Part shown: positions 1 to 64,000 of the stretch, piece by piece
How positions within the stretch are numbered: the stretch's first letter is position 1
Layout of the letters: every line of letters starts with the position of its first letter
Assembly: GCA_026770025.1 (NCBI GenBank)
Contig: JAMXDE010000038.1
Span: 372,001 to 436,000 of the forward strand
Origin: Craspedostauros australis
Taxonomy: Eukaryota > Bacillariophyta > Bacillariophyceae > Mastogloiales > Achnanthaceae
Reading direction: 5' to 3'
Length of the DNA stretch: 64,000 nt
The notes under the pieces: model-generated
The model's database searches: none
Told to the model about the DNA's origin: nothing
The model's input: only the letters and a program-made list of their open reading frames with translations
Translations under genes and position numbers: made by a program

Positions 1-503
1 TGATTTTTATCTTTGTATTGACCTTGGCCTGGTTGATTGCGCTGTTCCTTTTGTATTCTTGAAGAAAAGGTGTCAGGAAGCTCTTTCTCGTTGGTGCCGA
101 TAGCACTCTCATGGCTGTCGACAATAGTCTCGTCGCCCACCAGGGCAAGAATTTGGGAGGCCTGCAGCTTCACGCCTTCATTTTGCCCTGGCATGTCGAG
201 ACGATCCGCTCCAGGATTGACCCCAGCGCCGTGCCCACTTGTGGCCATGATGGTCTGCATCGTGGTTGGGTCATCATGGTTTCGGTCAGAGAGACGGTCC
301 GCGTTGTTTCGTGTACCACCATCGCCAGTCGCAGAAGGAGCAGCCATTCCACCGTTTACTTCGTATCGATCTCGAACAATCGAAAGCATCAGGTCCGCAG
401 ATGTTTCCATCGCGAGCATCGTCTCTGCTGGCGGATTATCCTGCGTTGCTTCGCTGTTCTCATCTCTCGCAGAATGCCTCTCTCTGTTGTCATCCTCTCT
501 CAT
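1..503 (-). CDS. LRR-TM family protein, N-terminal part, runs off left edge
   Basis: On the minus strand an ATG at 503 opens a frame that stays open for 167 codons to the window edge, so the gene is cut by the window. The translation is hydrophilic and acidic (begins MREDDNRERHSARDENSE). It contains QTIMATSG at about residues 83-90 and LQASQILALVGDETIV at about residues 115-130. These match AIIATSG and RASQILSLVDGDETIV in the complete LRR receptor-like gene at 4686-7677. I infer it is the cytoplasmic N-terminus of a paralogue whose membrane segment and leucine-rich repeats lie to the left of the window. Start choice: the frame has no other Met upstream before it becomes low-complexity. The longer plus-strand open frames here are shadows. 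Family assignment is good; function (adhesion or receptor-like) is inferred only from the family. Confidence 0.6.
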   Translation of the reverse strand, partial: MREDDNRERHSARDENSEATQDNPPAETMLAMETSADLMLSIVRDRYEVNGGMAAPSATGDGGTRNNADRLSDRNHDDPTTMQTIMATSGHGAGVNPGADRLDMPGQNEGVKLQASQILALVGDETIVDSHESAIGTNEKELPDTFSSRIQKEQRNQPGQGQYKDKN

Positions 504-1106
504 CGTTACGTGTGTATGCGTGTGTGTGGAAGTGTTGTCGATTGTATTCTACACAGCGATGAAGAATTCTGGTTTCCGCTGTATTGGTATGCGTGCGAAG
601 ATGGGTGTGTCAACTGGAGAGGACATGGTGTGTGTCTTCGAGGTTGTCACAGGTGCTGTCCAATGTCTTGGCCACAGCATGTCGGAAAGTGGCGATGCCC
701 GAATTGTTGGTGTTGTTGACGTCCGAAGTGGTAACCGGTTCACGAGAATGTCCGTGTTTTCCGCGAAACACGAACAGATGGGCGAAAAACAAGCGTTTCT
801 CCTTTGTTGCATTTTAAAAGCAAAACCAGAACCACCAGCTCTCTATCTCCAATACGACTACAGACAATACCATGTACTCGTACGTTTGAGCACCATTGCT
901 CTCGGCGGTGGAGCAGCACGTAGTAATAAACAATAGAGTGTGCATCTGATAGTCAGAGAGTGACGAAACGTTGGACAACGCAGTCTACTCATACAGTACA
1001 ACACTCGGATGGTTGTCATTCTCGTACTCGCGCTTGTCGAATGGCGTTACATGATGAGATATAGCCTTAATATTGGTAGGGGGAGATATCGCTGTGAATG
1101 CTCTTT
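504..1106. other. Intergenic, no gene seen
   Basis: This is the spacer between the divergent left-edge LRR gene and the 3' end of the mTERF-like gene. Open frames on both strands are short, share no recognisable motifs and overlap one another. A GT-rich stretch at about 509-540 lies immediately upstream of the left-edge start codon. Confidence 0.5.
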
Positions 1107-2861
1107 CTACTCGTCGAGTTGAAGATCTGACGGATCTGGGAGTTCAAGGTCTGGTCCATGCTCCTTCTTGAACTCCAAATACTGTTCCAAATCAAGACCT
1201 GCACACTTACAAAAGCGACCGTCTGTGTCTGTGCAAATGGAACTCAGTGATGGGCGATACGAAGGGTTCTGCGATCGAACGAAGTACCATCGTGGCAATA
1301 ATCGACTTTTCAGCGATGTAGCCACATACGCAAGCGACAGTGCCGTCTCTTGTTGGCATATTTCCCAATCGTCCGACAGGAACACGTAGCCAGTTCGGTT
1401 GTAAAAGTCGAGCGATGGTTTGAGGTTGCTTTCTACATTCATCGACATAAGTGTGGGCCGCTGGCGCAAGTTCCGAACCAATGAAGCTTCACCCCACACT
1501 TTGCTGATGAAATCGATTTTTGGCTGAACATTTGTTGAGAAGTCGAGGGAAAAGACAGTTGGTCCAGTGGCGAGTATGCACACTGCTAGCGATCGCTCTT
1601 CCACTTCTGTTTGTACGTTCGGCGTGTGAGAAGACCAACGTGAGAAGTGGCGTCGTTCGATGTCATCGAAGAACTCAACCCTGGATTGCAAAGTCTCTAT
1701 AGCCAAAGTCAGTAAGAACGGCATCTTCATCACACAGTTCTTCAGTTCCTGCTGATTCAACATGGTTTGCAGGTATTCCAACATTGGTCTGATCTTGTCT
1801 TCCGACGAACAAGCCAATGGCCCTCCACCACCTCGGTTCAAGAACACCGTGAAATCTGTTTCAGTCATGTTCAGTCGTCGCATCAGATACTCAACGCGTG
1901 GCTTCAACACTGCATTGGTGTCCGACAAGAGTGCAGTTGGCCAATGCATGATCAGCTGTTCGGCGATAGTGGATGTCGTCTTCTTTCGTTTCTCCAACCA
2001 TTCTGTATCCATCACTGAATCCAAGTAGGTCAGAGATGCGTTGATTCTAGCTGTCGATTTAGTTGATATGACCACCGTCGAAGCTTTGAGCTTGTTGATG
2101 GCTCTCGAAGACATGCCCCAGTCATCACAGAGATGTCTCACCAGCTTGTTCCAGGCCACCTCGGAGTGGTAGGATTTCACATTCGACAGCCAGTGCTGAG
2201 GATCGTCATCGATCTCTTTCTGGAATGCCTCATTTCCTAATACATTGATGAAATGTTCCGATGCTGGTGCAAGGAACTTGGACACATCCTTTGTTAGAAC
2301 TGGGGCTGCTACCTGAACGACTTTCTTTGCGGTCGATGCAGGACAGATGGATGAAAGGAAGTCAAGGACTTCTTGCGCTTGCTTGAGGGATAAGGTATCC
2401 GCTGCGAAGTACACGTATGCCCTTGTTGCTGCCCAGGCTTTGGTGGACGAGACACCACGGTTGTTCGCATCCTCGAAATGTGATCGAATAGTGTGCATCA
2501 AACTGCGCACATGCAAGTTTGGTTTTCTTGGTATTGGAGCAGCGCTTGTCGATATATCTTTATTTCCAGTTGATGCCGCTGGTGTCCTTCTCTCTGTTTT
2601 TGTTTGCGTTGTTCTTGGCTTTGCTTTTGACTTCGGTTGCACGCTTGATTTCGCGCTCGCCGATGATGGTGATGAAGATGATGCCAGCAGCAGGGTTGAA
2701 GCTGGAGCGCAGTTGCAATGGTGCGGTTGCCCCCACCGTGCCAATTCCCGACAATCACGTGTGGACTCCCATTGCGCACAAAAGGCAGCAGATGGTGTAC
2801 TTGTGATGAGCAACGTGACTGACACGCACGCAGCAATGAAGATGATGTGCCGTGATATCAT
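1107..2861 (-). CDS. mTERF-like protein, probably plastid-targeted
   Basis: The 584-residue product carries repeated helical units of mTERF type: pairs of 'P.LL/LM' followed by 'L.S.V(E)F/LKPSLDF', for example MPFLLTLAIETLQSRVEFF, RPTLMSMNVESNLKPSLDF and WPTALLSDTNAVLKPRVEYL. mTERF proteins bind organellar nucleic acid and act in organelle transcription, splicing or ribosome assembly. I chose the ATG at 2861 over the upstream ATG at 3050 because it gives a clean signal peptide (hydrophobic residues 6-22) ending PSAAF with Phe at residue 27. A Ser/Lys/Thr-rich stretch of about 60 residues follows. That is the signal plus transit layout of diatom plastid proteins. The longer start would bury the hydrophobic segment behind 63 basic residues. 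No intron is needed. The exact organelle target is inferred; mitochondrion is the alternative. Confidence 0.7.
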   Translation of the reverse strand: MISRHIIFIAACVSVTLLITSTPSAAFCAQWESTRDCRELARWGQPHHCNCAPASTLLLASSSSPSSASAKSSVQPKSKAKPRTTQTKTERRTPAASTGNKDISTSAAPIPRKPNLHVRSLMHTIRSHFEDANNRGVSSTKAWAATRAYVYFAADTLSLKQAQEVLDFLSSICPASTAKKVVQVAAPVLTKDVSKFLAPASEHFINVLGNEAFQKEIDDDPQHWLSNVKSYHSEVAWNKLVRHLCDDWGMSSRAINKLKASTVVISTKSTARINASLTYLDSVMDTEWLEKRKKTTSTIAEQLIMHWPTALLSDTNAVLKPRVEYLMRRLNMTETDFTVFLNRGGGGPLACSSEDKIRPMLEYLQTMLNQQELKNCVMKMPFLLTLAIETLQSRVEFFDDIERRHFSRWSSHTPNVQTEVEERSLAVCILATGPTVFSLDFSTNVQPKIDFISKVWGEASLVRNLRQRPTLMSMNVESNLKPSLDFYNRTGYVFLSDDWEICQQETALSLAYVATSLKSRLLPRWYFVRSQNPSYRPSLSSICTDTDGRFCKCAGLDLEQYLEFKKEHGPDLELPDPSDLQLDE

Positions 2862-3828
2862 GGCACTGTTGCTGATGATGGCGGCGTTGGCGACGTTGGC
2901 AACAACGACAATGGCGGTGATGGCGATCCTCCTGTCCGTAGCTGTGATCCTGGCGATGCGCCAGCAAGCACGAACATGAACAGTGTTTGTGGTTGCTGTT
3001 TGTCGGTTGATGGAAAACGCATCAGAAACGGATTCCAGGTGGAACAGCATGGTGGATGCAAGTCGGGATTATCACGACTCAGCCATCCATTTTAGTCACG
3101 AATTAAAATTCTCGTTTGACCACTAAGTCAGAATGTGCTAAACAGTTGAGATTCAATACAGGACAGACTATCACCGCAAACAGGGATACATGTGAAACGG
3201 TTAAAACGGGGTTAACATGCGAACATGGGTATCGCCCAACCACGGGAGGGTAGCGTACTCTCTGACAATCCTACACGACACTGTAACCCTTATAATCTGA
3301 ATCCTTTTGGTTTGCAACCCTCAATGACAATGCATGTGTGTGTTAACTTGGTTTATCATACGCATCCGCTCACGCGGGCCATGCGCAAGCATGCAGGGAC
3401 CGCCTGAAGAGGCGATGACAATACTGGGACCCCACTCCGAGGGTGGACCGCCGTGAGCCGGCACAGCTTGAAACCGTGTTGCATCCCCTTTGACAATGAT
3501 GTTCTGGTGCATGTTGGCCGGTGCCAGAGGGATGTACTCCCACCGTTCGCTTTGGCGTGGTGTGGATGGCAAGACAAGGTGGACGCACCGACCGCAGGCC
3601 ACGCGGAACCCCTACTGAGACACGCGCTCGTACTGAGTGAAAGATCGTGTGCCTCGTCGCCGCATCCGTGCTTCTCAATGTGGGTCGAAACATCGACACA
3701 CACACGCTGCAAAACCTCACACGACGAAACACGCCTTGTCCCAGCGGAGATTTCTGTCACAATCCTGTGTCTTGTTTCCCTTTTGACTTCTGCACTCCAA
3801 CAACACTCTGAACAAGAATGACACCATC
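2862..3828. other. Intergenic, no gene seen
   Basis: Upstream region of the mTERF-like gene. The part up to 3050 is open in frame with that gene and is probably its 5' UTR. Beyond that, overlapping frames on both strands around 3320-3820 have no recognisable motif and look like chance frames in GC-rich DNA. Confidence 0.4.
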
Positions 3829-4362
3829 ATGTTGACCAACAGCAACAAGATATACAACTACCTTACCAACACCATGGGCTTTACCAAGGCCGACATTGGC
3901 GAAGCGCTCAGCGTACAGGGGTTGAACACATTCGACGACCTTCTGATGTTCTCCGATGATGACCTGCAAACGCTTTGCGACCGTATCCGCAAGGGAAGCG
4001 GTCTCGTCGCCAACCCAACCCAAACGTCGGGCAACCGTTCCACCATGCCGGCGCAAATCAAGGACCCCGGTGTCACCATCGGATGGGTACATGAACTGAA
4101 GCTCCAGAAGCTTCGTTACATACGCTTCCACTTCAACTGTATCCAGCGTCCTTTCTCTGCTGCATCAAGAGAGTTGGCTGCCGACGTGAGAGGTGTTGTT
4201 GATGGTTGCGTTTGGTACGAAGTGGCGATCGGAACCGCAAAGGGTTTCTTCTGTGGCACCACAGACCGTCTGTGGTGCCTGGCATGTGGTGAGATGCTTG
4301 CTGTCGCACCAACAAGGAATGCGCATGGCTTGCTTTCAATTGGTTTTGGGGGCGACGAATAA
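3829..4362 (+). pseudogene. Retroelement gag-like N-terminal fragment
   Basis: The first 90 or so residues (MLTNSNKIYNYLTNTMGF onward) form a small helical module: 'YLTNTMGF' then 'L.FSDDDLQTLCDRIRKG', followed by a Pro/Asn-rich linker and 'IKDPGVTIGWVHELKLQKLRY'. From memory of the family, this arrangement resembles the N-terminal region of proteins encoded near or in diatom Copia-type elements. After about residue 105 the translation loses that character, and no protease, integrase or polymerase sequence follows. The frame is therefore probably a decayed fragment rather than a working gene. The ATG at 3829 is the first in frame. A short lineage-specific gene is the alternative. Confidence 0.35.
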
Positions 4363-4685
4363 CGGTGTTCGCTTCACATTGAAAGTTGCGGTGAATACAA
4401 TATTACCATAAGTTTACGAGGAAATTCACTAACCATGTCGTTTTGGAGGCCGCAATACACAGGAAAGGCGCGACCTGGTGGTCACCGTACGAGCGCCATT
4501 AGCTCGACCAGTCCATGGAAAGGACAGCACTCACAGTACCATACATGTGAGTGCCCTGTCGTAAGAGCTGAAACGCACGGAGCAGTCGAAACTAATCCAT
4601 CGGTCTTGCAGTCGCAGCACTCCGAGCACGAGTTTGCTGCAGCAAATGGCATCGACAGGATGCAGTTCAGGGTGCGTGCGGCGCA
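4363..4685. other. Intergenic, no gene seen
   Basis: Spacer between the gag-like fragment and the 3' end of the LRR-TM gene. The plus-strand frame starting at 4435 runs into the antisense of that gene's last exon and has no recognisable motif. Confidence 0.4.
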
Positions 4686-7677
4686 CTACTCGCACTGTAG
4701 TTTATTTGAACCATCCAGTTTGCAACACTTGCTGCAGCAATCACAGTCAAATCCCTCCTTCAAACAGTCCGCAATGAAGATGGGGATCTCCAATCCAGCG
4801 TCACACACGTTCTGGACGTTGTCAATCCCGCTTTTTTCGACCTCCAACTCGGTCAGTTGCGGCAGCGACGCCAAGCTGGAAGGAAGAGTTCCTGAGAGGC
4901 GGCCATTCGAACTGACGGACAGGACCTCAAGATTGCTTAGTCGACCCAGTTCTGAGGGAACTTCACCGGTGAATGCGTTGGAATCTGTTGCACCATTCGC
5001 ATGATTGCGTATGGAGAGTAGTGTTGATATAAGAATCGACGTATGGTTCGAGTATGAACGCCGTGGGCACGTAGGAGTAGTGCAGAGTTGAATCCAAGTT
5101 GAGTGTGAGCACGACTCAACGGGAAAGAGCAGAGCAGATTAAAGTGGTACAATACATTTCAACAATAACAACAATAACAACAATACGAGTAAGAGCAGTG
5201 TCAGTGACATGGTCGCGAGAAATGCAGAGAACCCTGGCAATTTCTATGCAGCAGCGGATGACCGGTCACGATCAGCAACGGCATCAACGTTGCGAACACA
5301 CGAAGCTGATCACAGCGTACGTACGCAAATCGAGATGGGTCAACGACGAGAGGTTGCCCAATTCCGTCGGTATTTCCCCCCTGATTTGATTTCGGCTCAG
5401 CTCCAGGCGTGCCAAGCGTCCCAGTGCTCCCACTTCGCTGGGAAGTACAAAGGTCATCGCGGCACCATCTGTGTAGATCTCGGTGATGCGATCGTCTTCG
5501 TCGCATTTCAACAAGGTCCGTTGGCTCCAGCTATCAACAATCGATCCCCATTGGCATGTGGTCTCGTCCCTATCCATGAAGTTGTTCTCGAAAACCCATA
5601 CGATACCATCCATCGTCAGGTACACCAAAACCATAATGTACCGCTCGGCAATAATGTCACGTGGTGTTGCCGACGTGATTGTTCGATCCCTTATCTGCAA
5701 CCATTGGACTGCTGACGCCCTCATCAAGTCCGATGTGACGGTTTCCTGTCCGGACACTTCTCCCGCCACTGCTGCTATTTTTGTTTGCCGGAGGTAGACT
5801 TCCTTGTCCGCCTCGGTTGCAAAATAGATGGTTGGTTGTGACGAGGGTTCCAGGGATACCGTCGGTTGTGATGATGGAACAGCGGATACGGTTGGTAGTG
5901 ATGATGGGGCCAGTGATGTGGTTGGCATGAGTGAGTTCATCGTCGGTGCTGGGCCACGATCCGTGCTTGTTGGAGAGGTAGCCGGGGCGCCGGAATCAGA
6001 TGATTGCAAGGCAAGGATGACTCCAACTACACCTCCGACAACAACCATGAACATGATGATTCCGACAGTGACGAGTCTCGGGTTGCATAACCGTCTTTCC
6101 TCGACAACCGTCACCTTCGCCACGACATCTTCTGAAACCAGTTCGCGGCGTGCTGTTTCCACGCCTTCGCGTCTTGCGTTGCTCCTCCTTTCATCCAGGT
6201 TGGCATCATCGTCGGTGACCAAGACTGCAGACACAGCGTGCATATGAGGCGGCGCTGGAGGAGCAGGTTCAGAGATTCTTGTCTCAGACGTTCCCTCTTC
6301 AGTGTTGTCATCGGTACTGTTATCGGTGCTGTTGTTGCCACGACCTTGATCGTTTGTGCGGAGAGGAGCAATTGATGCGCTTCCATTGCCCGGTGCATCA
6401 TTACCATCATACTCGGAGTGCTCCGGCGACCCTGCTCGCGGAAGCACCGATAGCAGGGATGACCTTTCGTTGCCTGTTGACGCATGGGTGACATCGTCAG
6501 CAAACGCATTCTTCGTTCCATGTCTTCTGCCATCAACTTCGTCATCGATCAGCGCAACTTCATCGAGATTCGCGAGCTGTTCGGCGTCATGCTGGCCGTC
6601 GCTGAAATCTTGTCGTGAGTGGCGGCGACTGTCCGGATCCGACGACCTCTTACGACGATCTCTGGAGTGTCTATGAAGTTGTCGCTTTTGCGGTCCGCTG
6701 CCATCCGATGTTCTCGCTTTTTCTCTCACCATTTGGAGCTTGGCACTCATGTCACCTCCTCGACGAGATGATGTACGGTGCCCAGCCTGCTGCTCGCTTG
6801 CCCGCATCCGAGACAGCTCATTTTCGTCAGCGGCATCGCCACTGTGCTTGTGCCCTTGGTTGAAGTACTTCGGATATAGGGCATGCTGGAGATGGCCCTC
6901 CGTGCTCGTGTTGCCCGTAGACTTAGGGTAAGTCATCGATCCACCGACCTCTTCACCTGGCAGATTTCCAGCCAGCAGTTGTTTCCCTGATGGCGCAATT
7001 CTCGCTGTGTTGCTCATTGCAGTTGATTCGGTGTATCCCAGAGAAACCGTGTAGTTCGTATCGTGATCACGTCGCTTTCGTTCCGCTTGTTGACTGGAAG
7101 AAAGGCGGTCGGTGTGTTCATTCTCATCGTTGGCGACGATGGTCTCATCACCATCTACCAGCGACAGAATTTGAGAAGCACGCAGTTTTACGGCACCACC
7201 GTGCTGAGGCAGAGGCGTCGCGATCAGCATTGGCGGAGGCTCGGTTGAACCGTCATCGGTTGAACCGTCGGCGGTAGAGCCGTTCTGTTGTGGATTCGTT
7301 AGCTGTCCTTCACGTTCCTTTTCAATCTCCTTCAGAATTTGCGCGTGCTCGGCCTCTAAGTCGAAGAATTCCGAGCTTCGGTTGGAATCTGTGGCTGAAA
7401 CACGTCGTCCACTTGTTGCGATGATGGCTTGCATCGCCGCTGGGTGGAAAACCCCATCCTGTGATCCGCAGCGAAGATCTGCATCATCGCGACCACCGTG
7501 GCCATCAGCTACACCGCATTGATTCTGAATAAACGAATGTGCTTGATCTGCAGAGGGCCCCGTGCCTTCCACCGTTCGCGATAGTGGTGGCGGTGGTGGA
7601 TCACCGTGCAAGTCACTGGCTTCACTGTGACCACCTGGTCCTCCCAAACCTCCGTCTTTGTCTCCATCTCCGTCCAT
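4686..7677 (-). CDS. LRR receptor-like single-pass membrane protein (2 exons)
   Basis: Exon 1 is 7677-5325 and exon 2 is 4984-4686. The intron, 5324-4985 (340 bp), runs GT...AG. The junction restores the repeat LTHLDLHSNAFTGEVPSEL, which supports it strongly. The product is 883 residues. Residues 1-530 are acidic, polar and probably cytoplasmic. A membrane segment lies at about 535-557 (VGIIMFMVVVGGVVGVILAL). A Ser/Pro/Thr linker with PSSQPT repeats follows at about 565-615, then an LRR-cap-like region with 'ERYIMVLVYL...CQWGSI', then 3-4 plant-type leucine-rich repeats (GEIPTELGNLSSL). The protein ends in a Cys-rich tail, CDCCSKCC. No kinase domain is present. The orientation of the LRRs outside the cell is inferred. 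Such proteins are thought to be surface receptors or adhesion factors. Paralogous to 1-503 and 45516-47591. Confidence 0.82.
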
Positions 7678-8783
7678 CGTTGCGCGTGTCGGCGTCTCTA
7701 GAATGCAATCAGTGATCCTGCTTGTACGGATACCATCAACTCACTGGAGTGCCAAGGCTAGTCCTGGTCGGCTTGCTTGCTTGCTTGCTTGGCGCAGAAG
7801 TCAGTGCTGTTGCACAGTCAAGTGCGAGGGACGAGCCATGGAGTGGAAGCCCACAGTGTCGCACTGTTTCCACGTGTGAACTTGTTTGTGTACTCATTCC
7901 GTCGTGAAGCAGAATTACGCTTGTTCATGTCGGCGTCTTTTGTCTGCAGGATTATCCGGGAGGGGGTCAACGCGAATTGATGTTGGATTGTTCCGCTCCG
8001 TTCATTCCGGTCACGTTCATGTCTGTTTGTGTTTTGGCTGTTTGGAAACAAAACAGTCTCAATCGCACTGGTCCATCGCAGAATCGCAACGATTTTGATT
8101 CGTGCAAGACTCGATTGCAACAATGTGTGATTTGACGAATGACAGTTCTGGGTTGGTACCGGTCACCACCGTGCGTGCCGGGACCAGTGAAGAATGCAAA
8201 GCAACCGCCTACAATCCGCGCTTGCTTCCAATCGTCACAACCAAACAAAGCGGAGCAGGAGGACCAATGACGATGGCCGCGCATCATTGGACACGTGCAT
8301 GAGTGGATGTGTGATCCAAGATTAGTACTGCCACACCTCCTCAACAATCACAGATGACGAAACGTTGATCAACTAACTGATGGGGGTACTGGTACAATTC
8401 GTGTGGTACGATCTATTATACGATTTACTCTTTTCATTTATCTTTGATGTCGGGGTATCGCCTGCGGGAGTCAAGAAGCACCGGAGAACATCGAGCAGAG
8501 TCTAGAGTGGGGGAGAGTAACATTCGTACCGAACAACGAGCAAACAAGCACACCACAAGCTCATGGCTCACTCAACTTCATCCTCATTCGCATAAATCTT
8601 GAACGAGCAATCAAGCAAAGCACTCGTAACAACCCGTCTTTGTAACATCACAAGAACGAGACATTTCACGGAGCGCCACTTCACTTCACTTCATCCCGTA
8701 CGACACATCAAGGCACAGCAACACAGCATAACGCGAAACATCAGGCCCTTTCGACATCATCCCAACACTCTCCACTCTTCACC
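7678..8783. other. Intergenic between divergent genes
   Basis: Divergent spacer serving the minus-strand LRR-TM gene and the plus-strand amine oxidase. It contains a short (CTTG)n run at about 7771-7791. Short overlapping open frames show no recognisable motif. No TATA-like signal is convincing. Confidence 0.5.
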
Positions 8784-10064
8784 ATGCTCGAAACGATCTG
8801 CTGCAAACGAATCCGACCGCGTCTGCTTTGCACTCGAATTTCTGCGGTCGCGCTCGTAATCTTCCTCAGTCTATTCATTGCGTCCAAGGTCTCGACGGCG
8901 CAATGGCGCGTGCCCATTCCTGAACTCAAGCTGAGCCAGGAGGAGGCAGCCGAGTACGAAGGCAAGATCATCATCGTGGGAGCCGGTGCCGCTGGGCTGT
9001 ACGCCGCGTACACGTTGGAGTATCTCGGTGTGACCAACTATGAAATCCTGGAGGCATCCAGCCGGTTCGGCGGGCGCGTCGGGGAACTGACCGGGTTTGT
9101 CGATGTCCCGATCGATCTGGGTGCCGAGTGGATGCATTGCGACACCAGAATCCTGCAAGATCTCATTCTGTTCGACACGGAGGACGAGCTCGAAGCTGTT
9201 CGGGACATCGAGACCATCAAGTATCAACCTCAATCGTACGAGATGCTGAATCGCTACGGCCCCATCCAGTTCAACATCGCCCGCTACTTCTACAGAGAGG
9301 ACAAGTTCAAGACCACGACGTGGTACTCATATTTCGACAGATTCATCGCCCCCAAGGTGAAGGATCGGATCCGATTGAACACTGTGGTGGAGACGGTCAA
9401 TTACGAATCGCCCGATGGCAAGATCTTGTTGACAACGCGAGATGGTGTGGAGTACTCTTGCGACCAAGTGATCATGGCGGTTCCCAGCAAGATCATGCAG
9501 GAGGAAGATATTGACTTCATCCCACCGCTCCCGCAGGAAAAGGTCGACGCAATCAACGCCGTTGAGTTCGGCGACGGAATGAAAGTGTTCATCGAATTCG
9601 AGGAACGTTTCTATGCCGATGTATTTTACGCCTTGCCGCTGACGGATTACATACGGGAGGATCCCGTGATGTACTACGACGGATTGTTTCGCAAGCCCAC
9701 GAACGATCACATGGTGACCGCGTTCGACGTCGGCTTCGAGACGCTGATGGATCTCACTGATGATGAAATCATCGAGCACCATCTCGGAGAGTTGGATGGT
9801 ATGTACGACGGGAAAGCATCGAAGTACTACAAGCAGCACTTCGTCCAGAACTGGTCCAATGAGCCGTACATAAAAGGAGCGTACACACTCAATCCAATCG
9901 AAACAGCGGAGGATTTCGGCGTTCTGAGTAAACCGGTTCAGAAGAAGGTGTACTTCGCTGGCGAGCACATAGATCCCGGAGAGGTGTCCACTGTGCACGG
10001 AGCCGCCTTGTCCGGTCGCAGAGCTGCTCAAGAAGTTCTCCTCGACGCATTGGGCATAGAGTAG
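8784..10064 (+). CDS. Secretory-pathway FAD-dependent amine oxidase (polyamine oxidase-like)
   Basis: The 426-residue product is a flavin amine oxidase. It has the N-terminal dinucleotide-binding motif IIIVGAGAAGLYAAYTLEYL at about residues 62-81, with the FAD-ribose acidic residue in ILEASSRFGGR. The C-terminal flavin-contacting segment VYFAGEHIDPGEVSTVHGA starts near residue 389. The family oxidises amines or polyamines to aldehydes, releasing H2O2. Length is slightly short of typical polyamine oxidases (about 470-500), which suggests a trimmed substrate domain. Residues 1-42 form a basic stretch plus a hydrophobic segment (AVALVIFLSLFIA) with a plausible signal cleavage after VSTA, so secretion or ER localisation is likely. 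The start is the first ATG in the frame, in the context accATG. Single exon. The substrate cannot be told from sequence; plant and algal PAO homologues are the nearest guess. Confidence 0.85.
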   Translation: MLETICCKRIRPRLLCTRISAVALVIFLSLFIASKVSTAQWRVPIPELKLSQEEAAEYEGKIIIVGAGAAGLYAAYTLEYLGVTNYEILEASSRFGGRVGELTGFVDVPIDLGAEWMHCDTRILQDLILFDTEDELEAVRDIETIKYQPQSYEMLNRYGPIQFNIARYFYREDKFKTTTWYSYFDRFIAPKVKDRIRLNTVVETVNYESPDGKILLTTRDGVEYSCDQVIMAVPSKIMQEEDIDFIPPLPQEKVDAINAVEFGDGMKVFIEFEERFYADVFYALPLTDYIREDPVMYYDGLFRKPTNDHMVTAFDVGFETLMDLTDDEIIEHHLGELDGMYDGKASKYYKQHFVQNWSNEPYIKGAYTLNPIETAEDFGVLSKPVQKKVYFAGEHIDPGEVSTVHGAALSGRRAAQEVLLDALGIE

Positions 10065-10357
10065 AATAATGTATTTCATGTATAATGGAAGAGATGCTAT
10101 TGTATATGTAATATAATACGATATAATACTACGACAGGAAAGTCTCCAGAGATGTACATTGAGGAGTATTGGTACCTCTCGCTGGTGATTGCGCTCGGCC
10201 GGGGATCTCCCGGTGAAGTATCCGTCGATGCGTCGGACAGACCACAATCCATAGCGATCCGAACCGATTTCGGGTCTTCGTGCGTGCCAAAGATCTCAAC
10301 TGTCCACACAACTCACATCTTCTGACAACCACAAAGCACTCCGATCGAAAGAGGAAG

Positions 10358-11464
10358 ATGGCAAGTATCGCATGTACCAACGGCTTGATGTCGACGATTG
10401 CACGCATACGGCTGCGCCCATCTACCACTTGCCATCAAGAATGTGATGGGGAATTGTGGCAGATGGTATACCGCCATCCGAGGCATCGCACGACCAGAAC
10501 CACAGGAAGAAGAGCGGCGTCGTCTTCGGCTGGAAAGAATGAAGATGCAACTCTGCGCTGGGCACGAGAGAATAGTTCCGTTGCCGAGCAGTGTCTGGTT
10601 CCTCCAAGGATCGATCCCGCCGTCCTCTTTCCTGACCTTGTTAACAGCAGAGATGACCAAGGTACCGACGACATGGAATTCGCGTCCTTCGAGGAGTACT
10701 TGTCATGGCGACGATGGATCTTCCCATCGGAAGCCCCAGAAGAACGCGCCGTGGCGCTGGTCAGTCACATTCTATCGGCTCCACTGACGATTGCATCCTT
10801 CCACCAGCGATTTCGTAGTCGTAATAGCAGTGCGCATCTGAACTCAACAACATCCGCTGACAGAAATCTGCGATGGTCATGTCTGGGTGCCAGAGCTGAA
10901 TCGACGATACCGCATCATCTGTGGCAAGAGTTTCTGTTGTGCGGCAGCAGCAGACACGCAGCACACAATGGCGCGCCACGCCTTTGCCTTGATTTCATCG
11001 GACCTGACACGTTCGTGCATCCCAAAGTCAAGCCACACATCGTAGAATGCTCAATTGCGAAGGACGATACTAATGACGACGACGATGGCCATGAGAATGC
11101 GACGGCCAGGATCGAACTACGGTGGACCTACCGCGGTTTCTTTCATGACATTCCCGCGGATAGACGCTCCATTTGGGACGCGCATGTCATACTGAATCCT
11201 GGTTTCGCGCACAACAATCTACGCGAGGGTTGGAAACCCACTCTCGATGCATTGCTTGTGGGCGATGCCATCAAACCCATCTTGATAACGGCCCATTCCG
11301 ATGTGGATGTAGAGCGCGATGCCCAATTGCTGCGAGATACGTACGGTATTCGTGACGTGGAGTACCACGAGAATCCATTCGCCAGCCGCGTCGTGTACGA
11401 AGATCCATTCGATGCATCACATCAGGTGCGTCCCAATCATTACGTCGCGATGATCGTGCCGTGA
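10358..11464 (+). CDS. MSS51 C-terminal-domain-like protein
   Basis: The 368-residue product carries, in its C-terminal half, a pattern like the MSS51 C-terminal domain: 'RLCLDFIGPDTFVHPK', 'DAHVILNPGFAHNNLREGWK' followed by 'PTLDALL', then 'KPILITAHSDVDVERDAQLL'. In fungi MSS51 is a mitochondrial translational activator, but in other lineages the domain is found in zinc-finger MYND and other proteins of unknown role. No MYND finger is visible here. The in-frame GTG at 10280 is not a credible eukaryotic start. The ATG at 10358 begins a stretch free of acidic residues and containing Arg (MASIACTNGLMSTIARIRLR), so mitochondrial import is possible. It starts about 290 bp after the amine oxidase stop, on the same strand. 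Confidence 0.6.
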   Translation: MASIACTNGLMSTIARIRLRPSTTCHQECDGELWQMVYRHPRHRTTRTTGRRAASSSAGKNEDATLRWARENSSVAEQCLVPPRIDPAVLFPDLVNSRDDQGTDDMEFASFEEYLSWRRWIFPSEAPEERAVALVSHILSAPLTIASFHQRFRSRNSSAHLNSTTSADRNLRWSCLGARAESTIPHHLWQEFLLCGSSRHAAHNGAPRLCLDFIGPDTFVHPKVKPHIVECSIAKDDTNDDDDGHENATARIELRWTYRGFFHDIPADRRSIWDAHVILNPGFAHNNLREGWKPTLDALLVGDAIKPILITAHSDVDVERDAQLLRDTYGIRDVEYHENPFASRVVYEDPFDASHQVRPNHYVAMIVP

Positions 11465-11783
11465 ATGCATCGTACTAGCATAACATCATTCAATGCATGA
11501 CGGATGAGATGCAGCATGGCACAGTTGATTATAGTACAGTAGAGCAGAGTAGAGTAGTATGATGTTCCTCTGGAATGACAAGACGGAATGCGCAAGAAAA
11601 TTGGTCTAGATTAGATCGTGAAACGGTTCGTAGTATTCTCTCATTCACGAGTTGGAGTCACTGATTGACATGACGTCAAGGAAAGATTCCGCACAAACAC
11701 GATTCCGAAAAAGAAAAGAGAACAAGAACAAAACAAGGCGAGGCAACACGCACACAAAGATGAGCGCTCAACGAAGGTGACGC
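11465..11783. other. Intergenic, no gene seen
   Basis: Spacer between the MSS51-like gene and MOCOS. An A-rich stretch at about 11706-11740 lies just upstream of the MOCOS start. A repetitive tagag/tagta motif at about 11535-11560 may belong to the 3' region of the upstream gene. Confidence 0.4.
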
Positions 11784-14700
11784 ATGTCGCTGTGGCCACT
11801 GTCATCGTCATCGTTGCTGCTCAATCCACGATCTTTTCAACCACTGCGCACATCACAATCGACTCGACATGCTCTCTCTATTGGTGGAGAGACCAAAGTA
11901 TTTTGCTTCGCCTACCTGAACAGCACATTGTGTCGAATGATGAGCATGGCAAGCAACGCTTTGGAACAAGCTCATGATCATGTCCATTCTCATCAGCTCG
12001 AAGGCGCGCACGGCGAAACTTCCTCCGCGATTCCACGGAGCTTGACAACGGGAGCAATGAGCGATGGGATGTGTCAAGAGATTTCCGTCTCAAGTTCTGC
12101 GCTGTGCATTGTCGAAAGCAACGCATCCAACACGAAAGAACGGATGAACGTGCACTTGGGCAGTTCCCTGCGGCAGCAACAATCTGCAACATCTGAACTG
12201 CAGACTACGGACGTGCTGATGCTCGTCGTCATGGCCATGGGACTTTCCATTGCGGTGTTGCAATGGCGTTGGCGTTGGCGAATACAGCGGATATCCAAAA
12301 CATCACCCGAAGCATGGGCAAGTTCCCGCGGCTTTCCATCCCGACAGTCTCCGTTGGAGTGTATCAAGATGGAGGGTCTCTTCCGACTCCATGAAAGGAT
12401 GATCAATTCTTTCTTTCGAAGGCCCTCCCCAATGCAAGATTCGGAAGCTTGGAGACGAAAGCAGGACTTCTTGCAGCGCAATGGTCATAACTATGGGTAT
12501 GGCGACTCTGCAAAAGGCTTCATCGATGCATGGCGGCACCACGAGTTTCCAACCTTGATCCATCCATTGGGAATCAAAGCATCAGCCACCGAGGCACTTC
12601 ACACCGAACGAGAAGTGTATCTGGACTACGCTGGTGCTGCATTGGTTTCCAAATCGCAGTGGGTCAGCACCCATGACATCTTTCTTCCTGATCCCCGTCA
12701 TCGTCATCATCAGATTCTTGCCAATCCGCATTCCACTGGCCCTGCCGCGTCCCGCACGTCGGTCATGATTGAACAGGCCAAGCAAGACGTCCTTCGGTTT
12801 CTCAACGCGACGCCTGGCAAGCACGCGTATTTGCGCAACGACAATCCGACGGCGAATGATGCGGATCACCATTCGGGCTACGATGTGATTTTCACGAGTG
12901 GGACGACCGACGCTCTGCGGTTGATTGCGGAACGCTTTCGATGGAATCGCTCTTCAACGTTTATGTATGCGCAGAATTCACACACGTCCGTCGTTGGAAT
13001 GAGAGGATCGGCAATCGCACACGGTGCGCGGTATGAATGCGTGCCGATGGGTCAGATTGCGGCGTCCATGTCACGCATCGACGAACCGGAGCAACATGCT
13101 CATCAGGGTACAAGTCGCGAAGACGGGCAGCCTAAAAACAGCGACAGTGACACAACGCCTCACTTGGTTGCAGTACCATTGGAATGCAACTTTGGGAGCG
13201 GCGCAATTCCGGATCTTGCCCAGATGAAAGAGCAGCGATGCAGGGCGAGGCGCAACGATTCCTCACGTTGGGCCATTTTGCTGGATGTCGCCAAGGCAGC
13301 TGCAACCTCGCCAATCCATCTGCGAGAGCTGGATCCAGATTTTGCGTGCTTATCTTTCTACAAGCTGTTCGGTGCACCCACAGGATTGGGAGCATTGCTA
13401 ATCAAGAAAGGATCGGAGCGAATGTTGCAAACTGAAAGTAGCTACTTTGGCGGAGGCTCCGTAGACATGGTTCTCGCCAATCAGAACTACGTCGTGCCGC
13501 GTCCCATCCAATCCTCGATGACGAACGGCACATGCCATTTTCATGGCATTGCGTCATTGCAATTCGGATTCGAAGAGATTCGCAGGTTGGGAGGTATGGA
13601 ATGCGTCGCCAGCCACGTTCAATCGTTGTCCAACGAATTTGCGAAGAGGCTGCGGGCTTTGAGACATGGATCGGACGTTGCCGTCGTTCAGCTGTACGGC
13701 GAATGGGAATCCAGCAACGAGACATGCGCAGGATCATCGATCGTCACATTCAACGTGCGCAGAAGCGACGGTTCCTTCGTGGGCTACAACGAAGTCGCAA
13801 AGTTGGCCCAACTGCAGAATCCACCGATTCAGTTTCGCACGGGTTGCTTCTGCAACGCCGGCGCCTGCCAAGCGGCGTTGGAATGGACGGATGACGAGCT
13901 CATCGCGAATCATCAGGTCAATGGACACGTCTGCGGTGACCACATGGATCTCATCCATGCACGTCCCACAGGTGCGATTCGTGTCAGCTTTGGCAAGGAC
14001 AGTCTGTGGGAAGACATGGATGCGCTCGTGGAGTTCTTGCGACGCCATTTCGTGGACGACATGCCAGCGTTGGCGCAAGCGCCATCCCGTGCACTTGCAC
14101 CGCAGATAGCAACGATCCGCAAGCTCTACATCTTCCCAATCAAGAGTTGCGCGTCGCAACGTGTGTCACGCTGGCAAGTCTCCCAACCATCCGGCAGGCT
14201 GTTGTACGACCGCGAATTCGCGTTCGTGGATACAGCTGGGATTGCCATGCGCCTGCAACGATATCCGAAGATGGCATTGATACAACCGAGAATCGACCTG
14301 CGAACAATGACGATGACCCTGTCCGCTCCGGGCATGCGAGATGTGGCCGTCGATCTGCGATCGTCTCAGACGCAGCTGGACGCGGTGTCCGAGCAAGTCG
14401 TCAGCGTCTGTGGAAACAAATGCAGCGGGAGAGCTTGGGGCACAGTCGAAGTCAGTCGATGGATCACCGAATTCCTCGGCGTCCCGTGTTTCTTGGCGCG
14501 ATATGGCATGCAGAAGCAACCTCTGCAGCAACTCACAAGAGATGCGACTGTCGCATTTGCGAACGAGCAACCGATCCTGCTTTTGACGGAGAATGCCGTT
14601 TCCACGCTCAACCAGGTTCTTGCTGACCAAGGGCAGAGCGGCGTTGACTCCAAACAATTCAGAGGCAATATCGTTGTGGGCATAGACAATCCCAACACCA

Positions 14701-15068
14701 ACACCAGCATTCAAACAGAAGAAGATTCATGGAGGCGAATCGAAGTCAGGAATCGAACGCAGCCGTCATTAACAACCGCAACAACAGTGGCAGGAGGAAC
14801 AGCAGCAGCATTGGTATCCAGCAAGCTTCAGTTCGATGTGGTTGGCGAATGCGCACGATGCGCCATGGTGGACTACGATCCCGTCACTGGGCGGAGAGGC
14901 AGGACTTTGCGTGCCTTGGCCAAGTACCGCAGACGCAATGGGCAGATCACGTTCGGCCTGTTCCTGCGAACGCGCAGCTGTGACAGCTCCCAGGCAGCAC
15001 ACAGGTGGATTGAAGAAGGCGATGGCTTGGTTTGCCACAGCGATCATTCGCCCGCAACAGAAAGATAG
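11784..15068 (+). CDS. MOCOS: Molybdenum cofactor sulfurase
   Basis: The enzyme transfers sulfur from L-cysteine to Mo cofactor to activate xanthine dehydrogenase and aldehyde oxidase. The 1094-residue product has the two-part family architecture. The first part is a class-V aminotransferase (NifS-like) region from about residue 275 (VYLDYAGAALVSKSQ), with NPHSTGPAASR, FTSGTTDALRL, the probable PLP lysine in SFYKLFGAPTG (about residue 526) and the persulfide cysteine motif RTGCFCNAGAC (about residue 686). The second part is a MOSC-N beta barrel plus MOSC domain from about 778 (IRKLYIFPIKSCASQRV) to the end. Family members are usually about 800-890 residues. The extra length is an N-terminal extension of about 270 residues with one hydrophobic segment (about 141-158, VLMLVVMAMGLSIAVLQW). 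A later Met could be the real start; the first ATG was kept because the frame is open and no splice signal argues against it. Confidence 0.88.
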   Translation: MSLWPLSSSSLLLNPRSFQPLRTSQSTRHALSIGGETKVFCFAYLNSTLCRMMSMASNALEQAHDHVHSHQLEGAHGETSSAIPRSLTTGAMSDGMCQEISVSSSALCIVESNASNTKERMNVHLGSSLRQQQSATSELQTTDVLMLVVMAMGLSIAVLQWRWRWRIQRISKTSPEAWASSRGFPSRQSPLECIKMEGLFRLHERMINSFFRRPSPMQDSEAWRRKQDFLQRNGHNYGYGDSAKGFIDAWRHHEFPTLIHPLGIKASATEALHTEREVYLDYAGAALVSKSQWVSTHDIFLPDPRHRHHQILANPHSTGPAASRTSVMIEQAKQDVLRFLNATPGKHAYLRNDNPTANDADHHSGYDVIFTSGTTDALRLIAERFRWNRSSTFMYAQNSHTSVVGMRGSAIAHGARYECVPMGQIAASMSRIDEPEQHAHQGTSREDGQPKNSDSDTTPHLVAVPLECNFGSGAIPDLAQMKEQRCRARRNDSSRWAILLDVAKAAATSPIHLRELDPDFACLSFYKLFGAPTGLGALLIKKGSERMLQTESSYFGGGSVDMVLANQNYVVPRPIQSSMTNGTCHFHGIASLQFGFEEIRRLGGMECVASHVQSLSNEFAKRLRALRHGSDVAVVQLYGEWESSNETCAGSSIVTFNVRRSDGSFVGYNEVAKLAQLQNPPIQFRTGCFCNAGACQAALEWTDDELIANHQVNGHVCGDHMDLIHARPTGAIRVSFGKDSLWEDMDALVEFLRRHFVDDMPALAQAPSRALAPQIATIRKLYIFPIKSCASQRVSRWQVSQPSGRLLYDREFAFVDTAGIAMRLQRYPKMALIQPRIDLRTMTMTLSAPGMRDVAVDLRSSQTQLDAVSEQVVSVCGNKCSGRAWGTVEVSRWITEFLGVPCFLARYGMQKQPLQQLTRDATVAFANEQPILLLTENAVSTLNQVLADQGQSGVDSKQFRGNIVVGIDNPNTNTSIQTEEDSWRRIEVRNRTQPSLTTATTVAGGTAAALVSSKLQFDVVGECARCAMVDYDPVTGRRGRTLRALAKYRRRNGQITFGLFLRTRSCDSSQAAHRWIEEGDGLVCHSDHSPATER

Positions 15069-15475
15069 AGTAGAATGTGACGCACTCTCCAGTGAGTACA
15101 ATTTTAGCAATAATAATAGAATGCAAATAGGATAGGGCAGAACAGAGTGGACTGGTCGCACGAGCTATGCACACCAAACAGAGCGCGCTGATCAGTCGAA
15201 TGGAATGCGAACTCCAACGTCGCGGCCATTCGTGGTTCGACTCATTGGACCAACAGTGTCAAAGAAAGAGAATCGACGGAGTTGCCATCTCCTCGCAACT
15301 CCCATGTGTTCTGTTTCGTTCGTGATGGGGTGCGACGAGAGGGAATCATCATCGGTGCGACCTTCCCACCAAGTCACCGCACGTTGTTCCAAAATAGCTT
15401 CCATCGTTGCCGCACCATACCATTCTATCAAGGAAGCACACCGATTCCTGAGAAAGCACGCTGAATGCGACAACC
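15069..15475. other. Intergenic, no gene seen
   Basis: Spacer between MOCOS and the first LRR/F-box-like paralogue. Short overlapping frames on both strands have no recognisable motif. Confidence 0.4.
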
Positions 15476-17110
15476 ATGTCCATCACTCAGACGGAAGCGA
15501 TAACAGCAGCAACAGCAGCAATGGCAACAGCGGCAACTTCAGCACCAGCAACGCTGACTCATGATAGAGGGCCTAGAACGATGACAGGACTGGAGGGGAT
15601 CCGGCGATTCGGTGTTCCACCTACGCGTGCGTGGAGTCATCCAAGCAACACATGCGTGACGTGCCGATTGGATCTCTTGCCAACCGATTCTATGGACATC
15701 ATCCTTTCATTTTTGTGCCAGCCAGATCACGCAGCGATCGAGACCATCAGCGCAAACCTTTACCATACGGTTTCCGTATCATCGACGTTGCGGATGACGA
15801 CACAGCTCGTCGTCGGCGAGATCGATGGTCTGCTGCGTCGGCATAGGCAGCTCAACACGCTGCATCTGCAAGGAGCGGCGAGGGCGGGCGATGAGATTGT
15901 GGACAAGATCAACAAAGCCCCATGCTCCAACATGTTGGAGGACCTCAGCTTGGGCGGCAGCACGTTGTCGTACTGGTGTCTCACTTCGCTGTGCCTGCCC
16001 AATCTTCACACGCTGGAGCTGAAGGGCGGATCCATCCGCATGTCCATCGCGGATCTGATCCGTGATTCTTGCGGTTCGCTGAGGCGGTTGCGGATCAGAC
16101 AGTCATCCGCATTGCGCGATGGCACGATCCACGACATATCGTCCATTTCACGACCAAAGCTGGAGGAGCTTTGCATCAAACATTGCGCCCGACTGTGCAC
16201 CCCAACCATTCGATTCGATGAGCTGCGCCGGCTTGCGTTGGTGGGAGGTTTTGGATTGGTACGGTTCCCGGAATTCCAGTGCCCGAAGCTACAATGCTTG
16301 GATCTTTCATTTTGCGTCAAGCTCTCGTCGAAGGCGTTGGCACAGGTCCTGTTGACTGTGCCCGAACTCGAAACGTTGAAGCTGGTGAAGTGCTCCAGTT
16401 TGCAGTCCCTTGACTTACATGGATCGAAGGTCAGGCACGTGGACCTCACTTGCTGCGATGGGCTGAAAGAAGCCCACATAGCAAGCGAATCGATGAGGAG
16501 CATCATTGTAAGTATATTCAAGCTGAACCAAGCCGGGCGTATGTGCTATTATATGTAATGTGTGTGTGCTGAATTTTCATTTGAAAGATCAGACACAAGG
16601 ATGCCATCCATCCACAGCTCCATGCAGCAAATAATCAATCATCCATCTGTGCGTATGAATTGCATCTCACGCTGCCTTTTCTGCCACAATTCCTGATTCA
16701 CTGTCGACTACTATCATATGATACGTATGGCATAATCGATATGCCCTGCTTAATCGCAATCCAATCAACGTCTACACACGCCAACGCATCCACACTCGCA
16801 GACGACCTGGTGCATGTGCCTCGAAACGCTGGTGATTCGAGATGCGGCGTCGTTGCAAAAGCTGAATCTATCATGCCTGCACCGGCTCCATACTTTGGAG
16901 GTGGATGCTGTCAATTTACAAGAATTGAACCTCAGCGGATGTTCCGGATTGCAGCAGGTCGATGTGCGCTGCCCTGATCTGAACAAGATCCGAACGACAC
17001 AAACGAGAATGGTGGCCCTGCGACATTGCCGAGGGGTGCGACGGGCGATGGTGCACCAATGGTTGCCACCGAGTCAGTTGGAGGCTGGAACTATGATGCA
17101 TCCATCTTGA
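15476..17110 (+). CDS. LRR/F-box-like protein, paralogue 1 (2 exons)
   Basis: Exon 1 is 15476-16507 and exon 2 is 16802-17110. The intron, 16508-16801 (294 bp, GTAAGT...GCAG), is phase 0. The product is 446 residues. Residues about 60-100 (LDLLPTDSMDIILSFL) look like an F-box. They are followed by irregular AMN1/FBXL-type leucine-rich repeats with the Cys-containing consensus 'L..LDLSFCVKLSSKAL', 'LETLKLVKCSSL', 'LQELNLSGCSGL'. Such proteins usually select substrates for SCF ubiquitin ligases. The paralogue at 23172-25129 has the same order, very similar motifs (LSLGGSTLSYWCLTSL versus LSLRGCVFTYWCSHTL) and a phase-0 intron at the same place. The F-box itself is weak, so LRR protein is the safe call. 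Without the splice the first frame would end in unrelated residues at 16558. Confidence 0.72.
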
Positions 17111-17578
17111 CATGAACTTGCATTGGAGATCAGTGCGAGTTGAGCACGATGATGCCGTTCATCGTGTCACTCTTGTTGTGCGTTTGCGTAGCATCGCAGC
17201 CTACATTTGGAGTTTAGCTTGATTTGAATAAATATAAATAACTTGTATTTTACCGCATCATCCAACGATTTCTTCGCGAGAGCAACTGTTGTGTTTCTCC
17301 TTCCGTGTTGGGAGGAATTGGTGTCAGAATCATCACGCAATCCTGTTCTTTCTGGTGGTGTTGTTCTCGTTTCCACGTTTGGCAAATCTGAGTATTGTTC
17401 GAGGCTGTGGTGCGAACCTGTTGATCACAACAGTTACGACAGTTGATTGGTTGGTTGGTTGATCGGACCATTCATCGATTCAGCTGTTTGTTTGTTCATT
17501 CATTCTCGATTTCCCAAGGTTAACCCATTCCCAACTCGTACCTATTGTATTAGAATACATTATACCAGCCACCCAGCC
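17111..17578. other. Intergenic 3' flank of LRR/F-box paralogue 1
   Basis: No gene seen. It contains a ttggttggttgg run at about 17443-17461. The stretch ends at the 5-bp target site duplicated by element A. Confidence 0.4.
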
Positions 17579-17583
17579 AACAC
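17579..17583. repeat. Target-site duplication of element A, left copy
   Basis: The pentamer aacac directly abuts the left LTR. The same pentamer follows the right LTR at 23005-23009. Five bp is the usual Copia integrase spacing. Confidence 0.85.
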
Positions 17584-17873
17584 TGTTGTAACAACAGCGC
17601 TCTCGCCGGTCTCTACCCGGCTTTGAGCCGAAGGACAGTTCCAGACGATGTTACTGTGTGATTGTATGGGTGGTAAATCAGATAGTTACAATTGATTTTT
17701 ATGGTGTTTGTTTGCTCTCTCTCTCTTTGTTGTTGTTTGCTGTTGCTGTGATCTTATCGCTGACTTGGCGCAGCGATTGTGTGGTCTCGGTTGGTTTTCC
17801 TTGCCTGGTCTGGTCTTCGTCGGGATGCTCCGAAACCACAGGTAGACCGGGAATGTAGGTGTCTTCCCCAACA
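17584..17873 (-). repeat. Element A 3' LTR
   Basis: 290 bp, read as identical to 22715-23004. The element is minus-strand, so this left copy is the 3' LTR. The first 175 bp in element orientation (17873-17699) are also coding: the polyprotein frame continues into the LTR and stops at 17701-17699. Confidence 0.92.
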
Positions 17874-20800
17874 CACTCCTTTGATCCCACCAAGGCTTCC
17901 TTGTATGACTTGACCTTGGTGGTATCACCAACATGGTGGTTGAGGATGATATCCCGGAACATTCTGAATTTGGTCCCTTGCAATGGCTTTGTGAAGAAAT
18001 CTCCGAGCATGTCATCAGTGGGACAGTACTCGACGGTGATGTCTCCTTTTTCAATTCGGTCTGTGGCAAAGAAAAACCGCATGCTGATGTGACGAGTTCG
18101 TTTGCTGCTTGAACCCCGACCATTTTGTTCCAGGAGCATTGCGCTCTGGTTGTCCTGATAGATGGTCGTGGGACCAAGGTCGACACCTTGCTCCTGTAGG
18201 AAATAGCGTGCCCATAACACCTGCGGCATGACGTCGTCGACTGCCACAAGTTCGGCTTCTGTGGAGCTCCTGGTGTTCAGTTTTTGTTTGGATGATGTGG
18301 CGTATATCACACCTCCTCCTGCGGACAGACATGCTCCTGTGTGGCTGCGCATGTTGTCATGGACACCGAATGATCCGTCAACCCACCATCTGATGTCCTT
18401 GAGCGCCGACCCACCGAGCGCAAGTGTTAGGTTGCGTGTTCCGCGCAGGTATTTGACAACACGGGCGAGTTTCTTGTAGTCGTCAGTGTCAGGGGATTTG
18501 ACCCTAGTACATAGAAAAGACACTGCGGTTTGGATGTCTGGTCTCGCTCGCTTGCAGAGGAATAGCAGTTTTGCGATGTTGTGATGAAACATGTCGGCAG
18601 TGTCACTGTCTAGCTTGGTCGGACTGTCCTCATTGATGTTGAATAAGTGATTCGCAGCTGGAGTTGCTGCTATGCCCGACATGTCCCCAGGCACTCCTTC
18701 AATGATGCCATCGATGTATTCGGCCATGTCGATGATGATTTTGTTTGGCGTAGAGTAGTCGAGTCGCATCCCCAAGTATTCGTGTACCTTGCCTCGAGTG
18801 ACTGTTAGCGGTGTTCTCTGTCCATATGCTTTGTTCAACATACCGATAACATCACTCACGACATGCTCATCCACATGTGATATTTTCAGATCGTCCACAT
18901 GCCATACCACTGTGCACTGTTTACCGTTCACAACCTTGTTCGCGATGCACCAGTCATATGGGTTAATAGTGAACCCGTCCTCCTCCAGCGTTGTGGTGAG
19001 GTGTTTCCACCAGCATAGAGCTGCCTTGAGTGTACCGTAGAGTGCCCTTGTGAGCTTGACGTATATAGCCGATTGTCCACGTTTCTTGTGGATGTACTCA
19101 TCATACACGTCTGGGGCGATTTTCCCCAGGATTTCAGCCATTCTTCCCTCGATGAGAACGTGCACAACATCGTCATCGTCGAATTTTGCGTGCAGAAATG
19201 CGCCTGGCACATCAACGGTTGCGACATCACGATTTTCTTGTGCATCAATAACACAAGTGAACATGAGTCCCAACAGTGATACTGTGGGCGAGCTCGTCTC
19301 ATCTTTTGTCATGTATAGACGCTGCTTGCGCCCATCAGCACATCCACGACCCTTGATAATCCCACTCCTTTTCTCTTTCAAATACATGAGATATCGCAGT
19401 GCCTTCCTTCGCTCGTCATGAGTGAGCTGATGCCAGTGCTTGGGCTCAAAGCCCTCCATATCATGGACCTGTTGGAGTTCTCTGCTGATTGCTTCTTCGC
19501 CTCGCTCATGGAATTGTTTCAGTCCTTGTTTCCAGTTCATCTGCTCTGTAACAAAAGTGCATGCCGATGTCTCATTTTCCGGTATTCCGTTGTTCGGTGC
19601 ACCCAACTGTATCATCGTGGCGTGTGCTCCATCCCGTCCTGTATGGTGTAGCTTGTAGTAGTCCACTCGTGGACCGCGTCTTGTACGCATGCGATTGTTG
19701 TTTGTGTTGGAGTGTTGTTCTTCTGTTGGAGTGTTGTCTCGGTTCCCACGTTCATTTCCGACGATTGGGGTTGGGGTGATGAGTGTGTTGTTATCGCGTG
19801 AGTCGGCGGCGATATCGATATCGTCATCTTCTTCGTCGGCGATCACATCGCAATTATGATCGGTTGTTTCGCTGGAGACACTGTCATCTGTCTTGCTTCC
19901 ACCATCGTCATAGTCGTCGCCGTCATGGTTGCTGCAGTCGTCATGGTTGTTGTCATCATCATCATCATCGTCATCACCATCATCGCGATCATCTTCATCA
20001 TTGCCATCATCACTGGTATCATCCATCTCGTCATCCAGTGATTCGTCGCTTGCACTTGATGCATTGTCTTCGTCTTCATTGTGGCCTGCATCGTTGCTGC
20101 CGGTGTCGGGGTATAGTTCGATACCATGACTGGTGGTAAAATGGAGGTTCTTCTCGGATTTGGCTGCCTTGGCCAGTGCATGTACGTGGTCTATCACTGA
20201 TTGTGGCATGGGGATCTCTGTCCAGCTGCGGCGATGAATGCAGCGTCCGGTAGTCAGGCTGTAGAAGACGTAGCCACCTTGGATGTTGCCGGATGGTCGC
20301 AGAGCGATTGCTCCAACGGTGCGTGGTTGCATGGAGTTATCGTGCTGTTCATGTGTTTGCGCGTAGCTGCCGAATTCGATTCTGCAGTGCGCGTTGTAAT
20401 CGAGCTTTCTCCCGACCACAATTTCTGCTGGGCTCATGCGCTTTGATACGCCATCAGGATGTGGGAACATATTCATCCAGTAGACTGAATGATACACCAT
20501 TTCAATGATGAGCGATGGTGGGTACGCCTTGAATGGTAGAGCATGGTATGTAGATCGAGTGCGCTCCTTGATTGTTCGAATATAGCGCTCGACTTCCGGC
20601 ACGTGTTCATCACGAGAGGTCACGTTGATGCTCACACCAACCTCAGACATGTCACCACGGAGCGAGCTGAACTGGTTGTCAGTCAGCATGATACCAACCC
20701 TGAACCCTCGTTGCTTGTACAGCTGAATGATGTTCCTGAACTGCTTCACGAGCGTTGCATTCGACTCGGAGTTGAGCTTGACGACGGTTCCGAACTTGAG

Positions 20801-22681
20801 GTGTTTGGATACGGACACCAGAAATGGAATACCGTTCACCTTCATGATATCCGCAGAGAGCACGACGTCACGATATTGCTGCATGATACTGGCTGGCAAA
20901 TGTGCGATCTTTGCTCGGACGGCCGGGGGTACCTGCCTTGTTGTCTTTCCTTTGAGTGATGGTACATCCGGACCGAAGATGAGCTCGGCAGTGCGAATGT
21001 CCTTGGTTGTGATGGGACAGTTCGGTATCATCCCATTCTTCACGTACTTGATGTAGTTGCGCGTGGTTGGATGTCCAATGCGCTTCTGAATAGATCTAGC
21101 AAGTTGAGCCTGCGAGTAGTCGTAAGTGGAGAAGCTATTTTTGTTATCTTCCACTGTAGTCACGAGAGCTACTTCGCTGGGGCTTGCCATGTTCAGGTAG
21201 TACAGTCCGCGTTGGGACTCGACGAAGGTCCGGGTTGATCCATCCGGCTTGTGTACCACAAAGCTGTTGGTACCACTGCTGTCATATGTGACGCGGAACA
21301 TGGATTTCACGCGGCTGAGTGAGAGGATGTTGGCCACGCCGGATGGGTGGTACCACACTGCGCCATATCCAGGGAGTGTACCCTTCTTGTTGGTGGTGGT
21401 GGTGCCAGCGTTGCAATGGATGGTCAGGGCGGTGTCAACATCATGGATGTCGCGGATGAGTTGTGCGTTGGAGAAGACGTCAACCGTGGATTGATTGTCC
21501 AGCAGAATCCAAGTGTTGGGAATAGGGCTGTGCTTGTTGTGATTGTGGTGGTTGGTGAGGAAAACGAACTCATCTTCATCATCCCCCACAGTCGTCGCAT
21601 GGACGAGGACAGTCCCATTTGCATGGTATTTGGCATGACACTGGTCGGTTGTGTGGTTGCTGCGACCGCATCGCTCACACTTGGTGTCGTTTTCGTGTGT
21701 GTTCACGAATGCCATGCCTGAATCCTTTGGAGTGTTGTGACCTGGAAGATTCCTTGGATCCTTCGACCAGTGGTTCAGCATTGTGAACGCCTCCGCCATG
21801 GTCTTGGGGTATCGATCATCACCTTTGAGGTAGTCGTTCTGTAGTTCTTCGATGAGGGATCCGTACCGGTGGCGATCTGCGCCGAGGATGAAAGCAACGG
21901 CAAGGAAGCGCTGCTTGGCATCCTTCCTGATCTCCTTTCGCTCTTCCTCGCTTGGGTCTTTGAGGTTACGCTCCTTGAGGACATGAAGGGCTGCGCTGGT
22001 CACCTCTGTGACATTGGTCATGAGTGTGTCGTTCACATCGACCAGATTGATGAAGGATTCGTAGTATTCTTGTGTGGTTTGTTTTCTCTTTTGTTGGAAG
22101 GTGAGAAGGTCCTTCATGATCATGTGTGCGGCGACCAAGTGGTGCTGGTGTGTTTGGAAATTGAAAACAACACTCTTTATCATCTTGATGAGGGTGATTG
22201 TGTCCATGCTGCTGTTGGCTGCAGAGTATTCTGTCATCTCTTGTAGGCGGCTTCGCATGATCTCTGAGCACTGGCCCCAGATCAGGGCGTACACCTTTTG
22301 GAGGTCCACCTCGGCATTGGCAAGCCGGGTGGTGTAGAGGGCATACTTGCGCTTCCACTTTTCCTTCTGAATCTCGGTGGCGTTGCTCGGGTAGTCGGCT
22401 GGCTCGGGGATGGACGGCGGCTGGAGGTTTTCAATGGCGAGTGCGACGGCTGGTCCGTATTCTGATCCGACGTACACCTTGACTGCATCGAGTGTGCGAG
22501 TGAATTCATCGACCTGCTTGGATCGGTTCGCTACACAGTCGAAAACGAATCCCTTCAGGCCAGAGCATGCTCCTTCGAACTTGGCTGGACGCACGAACGG
22601 TGGTCGATGTGGCTTGTTTGTTTTGTTGTTGCTGTCCGGCGCTGACTTTCTCGGCACAGCCGGCTTACTCTCGGTGCTCAT
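17699..22681 (-). CDS. Element A Gag-Pol polyprotein
   Basis: 1660 residues from ATG at 22681. The frame is open for eight codons further but only from a TTG. Order: Gag; CCHC zinc knuckle CERCGRSNHTTDQC near 334-347; aspartic protease-like segment WILLDNQSTVDVFSN near 390; GAG-pre-integrase region (ARSIQKRIGH); integrase core with D in VLSADIMK (about 605), D in IMLTDNQF and E in VPEVERYI; a long Asp/Asn-rich hinge (about 870-960) encoded by GAT/GAC repeats; reverse transcriptase with DVPGAFLHA and WHVDDLKISH (about 1255); RNase H with WWVDGSFG (about 1431), STEAELVAVDD and YQDNQSA. Oddities: protease DNQS instead of D(T/S)G, polymerase box HVDD instead of YVDD, and a C-terminus of about 58 residues encoded inside the 3' LTR. 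No stop or frameshift interrupts it. Confidence 0.92.
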   Translation of the reverse strand: MSTESKPAVPRKSAPDSNNKTNKPHRPPFVRPAKFEGACSGLKGFVFDCVANRSKQVDEFTRTLDAVKVYVGSEYGPAVALAIENLQPPSIPEPADYPSNATEIQKEKWKRKYALYTTRLANAEVDLQKVYALIWGQCSEIMRSRLQEMTEYSAANSSMDTITLIKMIKSVVFNFQTHQHHLVAAHMIMKDLLTFQQKRKQTTQEYYESFINLVDVNDTLMTNVTEVTSAALHVLKERNLKDPSEEERKEIRKDAKQRFLAVAFILGADRHRYGSLIEELQNDYLKGDDRYPKTMAEAFTMLNHWSKDPRNLPGHNTPKDSGMAFVNTHENDTKCERCGRSNHTTDQCHAKYHANGTVLVHATTVGDDEDEFVFLTNHHNHNKHSPIPNTWILLDNQSTVDVFSNAQLIRDIHDVDTALTIHCNAGTTTTNKKGTLPGYGAVWYHPSGVANILSLSRVKSMFRVTYDSSGTNSFVVHKPDGSTRTFVESQRGLYYLNMASPSEVALVTTVEDNKNSFSTYDYSQAQLARSIQKRIGHPTTRNYIKYVKNGMIPNCPITTKDIRTAELIFGPDVPSLKGKTTRQVPPAVRAKIAHLPASIMQQYRDVVLSADIMKVNGIPFLVSVSKHLKFGTVVKLNSESNATLVKQFRNIIQLYKQRGFRVGIMLTDNQFSSLRGDMSEVGVSINVTSRDEHVPEVERYIRTIKERTRSTYHALPFKAYPPSLIIEMVYHSVYWMNMFPHPDGVSKRMSPAEIVVGRKLDYNAHCRIEFGSYAQTHEQHDNSMQPRTVGAIALRPSGNIQGGYVFYSLTTGRCIHRRSWTEIPMPQSVIDHVHALAKAAKSEKNLHFTTSHGIELYPDTGSNDAGHNEDEDNASSASDESLDDEMDDTSDDGNDEDDRDDGDDDDDDDDNNHDDCSNHDGDDYDDGGSKTDDSVSSETTDHNCDVIADEEDDDIDIAADSRDNNTLITPTPIVGNERGNRDNTPTEEQHSNTNNNRMRTRRGPRVDYYKLHHTGRDGAHATMIQLGAPNNGIPENETSACTFVTEQMNWKQGLKQFHERGEEAISRELQQVHDMEGFEPKHWHQLTHDERRKALRYLMYLKEKRSGIIKGRGCADGRKQRLYMTKDETSSPTVSLLGLMFTCVIDAQENRDVATVDVPGAFLHAKFDDDDVVHVLIEGRMAEILGKIAPDVYDEYIHKKRGQSAIYVKLTRALYGTLKAALCWWKHLTTTLEEDGFTINPYDWCIANKVVNGKQCTVVWHVDDLKISHVDEHVVSDVIGMLNKAYGQRTPLTVTRGKVHEYLGMRLDYSTPNKIIIDMAEYIDGIIEGVPGDMSGIAATPAANHLFNINEDSPTKLDSDTADMFHHNIAKLLFLCKRARPDIQTAVSFLCTRVKSPDTDDYKKLARVVKYLRGTRNLTLALGGSALKDIRWWVDGSFGVHDNMRSHTGACLSAGGGVIYATSSKQKLNTRSSTEAELVAVDDVMPQVLWARYFLQEQGVDLGPTTIYQDNQSAMLLEQNGRGSSSKRTRHISMRFFFATDRIEKGDITVEYCPTDDMLGDFFTKPLQGTKFRMFRDIILNHHVGDTTKVKSYKEALVGSKECVGEDTYIPGLPVVSEHPDEDQTRQGKPTETTQSLRQVSDKITATANNNKERESKQTP
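17874..17885 (-). promoter_or_regulatory. Element A polypurine tract candidate
   Basis: Read on the minus strand, the bases next to the 3' LTR are caaaggagtg, purine-rich and within the coding frame. This is the place where plus-strand DNA synthesis would be primed. It is short and imperfect. Confidence 0.4.
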
Positions 22682-22696
22682 CTTTGCTGATAGAGC

Positions 22697-22714
22697 AAAA
22701 ATCAATTGTAACTA
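22697..22714 (-). promoter_or_regulatory. Element A primer-binding position, complementary to its own LTR
   Basis: Immediately inside the 5' LTR the minus strand reads tagttacaattgattttt. No TGG-type tRNA complement is visible. Plus-strand 22813-22831 in the LTR (atagttacaattgattttt) is an exact inverted copy of 22697-22715, 19 bp. In the element's RNA the LTR segment could therefore pair with this site. This resembles the self-primer arrangement of fission-yeast Tf1. The mechanism is inference. Confidence 0.5.
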
Positions 22715-23004
22715 TGTTGTAACAACAGCGCTCTCGCCGGTCTCTACCCGGCTTTGAGCCGAAGGACAGTTCCAGACGATGTTACTGTGTGATTGTATGG
22801 GTGGTAAATCAGATAGTTACAATTGATTTTTATGGTGTTTGTTTGCTCTCTCTCTCTTTGTTGTTGTTTGCTGTTGCTGTGATCTTATCGCTGACTTGGC
22901 GCAGCGATTGTGTGGTCTCGGTTGGTTTTCCTTGCCTGGTCTGGTCTTCGTCGGGATGCTCCGAAACCACAGGTAGACCGGGAATGTAGGTGTCTTCCCC
23001 AACA
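22715..23004 (-). repeat. Element A 5' LTR
   Basis: 290 bp, read as identical to 17584-17873. It contains small hairpins in the part between the LTR end and 22812: tgttgt-a-acaaca at the terminus, and cggct-ttg-agccg. A pyrimidine run (ctctctctctc on the plus strand) lies at about 22846-22857. No TATA box is apparent upstream of the putative transcript start near 22831. Confidence 0.92.
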
Positions 23005-23009
23005 AACAC
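23005..23009. repeat. Target-site duplication of element A, right copy
   Basis: The pentamer aacac, matching 17579-17583, borders the outer end of the right LTR. Confidence 0.85.
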
Positions 23010-23171
23010 TCTGTTCTTTGGATCATCAATACGATCCTCGCTCTCTCTCTCTCTCGGGCAATACGAGCATTCGTATAGTATTGCGAGCGAAGACGACCAG
23101 AGCGCCATCACATTCCTGCATCAAGCTCCATCAGACTCCATCTCGATTTCCCTTCTCCAATCACCATCACC

Positions 23172-25129
23172 ATGGAAGCATCGGCCACGCACATGATGGA
23201 CGACGATGTCATTCAGTTCATCGATGACGATGACGATGACGATGACGACGAGGATGTTGTTGATTCCGGCGATGGGATTGCGTTCATAGAGGAGGCATCC
23301 CCTGACGAAGAGGCGCAGACAGGAACGGACGCGGAGAGCGGTGATGGGGCGATGGATGTTGTCATGCAGAATACAGCTTCGTTGGGATCACAGGATGCCA
23401 TGATCACTAGCAACCACGATGGAGGACATGGAGAAGGCGACGCTGCAACAAGCTTCGGCTCCAACACGAACGGAGATGCAACTGCTGGCCCAGATACGGC
23501 TTCTGCGGATCCCAACGGCGAAGACTCAGGTGAACGGAGCACGTCGCCGGAGCACGAGCAACCACAGGAGCAAGAGAACCACCAAGAGGATCACCAAGAG
23601 GATCACCAAGAGAATGAGCAAGGCAACGTCCGAAATCGATTGGAAGAAACGTCACCAGATGTGCTCAACATCGTCTTCTCCTACCTGTACCTCTACGAGT
23701 TGGAGGCCGTGTCATCGTTGTCCAACAATTTGCGCGATATCGCAACCCACTCCACCCATCTGTACATGAGCCCGACTGCCCACCCCATCCACGAGGCGGA
23801 GTTCAACCAGCTGCTCGCGCGGTTCACCAAATTGAACGTCCTGCACCTGCAAGGCCTGGGTTCCATCGGCGACGCCAGTATCCAGATGATCAACGACAGC
23901 GAATGCTGCAACAACCTCAAGGAATTATCGCTGCGCGGTTGCGTCTTCACGTACTGGTGCTCGCACACGTTGCAGCTGCCCAGCTTGAAGACCCTGCGGC
24001 TGTGGGGCGGCGCGATGCGTGCTTCCATCGCTCGTATCGTGCATGGCTCCGCGGCGAGCCTGCGCGTGCTTTGCATGGAGCACTGCTCCGTCGTGTGTGA
24101 CAAGACCCTCAACGAGCTCGTGCCGCTCGTGTGCGATACGTTGGAGAGTCTGCAGATGACGCACTGCATCAAGCTGCAGGGGCCGGAGCTGCGATTCACC
24201 AACCTGCGGTGCCTGCGGTTGGTGGGCGGATTCGTGCTGACGGATCTGCCCAAGCTCAAATGTCCGCAGTTGGAACATCTGGATCTGTCGGTGTGCATAC
24301 GTCTGTCGTCCAAGGCCGTGCAGCGCATCTTGTCGAATCTACCGGAATTGAAGACGCTCAAATTGATGAAGTGTTCCGGATTGGAGACGCTCAACATCCC
24401 GTGCAAGAAACTGGTGTCGGTGGATGTGTCGTACTGCGCTGCCTTGACCGTCCTCATGGTCAACTCCGTGGTGTTGAAAAAGGTGTTGGTACGTACTGTT
24501 GCAGCATGGTGTGGTGTGGGTAAAGTGCGGTCTAGCATCTTGACGCAAGAATACAGTGCGGATGCGGAACTCTGCAAGTGCGCACACATAACAGACAGGT
24601 TGCGAGCACTGCCGCGACATATACAGCACGCTTGCTTGACGACATTCGCTCGCTCACACTTTGCTGAATGCTGCTTACATGATGCTGGATTGCGTTGCAA
24701 CTGAACCATCTCCCTCCACAGACAAGCGGCTGCAGCGCCTTGGATACCTTGATGGTTCGCAACACGACCACCATGCAGCATCTGAAATTGCTGTCGTTGG
24801 CTAAATTGCAGCGTCTGCGATTGGATGCTCCAGGTTTGCAGACCTTGACGATTCGGGGATGCACCGAGTTATCGCACGTCCATCTATTCTGTCCTCATTT
24901 GCGGCAGGCCAACATGTCGTCCAAGGATACACGCACGCAAGAGCTGTACCAGTACGAGCCTATTCGGAGGCTCGTGAAAGAAGACGAGAATGATGTCGGT
25001 GGCAATGGCAACGATGATGACATTGGTGATGCTTCCGTGAATGAAATTGGGATGGATGCAGAAGAAGCCTCCAACCAACAGGACGGAATTAAAATACAGG
25101 TTGACGGCGTCGCAATGTCACAAGAGTAG
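23172..25129 (+). CDS. LRR/F-box-like protein, paralogue 2 (2 exons)
   Basis: Exon 1 is 23172-24488 and exon 2 is 24722-25129. The intron, 24489-24721 (233 bp, GTACGT...CACAG), is phase 0. The product is 574 residues. Residues 1-150 are acidic and low-complexity (a run of Asp, Glu/Gln/His-rich repeats such as EDHQEDHQ). An F-box-like segment follows at about 155-195 (SPDVLNIVFSYLYLYELEAV), then AMN1/FBXL-type repeats with SVCIRLSSKAVQRIL and KTLKLMKCSGLETL, and an acidic tail. The core lines up throughout with paralogue 1. The acidic head and tail are absent there. SCF substrate adaptor is the family-level inference. Its upstream region now starts with a retrotransposon LTR ending 167 bp before the ATG (context accATGg), leaving little room for an original promoter. 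Confidence 0.74.
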
Positions 25130-25427
25130 CCTTCACATCAATGCCATACAAGCACACTCGTACCGATAAGACGCACACAAAATAAAACTGGAGAATTCGT
25201 GAAAAATACTGCAACATCTATCAGTGTGAATCGATCGTCCTTTGTGTTTCGCATGGTTGCGCGTGTGGTTGTGGCTGTGGCGTGTAATAGGGAAGGGCAA
25301 GGCAGGGTATGCGATTTCAACAACACGATGAACACCCGATGTACTCTTGTCGACGCTTTTTGGTTTGCTTTGCTTCGCTGCGACAGTTCATGTCACGCCA
25401 CAACCACGGGGCATGACGACTGTGCTC

Positions 25428-26684
25428 TTAGTCGTCGAACTTGGCGCGCAATGCTGCGTACGTCTTGAGACGCACGGCGTTGATGCGGATGAATCCCTGG
25501 GAGTCGGCCGGGTTGTAATCGAAAGCATCTCCGCCGCCCTCAATGTCCATGGAGGCGAGATCGGCATTGTAGAGCGCCTTTGGCGATTGGCGACCGCGGA
25601 CAATGACGTTGCCCTTGTAGAGCTCGATCTCGACCGTGCCTTCCACGTCGCGCTGGCTGAATTGGATGGAATTGCGGATGAGGTCCATCTCTGGGGCGAA
25701 CCAGAAGCCGTTGTAGCAGAGGCGGGCGAATTCTGCTGCCAGGCCCTCGGTGATGCGCTTGACTTCGCGGTCCATGCAGATGCCCTCTAGGTCCATGTGG
25801 GCGGCACGCAGGAGGGTGCCACCTGGCGTCTCGTAGACGCCGCGGGACTTGATGCCCACAAATCGGTTCTCGACGATGTCGATGCGTCCGATGGCGTGCT
25901 TGCCGGCGACTTGGTTGCAGTAGAGGAAGATGTCGAGCGGGTCGGTCTTTTCGGTTCCGTCCGTCTTGTTGGTGATCTTGATGGGGACGCCCTTGGCGAA
26001 TTCTAGGACGACGGTGTCGGACTGTTCCGGGGCCTCCTTGGGCGACTTGGTCATCTTGAACATGGAGTCGTCGGCGGGGCAGGAGGCGTCCTCGAGCTGT
26101 CCGCTCTCGTAGGAGGTGTGGAAGAGGTTCTCGTCGATGGAGTAGTTGGCCTTTGGCTTGGCGTCGACGGGGATTCCGTGCTTCTGGCAGTAGGCGAGGA
26201 GGTCGGAGCGGCCCTTGAAGGACTCGATGAACTCCGCGTCCCTCCAGGGGGCCACGCACTGGATGGTGGGGCTGAGGGCCTGGCAGCACATCTCGAAGCG
26301 GACCTGGTCGTTTCCCTTTCCCGTGGCGCCGTGGCCGATGTAGGTGCAGCCCTCCTCGTTGGCGATGCGGATCATCTCCTTGGCGATGCAGGGACGGGCG
26401 ATGGAGGTTCCCAGCAGGTAGCGGCCCTCGTAGATGGCGTTGGACTTGATGGCCTCGAAGACGTAGCCCTCCACGAACTCCTTGCGCAGGTCGGTGACGA
26501 TGCACTTGGTGGCCCCGACGGCCTCGGCCTTGGCGATGATGGCGCTGAAGTCCTCCTCGAACTGTCCCACGTTGGCGCAGAAGGCGACCACGTCAAATCC
26601 CTTCTCGCACAGCCATTTCAGGATCACGGAGGTGTCAAGTCCGCCGGAGTAGGCGAGGAGGAGCTTGGGTTTGCCGGTGCTCAT
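25428..26684 (-). CDS. ASS1: Argininosuccinate synthase
   Basis: Joins citrulline and aspartate at the cost of ATP in arginine biosynthesis and the urea cycle. Diatoms have a complete urea cycle, so either use fits. The 418-residue product is full length. It shows the P-loop-like N-type ATP pyrophosphatase motif LLAYSGGLDTSVILKWL at about residues 9-25, GHGATGKGNDQVRFE near 115-129, and the substrate-binding region KPKANYSIDENLFHTSYESG near 185-204. The frame opens at a TTG (26696), but the first ATG is 26684, giving MSTGKPKL with no presequence, so a cytosolic location is likely. Synonymous codons are strongly biased to C and G endings, typical of high expression, which also keeps long antisense frames open. 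A G-rich repeat lies directly upstream (26700-26830). Confidence 0.95.
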   Translation of the reverse strand: MSTGKPKLLLAYSGGLDTSVILKWLCEKGFDVVAFCANVGQFEEDFSAIIAKAEAVGATKCIVTDLRKEFVEGYVFEAIKSNAIYEGRYLLGTSIARPCIAKEMIRIANEEGCTYIGHGATGKGNDQVRFEMCCQALSPTIQCVAPWRDAEFIESFKGRSDLLAYCQKHGIPVDAKPKANYSIDENLFHTSYESGQLEDASCPADDSMFKMTKSPKEAPEQSDTVVLEFAKGVPIKITNKTDGTEKTDPLDIFLYCNQVAGKHAIGRIDIVENRFVGIKSRGVYETPGGTLLRAAHMDLEGICMDREVKRITEGLAAEFARLCYNGFWFAPEMDLIRNSIQFSQRDVEGTVEIELYKGNVIVRGRQSPKALYNADLASMDIEGGGDAFDYNPADSQGFIRINAVRLKTYAALRAKFDD

Positions 26685-26699
26685 CTTCTTATTCAAGAT

Positions 26700-26830
26700 T
26701 TAGGGTGTTGCAATTGTTTGTTTGGGTAGAATGGTTGGGTGTTTGAGTGGTTGGGTGGTTGTCTGTTTGGGTGATTGGGTGTTTGGGTGGTTGGGTGGTT
26801 GTGCTTGTGGTTGTGTATAGTAGCGTGGTT
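26700..26830. repeat. G-rich tandem repeat upstream of ASS
   Basis: Degenerate repeats of ggttgggtg, gggtgtttg and gggtggttg on the plus strand; the complementary C-rich strand is the coding sense for the adjacent gene. There are more than eight GGG runs within 100 bases. It falls in the 5' UTR or core promoter of the synthase gene. Confidence 0.7.
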
Positions 26831-27876
26831 GGGTGGAGCTGAGATCGAGTTGCGTGTTCTCGACAGGAGTTCGAGCTATGCGTCTGCGCAGAGGGGGACT
26901 GGCGTGGGTTTGGCTCCAGATGTTGATGTTGATGTCGATGTCGACCACTCCGCTCTCCATGGCTGGCCACCTGCCTCCGGAATTCAGATCCAGAATTCAC
27001 CCGCACCGTCGTTCCATCGTCTCTTGATTGGTTTGCGCACATCAACCAAAGACACCATGTGACCAGATCTCGGCGACGGTTGTGGTGTTGGTTGAGTGTC
27101 GGAGAGGCTTCAGTCACGATCACTCACCTCGGCAAGATTCCATCCCATCACACAACATGCGCACAAAAATAGAATCCGGAAATAGTATCTTCGAGTCCCG
27201 TTAGATCCGATTGCTTTCGTCTCCCATCAACCACAACTCTCGTTCGTCTTGTCACGTCTACCTTTGACATGCTACGGCGATCGCAACACGCTCTGTCTCT
27301 CCTCAGAGAGGGATGCAAACGACATTGCAGCGTTGGATCGTACTCCATGACGCAATCGCACAGAATGTGTTGCAGAGGATGATAAAACGTGCCACATTAG
27401 ATACAGAAACGGATATGGTCGACAAGGTGACAACGATTATGTGGTGAATGAACAAAAACTGTATCTCGACATGCAGCCTACATGACGCAACATTCTTCAT
27501 TCCCCAAGGTATCAAGCGGATTGATCTTTGGCATGCCGTCCTGATCAAGCTCCAACCCCGGCGCGATGTCATTGATTATCTCTTGCGGCGGCTGTCCGAA
27601 TCTATGATTTGTTCGTGCGTGTATGGTGATGCAGAGTACGATAAATTAGAGTGTGTGTCGAGAGCAGTGCGTTTGTCAGGTAGCGTACGAGCACGACAAA
27701 GGTCAGAAATCGGGCATATTCCAGAGAGTTCGACGATACGCAGTCAATGAGAAAGCCAACCCAAGTTGTCATAGATCGACGCCTGCCTTGACAAGAGGCC
27801 ACACGCATGGCAGGCAACGTCTCCACACGAGAATTTGCATCCAGAATCGTACTCATGCCATCTGCTCACAGCGTTC
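26831..27876. other. Intergenic, no gene seen
   Basis: Spacer upstream of argininosuccinate synthase and downstream of PEX19. Several short frames on both strands are present; none has a recognisable motif. Confidence 0.4.
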
Positions 27877-28951
27877 TTACTCTTGCACCTCCTGCATGAG
27901 CTCAATGAGATCCCTCGTATTATCGGGCTTCGTTTCGTACATCTCTACAAGCTTTTGGAAGCATCCGCATTGCTTTTCGCGCCTGTCATGGATTGCATTG
28001 TTGGGAGTGAGCGCGTGAATGGCAAAGCGAAAGATAAACAGCAGTCACAGCAATAGTCATGTGAGAATTCAAATAGTAGAGTCATTGCAAGTCGTTCGTG
28101 CGTGCATCAACGAGCCAGCGTCACCACCAAGCGTGCACCCAAATTGTCCTTCTGTCTGTTGCAAATCGCAAACACATCACAACCACAATATTCAATGAGA
28201 CATGCACGTACATGGAATACTCCTCGGGCTCCAGGTTGTCCTTGTGGTCTTGTAGCCACTGCGGAAACTTCTGCGCGACTTGCTTCATGGGTTCGTACAT
28301 CAACTCCTTCGATAAGAGCTGCTCCATCATGCCATCGATCATGGCATCGGTATCAAATCCAGCGCCGTCACCCGATTCCGCACCTTGGAACTGCTCAAAC
28401 ATGCTCTTCAACAGTGCGTCTTCATCGCCGTCATTTTCTATGGATGGCACATCATCTCCATTCTCCATCGTGGCGACTTTGGCCATGCCTTCCATGAGAG
28501 ACGACATGGCATCATCCAAATTGTTCGGACTTTTGCGCGGCGGTTGGCGCTCATTGGTGGTACTGCCATTGCCGCTGCCATTGCCATTATACAGCAGCTT
28601 GGATTCCACCTGGCTCATAAAGTTCTTCAATCGTTTCTCTCCGTCCTCCTTGCCATCGACCGCATCGCCGTCATCGGCTTCGATGAATGCGCGCAGCAGA
28701 TTCTGGAATTCTGCCGTCGGTGACGTGTCGACGACCTTCTTTTTGATAGACGCTATCGGCGATTGCAGCGGACTGATCATGCCATCTTCCTGCCGACGCA
28801 GCTTCACGTCATCGCCCACGCTGGGCAATGCGTTGTCGCTGTGACCGCAATTGTGACAATCCGTATCATGAGACGTCGCGTCCTCGCTGTCGTCATCTTC
28901 GTCCAGATCATCCAGCGCTGCATCGAGGATCGCATCCATTTCCGGATTCAT
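27877..28951 (-). CDS. PEX19: Peroxisome biogenesis factor PEX19 (2 exons)
   Basis: PEX19 is the cytosolic chaperone and receptor for peroxisomal membrane proteins. Exon 1 is 28951-28212 and exon 2 is 27982-27877. The intron, 28211-27983 (229 bp), runs GTACGT...GACAG. The splice restores LEPEEYSMREKQCG and then VEMYETKPDNTRDLIELMQ, the conserved C-terminal helix of the family, so it is well supported. The product is 281 residues: acidic N-terminus MNPEMDAILDAALDDLDEDD (the PEX3-binding style helix), a Ser/Asp-rich middle, and the cargo-binding domain EQLLSKELMYEPMKQVAQKF near 210-230. The family's CaaX farnesylation box is absent; the protein ends QEVQE. The only alternative start in the frame is 91 codons upstream and gives a basic, non-conserved extension. 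Confidence 0.87.
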
Positions 28952-29511
28952 GGTGGCCGCGTCTCCTGTGCCTCTTCCAGATGCTTTGTCTTCGCTGCAA
29001 TGCGATGCAGTGGATGTTGTGGTTGGGCTTTGTATCCTTGTTTGTTGCGCTGACTGATGTTTGTGCAGTTGTTGTGTTGTGTTGGTGTTGTTCGCTCTTG
29101 GGATGATTTTCTCCTGTTCTCGTCTCAGAATGGCGAATGGAATCAATCTGATCGAAAAAGATGATAAAAATGGATTGGTGTTGGATGGAAGTCGTTGGAA
29201 AAGGAAAAAATAGTCACAAAACAAGATATTTTTTCAGATTGTTGGCAAAACATCAGCCATGTTCGCGGTTGTATCCGTGATTCAGGTATCTAACAAGACT
29301 CACGACCAACCACCAACCAAACTCGGAAAACGAACAACATCATTCCGACATCTCCGTCGTCGTGACGATCGACATCGTTGTGGACCGCAATCATCATCAA
29401 CATTGCCATCATCAACATTGCCATCATCATCGTCGCTATCGCCATTGGACATCAACGCAGATCATTGCAACGCATCCATCAATTCACGCATCGGCAGTCA
29501 AAACAACAACG
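28952..29511. other. Divergent promoter region PEX19/FCF2
   Basis: Head-to-head spacer of about 560 bp between the PEX19 and FCF2 start codons. It contains A- and T-rich runs at 29150-29235 and a repeated catcatcaacattgc unit at about 29392-29424. No separate gene is seen. Confidence 0.5.
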
Positions 29512-30396
29512 ATGAAACAAACAAGTCCAAGGAAAGCCGATGTTCGCGAGAAGAAGGCAGAGACTGCCAACGATGATGGCAGCAAAGCTCCTTCGTCAGC
29601 AAAGAAGAGCACAAGCGGCACTCCGCAGAAGCAGAAGCAGCAACAGAAGAATGATGAGCCCATCGTGATCCGCAGATCACAGACATTACCCACCAGTCAC
29701 CTCAATGCTACTGGGACGACGAAGCAGAGCAAGAAGAAGGGCCCTTCGAATGAACTGACGAAACTCATTCCAGGATACACGGCAGAACGCACGTTGCACG
29801 CATCAGCGTTGGACAAACACCGGCTGGGAATGGATGCACTGACCCAGAAAGCGCAGGCGACGGATCCCTCCACCAAACACTTCCTCGTGCACTCCGGAAA
29901 GCAACAGACTCACATGGCCGCCATGACCAAAACGAAGGGCGCCAGGAACAGCGGCAATGGTCTGCCCTCCACGTACCTCTCCGCCTACGCCTCCTTCAAG
30001 CAAGGCACCAAACGCATACCTGATGAGACAGCCGGTGCCGGCTGGTTCCACATGCAACCCGCCTCCCAAGCCGACGACGAGACTCTCAAAACTGATCTGG
30101 CCATCATCCGCAACCGAACCTACTTGGATCCCAAGCGCTTTTACAAATCGGCCGACATGTCGTCCAAGTACGTACAGCGTGGCACCGTTATTGAAGGTTC
30201 CGGCGAGTATTACTCGGCGCGCATGGCGAAGAAGCAACGTCGTGCCAATTTGGCCGAGGAGATGCTGGCCGATGACACGGCAACCGGCTACGCCAAGCGC
30301 AAATTCAAGAAGATGCAGCAAGAGCAGGATGCGGCCGCTCTGCGGCGCAAGCAGTCCAATCGGCGTCGCAAGGGTGGTAAGCGGGGGTTTGCATGA
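29512..30396 (+). CDS. FCF2: FCF2-like pre-rRNA processing factor
   Basis: FCF2 (DNTTIP2 in animals) is a nucleolar component of early 18S rRNA processing. The 294-residue product ends with the Fcf2 domain at about residues 174-265: GAGWFHMQPAS, then TDLAIIRNRTYLDPKRFYKS, KYVQRGTVIEGSGEYYSARM and the basic helix KKQRRANLAEEMLADD. The C-terminus is Lys/Arg-rich (KQSNRRRKGGKRGF). The first half is a basic low-complexity region typical of nucleolar proteins. The frame is open further upstream, but that part is His/Ile-rich and unlikely to be translated. The ATG at 29512 starts MKQTSPRKADVREKK, a sensible nuclear N-terminus. Single exon. Confidence 0.85.
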   Translation: MKQTSPRKADVREKKAETANDDGSKAPSSAKKSTSGTPQKQKQQQKNDEPIVIRRSQTLPTSHLNATGTTKQSKKKGPSNELTKLIPGYTAERTLHASALDKHRLGMDALTQKAQATDPSTKHFLVHSGKQQTHMAAMTKTKGARNSGNGLPSTYLSAYASFKQGTKRIPDETAGAGWFHMQPASQADDETLKTDLAIIRNRTYLDPKRFYKSADMSSKYVQRGTVIEGSGEYYSARMAKKQRRANLAEEMLADDTATGYAKRKFKKMQQEQDAAALRRKQSNRRRKGGKRGFA

Positions 30397-30650
30397 GAGG
30401 CGAACTGTGGTCGCCACCCTCCGCGCCTGCATGCGTAATGGTGCGATCGTCCAAAAATGTTGCGCTTCGATGGAATAGTAGTACGAGTGGTGGTGGCTCA
30501 AAACCATAAAACAAAGTTTCAGTTGGCACTCTCTAATGTGCAGTATCATCATCTGCCTGTGCAGGCTTCTTGTGTTTTGCCGCTGCAATTGTCCACTTCA
30601 CATTCCATGAAAACAAAGCTACCTTGAAAATGTGCAGTGCGAGCATTGCT

Positions 30651-32012
30651 TCAATCATCCTCGACGTCCTCATCAAACAACCGCTTTGCATCCTTGTCGT
30701 ACGCAAAGTTGACGTGATCGGTGAACCAAGGACGGGCGTACATGAGATACAGGATTCTTCTGGTGCGATTGGATAGATTCGCCGTGCCACGATGGCAGAC
30801 CCGATAATCGTACAGAAGTGCGTCGCCTTGCTTCAAGATGGGGCCAGCAACTTTGCCGGTCTTGGTATCATCCATACTTTGCGTCGTGCTCTTTTGAGAT
30901 CCTGGCAGGAACTCCGTGGGTCCCGATTGCGCCTTTCCGTCCTTCGTCTCCAACGGGATGAACACATTCAGCGCGTAGCATGGTAGCTGCCCATGAAAAT
31001 CCGCCGCGCCATCGCCATTGCGCGATTGTGCGAGTTCCGGAAACAACGGATGGCCATCTTGATGCCACGGTTGATCCTCGGAGCCAGGTTGATTCAGAAT
31101 GATGCCTGCATACACCAGTTTCACAGCATCATCGCCATCCGTGTTTGGCTTGGCGCTGCCGCCAAACAGGGTGCTGACGATGGGATAGATCTTTGGATTG
31201 CGCATGATATCGACATGATGAAACTCATCGTCGTCCAACACGATCACATCCATGCGTCCCTTGCACCGTGACGCGGCTTCCTTGAATCGGAATAATTCAG
31301 TATCCTTGCAGGATGCCGTCGAACCCGGCGTTGGCATGCATCGCCAAGGGATGCTGCGACGATCCAATGCGCCGTACAGTCGTCGTTCCAACGCATCGAC
31401 TTTGGGTGTGACGATGTTGTTCAGGACAGCACGGTCTATGACCTGACGCAGCACACAAACGCCGTGCTGCTGAATTGCGAAGGCCATTTCACGGATTTGC
31501 TCATCTTTGGGCAGCACGATTTTGTCGAATGGATTGGAATGACGCTTTGTGTTGCTTGAAGGATCGTCTTCGTCTTCGTCATCATCCTGGCCAAAGGCCA
31601 ATGGGAAATCCAACGAGGATTCCATGTGAGTGGCCTGTTCTTCACGCAACTGCAGAATCTTCTTCCGATCCATCTGAGGTTTGATGTTTTCGTCAGCTGT
31701 TGGCGAGCAACTCGCGCTGCGTTCATTGCTATTGGAGGCTGATGCAACTCTCTTGGGAGCCGCCGCAAACGTTGAATCATCGAACAAGGAAGCTGCACGG
31801 TTGTGCGCTGCCTTCGTTGGATCATCTGTGCTCGTAGATGGTGGTTGTACGGATGCTGCGGATGATCCAAAGATCGATGCCATCAACGAAGATGTTGAAG
31901 TCGGAGGTTTCGTCTCGGCTTGCCGTTTCACATCTATTGCATGCGATGTCTGCTTCGACGCATCGGCATCGCTGCTTCGCTTGCGCTTCTTCTTGCTCCT
32001 CTTCGATGGCAT
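30651..32012 (-). CDS. PhyH-type Fe(II)/2-oxoglutarate dioxygenase with nuclear-type N-terminus
   Basis: 453 residues from ATG at 32012. The C-terminal 270 residues form a phytanoyl-CoA dioxygenase-like fold: the iron triad is HQD in QPWHQDGHPLFPE (about 316-318) and the distal His in YRVCHRGTANLSN (about 406), and the 2OG-binding Arg lies in NRTRRILYLMY. Products of this family hydroxylate lipids, small molecules or proteins; the substrate cannot be told here. The first 180 residues are low-complexity and basic/acidic, starting MPSKRSKKKRKRSSDADASK with a nuclear-localisation-like cluster, unlike peroxisomal PhyH. The frame extends 30 codons further upstream from a non-ATG start, so the Met in 'gccATGcc' was chosen. 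It converges with FCF2, about 250 bp apart. Confidence 0.78.
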   Translation of the reverse strand: MPSKRSKKKRKRSSDADASKQTSHAIDVKRQAETKPPTSTSSLMASIFGSSAASVQPPSTSTDDPTKAAHNRAASLFDDSTFAAAPKRVASASNSNERSASCSPTADENIKPQMDRKKILQLREEQATHMESSLDFPLAFGQDDDEDEDDPSSNTKRHSNPFDKIVLPKDEQIREMAFAIQQHGVCVLRQVIDRAVLNNIVTPKVDALERRLYGALDRRSIPWRCMPTPGSTASCKDTELFRFKEAASRCKGRMDVIVLDDDEFHHVDIMRNPKIYPIVSTLFGGSAKPNTDGDDAVKLVYAGIILNQPGSEDQPWHQDGHPLFPELAQSRNGDGAADFHGQLPCYALNVFIPLETKDGKAQSGPTEFLPGSQKSTTQSMDDTKTGKVAGPILKQGDALLYDYRVCHRGTANLSNRTRRILYLMYARPWFTDHVNFAYDKDAKRLFDEDVEDD

Positions 32013-32506
32013 CGTGTCAATGTGACCGTCCTCTTCGCGGTATGGGTATGGTGCACGACCTGCTTGCTGTTTGTTTTGAAAGTCGCCACACTGTTGGAAC
32101 ATCGCTTGCGTCGAAGTTTGGATACGGTGAGGCTAAGGATGGCTGGCTGGTTGTGATGTCTCAAGGTCCATTCGTGGTCTTCGTGACTCGGAAGATACCG
32201 TGTCACACGAGCGTGATCCTTGGCAACAACAACAACAACAACAACGACCATGGATGACGAGGGGTGGCACGCATGCGCTCACACAACGCTTCGAAGCCAA
32301 CCCAAACAAGTAAGAAATCAAGCTACCGCGCTTGTGCCTGAGGTTGCGAATCAATAGAGGAGGTGTTGGTGTGCGGCGAAACACGCATTGCGTCGTCCAC
32401 AGTGGCTCCGCTCTGGTCGTTGCCAGTGCTACGAGAAATCTGCATCGGTCAACACATGCTGCATTGGAATGGGGCGCAGTATGGAGGTTGCAGGAGTGTG
32501 ATGTTC
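32013..32506. other. Intergenic with CAA microsatellite
   Basis: Upstream region of the dioxygenase gene. It holds a (CAA)n run at about 32225-32247. No gene is seen. Confidence 0.45.
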
Positions 32507-32775
32507 ACCTTGCCACAATGATGTGGTGGATGATTGGGGGGCGTTGTGTTGGTGTGTGTGGGGGGAGGGCGGCATTCTGCGACAAGCGCAAAAACACCTA
32601 GTCAAAAATTATAGACAGACTTGGTACTAGTGCACCAAGTGGAACGGGATCACGTACAGTCTGGAGTGTTTCATCCGTGTATTGACCAGCTCCTCCGTTC
32701 TGCTATTCTCCTTGCTGATCAAGAACAAGCATGTCTAAGGTAAGTATGGGTGTTGTTGTCGCGTCGCTCGCACAC
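32507..32775 (+). repeat. 269-bp dispersed repeat, copy 1 (ends with ATG exon and splice donor)
   Basis: 269 bp repeated at 40483-40751 with about eight mismatches and no gap in length. The repeat contains ATG TCT AAG at 32731-32739 directly followed by gtaagt, a perfect-looking splice donor. Before it are a tract of G and T, the motif aaaaacacctagtcaaaaa and a pyrimidine-rich stretch. It reads like a promoter, 5' UTR and three-codon first exon (Met-Ser-Lys) copied from some gene. I cannot identify the parent gene. The sequences after the two copies do not match each other. Confidence 0.75.
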
Positions 32776-33059
32776 CATGGCGGCGGCTGGATCGGTGGCT
32801 GCGATTTACCTCAACAGTAATTTCCACAATGCTCAACAGCATCCAGAAGACCCCCGGAACGCACGTTCCTGTGACTGTCGAGGTCTGGACGCTCGAGAAT
32901 GAACTATTGGCACCAAGCTCGTGTGATATACGATTGTATTATATAATACTACCAATCCCCTTTTCAAGTGCGGAGCGAAAAATGGAGGAGAGTAGATTTC
33001 AGACTACGGGTAATGGCTCATCTATTCGTTCTCAGCGCTGTTTGCCCATCCCCAAGGCA
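32776..33059. other. Intergenic, possible truncated downstream part of copy 1
   Basis: If the donor at 32740 is used, the nearest acceptor-like site, cctcaacag at about 32818, would bring a TAA directly after Met-Ser-Lys. A frame from 32829 has no convincing relatives. No gene is supported. Confidence 0.35.
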
Positions 33060-36000
33060 TCAATTCATTTCGCTCGCCTGTTCTTTCTTCGTCCCCTCAT
33101 GCATCAATCTCAGTTTCTCCACCTTCCTCATTGCACCCCATTCTCCATACAGCCGAATGGCTTCTTCCATTGCCTGATCGGCTGCATCGTCCATCCCCAT
33201 CCTTGTCAAGCCCTCCGAAAGGCGCTCATTCGCCAGCGCTTGATCGTTCGTGAAGCCGCAGCTCGTGGCGAGATCGATCGCATCCTTGAACTTGATGACG
33301 GCGGAGCCGAACTTGGATCGCAGCATCTTGTGTTCTGCTTGCACCAACGCGTAGCTATGTTGGCAGTTTGGGTTGCCCATGTCGGCCCACTTGCGGAGCT
33401 GCTTGCGGCAGCGGTCTCCTTGCTTGCGGTATGTGGCTGCTTTCGATTTGCTGGAGGCTGCGTAGCTAGCGGCATAACAGCAGATGCTGCCGTACGTTGT
33501 GCCAAGTGGAAGACCGCTCATTCCTGGGAACTTCTTTATGAATTCGTCAAAGGATCCAACCGAAGTGACTGCTCCGAGCTCAAAGTCACCGAAGAACACA
33601 GCAAGGATTTGTCTGTATGCGGCGAGCACAATCGCTGCGGCGTGGTCAATCGGTTCAGTTGGTTGCGCAAAGAAGGCATCTTCATCAAAGATGTCTCCCT
33701 TCAGCTTCGTTTCGCTGTTAGAAAGACCTCGGAGATTGCGAATGGACTGCCAACTTATGTTGAAGAAGTCCTTTTGCTCGAGGTGCGGCACATCGTTCAT
33801 GGAATGCAAACACCTTCGCATATCTTCGTCAAGTTGGGCCAGCGGTTCACCCGTGAAGAATCTGTTTTGCAGGTGATCGGAAACACTTCGAAAAGCCGTG
33901 TTGACATCACCGTATGCCATGCTAAGCTTGTGGGCTCTCCATAGGTGTGGCAACGTGGCCTTCGTCGGCTTTATCCAGTGTGTCATGCCGATACTTAGAT
34001 AGTAGATGACTTTGGCTTTGCAGATCCGGTTGGATTCTTGTTCCGTCATCTGCATGGCAATCTCGCCAATTGTTTCCGCAGTTTTGAAATCTCCCATCAC
34101 GTAACCGGAGACGAAGGCAAGGTAAGCGAGCGAAGTTGAGGAATGTGGGAGGATGCCGTACTTCAAAGTCCTCTCCACACACTCAAGGATGACCAAAAGG
34201 AAAAATTCCGGAAGAACGAAGTATGCAACGGCAACCAGTTGGTCCAGCAGCTCCATCACAGCCACTTGTGTTGGATCCGCACACAATGGCTTGCTTCGGA
34301 AGGACTCCACAGTCCATTTCGATGCCACTCGTTTCATCTTGAGAAGACCACGTATCAACTTGAAGTTCCTGCCGAGTTTGCTTGTGGGGAACCTGCATCC
34401 AAGTTGGCCTAACACAGACAGGATTGTTGGGATCGTCTTCTTTGTTCTGGTTTCGTTGGATTCGACGAACAAGCCGTCGATGAAGATACGGTACGCCCGG
34501 ATCTTGTCAAGGATGGAGCAATCCAATGACAGCACGCTCGAACAGTACCGCTTCATCTCGTCAATGTTTGCATTGATGTACGCGCATTCGGCGGCCGATG
34601 AAAAGATGTCGATGCTCTGATGGAGATGGGTCTTCCAATGATCAGCTGGCAACAGTGCCATTGCCGTCCGGAAATACTCCGCCGCAGCTTGGAATGCAGC
34701 GCATTCGACAGCGAGCTGACCGGCCTTGGAATTGAGCATGGCGATCCCCATGCGACGATCGGAGTGCTGAGCAGTGGCAGGCACGAGATCGAGCCTGGCA
34801 TTGATGAGGCCAGCGATCATGTGGACCTTGTCCTCTCGCATCTCACCCTTTGAGTATGAGGTGAGTAGGACATCACCAACTCTGTGCCGCAGCTCGGAGA
34901 GCTTGTCTTGAGGAACGAGCGACAACGCAGCTTCCTGGACTTGATCGTGGATGAAGGTGTATCGATACCCTTGCTTCCCATTGGCGTTGTTCGTGGGCTG
35001 TTGCTGAGTACCGATGCCCGTATCCTTCGTTCCAGACTTTCGGCGTTGAGAGGTGCGATGCAGATGTTGCTCGATGAGGCCTTCTCTCTCACAGACATCC
35101 AGACTTCGTTGAATACCTTCGTACGAGATGAGGTGCGCCTGTTGCCGTTGCAGCTCTTGTGACCGCTCCGATTGACGGAGGGATGAAGCACCATGCGACC
35201 GTTGTGATCCATCCGATCTCTGAGATGCATCCGATGACTGCGAAGATGGCATCAGCGCAGCATTCTCATCTGACGCCAACAGATCCTTGAAGAACACTCT
35301 GTGGTCAGAGTGGATGAAAAGCGCTCGGATCGCAAGGATCAGCCTGCGGTTCGAGAATGTGGATCCAAGGCATGCCGCGATCGGCAGCAGGTGACGAGCA
35401 GCGTCCAGACGACCCAGCTTCTGCTTCATCAGATCAACCATATTGGCCGTGGCGGATGACCCAGCCACGATCTTCTGCTCGTCCCAGATCCACTTCATCC
35501 CGCCGTCCTCGTCCACGGACAGCAGCTTCTCGTACACCAACGACTCGAGGAACTGCTTCATGAAGAAGATGTTGCCTCCAGTTTTGCGGTGCACAATGTC
35601 AGCAAGACCGTTCACGTCATCGTCGTTGTCGGGCAGGAGGATCTCGATGAGAAGGTGGCGGACGCTCTGCAACGGTAGATCTTGGATTGGGATGTCAAGG
35701 ACACGGATGGATCTCTCTCGTTTGCATTCTTGAAGAGCCGTGATCATGTCTTGAAGGTCTTGGCTTTGCTCGAGCTCATTGGATCTGAAGCATCCGATGA
35801 TCATCAGGGATGAGATGTCGCCATCCATCGCCCATGTCTGCATGATGTCGATCGATGCCTTGTCAGCCCATTGGATGTCGTCCATCATGATCACCAGCGG
35901 GCTGTGATTGCAGACGATCCGAAGGAATCGCTTGAGCGTGTGCTTGATTCGATCGGACTTCGCTCTGTATCCTTCTGTGATTGTGGCTGTTGATGGTTGA

Positions 36001-36950
36001 GCGGATAGATTGAGTCCATGAGCAGCCGATCCTGAAGTGGATGTGCTCATGAACGAAGACTGTTTGGTCAGAGATTGCTCACGAATGCCACGCAATGATG
36101 TGCTCGCATCTCCATCGGCACTTGCGCTGACATCATCATCGCTAATTTCTTGGGGGTCGTGGTCCTTGTTCTGTCGATCTGCAATTGTATTGCTGGCGCC
36201 TTTGCCGACCATCATCTCAAGTAGACCTGGAATGATCTTGTACAGAGTCTTGAGCTCCCTCGACGACAGGCACCGAATCAACGATTGGTGCCATGTCGCG
36301 AATCTTCGCGGATCATCCACTGCCGCATCAGCCATACGAGTATCCTCCTGAGGCAATGCCATGATCTGCTCCACCAGCTGGCCCATCGCGTTCTTGATGC
36401 CCGCGTAGGGTTCCTCCATCTGCTGGAGATCGAACTTGCCAGAAATGAAGAAGGCGAAGTTGTCGAGGCAGTGCTGCTTGTAGTGCATGGCGAGTGCGGA
36501 CTTGCCGCTTCCTGATGGTCCCGAGATGAAGCATACTGTCTTGAGACTTGTGTGATGGCGCTGCCCGCGACGTTGTTGTTTGTGATGCATCTCATCTTCA
36601 CTGTTGTGTTTGGAGGTGAAGCTATCACTGCTGCTACTGATGGTGATGCTGGTGTTATCCAGACTTCGCGTGCCTTGGGTGGCTCGCTTTCTGTTGAGCA
36701 TCTGATTGATGGCATTGGACAGCACCCGCTTCTCCTTGTCCCGCCCAACGATTCCAGCGCGGTCGAAGTTGAAGGCATAACCATGTTGATGGGCATCGGA
36801 GAGTCCGCTGTCGGTGAGGGAGTCTGTGTCTGACATGTTGGTCGATGGATCGTTGAGGCTCTTCGTGCTGCTAGTCTCCTTCTTGCGCAGCATGTTGGAC
36901 CGGGGTGTGTCCATCGGGGGCACTGTTGTCATCGTTGGGGTTGACATCAT
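33060..36950 (-). CDS. Large AAA-ATPase / STAND-type protein with helical repeat region
   Basis: 1296 residues, single exon. After a polar N-terminus of about 70 residues comes an AAA_16-type ATPase: GIVGRDKEKRVLSNAI, Walker A ISGPSGSGKSALAMHY (about 141-156), the family signature FFISGKFDLQQMEEPYAGI, and Walker B LVIMMDDIQWADKASI (about 350-365). Then come a winged-helix-like region and a long alpha-helical C-terminal half resembling TPR-type repeats. This resembles the ATPase core found in large Ser/Thr-kinase/GAF/histidine-kinase proteins and in stand-alone predicted ATPases of algae, which presumably act as signal-responsive scaffolds. No kinase, GAF, cyclase or response-regulator domain is visible here. 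The start is the first ATG (MMSTPTMTTVPPMDTPRSN). The role is not known from sequence. Confidence 0.78.
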   Translation of the reverse strand: MMSTPTMTTVPPMDTPRSNMLRKKETSSTKSLNDPSTNMSDTDSLTDSGLSDAHQHGYAFNFDRAGIVGRDKEKRVLSNAINQMLNRKRATQGTRSLDNTSITISSSSDSFTSKHNSEDEMHHKQQRRGQRHHTSLKTVCFISGPSGSGKSALAMHYKQHCLDNFAFFISGKFDLQQMEEPYAGIKNAMGQLVEQIMALPQEDTRMADAAVDDPRRFATWHQSLIRCLSSRELKTLYKIIPGLLEMMVGKGASNTIADRQNKDHDPQEISDDDVSASADGDASTSLRGIREQSLTKQSSFMSTSTSGSAAHGLNLSAQPSTATITEGYRAKSDRIKHTLKRFLRIVCNHSPLVIMMDDIQWADKASIDIMQTWAMDGDISSLMIIGCFRSNELEQSQDLQDMITALQECKRERSIRVLDIPIQDLPLQSVRHLLIEILLPDNDDDVNGLADIVHRKTGGNIFFMKQFLESLVYEKLLSVDEDGGMKWIWDEQKIVAGSSATANMVDLMKQKLGRLDAARHLLPIAACLGSTFSNRRLILAIRALFIHSDHRVFFKDLLASDENAALMPSSQSSDASQRSDGSQRSHGASSLRQSERSQELQRQQAHLISYEGIQRSLDVCEREGLIEQHLHRTSQRRKSGTKDTGIGTQQQPTNNANGKQGYRYTFIHDQVQEAALSLVPQDKLSELRHRVGDVLLTSYSKGEMREDKVHMIAGLINARLDLVPATAQHSDRRMGIAMLNSKAGQLAVECAAFQAAAEYFRTAMALLPADHWKTHLHQSIDIFSSAAECAYINANIDEMKRYCSSVLSLDCSILDKIRAYRIFIDGLFVESNETRTKKTIPTILSVLGQLGCRFPTSKLGRNFKLIRGLLKMKRVASKWTVESFRSKPLCADPTQVAVMELLDQLVAVAYFVLPEFFLLVILECVERTLKYGILPHSSTSLAYLAFVSGYVMGDFKTAETIGEIAMQMTEQESNRICKAKVIYYLSIGMTHWIKPTKATLPHLWRAHKLSMAYGDVNTAFRSVSDHLQNRFFTGEPLAQLDEDMRRCLHSMNDVPHLEQKDFFNISWQSIRNLRGLSNSETKLKGDIFDEDAFFAQPTEPIDHAAAIVLAAYRQILAVFFGDFELGAVTSVGSFDEFIKKFPGMSGLPLGTTYGSICCYAASYAASSKSKAATYRKQGDRCRKQLRKWADMGNPNCQHSYALVQAEHKMLRSKFGSAVIKFKDAIDLATSCGFTNDQALANERLSEGLTRMGMDDAADQAMEEAIRLYGEWGAMRKVEKLRLMHEGTKKEQASEMN

Positions 36951-38728
36951 GAGTATTGAAATTGCAGATTAGGCTTGCTGAGGTCCACTTTGCGGTGCCA
37001 GTTCCGGTTTCAGTTGGTGGTCTTTGTGTCTGCCTCTTCGCGATGTTGTGGACGTACGACTATCCTCGATCTCGTCACGAGTCTGCGCAGCGTTGTCTGA
37101 AGTCGTTGCACAAGACAATGACGGGCAATTGGAGGTTTTGAATCTCGTTTGGGCTTGTCTCTTTCTCCGCTCTCACGTGAAGCGCATTACGCTTCCGCAA
37201 CCAGACACGCACAATCCTCCTAACAAGTCCGTCACAACTGACAAGATCCATCACGAATCATCAATCAAGGCGGCTTTTCCATCAGAGCGTTTGACCCGAT
37301 CGACTCAACATGTTGGATGCACGACCCACGTGTGGTACTTGCCAGGAATCGGGTGTTTTGAAATACTGGGTTGCCGCACCTCCCAATAGTGCTTGAGATC
37401 GAGAGTCATAAAACCAGAAATTACCGCACCTCTCAATCTGTCCCTTTGTGAGACTTTGAAATGTGAGCCGCACTGCACCGTCCGGTACTCTTGTTAGTCG
37501 TGGATAAATACGAAGGAAAGACAGCCCATAGAACCCAATGACGTTTCCAATCGAGTCCCGCGTAACCCAACTTCGTGCTGAAGCAATAGTTTGAATCTGT
37601 ATAGACGTTATATTAGCGTTACGCATGTCGGTTTGTTTCTCTGTCATTGAGCACGGCTGGCGTGTTTCAGCTTGATTCAGAATCTGGCTCCGATTCAGAA
37701 CAGATTCAGACTTTCAGAACGGATTCAGAACCGAGTCAGAACTTCAGAACTTCAGAATTTTTCCATTCTGATTCTGAATCGAGAGTGTCTCTCCGAGTGA
37801 TCTCTGTGGGGGCTTCGTCGCAGACACGCGCACAAGTTTCTGTCTGTCTGTTGGCTTGTCCGGGCGCATCATGTCCAATCGCATTGTTTGCCCATGGAGA
37901 CACACGAGTGCTCTACTGAACGTGAACATGAACACAGAGAGAGTAGAACATGAACACAGAGAGAGTAACAGCCAAAATACTGGGTGCAACATTCACAACA
38001 TGTGTTGGCAAGTTCCGTGATTGGAAGCCTACGATCGTGGAAGATGGTATTGGTTGACAGTTGTTCATTTGCTATTTCATTACGTTGGTACTCCAATCCT
38101 CTTGGTGTCTCCGTTCTCTTGCCCGATGCTCTCAGCGCATCTCTCTGTTTCGTAGATTGGTCTCTGACTATGAGTCGGTGCGCAAGATCCTCTCTCGCTA
38201 TTCTTCGTATTCTCTCTCTTCTCAATGTTGCGTGTTCGTGCTACACGATACTCCGTGTTCGATGCGTACTCCGCATTCAACACTCCATTTGTTCAATACT
38301 GACTCCTACTCCATGAGTGTTTGCCACTTGAACTCCACCTTGTTTATCCATGATCTCGATGCCCTTCGGTCATTGAATCTTCACCTTCTGCTTCTGACAT
38401 GGAGACAGATGTCAACGTCAGGTGTCGTCTTCCTGTTCCTCCAGATGTTGCGTTCCATTGATGATGCAATGGTCCGTCAGATGATATTGTCATCTGGGGT
38501 TTAGTTGGGAGGTACCTCGAGCTTCGCTCGATACCATACGCTTCCATTGATGGATGGACGGACGATGTTCCTGATTCTCTCAGAAATCGTTGATTCCAAA
38601 TTTCCTCCAGAAATTCTGCTCATTTTCGTGTGTTCCATTTCCACTGTGAATTTGACAAATCACAGCATACTATAGACACGAGTGTAGTTGTACCGTCCAA
38701 GTGCGTATGAGAGAATAACGGGTGAACA
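36951..38728. other. Intergenic with short repeats; no gene seen
   Basis: It contains a cluster of degenerate gattcagaa units (about 37672-37785, giving chance Ser/Asp/Glu frames) and a 22-bp tandem duplicate gaacatgaacacagagagag at 37922-37967. I searched the plus strand by eye for the missing first exon of the DUF1501 gene downstream and found none. Confidence 0.5.
37672..37785. repeat. Degenerate gattcagaa repeat cluster
   Basis: About eight imperfect copies of cagattcagaa or cttcagaa are followed by one inverted copy (ttctgattctgaatc), so the segment can fold back on itself. Confidence 0.6.
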
Positions 38729-39832
38729 ATGCACATATACACGTACATCTTGACATATACACGCATATCGGTCTCGACAGGGGTGTTGGACACGCCCGTC
38801 ACGACCGAGAACTACGACCGACTCTCCAACACCGACCTATTTGCGCACAACACGATGCAGCTGGAGACGCAGCGCGTCGATCCCTGGGACACGACCCCGA
38901 CCACTGGCATTCTGGGACGAGTGAGCGACGTGCTCGCCACCAAGAGCTACAAACCGCAACCAATCACCATCCAGGATGCGAGCGTGGCGACCGTCGGCGT
39001 TCCTGGACAGGCCATTGAAGTGCTGGTCGTATCCGCGGAGGGGATGCAAGATTTCAATCCGCGCCCGAATGGCGAAGTGTTCGATGCGAAAGATCATGTG
39101 GCTCGAATGAACCAGCAGACCAATGTCCACAGCAGCGTGTTCGGGGAGCTGTGGTCAGGTGGCTTGCACAAGGCCATCAGTGATATCGAAACCCTGAAAA
39201 ACATCGTCAGTAACGTCCCGCTGACTCAGGACTTCAGCACGATCCAAAACTTCGACTACCGCACCAAGTTCGAGACGGTGTCGAACTTCATCTTGACTCA
39301 TGAAGGTCGCGGGGCGGACCGCGATCTCTTCTTCATGGAGCTGGGATTGTGGGATCATCATTCTCAGCTGAAAACACAGCAGGCGAACGAGTTTCGAAGC
39401 CTGAACGCCGCCCTGGATACGTTCCAGAAGGAGATGAAGGCGCAGGGGATGTGGGATCAGGTTACCGTGGTGCTCACATCTGAGTTCGCTCGCACCCTCA
39501 CCGCCAACTCTGGGGAAGGATCCGACCATGCGTGGGGCGGTAACTACTTCACCATGGGCGGAGATGTGAAGGGAGGACAGATTCTTGGCAAGTACCCCGA
39601 GGACATGACCCTCGGTGGCCCGTACAACATCGGCCGAGGTCGGTTGATTCCCCACCTGAGCTACGAGTCCATGCTGAACGGTGTCGCTGAATGGATGGGC
39701 GTGGAGGGCAAGGAGGAGCTCGACTACTGCATGCCGAACCGGGAACGTGCCGGTGCTCCGTTGTACGACATGGGGCAAACGCTCAAGACGTCCCGTCGCA
39801 AGCTGCGAGGTGATGGCAGTCCATCCAAATGA
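38729..39832 (+). CDS. DUF1501 family protein, 5'-incomplete
   Basis: The frame encodes the C-terminal two-thirds of a DUF1501 protein, a family common in planctomycetes and found in stramenopile algae. Motifs seen: LFAHNTMQLETQR near 36-48, ELGLWDHHSQLK near 197-208, VTVVLTSEFARTL, GSDHAWGGNYFTMGGDVKGG and GPYNIGRGRLIPHLSYESM. The family is related to the alkaline-phosphatase/sulfatase superfamily by the metal-like D/H motifs; the biochemical role is unsettled. The conserved N-terminal part (the region expected before 'TGVL') is missing. An acceptor-like ctcgacag just before codon 18 suggests an upstream exon that I cannot find within 1.7 kb. So the true start is probably not the ATG at 38729. 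It could be a truncated pseudogene or an unrecognised multi-exon gene. Confidence 0.6.
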   Translation: MHIYTYILTYTRISVSTGVLDTPVTTENYDRLSNTDLFAHNTMQLETQRVDPWDTTPTTGILGRVSDVLATKSYKPQPITIQDASVATVGVPGQAIEVLVVSAEGMQDFNPRPNGEVFDAKDHVARMNQQTNVHSSVFGELWSGGLHKAISDIETLKNIVSNVPLTQDFSTIQNFDYRTKFETVSNFILTHEGRGADRDLFFMELGLWDHHSQLKTQQANEFRSLNAALDTFQKEMKAQGMWDQVTVVLTSEFARTLTANSGEGSDHAWGGNYFTMGGDVKGGQILGKYPEDMTLGGPYNIGRGRLIPHLSYESMLNGVAEWMGVEGKEELDYCMPNRERAGAPLYDMGQTLKTSRRKLRGDGSPSK

Positions 39833-40482
39833 AGTGTTCTTCTGCCATGCCATTGGCGGATGGACATGCAGGAGTGGATGAGTGAGTGAGCGAGTGGGTG
39901 GGTGGGTGGGTGGGTGAGTGAGGTGCCAACCACCTCCAATCCATCCCATGGAAGCTTGCACTCTGCAAACATTCGATCATATATATTCTATATCATACTG
40001 TATTAGTATCAAGACTGCAAATGTTGAACATTATATTATATTATATTAATGATTGTATAGCAGTGGATGAGTATGAGAGTACATGCAGTGGGCATGCCGT
40101 TTGCGTCCATCACATCCTCGATCATTACGATCGGTCCCATCACCACCACCGATTCGGCACACGGCACGGACTCCGACATGAATCGCGCCCAACCTGATGA
40201 GGCGCAAACGTATTCACCAACGTGTGTTGTATTGGAATGGGATAGAAGGGTTGTGGAAGTGTGGTAATACTATGAGTACATGGTTGTAGTATACCATACG
40301 ACCTACCATACCAAGCAGATACGGACGTTATTACCGGTTATTTGAGCGTTAGACTGGGCACTTGCAGCTGAATCGTACGCAGCAGAGTAGAGACCACATG
40401 AGAGGTAAATAGCTCGTGCCTTGAGCTCATAATCCGTTGTTTACTTCCAATTCCATGCCTTTTCCCAGTAGGAGAGTTTGAT
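39833..40482. other. Intergenic with (GGTG)n run; no gene seen
   Basis: 3' flank of the DUF1501 gene. It has a (gtga/gtgg)n run at about 39871-39923 and AT-rich stretches at 39978-40050. Confidence 0.5.
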
Positions 40483-40751
40483 ACCTTGCCACAAGGATGT
40501 GGTGGATGATTGGGGGGTGTTGTGTTGGTGTGTGTGTGGGGAGGGCGGCATTCTGCGACAAGCGCAAAAACACCTAGTCAAAAATTATAGACAGACTTGG
40601 TACTAGTGCACCAAGTGGAACGGGATCACGTACAGTCTGGAGTGTTTCATCCGTGTATTGACCAGCTCCTCCGTTCTGCTATTCTCCTTGTTGATCAAGA
40701 ACAAGCATGTCTAAGGTAAGTATGTGTGTTGTTATTGCGTCGCTCGCACAC
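40483..40751 (+). repeat. 269-bp dispersed repeat, copy 2 (ends with ATG exon and splice donor)
   Basis: Same length and orientation as 32507-32775, offset 7976 bp. ATG TCT AAG is at 40707-40715, followed by gtaagt. The central 150 bp have a single mismatch. No gene continuing from the exon can be recognised downstream. Confidence 0.75.
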
Positions 40752-41288
40752 GAAGCTCAAGCTGAGTTGGCTGCTTCGCATTGACCCAAACTTGTATTGT
40801 TGACAATGCTCACAGACACCCCAAGTGGGTCGCAATTCATTGCTTTCGGATGGAGGTCAGACGCTGCGCACAGAAACGTTGACACCCACGCAAAAACTCA
40901 GCATTCGAGTCGCAGGAATCAAACAACGCCAACGACAGCGCCAAACCAATGGAAGAAGATACCCATCAGACACATCAACACACCAGCACAGCCGACAAAC
41001 CACACACGCACGTGCGGGAGCTACTGCCACCGTACAAATACTGCGCACACCAACGACACGGACAGCCACGTACAGTGATAGCTCCCACAGGAGTTCGTAT
41101 ACGCGAGAAGGACGAGTGTGTTGGTACGATGAGGTGAGGGCCACCCAAAGGCAACAGCAATCCATTGGCCTTTCCGAACTTTGACACAACACAATCGCAC
41201 TCACATCAGCTTCAGCATCCTCGTGCTCTGCTCTACCATAAACCTTGTCAACAACAACAGCAACAACGTCAACAACCGAATCAGCACC
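40752..41288. other. Intergenic, upstream of cold-shock gene
   Basis: No gene recognised. Short overlapping frames on both strands. The final 90 bp are CAA-rich, as is common for 5' UTRs here. Confidence 0.4.
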
Positions 41289-42131
41289 ATGTTCCTTCTC
41301 CGCCTTTTCTTCCTCGTCTCCACGGTGGCAGCCTTCACGCTGAATCCAACCGCCATCTCGTCTTCGTCGCGTCCAACCATCCTGCGAATGTCCGATGAGG
41401 GTGAGGGTGACGACATCAAGACTGGAACCGTCAAGTGGTACGTCTTCCTTTTCTGGTTTGCTTCTGCTGCTGCTGCTGTCGTCGAGTCCAAGGCTCTCCA
41501 TGTTTCTTCACAGCCGTCCATGCATGTGCCTCCAGGTTGGAGCATCCATCTCTTTTGCCAGGTGCAACGTCCCTTGCCGTGGCTTGACGCAAGCCTTGAC
41601 CACGCAACCAAAACGAACATCGGTGACAACAACAGCCCATTACCCGTTCGCTGAGTGATCGATTGCCTGGTGACGTTGACACAACACGATTTTGCGCGCA
41701 GTTTTTGTGATCGGCGTCGCAACCTTCCTCATCATTTGGCAGGAGGTTCCGTTTCGATGGATGGCATCCACTCACCACCATCTCTTCTTGTCACACCATT
41801 CTTCATTCTCCACATCATGGACAACTGCCATCATCAATCATTGGAAATGGCTCTACGCACGTTTATGCTTTTCTTTCTCTGAACGATCAACAGGTTCGAC
41901 AGCGAGAAGGGATTCGGTTTCATCGTTCCAGATGATGACAGCGCTGACGTCTTCGTCCACCAGAGTGCCATCAAGGCCAGAGGATTCCGCAGCCTTGCCG
42001 AGGGAGAGTCCGTCGAGTACACAGAGATGACCGATGACAGAACGGGAAAGATGAAGGCCGGATACGTCACAGGCCCAGACGGCACCGACGTCCAGGGCGC
42101 CCCATACCAGCCACGCGACGAGTACGACTAA
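41289..42131 (+). CDS. Cold-shock-domain protein with plastid-type presequence (2 exons)
   Basis: Exon 1 is 41289-41437 and exon 2 is 41894-42131. The intron, 41438-41893 (456 bp), runs GTACGT...CAACAG. The splice joins Trp (TG|G) to give [20 protein letters not shown], so the cold-shock domain is continuous across it. The 128-residue product has RNP1-like KGFGFI and RNP2-like DVFVHQSAI, the single-stranded nucleic-acid binding motifs of bacterial-type cold-shock proteins, which act as RNA chaperones. Residues 1-15 are a short signal peptide (MFLLRLFFLVSTVAAF) with Phe at 16. A Ser/Arg-containing stretch up to LRM (about residue 34) follows, the typical diatom plastid bipartite presequence. 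A plastid RNA chaperone is the likely role. The start is the first ATG giving this presequence. Confidence 0.85.
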
Positions 42132-42855
42132 GCTCTCCGCCCGTTACCTGAATGGGGCATTGCCGACGGAGGACCCGTCATTTCATTCTGCACATCCACT
42201 TTTGCACATCGCTGCGCGAGACCTTCTTGCGTGCGCGAAGGAGCCACTCCCATTTCATCCGCCACCACGCCCACATGTCACCATCGCAGCCTTCCCGAAA
42301 GCATTGGCATCCGTCAAACTCCCTTTCTGCTGGTTGCGCATGCCGATCCATGTTCCGGCGCGCACTACTATCCCGAGCCACAAGCCTCATCGGCGTTGGT
42401 ACGTAGATCCAATCGTCGTGATTCCACCGCTCATCCCAAATGAGCACATACATGAGTCCAACAGGGCGAAACACCGAAAAAGGAAAACAAACCATTCACG
42501 AAGCAAGCACCCTATTCTGCCATAGAGTATAGTAATCCAAAAATAAAAAACTCACAACATCCGTATCCATGCGAGTCCACTGTGTTGGTTTGCCATTCAT
42601 CGTGTTTGTCTGCGGCTTGTGATGGGTGTCGACCGCACAGGTTTCCACGATCGCGTAGTGACGCTCTGAACATTATCGACAAAGCGGAGCAGCGAGAACA
42701 AGACGACGACAATGGGCTGAGCATTTCAATTCCATTGCGACCTCTTCCAAGGCGACATGAACTTTCTACTTGGTACTTACTCGTACAGTACTCGTACATT
42801 GGATTTCAATCTTCAGCTGAGAACAACTTGGCTCTCTCATTTTCTACCTCTGTCT
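42132..42855. other. Intergenic between convergent genes
   Basis: 3' flanks of the cold-shock gene (plus) and the Nudix gene (minus). Short frames only; none has a recognisable motif. Confidence 0.45.
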
Positions 42856-44516
42856 CTAGTCCATGTTCTGGCAACGGTACAGCCCATTTTCGCCCCTTGA
42901 GAATCCAACCGGCAGCTTGTCATATCGAATGAGGCTTTGCAATGGCTCCAAATCGCTGGTGCTGCCGTCCACCGTGTCTACCTTGTGACCCAACTGTTTC
43001 ACCCGCGCCAGGCTGGCCTGCTGAATGGATACGTTCAGCGTCTTGTACAGCACCGAATTCTGCCACGTCTCCTGCGCGCAAAACTCTTCCACAGGCATCC
43101 ATTGAATATCCGCAATCTCATCTTCCTGCGGTACGAGCTGGTTGGCATGTTCCGGATCCGACAGCGACAGCTGCACGACGAAGAACAGATCGGAGCTCGA
43201 CGACGGCCGGTGCGCCTGTCGGAAGCACAGGATGCCATCGAGCTGCGCGTCGAGGCCCGTCTCCTCCTTCAGCTCGCGTACGGCGGCCTCGGGCACGTCC
43301 TCACCGGGATCCAGCAATCCCGTAGGCATCTTCCACAGCTTCCTCGCGGCGGCGGGACCGGATTGCTCCTGCACGACGAGACACAGGGTGGGGTCGGTGG
43401 GGTGCAGCACGACGCAGCCCACGCCCACTTGGTGGGTCGGGCCAAACGGGAGCTTCGATTTGGTCTTTGTTGGCAACCATTGGCTCAAGACGAGGTTGGA
43501 ATCTTTCACGAAGTGGAACTCAAATCCAAGTTCCATGCAGGCCTGTTGTTTGTTTGTGTGTTGTGCGTGCGTGTGTGAGAGAGACCATGGCGCAGCAAAT
43601 GTTAGAGAAAATCAAGCAATGACAGCAATGAGTGAAACTCTATTCGCATGCCATTCATACGTTCGTACGGGAGCAACCACAGATTGATACTGCGTCGCAA
43701 CATGCCAGGTCCAGCCGCATCTCGAGCGCTTCTTGTGATCGTCACCATCAAGAGAAGTCACGTTACATTACGCTACGGCAAACAACATATCAATGACGTC
43801 GCACCACCGAACTGAGCCGAACTCACAGCAACAAGGTGCGACATGGTCTTCGGAACATGAATCCAAATTCCCTTGCGACCTTCGGTCCTCCAAAGTTGTA
43901 GCGCTGTTTCCAAATCTCTGCGAAAGTGCTCCTGCTGCATTTCTGCGTTGGATTCCGTCTCGGACTTGGCGAAGTGATGTTCTAGCAGCTTCTCCAGATG
44001 CATCGTGATCCCATTGTAATGATCGTACTCCAAGCAATCGTCGGAGAATGGTGCTGCCTCGATGACACCATCTTCGTTGGTTTGTCGAATCTGCTCTGGA
44101 TGGAAGAAGGTGCGGTCCTCTTGTGAGGAAGCCGACTCCGCGTCTTCCACATTGGCACACAGTGTGACCGTTGAAAATGACGACGACGACGACGACGACG
44201 TGACCAATCCGGCCATCCCAGATGAAATCAGCAAGAACAAGGATGCGGAAGATCGTCGGGGTCGCGCCCCGTTCTGGTTGCGACCCCAAACGTGCCCGAC
44301 CCTCGATGTGAACTGACGAGTTGGCGATGTCGTTGATCCAATGTGTCGACTGCATCGCTTGGTACCGTCATTTTTTGGGAACGCGTCGCCAGCGAAAATG
44401 GGTGCTGTGTTACTGGTGGAACGGAAGCACCGCCGTTGATGCCGATGAACATGGTGCTGGTGCTTCGTGAAGCCGGTGACAATCGTGCACAGTGCCGACA
44501 TGAGGAGCAATCTCAT
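42856..44516 (-). CDS. NUDT6-like Nudix hydrolase (2 exons)
   Basis: Exon 1 is 44516-43827 and exon 2 is 43542-42856. The intron, 43826-43543 (284 bp, GTGAGT...AACAG), is phase 0. The joined product is about 458 residues. The family's N-terminal domain (YNGITMHLEKLLEHHF, then GRKGIWIHVPKTMSHLVA) leads directly across the splice into ACMELGFEFHFVKDSNLVLS. Then comes the Nudix fold with a complete box GLLDPGEDVPEAAVRELKEE followed by TGL (GX5EX7REUXEEXGU). The family hydrolyses nucleoside diphosphates linked to another moiety; the substrate here is unknown. Start: the ATG at 44516 gives a hydrophobic N-terminus MRLLLMSALCTIVTGF then an Arg/His-rich stretch, compatible with a signal plus transit presequence. 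A second hydrophobic segment (SLFLLISSGMAGLV) precedes the catalytic part. The frame is open further upstream to 44966 but that part looks non-coding. Confidence 0.8.
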
Positions 44517-45515
44517 CAGGTGGGACAGAAGTGCGGCCGGATGGTGAGGTCTGGAGCTCCAATGGACTTCTGTCAGCCTTGACTCTCGGAAACGGTCGAT
44601 TTCTGCGAAAAACTTCTCCAAGGCAGATTTCACGTGTCGGCAGAGATGAGGAGAGCAGATTTGGTTCCAGGACAAGCACTTGTACTCGTATTGGATCAAT
44701 AGTATGGATGCGTATCGTACCAATGTGGTGCACGTTGCCGATGATGTGTGTTGTGTCTCTTTGTCTTTGAGCATGTGCGTTCCCCGAATCCTCGTGCGAT
44801 GTTCACCGCATTGTTTGATGGGTCGGCATCGCTTGTTCTGACGAACGTGATTGTTCCTTGGGAGCCAACATCGATTCGGACTTTTCGAAGACATTAGAAT
44901 CATCCGACTGAAACAACACCAACAATGAGGAGGAAGGTAGACCAGATCCGAAAAGAGAGGGCACACGAATTGGGGTGTAGTAAGTGTACTACGTATTATT
45001 ATATTCTATAATATTATATATTTATATTTTATAGTACTCGACTTCGCTGAATGGGGTCCAATTACGTGGAGGTCGGACTCCTGTGGAGTTTTCGGACGTC
45101 ATGACAACGTCACCTCATGTTCTCACGCTTTGCATCGCACGAATCATGATAGCACAATCATCAAGGCTAGAGGGAGAGAGAGAGCGAGGGAGAGACTATC
45201 ATCTAACATGATTGTGTCATAGCTCGTGCGAGTATGTACAAGCCCTCCACAGCGATCACTGCAACATTGGCAGCAGCAGCAGCGCTGAGGCCGAAGATGC
45301 GCAGGGATTGCTCATATAATATGTAAATAGATGGTGTACTGGCCATTTGGATTGTCTGAACGAATTCAAGCATCGTCTTGTCCAGTTGAATCCAATCCTG
45401 GTCTGTCTGGTCCGCTCCGATCTTGTAACCGTCACTTTTGTTTGAACCCGTCTCCCCGCATCCTTCCGACCCGCCGCATCCACTCCCACTGCATGCGACG
45501 TCACGCGAGAGTAGT
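44517..45515. other. Intergenic with AT-rich palindromic tract
   Basis: 5' flank of the Nudix gene and 3' flank of the LRR-TM gene. An AT-rich tract at about 44993-45041 (tattatattctataatatta) can fold on itself. A purine run gagagagagagcgagggag lies at about 45173-45194. No gene is seen. Confidence 0.5.
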
Positions 45516-47591
45516 CTACACCTCCTGACAGTCCAAACCGCCAAGGCAACAGTGTGTGCAGCAGCTGCAGGGTACTTGGTCGTCGCGACAGTCCGATCGG
45601 AACAGCGACAACGTCGCACACCCGCTGCAGATGATATCGATCTCCGTCAGCTGCGTGTTCTCCACCGCGAGCTGGTTGAGGGAGCCGAGCAATTGTATCT
45701 GCGTCGGCAGCGGACCGAAAAGACCCTCGTTCCAATCGAGGTTGACCGTTCGTAACGCCGTCAGTTCTCCAATCTCGCTGGGGACGGTGCCCGACAGCGA
45801 GTTGTGGCCGAGTTGCAGCTGTTGCAAGAATGTCAACTTGCCCAACTCGGATGGAATTCCCCCTTTGATCAGGTTGGTTCCCACGAGCAGGTCCTGTAAC
45901 AGTGTGGCGGATCCCAATTCCGATGGCAACGTCCCATCCAGGTTGTTCTTCGTCAATCGGATGGTGAGCAGTCGTTGATCACCAGGAACGCATTCCATAG
46001 GAGGGTCGAGAGCTCCTGGCAGGGGGTCGACGCCCCATTGACAGATCGACTTGAACGCATTGAGGAACCCGTGCTGATCAAACCATGCCTCTCCCTGCGT
46101 GGCGTAATACAGAAGCACGAGGATGTACCGCTCCTTGAGGAGCTCGTCGCTGTAGATGGATGAGAACCACTTGTCGGTGTGGATGAGCCATTCGAGGGCC
46201 TTCTTCTGCGGTGTGTCCAAGGTGAAGAGGGAAGGGTCGGACACCGTTCCCAGAACTTCCTTGATTCGGTTGTGCAACGCGATGTCGAGGATCGATGTGG
46301 GACCCAACGATGCAAGTCGTGTGGGCACCTGCGTGGGCATCATCGATGCCAATGTGGGGAGTTGCGTTGGTTGACGCGTATCGGCTGCGATCGGGAGTTG
46401 GGAGGGTTTATCAGTTCCTGGTATCAGAGGTGAATTCGCGCTGCTGCCACCATCACCACCTCCCACGACCGCAAAGACGACGCCCGCCACACCACCGATC
46501 ACCACGACGAGACAGATCGCTGCGATGGCGATCAAACTGCTCTTGTCGGACTTGTCATCATCTTCACCGTCGTGCTTGACACGAGCAACGCCCGCCACCA
46601 CCGCGTCGTCCATAATCGACTGTCGGGCTTCTTCGAGTCGGTTCTCGTCCGCAGGTTCTGGCTCGGGTGGTTCTTCTTCGTCTTCCACAAGCACCGCAGT
46701 GATGGCTCTGTTCATGAAGCTTGGTACGTTCTGACTTCCACCGCCGGCAGGAAACGCAGCCGACGTGGCATTGCCCAGCTCCGACTGGTGGGGGATGTTG
46801 CTGTCGGCACGTTCCATGAAGGCCCCGTCGTCCAGCTGGTGCACGCGGATGGCTCCTGGACGAATGGTCGCGTCGTCACTGTGCTGTCCTGATCGATTAT
46901 CAGCAGCTGCAGCAGCTTCCTGGCCCGTGACCGTGAGCAGCGGATCGGTGTACGAATTTGTTCGCACCAAGCTATTGTCCTGCGCGCTGCCGTTGTATTG
47001 CGTGGTCTGCGCTGTGCTCATCGTCACAACGGTCTGATCTCCCATCATGTCACCGAGCGCCGCAAATCGTTTCGCGGCCGCAACGGATTCGTCTTTGTCG
47101 CTGGTCGTCGAACTTCGCATCTTGCGGTCGTCTGCAGCAGGTGGCTCCTTTGCTTCTTTCTTCTGCGATACTGGCTTCGCTGCTGGCGACGGTGCCTCGC
47201 GATCCATCTTTGCTTTCTCATTCTGCACGGCCGCCACGAGATGCGAGCCGCTGGTGGCCGATGTCGCGTACCGTGAGAGGTTGGTGCGCGATGTGGATGT
47301 GTCCTTGTTCGTGGCTTGAAGCCCATTGGCGACGTCTCTGTCTGCCTCGCTGCGATTGGTGACCTCCTTCTCGGTTGTTGGGATTGCACGTCCATCCGAC
47401 TTGATAGGATCGTCATTCGCCACATTGTCATGGCTGCGATCGTCTCCAGCGGCTGCTGTGGTGCTGTTGCCGTTGGTGTCAGCATCATCGTTCACGTTGG
47501 CCCTAACATTCGCAGAACAAGTATCGTTCACGCGATCTTCGTCACCACCATCGTCACGGTCTTTGCCGTTCTGCGTGTGCTGTCTTGACAT
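45516..47591 (-). CDS. LRR receptor-like single-pass membrane protein
   Basis: 691 residues from ATG at 47591 (the open frame begins at a TTG 23 codons earlier). Layout: an acidic, Asn/Asp/Ser-rich cytoplasmic-type region of about 345 residues; a membrane segment at about 350-375 (SLIAIAAICLVVVIGGVAG); a Pro/Thr-rich linker with QPTQLPT; a cap-like module with RYILVLLYYATQGEAWF and CQW; five plant-type LRRs (GTLPSELGSATLLQDLLVG, GGIPSELGKLTFLQQLQLG, GTVPSEIGELTALRTVNLD); and a C-terminal Cys cluster (CSCCTHCC). There is no kinase domain. It shares the whole architecture with the gene at 4686-7677 but has a different head and no intron in the LRR region. Role as surface receptor or adhesion protein is inferred from architecture. 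Confidence 0.82.
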   Translation of the reverse strand: MSRQHTQNGKDRDDGGDEDRVNDTCSANVRANVNDDADTNGNSTTAAAGDDRSHDNVANDDPIKSDGRAIPTTEKEVTNRSEADRDVANGLQATNKDTSTSRTNLSRYATSATSGSHLVAAVQNEKAKMDREAPSPAAKPVSQKKEAKEPPAADDRKMRSSTTSDKDESVAAAKRFAALGDMMGDQTVVTMSTAQTTQYNGSAQDNSLVRTNSYTDPLLTVTGQEAAAAADNRSGQHSDDATIRPGAIRVHQLDDGAFMERADSNIPHQSELGNATSAAFPAGGGSQNVPSFMNRAITAVLVEDEEEPPEPEPADENRLEEARQSIMDDAVVAGVARVKHDGEDDDKSDKSSLIAIAAICLVVVIGGVAGVVFAVVGGGDGGSSANSPLIPGTDKPSQLPIAADTRQPTQLPTLASMMPTQVPTRLASLGPTSILDIALHNRIKEVLGTVSDPSLFTLDTPQKKALEWLIHTDKWFSSIYSDELLKERYILVLLYYATQGEAWFDQHGFLNAFKSICQWGVDPLPGALDPPMECVPGDQRLLTIRLTKNNLDGTLPSELGSATLLQDLLVGTNLIKGGIPSELGKLTFLQQLQLGHNSLSGTVPSEIGELTALRTVNLDWNEGLFGPLPTQIQLLGSLNQLAVENTQLTEIDIICSGCATLSLFRSDCRDDQVPCSCCTHCCLGGLDCQEV

Positions 47592-48344
47592 GGCGCTGCT
47601 GTTGCAATTGGAATCGCTCGGTGGATGATTGCTTTTGTGATCATGCGAGGACAATTGCAAATGGAAGTGCTGGTCATGCCATGATGCGTCCGCAGCAATG
47701 GTGCATCGGTTGGCGACTTGTGTGGATGTGTGTTGTTGAGTTCGGTTGTTGCGGAAGGAGGGTTGCGATTCCGAGAGTGTTTTGTGCGCTTTTCACCAGT
47801 CATGTGCGAAAACTGCACAAATCCACGATGCAGACGAAAGTTGAAGTTGGAGCACGGAGTCTATCATCACGAACCAAGACTCTTGCTCGGTCTCGAGCGC
47901 CTCGAGGATTGCGCACATTGCTGTCTGGAGATACACGCAGATCTCAGGTGAATAGTCGTACTGCAATGCACCACAGTTCTATTCGTGCCGCTGTCTACGA
48001 GTATGAGAAGAGAACGAGAGAATAGGTGCAGAGCCTCCCTTCCCTGGCCCTGCTTGAATGAATCGAATCATCGCACAATGAGGGTCTGCTGTCAAGATGG
48101 AGCATACACAGTGGATCATAACGCTTCCTCTCTCTAGATCTTTCTGCGATACATGATGGTGTGGTGTGCGTTTGGAAGAGTCAACCGTAGGCAGAACGAA
48201 AGGGAAATGGCGGGATGTGTGAGCGAGTGTTAGCTTAGACGGCACGTATAGAATGCACTCCCATGCCTCTTGCCGCGTTACCTGCGACACGTTCATGATC
48301 TGCCACCCCGACTAAGTGCATTGCGCGTAACAACGTCACGGTAC
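47592..48344. other. Intergenic, no gene seen
   Basis: Upstream region of the LRR-TM gene and 3' flank of the FBXO21-like gene. Overlapping short frames without motifs. Confidence 0.45.
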
Positions 48345-49616
48345 CTACTTCCCGGTCCACTCCCTCCACAACTGCGACAAGAATGCTTTGCGGATTTGTC
48401 CCAAGTCATTCTCGTTGTATCCTGCCAAAATGCGGCGCGTCATTTCCACAATCACGCCTTGCACCAGAGAGTGGTAGCTGTTGAACTGCATCAGACAGCG
48501 ATTGAGGTTGTTACAGACGCGTTGGAAGACGGCGACGTCCGATAGAGGCTGCAAGTATTGCTCTTGGAATGCAAGGTTGTAGCGATGCACAATATCGCGA
48601 ATATCGCTCATTTGCAGTATGCGCACGTTGAGATCGAAGACGTCGACGTACGTGTCGACATCGACGACGCGGATGATGATGTGACCCGGAAGGCCGATAA
48701 TCTCGACGTCCAGGCCAACGCGCGCGCCGAGACATTTGTACAGAATGGCCAGGGACATGGGGATGCCACATCGCGTTTCCAACACCTTTCCCAACATGGA
48801 GTTCTTGACGTTGTAGTAATCCTCCACGTTGCCGTTGAACGTCTCGCGGAACAACTTTTGCAATCCTTCGAACTTGGACTGTTTCGACATGCTGTCATCC
48901 GGGTAGATGCGTTTGGCGAGGGATTCCATCATCTGGCGATGATATAGCCACTGATTGAAGATGTTGGTGGCCGTGCCGAGATCCTCACACAACGCCGCCG
49001 TCACTGCGAATGAAAAATTCTCCAGCCAACGACCGTGGGACCGCGGCATGCGCCATGCCAGCTCGCATCCTGCTGCGCACCGAAATGTGAACAGGGCCAT
49101 GAGACGTTTGCGCTGATCCAGGTCATCGCCGATGTTTGTGTCTTGACACCGTTGAATCTCCCGCACGATGACATCCAAGATCTCGTGCTTGCGATCCCAC
49201 ATACCCTGGTCGATGTCCCTTCCCGGCGATGTGATGAGGTCGCGCAGTTGCTGCGTTGATCGTTGATCCTTCTCATAGCGCAGCCGAAAGTCTTGTTTGG
49301 TGTACTGCGTGGCGCAGCGGCGCATGTCCTCGCTAATGGACGGCTGCTGCGACAAGCACCCATTGATCTGGAAGGAATTGTACGACCATTGTTGTCGGTA
49401 GTGCTCATCCCAGATCACATGAATCGGTTCGCTGCTAACTCCATTGTTGTTGTTGTTGTTGTTGTTGTTGTCATTGTCGGATGCCGACAGCGAAGATCGC
49501 AGTGCCGCACAAGTGCATTCGAGACGGCACAGATCACGAAAATCGTCGATGAATTCGAAAATGACATGATGCACCTGCGCTGGAAGATCCTGCAGGTTTG
49601 CGTTGGATGTCGCCAT
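48345..49616 (-). CDS. FBXO21-like F-box protein with transglutaminase-fold (SirB1) domain
   Basis: 423 residues. An F-box at about 8-45 (LQDLPAQVHHVIFEFIDDF, then CTCAALRSSL) is followed by a poly-Asn run (about 49-57) from a GTT microsatellite. An uncharacterised helical region follows, then a SirB1_N/transglutaminase-like core at about 255-335 (YYNVKNSMLGKVLETRCGIP, MSLAILYKCLGARVGLDVEI, IGLPGHIIIRV). This combination is that of the FBXO21 family, ubiquitin ligase substrate receptors of SCF type. Catalytic activity of the transglutaminase fold is not expected in the family, and the domain probably binds substrate. The start is the first ATG (MATSNANLQDLP). Single exon. Confidence 0.83.
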   Translation of the reverse strand: MATSNANLQDLPAQVHHVIFEFIDDFRDLCRLECTCAALRSSLSASDNDNNNNNNNNNGVSSEPIHVIWDEHYRQQWSYNSFQINGCLSQQPSISEDMRRCATQYTKQDFRLRYEKDQRSTQQLRDLITSPGRDIDQGMWDRKHEILDVIVREIQRCQDTNIGDDLDQRKRLMALFTFRCAAGCELAWRMPRSHGRWLENFSFAVTAALCEDLGTATNIFNQWLYHRQMMESLAKRIYPDDSMSKQSKFEGLQKLFRETFNGNVEDYYNVKNSMLGKVLETRCGIPMSLAILYKCLGARVGLDVEIIGLPGHIIIRVVDVDTYVDVFDLNVRILQMSDIRDIVHRYNLAFQEQYLQPLSDVAVFQRVCNNLNRCLMQFNSYHSLVQGVIVEMTRRILAGYNENDLGQIRKAFLSQLWREWTGK

Positions 49617-50608
49617 CTTGATTGTCTGCTGGTGCCGTTCGAAATCAGGGGTGGTCTGGATGTTTGTGAGATGTTGGTTCCAGTGCGAGTATTGGTTGAG
49701 TCAGGGTGATGCTGGTGATCTCTCGAGAGAGTCTGTGCTATGATTAGTTGGGTCTTCCTCTCTCCGGATTGGATTTGTGATGACACGAGATCGAACCACG
49801 AACAGCAACGATCTTCCATGTTCGTGTCGTGGATGTGGCGGCAAATTCTCTTCCTCTTGCCACCAACACCGTTTCTCGAGAAGGATGGAGTCGTGGGAGT
49901 CGACAGTAGCCTTGGCGCGTGACCAGGGGCAGCCTCTGCTTGCTTGTTGTAGATCCTGTTGTAGGTGCGTTGGCGTTTCTCGCGCGGATAGATGTATGTA
50001 TGTAGGGATAGATGCATACATGGATAGATGTACAGATAGATGGATGGATAGATGGATGGATGGACGGAGAGGTCACTTCTACATCACACGACATGTTTCA
50101 TCCAGACGCATTCATCCATTCACTCACCCATCCACGCACTTTCGACATGAATCAATTGCCATTACCATTGCCGTGATCGATCCTGCATGGATACTTACCA
50201 CACACAATATGTGCCTTTCGGGGATCCCTACGAAACCATTGCCATCTTGCGCACATCCCGCAGCCATTTGAGGATTGTTGCAGAGCCTTCCGGAGCATCA
50301 ATCAATGCTTGGGACGTGTCACGACGTGGCGTAGAGAATTGGCACCAAGACAGTATCCTTGACTCAATTAGTGACTGAGATAGTGAAGACACAAGCGAAG
50401 CTAGAGTTCACATCATCGTCACAGAGTGCTCTGCTTTGCCAGCACACAATAGAAGAATGGCTGTAGAGTACGAGATAGAGCATGCTAGTACGTGTGGCTG
50501 TGTATGCGATGATTGAACGACTTTGCAGGCAGGTTGGAATTGCCCAGGGCAATCCGTGGCTGCGTTGTCAATTACGTACGTTTCTCTGCCTAACGCATAC
50601 AATGGCCC
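49617..50608. other. Intergenic with GATA/GATG microsatellite
   Basis: 5' flank of the FBXO21-like gene and 3' flank of the Cys-rich gene part. No gene is seen. A tetranucleotide-type repeat occupies about 49985-50068. Confidence 0.5.
49985..50068. repeat. Degenerate GATA/GATG tetranucleotide repeat
   Basis: Interrupted units gatagatg, tatgtatg and gatggatg over about 80 bp. Confidence 0.75.
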
Positions 50609-51113
50609 TTAGGCGCAGGGGTTGCAGGTGGCGTCTGTCGTGCAGACTCCTGTTCTGATGATGATGTCATTGGTTGCACTGTCGCTGTTGCCAAGAGTTA
50701 GGCACGTGTTCGCGCCCGAGCAGGCACCGTCTTCGATGATCACGCTTCCTGAAAATTTAGTCGATGACACATGAGGCAAGGAAGAACAAGCGAGACTCCC
50801 TTGGCACGCATTCTTTCCAACCAAGACGCTTGCCATGACTGGTGTGGTGATTGTAGACCCTTGGTTGCTGTGGGGCGCAATAGCACTGCATGCAGTTGTT
50901 GTATCGTATGCTCCTTCTTCAACTCGTATGTTGCCAAAGATATTGGTTCCAAGAGCAGTGCAACCATCCTCCCCAAGGCAAGCTCTTGGTCCGATCACCC
51001 TGAATCCGACTTTGGTACCAGGAGCTGGCTGATCTGGAAAGAAATTTCCCATCCGAAAGCAGGCACTTGTGTCCTGGCAACTGTCAAGTATGATTGCGTT
51101 GGGACATGTTTGT
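50609..51113 (-). CDS. Cys-rich secreted-type repeat protein, C-terminal exon
   Basis: The open frame reads at least 167 codons and contains spaced 'AC.G...C' units typical of a diatom Cys-rich protein family: SCQDTSACF, RACLGEDGCTAL, NACQGSLACSSL, GACSGANTCLTL, GVCTTDATCNPC. The track is open upstream of the first Met (51052), and those codons also fit the pattern. A pyrimidine-rich stretch ending in catgcag suggests a splice acceptor with the exon starting at 51113. So this is the 3' exon of a gene transcribed from the right. The homologous Cys-rich body at 60568-62883 is on the same strand. Between them lies element B, inserted 370 bp upstream of this exon. Without the 8.8-kb insertion the two parts would be about 0.7 kb apart. 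Whether they belong to one gene is inference. Confidence 0.5.
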
Positions 51114-51480
51114 CTGCATGTGATAGAATGAAATAGAAAACGAGAGACTTACTGAACGCCGAAGGGTGATCAATCCGTAGGAGAGCAGTAGGAGTACAAG
51201 TTTGTGGTTGAGTGTGTGTCTTTTGTCTTTAGAGCTGATACGAATCCAAATGATACTTTCGGAAGGATTGTGCGTAGGTGATGTGCAGCATCCATTACAG
51301 TTGGATCTGCATCATCTCTATTAGTAGTAGTATCAGGGAGCATTGAGTCTCCGTACGTGAAATCATCGTGGTGTCGATGTTGCCATTTCCGAGAGGAGAC
51401 ATCAATTTCGTGATGGCCGGAGAGAGTGTTTGTTGTTCACTCTCTTCCGATCGATTTGGGGGAACAAGGTTCATTCAACG
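51114..51480. other. Flank between Cys-rich exon and element B
   Basis: No gene is supported. A GTAAGT donor-like site on the minus strand at about 51147-51152 lies 39 bases before the acceptor at 51114, too close for an ordinary intron. Confidence 0.35.
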
Positions 51481-51485
51481 GTCTG
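51481..51485. repeat. Target-site duplication of element B, left copy
   Basis: The pentamer gtctg abuts the left LTR. The same pentamer follows the right LTR at 60312-60316. Confidence 0.75.
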
Positions 51486-52027
51486 AGTTGGGACAGACTT
51501 GGTCCGGGATCCACTCGGGACTCAATCGTCCGCGTTGCGTACACGGTACCCAGTATCCGAACCCGATACTGCCATGAAAGGCTACCGTGCGCATGGTGTA
51601 TAGTTGAACCACAATCCATGCTCTGCTCATCCTCCAGCTCATGCAACCGCGCCACCTGTTCAGCTAACCATCTTGCGAATCCTGCAGGCATCTTGAAGCA
51701 TATCCACACCCGTGGATCAAGTACTGCTCTACAGATGGGGCTACTGAACAGCTGGGTATGTGCAGAACCATCACGACATGTTGCTGTACAACACAAACGG
51801 CTCAAGCACGATAGCATGAATCCTGCCCTTTTACTCGATCGTCCTGTCAACAGTAAGCTTAACACATAAAACAAGCAATCAGAAACAATCTTACCAGTTT
51901 ACCTTCAAGTCTACTACAGTTACATCATCGTCTGATTCAGCTTTGTTCTCAACATCAAACGGCGTCAAAACCGGTTGAAGGACAAACCATCCTCCTGACA
52001 ACGTGCAGAAGACACGGAATACTAACT
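51486..52027 (+). repeat. Element B 5' LTR
   Basis: 542 bp. Borders were set by the point where similarity to the right LTR stops and by the gtctg target duplication. Differences from the right copy are scattered substitutions (e.g. at about 51529, 51586 and 51633), mostly transitions, and no indels were seen. Confidence 0.85.
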
Positions 52028-52043
52028 GGTAGCTGCGAGTGGT
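52027..52043 (+). promoter_or_regulatory. Element B primer-binding site candidate
   Basis: The sequence tggtagctgcgag starts at the last base of the LTR. TGG plus TAGCTGCG would be complementary to a tRNA 3' end ...CGCAGCUACCA, of the kind found in eukaryotic initiator Met tRNAs. The stretch gcgagtggttctcgc can also form a 5-bp hairpin here. The tRNA identity needs the organism's tRNA set. Confidence 0.55.
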
Positions 52044-52382
52044 TCTCGCTTACATCCACCTTCCTCACTCTCAAAGAGACTTCCTCAAGTGCGCAGACCG
52101 CTGTGTCCAACGACACTGAGCCCAAAGGCTCCAAGCCTCTCAGGACCAACGATCCTGGCTAGCAATCTATGAAGTTAGCCCGAAGGCAACTCACCAAACC
52201 AAGCCCTTGCTAAGCAAGCGCATCCAACCAACACCTGCAAAACCAGGTGTACGTCTCAAGAACACTCCTGCCAAGACCTCCGTGCACACCTTCGCCATCG
52301 AAGGGAGGAAGAGCAGCAAGACCTGAGACAACTGTCGACACCAAGCGAAGCCCAACGACTTCGACACCTCCGCCGCCTCACC
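52044..52382 (+). other. Element B 5' untranslated leader
   Basis: About 340 bases between the primer site and the polyprotein ATG. No open frame or motif was recognised. It may carry packaging signals. Confidence 0.5.
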
Positions 52383-55300
52383 ATGAGCGCCCAAGGAGAA
52401 GACACGAGCATCAGCAGCGAAGAACGCAGGCTGGAGGCCTTTGTGGAACGGCTCAATCAACAAGCCGCTCAAGCCCTTCGAGATCTCAACGAATCCCGAA
52501 TCTCGCGAGGAGCTGCACCCATCCCTCCTCAGCAAAGAGACCAAACGGCAGCCGGGCAGGGAGAGGGCGAAACCGCCCAAGACAACGATGGGGACGCCAA
52601 CAACCCACCGAACCTCGGCGAAGCCGAGGGAACCACAGGACGCGAAGGGAACGTAGGCAACCAAACTGGATCCACTGGAGGTGGCTTCCCTTTTGACGCC
52701 GACGAAGATCCCATCGGACCCGAAACCACGTACGTAGCGTACGAGAGCGAGGACAAGCCGGAGAAACCCATCATGGGTGGCCTCACCAAGGCTGGTCGTC
52801 ACTGGGTGCCCTGGACGGGAGGGAAACCGAACGTCGAATGGACTGGCCTTGCGGAAGACGCAGCCACGTCCTACGACAGCTCCCAACAGCAGCGCGTCCT
52901 CCACAACGGTTCGGACTCCAAGAACCAACCGGAGCGAGAGAAAGGCATCCGCCCTCGCTTCCGAATCGGGGACAACCGTCAGCGCATGCTGCGCCTCCTC
53001 AAGGATCACATGTCCACCGCAGGCCTCATCTCGATGACCTACATGAGGAGCAACGAACACCCCGACGAGATGGTGTGCGTCCTCGACGCCCCAGGCAGCA
53101 CCACCATCGGCCAAGCCACTGACCACCATGATGTCTACCGCCACTTGTGGGATCGATACGACAAGCAGAACAACGCATCTGCTGCTCGATTCCTCCGCGA
53201 CAGCCTTGACCCTGACCTCGAAGACCGCCTGATGAACCGCATCAAGCCGAAGTACCAACAAGACTTCAACGTGATTTTCACCGAGCTCATCAAGAGCATC
53301 ACGTCAAGCTCGCTAGACAAGTACGCACGGCTCCAAGAGAAGGTCAGAAAGACCACGCCCCAGAAGTTTCAGGGAGAGAACATCCAAGCAATGGCTGACG
53401 CTCTCCGCATCATGTGCAAGGAACTTCAAGATGCCGACCAGTTCGAGATCTCGCTCCTCCGTACCATGACAGACAACTTCTTCATGGCAGGAGGCAGAAC
53501 CACGTCAGGAGAACGATACCGTCATCGAATTCTCGACATCAGCGATCGACTCAGACGACTGATCGAAGACAAGTCCCTCAAGACCTACGAGCGAGCGGAG
53601 CCCCACCTGCTCTGTGAGGACCTCACCTGGATGGACATCTGCAGCGTGGCTGAGGATGCTTATCTTGACGAACTCCAGGGAAACTCCTGGCATGCCAACA
53701 GGCACTCCTGTGACCGCAACACCCCGCGCATGCATGCAAACCACTCCTCGACGACAAAGGAAGCTCGTCTTCTGGAACAGAACAAAGGAGGCAAACGCAT
53801 GAACGCCAAGGGCAAACAGACCAACAAGAAAACACAACAAAAGAAGGACCCTTGGATCACAACACCCCCACGGAAGGGTGAGCCACAACAAAAGCTCATG
53901 AACAACAAGACCTTCCACTGGTGCGCGAAGTGCCGCCATTGGCGCATCTCCCACGGCACAGCCGGCCACATCGACGACTTCAAGCATAAGCCAAACAGTC
54001 CACAGCTTGAAATCGACCATGCAGCATGGACCTGCCTCTCCGCCGAAGCTCACGCAAACGAACGCACCTGGTGGACCGCCGTGTGGAACCTGTTCACCAC
54101 CGTCGAAACCATCAACATCATCACCGGTACTTTTCTCCTCCTTTGTGCAGCACAAATCACCCTACTCGGCATCGAGTGCGGATGGCATGTGGTGAGTATC
54201 ATGATGTGGATGACAACAGCCATTGTGCTATTCGCCCTTCACACCAACGTCCCACGCCAGTACCAGCCAACTCCAATGCGAACCATCCGCCAGGTCAACA
54301 CGTGGAGGAAGAAACAAAACAAGTCAAATAGAGCAAGACCACGCTTCTATCACTACCCGGCAACGCCCTCGAACGATCTCTACGACTCTCTATTCGGCAA
54401 CGGCGACTTCAGACGTTTTCTCCTTCACAAGCGCTCCAACGCGAAACATCACGTCCCACGTCACGCCCCATGTGCGAACCACCAACACGAAACTCGCCGC
54501 GCTCGCCGGTTCCGAAAACACCAAAACTCCTGTCGCGCGCGAAACAAAATGAATCCCGCTCGTCCACCGAACCGGCACACGAAACATCACTGTGACCTTT
54601 ACCACTTAAGGACTCCCACTCGCTTCAAGCGGGGATCTCACACAGACCCAAGCGAACATCAGAGTCTCCGCCACAACGGTAACACACGCGAAGCGCAGCT
54701 CCATGGAAATACAGGCGTTAGTCTGATCACCAACGCCTATCACACCCTCGCAACAACCTTCGGTTTCCAACATGCCTTCGCCGCACCACACAAGGTGGAA
54801 GGCATCATCCCTCAAGACGGCTCTTTTGATGTGGTATGGGACACCGGCGCCTCCATCTGCGTGACCAACGATATCAACGACTTCGTGGGTCCTACCTCCG
54901 CTCCAACCTCGCCAACCTTCCTCAACGGGTTTCTTCGCCGCACCAAAGTCAAAACGAAAGGCAGGGTGGAATGGTCCATCCTAGACGTCAGCGGCAACCC
55001 TCGATCCTTATCCCTTCCAGCCTTCTATGTGCCGGAGTCCTCGGTCAAGCTCATCAGCACCGCATGCCTCCTCAGTGAATACAAAGGGGAAAATATTGTC
55101 GTGGAAGCAAACAACATCCAGCTGAGCGGCATCCCTGGAAACAACGAACGAGGTCCCATCATCGCTCACAACAAGAAATCGAACAACCTTCCGACCTCAT
55201 GTGCATACCGCACTGGCGATCTCACCGAACTCCCAACGGCGCTCACTACAACCATCACCTCCGTAGCACAACAGAACCAAAATCTGACTCAACCGCAAAA

Positions 55301-58300
55301 GGAACTGCTCAAGTGGCATTATCGCCTCGGGCACCTCTCCTTCAGACGAGTGCAGTTCTTGCTTCGATCCGGCGCCCTCGTCAACACTGAGGCATCACGG
55401 AAGATGCAAACAGCCGCCGCCCGCGTTCGAGAATGCCCACTGTGTGCGGCGTGCCAATTCGGCAAACAGCATCGCAGGACGACACCAGGCACAACACAAC
55501 ACGCCGTCCAAGACCGACAAGGAGTGATCAAAACGGATCACCTCTTCCCGGGTCAACAAGTCTCCGTGGACCACTTCGTGGGACGCACCTTGGGCCGCCT
55601 CTTCACAGGAAGAGGCAAGTCCGATGCGTCGGAGATGTACAAGGGTGGAGCAATGTTTGTGGACCACGCATCTGGCTACATACACGTGGAGCCAGTCGCA
55701 TCCCTCACGACCCACGCTACGTTGGAAGCCAAGGAACGCTTCGAGTCCATGTGCCGTGATGTGGGTGTGCCTGTGCGCTCGTACCTCTCGGACAACGCCA
55801 CCACCTTCACATCGCCAGATTACGCCGAACACCTCAAACAGTTCCATCAAGTGCACCGCTTCGCTGGAGTCGGCGCTCACCATCACAACGGAGTGGCCGA
55901 GCGCAGCATCCGCACGATCATCTCCATGGCACGAACAATGATGATGCATCAAAGCATTCATTGGCCTACGATGTTCGATGCCCAACACTGGCCCATGGCC
56001 GTCGTTCATGCCGCTTACGTACACAATCGCGTACCAAACGCAGCAACAGGACTCACGCCTTTGGATATTCTCTCGCGCACGCGCATGCCCCTGAAGCAGC
56101 TGCACAACCTACATGTGTGGGGCAGCCCCGTCTACGTCTTGAACAAGGCGCTCGGCGACGGCCGCAAGATACCAAGATGGGAACCATGTGGGGAGCGCTA
56201 TGTGAACATGGGACTCTCCGCTCGTCACGCGTCCACAGTTCCGCTGGTCCTCTCGCCGAGGACAGGATCGATCACACCACAATTTCACGTTGTGTTTGAC
56301 GATTGGTTCGCGACGATAGCGACTGATCCGGTTGATCTCCCAGACTACAATTCAACGGAATGGGCGCACATGTTTGGCGACACTACGTATCAAATACCGT
56401 TCGATGACGATGATGTCATTGCTATGGAAGAGCGGGACATCGAGCGAGAGGATGAAGCCGATCATCAGCGATTTCTTCCCTCACACGACGACGATCCGCC
56501 AGCAAAATTGTTGCCAGAAACGCCAAACACAAGAACCCCGATTGTGAGTGAACAAAATTCACCAACTCACATTTTGAGGCAACCCGTAACATCACACACG
56601 AAAACCGATGCCACCCCAATCGACCAAGTGCAACCACCTCAGCAAATCAACCGCTCGCCAACAACCACCGATATCAACAAGCCAATACCACCAATGCCGT
56701 CGACAGAGGGAGCCAGAGAAGACCCAGCAAGTCACGCTGAACCGTTGCCGCCAACAGAGGGAGTTGTCAACGACAACAGTGACGACGACATACAACCACC
56801 AATCGACTCTCCTCCGACTTCACCGCTGCGCAAACCCATCACCGCACAGACAGAGCAACCCACGACGAAGAAAGTAAAGACACCTCCACTGCGCCGCTCT
56901 GAACGCATCAACAAACGCACACCACGAGAGCGACGGACCGTTGAGCGCCTCACCTACGACACCTTGGGCGGAAAAGTGGTTTGGGCCGACGACGTCACAC
57001 AACCATCCGAAACCAGCGCAAATGTAACCACCATCGCAACAAGTGAACCTAGCAAGGACCAAGCCATGGAAGACATGAAGCACGCTCTCCAGACCTGCCG
57101 CGCGACCCTTCAGCGCTACACAACCCACACAAATGAAATGGTAACACAGAAGGTCCACGATCTGGTGCGCGACGCTGACTCCATGCTCCGAAATCTGGCG
57201 ACACTCGACACCACCGAATTGACCTGGGAGGAACGACATTGGGCGCAGGGCGACCTCGAGATGGAAAGGATGCTTCGCATCCAGCAACTCGAAATCCGAG
57301 CCAGGATGCGCAAGGAACAAGAAGAAGCGGAAGCTAGCAAAGGAACGCCAACCAACGAGCACCACATCCTCATGATGAGCAATCACTCCGACTCGTCCTC
57401 GGAGGACGACGACCCACTTCCAGGCACCACAATGCGCCCCATCGACATCGGCCACCTTTGGCCACACCATGTCAACATCACTCGACACATCGGCCATTAC
57501 TTCGACCATGTAGTGCAATTTCGATTCCCGACGGAAGCCGCAAGGAGCCAGTGCGTTTACTACGCTATTCGCCGATTCGTCGATGCCGTCGAAGAAATGC
57601 TCGAAACAGGCGAATACCACCTCCCCGTTTCATACTTCGGCTTCATACCAAGAACGCAAGGCCAGCGATACACTCTGGAACGGGCCATCGCCGCCATGGA
57701 AAATGGCCTACGACCACCGGACGAAGACGAGCGAGTGCAGGACTTCATGCGACGAACGGGCTTCGCTTGGCACCTCATTACGCATGACGAGCGTTTTGAA
57801 ATCGGCATACTGCACCTGCACATCCAACTCGGCGTCGCGCCGGAGGTGCCACCGACAATCATGGCTCCGCCAAGCGAATTCGAACCGGCCGAACACCGTG
57901 CCCCAGCTCCAACAAACGCCCATTTTTCACAACAACATGAGAATGACGAAACCGACGAACACTACGCGATGGCAGCAACCCTTGAGCACGATGGCGACGA
58001 CCACACCGACCACCGAGCCTTCATCACGTACGACTTGCTCAACTTCTTCACGACCGGGGGCGATCTCAGCATCTCGGATCGACACGTCAGCTACAAGGCA
58101 TCCAAGGCCGATCCCGACACCCTCTCCTTCAGCGAGGCGATGAACGACGACAACAAACAAGAATGGATGGCAGCCGCACACAAAGAAATTCATGACCTTA
58201 CCAAAAAGGGGACGTGGATTGAGGTGCCAAAATCCACCGCTACTGATCGCATCTTCCCTGGCACGTGGGTGTTTCGGCGCAAGCGGATGCCCGACGGCAC

Positions 58301-59687
58301 GGTAAAGAAGTATAAGGGACGGTGGTGCTGCAGAGGCGACATGATGACTGAAACGGAAGCAACTTACGCTCCGGTCGTTGCCTGGTCCTCTGTTCGCGTC
58401 TTTCTCATCCTTTCCATTTTGCTTCGCTGGGTCACGACGTCAATTGATTTCTCAAACGCCTTCGTACAAGCCGACATCCATCGTCCGGTATACCTACACC
58501 TTCCACGCGGATTCCGATCAACCAACGGACCCGATACATGCCTCAAGCTGATCAAAAGCCTCTACGGGTTAACTATAGCTCCCAAGCTATGGTACCAACA
58601 CCTTGTACGTGCTCTCCTCGCGGAAGGATTCCACGCGTGTGATCAAGAACGGTGCCTGTTCATGCGCGATGGAATGATGATCGTCCTCTATGTGGACGAT
58701 GCCGGCATTGCCTCGCGCACGGAAGAAGAAGCGGACGCATTCATTGAGTCCATGCGTAAGCGCGGATTCGATCTCACACGAGAAGGCACCTTCACGGAAT
58801 TTCTGGGAATATCGCTGCACAGAGATCCCAAGAACAACACCATCCACCTCAAACAAACCGGCCTCATCAACAAAATCATCGACGCTACAGGCATGCAGAA
58901 CTGCAAACCCAACGTGACACCTACAACACAACTTGCCCTTGGAGCATCAATAGACCAACCTCCGATGAAGGAGGCATGGAACTACCGCTCCGTCGTTGGC
59001 ATGCTACTATACCTGACCACGAATACACGCCCCGACCTGGCTTTCGCCGTCTCTCAAGTGGCGCGATTCAGCAACGACCCTCGCCAGCCACACGCAAAGG
59101 CAATCAAAATGATAGTGCGCTACCTTCGTCACACCAACACCATGGGAACCATCGTGCGCCCGACGGGTCAACTCAACCTGGAGTGTTACGTTGATGCCGA
59201 TTTCGCAGGCCTGTACAAGCGCGAGGCCGACGACTCCCCAAATGCAGTACGTTCCCGCACAGGGTATGTCATCATCCTCGGCGGCTGCCCACTTGTGTGG
59301 AAATCGAAGCTGCAGACGGAAATCGCCTTATCCACAATGGAATCGGAGTACGCCGCGCTGTCTCTCGCTATGCGCGCCCTCATCCCGATGCAACAACTTA
59401 TCAACGAAGTGAAAGCATCAACCAGCCTCATCCAATCGCTGCAAACCAACATCCAATGCACCGTGTTTGAGGACAACGAGGCGTGTATCTCCCTGGCAAC
59501 GAATCACAAGGTCACGGCACGAACCAAGCACTTCCTAACCAAGTGGCACTTCTTCTGGCACTGGGTCAAGGAGGGTTTCATTCGGATCCTTCACGTGCCG
59601 ACACCCAACCAAATTGCCGACATCTTCACTAAGGGCCTCGCGCGGGACGCATTCGAGCGTCTACGCCGTATGCTCATGGGGTGGTGA
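52383..59687 (+). CDS. Element B Gag-Pol polyprotein with two extra regions
   Basis: 2434 residues. Gag (about 1-500) is followed by a Zn-binding-like motif WCAKCRHWRISHGTAGH (CX2CX6HX4H, near 518). A hydrophobic region at about 572-625 has two probable membrane segments (FLLLCAAQITLLGIEC and VVSIMMWMTTAIVLFALH). Protease VWDTGASICVT lies near 818. The HHCC integrase zinc domain is at about 979-1025 (HYRLGH...CPLCAAC). The integrase core has D (SVDHFVG, 1062), D (YLSDNATTF, 1135) and E (GVAERSIRTI, 1171). A long spacer at about 1350-1910 contains a Pro/Thr-rich part, a coiled-coil-like part and an apparently folded segment (about 1692-1825). Reverse transcriptase starts near 1950 with SIDFSNAFVQAD and LYVDDAGIA (2102). 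RNase H has YVDADFAGL (2268) and STMESEYAAL. The frame is intact from the first ATG (accATGag). Confidence 0.9.
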   Translation: MSAQGEDTSISSEERRLEAFVERLNQQAAQALRDLNESRISRGAAPIPPQQRDQTAAGQGEGETAQDNDGDANNPPNLGEAEGTTGREGNVGNQTGSTGGGFPFDADEDPIGPETTYVAYESEDKPEKPIMGGLTKAGRHWVPWTGGKPNVEWTGLAEDAATSYDSSQQQRVLHNGSDSKNQPEREKGIRPRFRIGDNRQRMLRLLKDHMSTAGLISMTYMRSNEHPDEMVCVLDAPGSTTIGQATDHHDVYRHLWDRYDKQNNASAARFLRDSLDPDLEDRLMNRIKPKYQQDFNVIFTELIKSITSSSLDKYARLQEKVRKTTPQKFQGENIQAMADALRIMCKELQDADQFEISLLRTMTDNFFMAGGRTTSGERYRHRILDISDRLRRLIEDKSLKTYERAEPHLLCEDLTWMDICSVAEDAYLDELQGNSWHANRHSCDRNTPRMHANHSSTTKEARLLEQNKGGKRMNAKGKQTNKKTQQKKDPWITTPPRKGEPQQKLMNNKTFHWCAKCRHWRISHGTAGHIDDFKHKPNSPQLEIDHAAWTCLSAEAHANERTWWTAVWNLFTTVETINIITGTFLLLCAAQITLLGIECGWHVVSIMMWMTTAIVLFALHTNVPRQYQPTPMRTIRQVNTWRKKQNKSNRARPRFYHYPATPSNDLYDSLFGNGDFRRFLLHKRSNAKHHVPRHAPCANHQHETRRARRFRKHQNSCRARNKMNPARPPNRHTKHHCDLYHLRTPTRFKRGSHTDPSEHQSLRHNGNTREAQLHGNTGVSLITNAYHTLATTFGFQHAFAAPHKVEGIIPQDGSFDVVWDTGASICVTNDINDFVGPTSAPTSPTFLNGFLRRTKVKTKGRVEWSILDVSGNPRSLSLPAFYVPESSVKLISTACLLSEYKGENIVVEANNIQLSGIPGNNERGPIIAHNKKSNNLPTSCAYRTGDLTELPTALTTTITSVAQQNQNLTQPQKELLKWHYRLGHLSFRRVQFLLRSGALVNTEASRKMQTAAARVRECPLCAACQFGKQHRRTTPGTTQHAVQDRQGVIKTDHLFPGQQVSVDHFVGRTLGRLFTGRGKSDASEMYKGGAMFVDHASGYIHVEPVASLTTHATLEAKERFESMCRDVGVPVRSYLSDNATTFTSPDYAEHLKQFHQVHRFAGVGAHHHNGVAERSIRTIISMARTMMMHQSIHWPTMFDAQHWPMAVVHAAYVHNRVPNAATGLTPLDILSRTRMPLKQLHNLHVWGSPVYVLNKALGDGRKIPRWEPCGERYVNMGLSARHASTVPLVLSPRTGSITPQFHVVFDDWFATIATDPVDLPDYNSTEWAHMFGDTTYQIPFDDDDVIAMEERDIEREDEADHQRFLPSHDDDPPAKLLPETPNTRTPIVSEQNSPTHILRQPVTSHTKTDATPIDQVQPPQQINRSPTTTDINKPIPPMPSTEGAREDPASHAEPLPPTEGVVNDNSDDDIQPPIDSPPTSPLRKPITAQTEQPTTKKVKTPPLRRSERINKRTPRERRTVERLTYDTLGGKVVWADDVTQPSETSANVTTIATSEPSKDQAMEDMKHALQTCRATLQRYTTHTNEMVTQKVHDLVRDADSMLRNLATLDTTELTWEERHWAQGDLEMERMLRIQQLEIRARMRKEQEEAEASKGTPTNEHHILMMSNHSDSSSEDDDPLPGTTMRPIDIGHLWPHHVNITRHIGHYFDHVVQFRFPTEAARSQCVYYAIRRFVDAVEEMLETGEYHLPVSYFGFIPRTQGQRYTLERAIAAMENGLRPPDEDERVQDFMRRTGFAWHLITHDERFEIGILHLHIQLGVAPEVPPTIMAPPSEFEPAEHRAPAPTNAHFSQQHENDETDEHYAMAATLEHDGDDHTDHRAFITYDLLNFFTTGGDLSISDRHVSYKASKADPDTLSFSEAMNDDNKQEWMAAAHKEIHDLTKKGTWIEVPKSTATDRIFPGTWVFRRKRMPDGTVKKYKGRWCCRGDMMTETEATYAPVVAWSSVRVFLILSILLRWVTTSIDFSNAFVQADIHRPVYLHLPRGFRSTNGPDTCLKLIKSLYGLTIAPKLWYQHLVRALLAEGFHACDQERCLFMRDGMMIVLYVDDAGIASRTEEEADAFIESMRKRGFDLTREGTFTEFLGISLHRDPKNNTIHLKQTGLINKIIDATGMQNCKPNVTPTTQLALGASIDQPPMKEAWNYRSVVGMLLYLTTNTRPDLAFAVSQVARFSNDPRQPHAKAIKMIVRYLRHTNTMGTIVRPTGQLNLECYVDADFAGLYKREADDSPNAVRSRTGYVIILGGCPLVWKSKLQTEIALSTMESEYAALSLAMRALIPMQQLINEVKASTSLIQSLQTNIQCTVFEDNEACISLATNHKVTARTKHFLTKWHFFWHWVKEGFIRILHVPTPNQIADIFTKGLARDAFERLRRMLMGW

Positions 59688-59760
59688 GGGCATCACAAAT
59701 TGTGAACTGTTGATCGAACGATGGAGGTTTTTACTCCAGGGACATGCTTCGCACTACGCC

Positions 59761-59769
59761 GAGAGGGAG
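59761..59769 (+). promoter_or_regulatory. Element B polypurine tract
   Basis: The nonamer gagagggag immediately precedes the right LTR, the expected place for plus-strand priming. Confidence 0.65.
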
Positions 59770-60311
59770 AGTTGGGACAGACTTGGTCCGGGATCCACTC
59801 GGGACTCAATCGTCCTCGTTGCGTACACGGTACCCAGTATCCGAACCCGATACTGCCATGAAAGGCTACCGCACGCATGGTGTATAGTTGAACCACAATC
59901 CATGCTCTGCTCGTCCTCCAGCTCATGCAACTGCGCCACCTGTTCAGCTAACCATCTTGCAAATCCTGCAAGCATCTTGAAGCATATCCACACCCGTGGA
60001 TCAAGTACTGCTCTACGGATGGGGCTACTGAACAGCTGGGTATGTGCAGAACCATCACGACATGTTGCTGTACAACACAAACGGCTCAAGCATGATAGCA
60101 TGAACCCTGCCCTTTTACTCAATCGTCCTGTCAACAGTAAGCTTAACACATAAAACAAGCAATCAGAAACAATCTTACCAGTTTACCTTCAAGTCTACTA
60201 CAGTTACATCATCGTCTGATACAGCTTTGTTCTCAACATCAAACGGCGTCAAAACCGGTTGAAGGACAAACCATCCTCCTGACAACGTGCAGAAGACACG
60301 GAATACTAACT
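59770..60311 (+). repeat. Element B 3' LTR
   Basis: 542 bp, about 98% identical to 51486-52027 by eye, ending ...actaact. Confidence 0.85.
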
Positions 60312-60316
60312 GTCTG
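60312..60316. repeat. Target-site duplication of element B, right copy
   Basis: The pentamer gtctg, matching 51481-51485. Confidence 0.75.
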
Positions 60317-60567
60317 GTACGTTTGTCCATAAAGGACAACCCATGTCACACCCTTAAGTGGTGTGGGATGGCACGATCGCTCAAACCCAAATTCAGCGGA
60401 CACGCGACATCGTCTTAAGTAGAGCACGATTCGCGGGGCGGGACCCTGTCGGACCCCATCCCACCGACATCGAGTCACGCTTCAATCCCGCTCAAACATT
60501 CTGAGCAGTCAGATATACGACTAACTAGACTAAATATTTTCACGACTAATAGGAATACTAGTTTGAG
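60317..60567. other. Flank with two adjacent hairpins, right of element B
   Basis: Two consecutive inverted repeats are visible: ttgtcc-ataa-ggacaa at about 60325-60340 and cacaccc...ggtgtgg at about 60352-60371. The rest turns AT-rich towards 60567. No gene is seen. The AT-rich part could be intronic to the minus-strand Cys-rich gene. Confidence 0.5.
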
Positions 60568-62883
60568 CTAATAACATGCGTTAGTTCTGGTACATGACCC
60601 TGAGCTCCCCGTAATGATACCTCCATCAACAGAATCAGCGGTGCAAGCAAAACGACCGCTGCAGCATGAGCCATTGCACGCATTTGTCACTCCAGCCGCC
60701 CTCCCAGTGAAGAGCTTCTTGTCCTCGTTGGCGAACGCCAACAATGCGGTGGTCGCACTTTCTTCGTTCTTGATCTTATCAGAGCGTTCCTGCGCCACGT
60801 CCAACGCCACCGGCCGTGGAGGGTCTGCATCATTGCATCCAAAGATGCTCTTGATCATCTTGCTCTTCCCCTCATCAGTCAGAGCATCAACCATGGAGAC
60901 GAAGTCCGCGCATGTGACTATTGCACCATCGCACAATACATCACCAGTGATGAGATTGAACATTGATGTGTCGTCACCCGGTGTTGAGAGACATGCAACA
61001 GTCAAGGATGCCAGGGGAGAGTTGGATATCTTGTTCTTGCAGGCTCTTGCGAAGGCTGTGAGGTTGGAGCTGTCGTCGGAGCCGATGTTGGGGCCGATGT
61101 GGGATTCGATGTGGGAGCTGACATCGGAGCCGATGTTGGAGCTGCTGTTGGAGCTGTTGGGGCTGATGTGGGAGCTGACGCGAGAGGTGTGGAGAAAGGG
61201 GTGGGGGAAAGGTCGGGCAGTCTGTGGGCAAAATGTTTTTTCCAATACAGCACTCCTCCACCTTGTCACCAGTAGGATTGTCCCCGGAGCTGCTGCCTCC
61301 CTTTGGGCAGGCTCCATCGACATCGCTCATGATGTAAACTTCATTGGATTTGCACTCCGTCTTCGTCATGTATCCTCTGCAGCTATCAACACTGCCACAT
61401 CCACCAGGAGGGACGACGAGGTCGGTTCTCATCCTGTCACCGAAGCCCATCTTCTCGCATGACTCATCGGTGGCGCAACCACCAGTGCCAATGGTCAGGC
61501 TGCCTGCATACTTGCCAGCAGTACCATAGTTGACAGCGGGATTCGCATTCTTGCAGGCATTGCTGCCGACGCACGCATTCGCCCCGATGTCGATGTGGCT
61601 GTGGAAGCGATATGATGGTGCTGATTGCTCCACACGACGGCCAGCGGAGTTGCATGCGTCGGATCCAATGCATGCGCCGGTCTGAATGGCGACATCACCA
61701 TGAGAGCGGCGTCCCACTCCCTCACAAGATTGAGGGGTGGTGCATGCCATCTCACCGACGAAGGTGACTCCTGTGATGGACAGGTTGATCTCGTTCTCAT
61801 TCATCAACTCGCATGCACTCGCGCCAGTGCAGGAGGAATCGAGGATGAGGGGATTGGGTCCCATTTCTTTGCATGCTCTGTCGCTGGTGCAGGCAGTGGT
61901 GGCGATGGTCATGAATGGAGGGGAGTTGGAGGCGGAACCGGTGACTGAAGTGCATCCCGAGGGTCTTTGGCAGCAAGAATTGGTGGCAGGCGGCGACTGT
62001 GCCATTCCAATGATTATGCACGCCTCCTCCATTGCATCCGCTCGTTCGATGATGAGAATTGGGTTGGTGGCAACGATTAACGCCAATTGGCCTGCGAGAA
62101 TGTCATCCGAGCGTACTTGATGAAGAGCTTGCGAGCGGCTCCTTTGCCGAGGTCTCCTGTGCATCCAAACAAGTTCTGTAGTTACTCTGATTCCTTGACG
62201 GCGGTGATAGCCTCGCGGCAGGATGGCTTGGTGGCATCGCAGATGATGGTGTTGGCACGGACTTCTTGTGGTGAGAGGGCGGTGATGCCAACTGGCTGGC
62301 AAACGACCTCGATGGTGGAATCGAAGACAGTTGGGGGAGCTGATGGTTTGGCAGTCGGTAGGAGAGTAGGCTGGGAGGTCAGCAGCGCGGTTGGCTGGGT
62401 GACAGGGCGCATTGAAGGCGTGCCAGACGGCGACGCAATTGGCGGAGGAGTCTCCTTGTTGGTAGGTGAAGAGGTTGGGATGAGAGCAACGGAGGTTGAC
62501 GGCATGAGCGTCAGAGGGGCGGATTCATCCGCAACGCCGCAACCGTCGCTGTCGTCGTCGCTGTCGTTGGCGTTGGTGTTCTTGTTCATCTTCTTTGCCT
62601 TGGTTTCACCTTCGTCGAAGTTACCATCGTTGTTGAGAACGGAGGCCTTGCGCATGCGGTTGGCCCACAAGGCGACATGCATCTCGCCACATGCGTCCAT
62701 GGTCTCGGCTGAGGTCCCATCTCTGGCCGCATCCGTGACTGCGTCCGCGGCCGTATCCGCGACCACATTCGCGTACTAATCCGCCTGATTATCCACGTGC
62801 TTGTCTCCTCGGAGACCAGCTTCGGCCATTGCCGAGTTGGCGAAGATGGCAGCGCTGATGATGACTGCTTTGATGTACATCAT
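60568..62883 (-). pseudogene. Cys-rich secreted repeat protein, multiply disrupted
   Basis: An ATG at 62883 starts a good signal peptide (MMYIKAVIISAAIFANSAMA). The frame then meets TAG at 62778-62776 and continues open afterwards with an Ala/Asp-rich segment, Pro/Thr/Ser linkers (TSQPTLLPTAKPSAPPT) and a domain IICDATKPSCREAI. A second in-frame TAA lies at 62184-62182, just before LFGCTGDLGKGAARKLF. The frame must shift near 62105 to reach the long Cys-repeat body (ACTSDRACKEMG, SCTGASACELM, ACIGSDACNSAG, ACVGSNACKNAN, GGCATDESCEKMG). It shifts again near 61200 into an APTSAPT repeat and near 61060 into a second copy of the VLCDGAIVTCADF...IFGCNDAD module, ending at 60568. Two stops plus at least three frame changes indicate a pseudogene. 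Several unrecognised introns or assembly errors could explain some of them. Confidence 0.65.
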
Positions 62884-64000
62884 GGTTGCTCGATGTTTCT
62901 TGGTTGTTGGTTGTTGGTTGTTGGTTGTTGGCTCCTAGATAGACGTCGATGGACGTCATCGGACGATGGTCGCTTGTCGACGGTCGATGGTCGATGCTTT
63001 TGACGACTCGGTTGGATTTCTGAGATGAAGAGTCGTGTTGATGGCTGTGTGAAATGATCTCGCAAGATCACCTCGCTTCTGTGCTGGATGTCGTGTGCTT
63101 TGTGTTGTGATGATTGCGTTGCGTATTGATGTGGTGGTTTTGATGCTGTGTAGACTCGGGTGAGTGAAGAGTATGGTACTCCATGCGACGCTGTCGTGGC
63201 GTGAGGAAGGCCAAAGCAGCTTCACAACTACTTGTAGTACGACTGTACCACCATTGTTGTGCCAATGCAGCATGGAGTAGAGTGCGCGTAGAGGTCGAAG
63301 CCTGCTTGGAGATAGAAGGCGGCACATTCGTACCCGCTACCAACGCAGGCAACGGGCGCAGGGATGCGAACGTTCTCCTTTGTGTGGTTTCCATAACTGT
63401 CCAACAAAACTCTTAGTCATCATTTGCGCACTGCAGCCAATCACAGCCACCCAACAATTTCTGAACGGATCCAGGCAAAACCAGACACGATTCGTCGCGG
63501 AATTGTGAATGGAAGAAATTGCATGTCGGATTGAATCGAGAAGTTGACGACCAAGTAGACTGGCAGGGTCCTCAGGTGTGATAGATAGTAGGGATGGAGA
63601 GGACTTGGCGGAGGCGACAATAACGCCGGTCGCGTAGTCGTAGAAGCAATAGCTCGAGAGAGTGTAAAGCGCAGATGCGTGAGGAACATCAGTCGTTGTC
63701 TGTCCATCTATCAATCTACTCTATGTACGAGTATGTACCTATGCTGATCTATTGGATGTTGGTAATGACGATGTGGGCAAAGAAGAAGAGCAATAGCAAT
63801 AGCATCAACATGAATATGAACATCAACATCAACGCCGACTGTTACATGGAAAGTGCTTGAGCTGCGCGACTGTCATCAAGAGTAGAGTTGAGCAAACTCA
63901 GGCAAGCTATGTAGGAAGGTAGAGGTCGTGAATCTTAGATCGACCAAGCCGTCCGCATCTTGCTTTGCTATCAGCAGCTTGGTCTGAGTTGCAGTGCATT
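62884..64000. other. Right-end intergenic; no gene supported
   Basis: Upstream of the Cys-rich locus is a (ttggttg)n run at about 62900-62931 and a gtcgatgg repeat at about 62941-62999. A minus-strand frame at 63337-63714 is hydrophobic in places (SSYCFYDYATGVIVASA) but starts from a non-ATG and has no recognisable motif. It might be an exon of a gene extending beyond the window. Confidence 0.35.

Follow-up and report, generated by a model that had tools for sequence, protein, structure and literature searches.

LTR retrotransposons and retroviruses usually start reverse transcription from a tRNA. The Tf1/sushi clade is characterized by a reverse transcriptase (RT) of the Ty3/gypsy type and by a chromodomain. 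Self-priming was first demonstrated for Tf1 (PMC4600332), whose primer consists of its first 11 bases, with the cleavage between bases 11 and 12 (PMC7175516); apart from Tf1, self-priming is mostly a matter of sequence prediction in the literature covered. In the element Tj1 of Schizosaccharomyces japonicus, the primer binding site (PBS) is the complement of the element's RNA 5' end, and self-priming was proposed for it (PMC4600332). Among plant Ty1/copia elements, the TAR lineage was predicted to self-prime, and for Houba and Osr-1 self-priming was proposed (PMC6317226). The fungal GalEa elements, which also belong to Ty1/copia, have no tRNA-type PBS and carry a palindromic Conserved Hairpin Site, for which the authors found no U5 complement, according to the excerpt (PMC5445492). 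For the CoDi elements of diatoms, the main text of the paper, as far as the excerpt goes, contains the word 'PBS' once and neither 'tRNA' nor 'self-prim' (PMC2806351).

Element A, which lies on the minus strand of the window (the whole 64-kb stretch of DNA analysed here), resembles Tf1, a Ty3/gypsy element of the Tf1/sushi clade in fission yeast, in that its PBS, apparently not of the tRNA type, complements a segment of the LTR that would form the 5' end of the RNA. It differs from Tf1 in its RT, which is of the Ty1/copia type (RVT_2), and in the length of the pairing, which is 15-18 nt instead of 11 nt; the transcript start and the cleavage were reported for Tf1, whereas for A we infer them. 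The RVT_2 score of 55.9 bits (Pfam cut-off 31.6) identified the RT as Copia-type, RVT_2 was the sole RT match, and no chromodomain was listed by Pfam at E 0.001; with these properties, A does not fit into the Tf1/sushi clade. A and Tj1 have in common a PBS that pairs with the 5' end of the element's RNA (in A, the predicted one), and the host of Tj1 is a fission yeast. Like GalEa, A is a Copia element apparently without a tRNA-type PBS, but the PBS of A is non-palindromic and has a perfect complement in the LTR, so that A does not have a Conserved Hairpin Site as defined for GalEa (PMC5445492). TAR, Houba and Osr-1 differ from A in having plant hosts and in being predicted by lineage, with no covariation test mentioned in the excerpt (PMC6317226). 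The CoDi elements are Ty1/copia elements like A, and their broad host group is probably the same.

The features of A are collected in Table 1. The LTR ends (TGTTG...CAACA) are of the TG...CA type, as in Ty1/copia, and the target duplication AACAC on the plus strand reads GTGTT in the element sense. Pfam listed no integrase domain in A; an integrase-like D..D..E stretch was seen by eye in the translation ahead of the RT. The possible polypurine tract was assigned by its position only, and AAAGGAGTG or GCAGGAATG was read by eye at the equivalent place in L065, L063 and L064. The ATG lies 15 nt past the PBS. The gag-pol frame crosses the entire U3 of the 3' LTR (17699-17873) and stops at the predicted U3/R border; U3 is therefore coding. 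The TAA overlaps the first two bases of the 3'-LTR primer segment, as it does in L029, and in L065 and L063 the frame stops slightly later, within or just past the primer segment. In the 74.8-Mb genome, the DNA search listed 19 LTR matches of A. Three full copies (on contigs C36, C30 and C23) each have identical LTRs and a 5-bp duplication of their own, which shows that elements with this border moved recently.

Table 1 Positions of the features of elements A and C in the window
Feature	Positions	Strand	Remarks
Element A, complete Ty1/copia retrotransposon, 5421 bp	17584..23004	-	LTR pair, 5-bp duplication, RVT_2 match
5' LTR, TGTTGG...TACAACA in element sense	22715..23004	-	290/290 identity with 3' LTR
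3' LTR	17584..17873	-	290/290 identity with 5' LTR
Target-site duplication AACAC, copy at the 3' end of A	17579..17583	.	
Target-site duplication AACAC, copy at the 5' end of A	23005..23009	.	
Predicted self-primer, 18 nt, AAAAATCAATTGTAACTA	22814..22831	-	Perfect PBS complement; covaries with PBS in four sister types
Primer binding site TAGTTACAATTGATTTTT, adjoining the 5' LTR	22697..22714	-	Exact complement of AAAAATCAATTGTAACTA
Primer 3' end to LTR end, predicted strong-stop region	22715..22813	-	99 nt (98-103 in relatives)
Small hairpin CGGCT-CAA-AGCCG (element sense) in the strong-stop stretch	22749..22761	-	
Primer segment, second copy within the 3' LTR	17683..17700	-	
gag-pol reading frame, 1660 aa	17699..22681	-	ATG at 22681, TAA at 17701-17699
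Reverse transcriptase domain RVT_2 (PF07727)	18695..19399	-	E 6.3e-15, residues 1095-1329
CCHC zinc-finger-like stretch, weak	21605..21682	-	PF14787, 23.6 bits, below the Pfam cut-off of 27
Possible polypurine tract AAAGGAGTG, adjoining the 3' LTR	17874..17882	-	Position only
Element C, larger Ty1/copia, approximate LTRs	51485-52028, 59769-60312		
Element C, reading frame, 2502 aa	52179-59687		

An earlier note on this DNA had described an exact 19-nt inversion at the 5' LTR border of A, and both its coordinates and its perfect complementarity were borne out: 22697-22715 (aaaaatcaattgtaactat, plus strand) is the exact reverse complement of 22813-22831, and 97 nt separate the two. Position 22715 is the terminal base of the 5' LTR, and 22697-22714 are the 18 bases beyond it. 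In the element sense, ..TTACAACA is the end of the 5' LTR, and TAGTTACAATTGATTTTT begins with the next base; the base after the primer, T at 22813, also pairs with the final A of the LTR. No other perfect inverted pair in the window reaches 14 nt with its arms at most 400 nt apart. In 30 dinucleotide shuffles of the window we found a mean of 0.07 such pairs, none longer than 14 nt, and when the LTR was shuffled 20,000 times, no complement to the 18-base PBS exceeded 12 nt, a length reached once. As the same arrangement recurs at 12 junctions of sister elements (see below), the probability that the inverted pair arose by chance or as an assembly artefact is negligible, and chance was rejected on the basis of the shuffles. 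The small hairpins described in the same note, cggct-ttg-agccg (22749-22761) and the terminal tgttgt/acaaca, are both present. The leader of A folds stably, with a z-score of -5.6 (0 of 200 shuffles as stable).

The border is indeed without TGG, as the earlier note had observed in stating that no TGG-type complement is present. To look for other tRNA complements, we used a tRNA list that is a lower bound, with 63 tRNA genes scored of 1610 first-look candidates and 40 of the 63 read. The last 12 bases of the primer, searched for genome-wide for the type of A only, occur at 17 sites; all 17 lie in LTRs or PBSs of the A family, without overlap with the 63 tRNA genes of the list. Among the 40 tRNAs read, none of the five PBS types (A and four sister types) matched a tRNA 3' end beyond 7 of 12 positions, and the four sister types had no contiguous tRNA match longer than 7 nt. 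The primer of A has 11 contiguous nt (CAATTGTAACT) in common with a tRNA-Gly(GCC) on contig C83 (L096); they are not at the 3' end of the tRNA, and the match is probably due to chance. C83 carries a dense tRNA cluster and is therefore taken as probably organellar; the only two Met tRNAs among the 40 read are both on this contig. A control of the method failed in that the border of element C, TGGTAGCTGCGAG, a likely tRNA case, matched none of the 40 tRNAs.

It is nevertheless conceivable that priming is by a tRNA or half-tRNA, with the match within the LTR being secondary, since tRNA-Met or half-tRNAs are the predicted primers of most plant Copia groups, according to the excerpt (PMC6317226), and the 11-nt match to tRNA-Gly(GCC) points in the same direction. 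However, the restriction of the border 12-mer to the LTRs and PBSs of the A family, the short tRNA matches of the other four types and the fact that the PBS varies between sister types yet always follows the LTR make this very improbable. Half-tRNA priming was rejected as a candidate because no match was present among the 40 tRNAs read. The comparison of these sequences thus argues strongly, from an incomplete tRNA list, against a tRNA primer, and the tRNA or half-tRNA match to the border that the earlier note had named as evidence against self-priming was not found in this partial set.

The relatives of A were identified in a protein search with its RT region, which resulted in 86 RT matches, 21 of them at least 64% identical. 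Three of the 21 are A's own family, and the 5' regions of 14 of the 18 others were fetched; C48:33368, C6:2290078, C19:950338 and C8:1872165, all partial matches, were left out of the sister set (on C8, locus L029 comprises the 3' LTR and 4.3 kb upstream of it, which is not long enough to include a 5' LTR). The 14 sister copies are 72-78% identical to A in the RT. In 12 of them, a segment of the LTR and the PBS form a perfect inverted pair of 16-17 nt, with a gap of 96-101 nt. Four primer types occur at these 12 junctions, all unlike that of A (AAACCAATTCAAAGTA, AATCCAGTTTAAAATA, AATCAAACAAACAGTA and AACTTGTGTAAACTA), and each perfectly matches its own PBS. For the copies on C29 and C20, no LTR/PBS junction was present in the part of the upstream DNA that was fetched, nor any LTR or PBS like those of the other families apart from 3' LTRs at the far ends; these two copies neither favour nor oppose self-priming. 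With up to two mismatches, the primer 18-mer of A has 18 sites in the genome, and each of them belongs to an LTR or PBS of A's family or its near relatives. A search of IMG/VR and of the prokaryote genome set gave no relatives, and all relatives are from one genome.

Two of these loci have an unusual arrangement. L051 and L052 (C1, RT matches 1837180 and 1842435) have the same orientation and are 5255 bp apart, which is close to the LTR-to-LTR distance of A (5131) and suggests a head-to-tail pair with a common middle LTR. The sister copy on C29 (L044, L061) seems to lack its 5' end, and by eye an apparent 3' part of a different Copia element lies close upstream; this locus is possibly a recombinant or a nested insertion.

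The comparison of primers and PBSs showed that the 15 bases nearest the border all pair at 13 of 13 junctions (A and 12 sisters), a result independent of the row trimming described below. The pairing begins at the LTR border, and the first mismatch comes after 15-18 nt. When each of the five types was represented by one element, 15 of 15 pairs formed with the own PBS and 6-11 of 15 with the PBSs of the other types. In the 13 columns compared, the types have 4-9 letters in common, and the stretch between primer and PBS is 52-77% identical. We aligned the leaders of 11 of the 13 junctions (L047 and L052 were dropped as repeats of L046 and L051, and the other two copies of A were omitted); the 11 rows are related and stand for five types. 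Eleven of the 19 primer:PBS pairs showed changes on both sides, eight were invariant and none was changed on one side, with A-U, U-A, G-C and C-G as the only pair types and no G-U. Primer base 19 (T) pairs with the last A of the LTR in 11 of 11 rows. All 187 of 187 primer:PBS cells were paired, which is partly by construction, as each row was trimmed to the start of its own pairing. Unaided, RNAalifold picked 17 of the 19 primer:PBS pairs. In the whole 24-pair structure, 97.1% of the cells were paired and 49 cells were changed on both sides; neither value was reached in 500 shuffles, nor was the covariation score, and slid controls paired at 30-44%. The number of pairs with a two-sided change in this structure (12) is a weak measure, reached by 8 of 500 shuffles, and the number of further pair types (18) is a null measure, reached by 376 of 500. 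Primer and PBS are equally divergent because the pairing is perfect; hence this is not separate evidence.

Each primer type forms a single cluster in the RT tree, with 4 changes, the minimum for five labels; 1 of 200 shuffles was as low. Besides A, the tree includes ten sisters, but not L052 and L056, and a distant Copia row whose branch is very long; support is weak at 4 of the 9 inner branches. The earlier note had regarded independent change of the two segments in relatives as evidence against its proposal. We found the opposite: the five types change only jointly. As far as can be read from the aligned sequences, these two-sided, exclusively Watson-Crick changes are the mark of a PBS that is rewritten from the element's own primer.

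The inverted pair could also be a structural RNA or DNA hairpin with a role in packaging, dimer formation or regulation, with something else serving as the primer. The stable fold of the leader would fit this, as would the small hairpin in the intervening stretch, in which 4 of 5 pairs form in 11 of 11 elements, including one pair that changed on both sides, and the loop-closing pair is present in 4 of 11. However, a helix maintained for its shape only is expected to pass via G-U, as the small hairpin does (columns 79/85: UG in 6 and CG in 5 rows), whereas the primer:PBS helix has neither a G-U pair nor a one-sided change in the 11 rows. In addition, one arm lies exactly at the obligatory place of the PBS, the pairing sets in at the LTR border, and the analysis gave no other candidate for the primer, so that we regard a purely structural role as quite improbable. 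The hairpin without a priming role was rejected as a candidate for its lack of G-U intermediates.

Self-priming is strongly supported by these comparisons as by far the best explanation of the border complementarity and the covariation. Very probably, then, the minus-strand DNA of A and its sister families is primed by the 5' end of their own RNA; the Tf1-like self-priming suggested in the earlier note is supported by the joint change of primer and PBS and by the lack of a fitting tRNA among the 40 read. The transcript would begin near 22831, within a few bases, with the 22831 side of the primer segment as the putative start of both R and the transcript. Given the perfect complementarity and the predicted fold, its first 15-18 nt would fold back across 96-101 nt and pair with the PBS. 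By analogy with Tf1, the RNase H of the element would cut just behind the primer; in A this cut would separate base 18 from base 19. The 3' OH produced in this way would lie exactly at the LTR border, from where RT would synthesize the strong-stop DNA. The pair between T at base 19 and the last A of the LTR may, speculatively, hold the duplex across the cutting site. In plus-strand synthesis, the RNA primer, at that stage still joined to the minus strand, would be copied, rewriting the PBS from the LTR-borne primer, a step that we take from the general scheme of reverse transcription. Such rewriting would lead to a joint change of primer and PBS that always results in Watson-Crick pairs. The first mismatch after 15-18 nt would mark the length of the copied primer.

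In every type, the pairing begins within a CATAAA or CACAAA motif. A point against self-priming from the transcript 5' end is that CATAAAA at the start of the primer can be read as a TATA box, with the transcript then starting downstream of the primer. Retroelement RNA is usually packaged as pairs. If transcription started downstream of 22814, an LTR-derived primer could act in trans or come from the copy of the segment in the 3' LTR, and pairing between two packaged RNA molecules is possible. We consider this unlikely, since the first mismatch after 15-18 nt suggests a defined 5' end of the primer, as from a transcript start, and a segment within the 3' LTR would require two cuts.

Self-priming from the RNA 5' end, the reading that we prefer, is not new in its kind. 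The earlier note had called it noteworthy in a Copia-type element; given the predictions for plants, A is not the first Ty1/copia case (PMC6317226). In the open-access literature on Copia, other LTR elements, diatoms and stramenopiles, no case of self-priming in a diatom was among the matches listed. Relative to the literature searched, the Copia lineage, the host group, the primer of 15-18 nt and the covariation test are new. The comparative test in Ty1/copia is strong, in that the pairing outlasts the replacement of most letters, which makes an independent origin of self-priming plausible. It is possible, though we would stop short of calling it probable, that a Ty1/copia lineage of a silicifying alga abandoned tRNA priming and that its primer and PBS drift as a unit, with a private code for each family. 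According to this proposal, the unit drifts because the PBS is rewritten from the element's own 5' RNA in each round of replication, with five types found so far. If this is true, the private codes (6-11 of 15 pairs across types) would prevent cross-priming and free the families from the tRNAs of the host. Watson-Crick covariation without G-U intermediates also lends itself to a general computational test for self-priming.

Further elements of the genome have other borders. In another Copia lineage (L057-L060, for example L058:1124-1162), with an RT 25-27% identical to that of A, the apparent LTR/internal border contains the 39-mer GGATTTCCAACACGTTTCGAAACGTTACGATTGAAATCC, in which the 12-bp palindrome CGTTTCGAAACG, flanked by GGATTTC and GAAATCC, follows ..CCAACA without a TGG-type PBS. 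With up to three mismatches, the 39-mer occurs 237 times in the genome, and the reversed control occurs 0 times. It resembles the Conserved Hairpin Site of GalEa, as described in the excerpt (PMC5445492), and the palindrome may represent another mode of priming. Element C of the window, with an RVT_2 match of E 1.2e-38, holds TGGTAGCTGCGAGTGG at its border, which resembles the complement of a tRNA 3' end. The border sequence GAACCACTCGCAGCTA of this element occurs 157 times in the genome with up to one mismatch, compared to 7 times for the reversed control, and had no match among the 40 tRNAs read. The window also contains a direct repeat of about 229 bp (32520-32748 and 40496-40724, 7976 bp apart) without clear LTR ends. 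The silicon-transporter family had 88 matches in the genome, 32 of them spanning at least 480 of 513 positions, of which 4 contained internal stops. These matches point to a silicifying eukaryote as the host, probably a diatom or one of its close relatives, and their number looks like a large expansion of the family.
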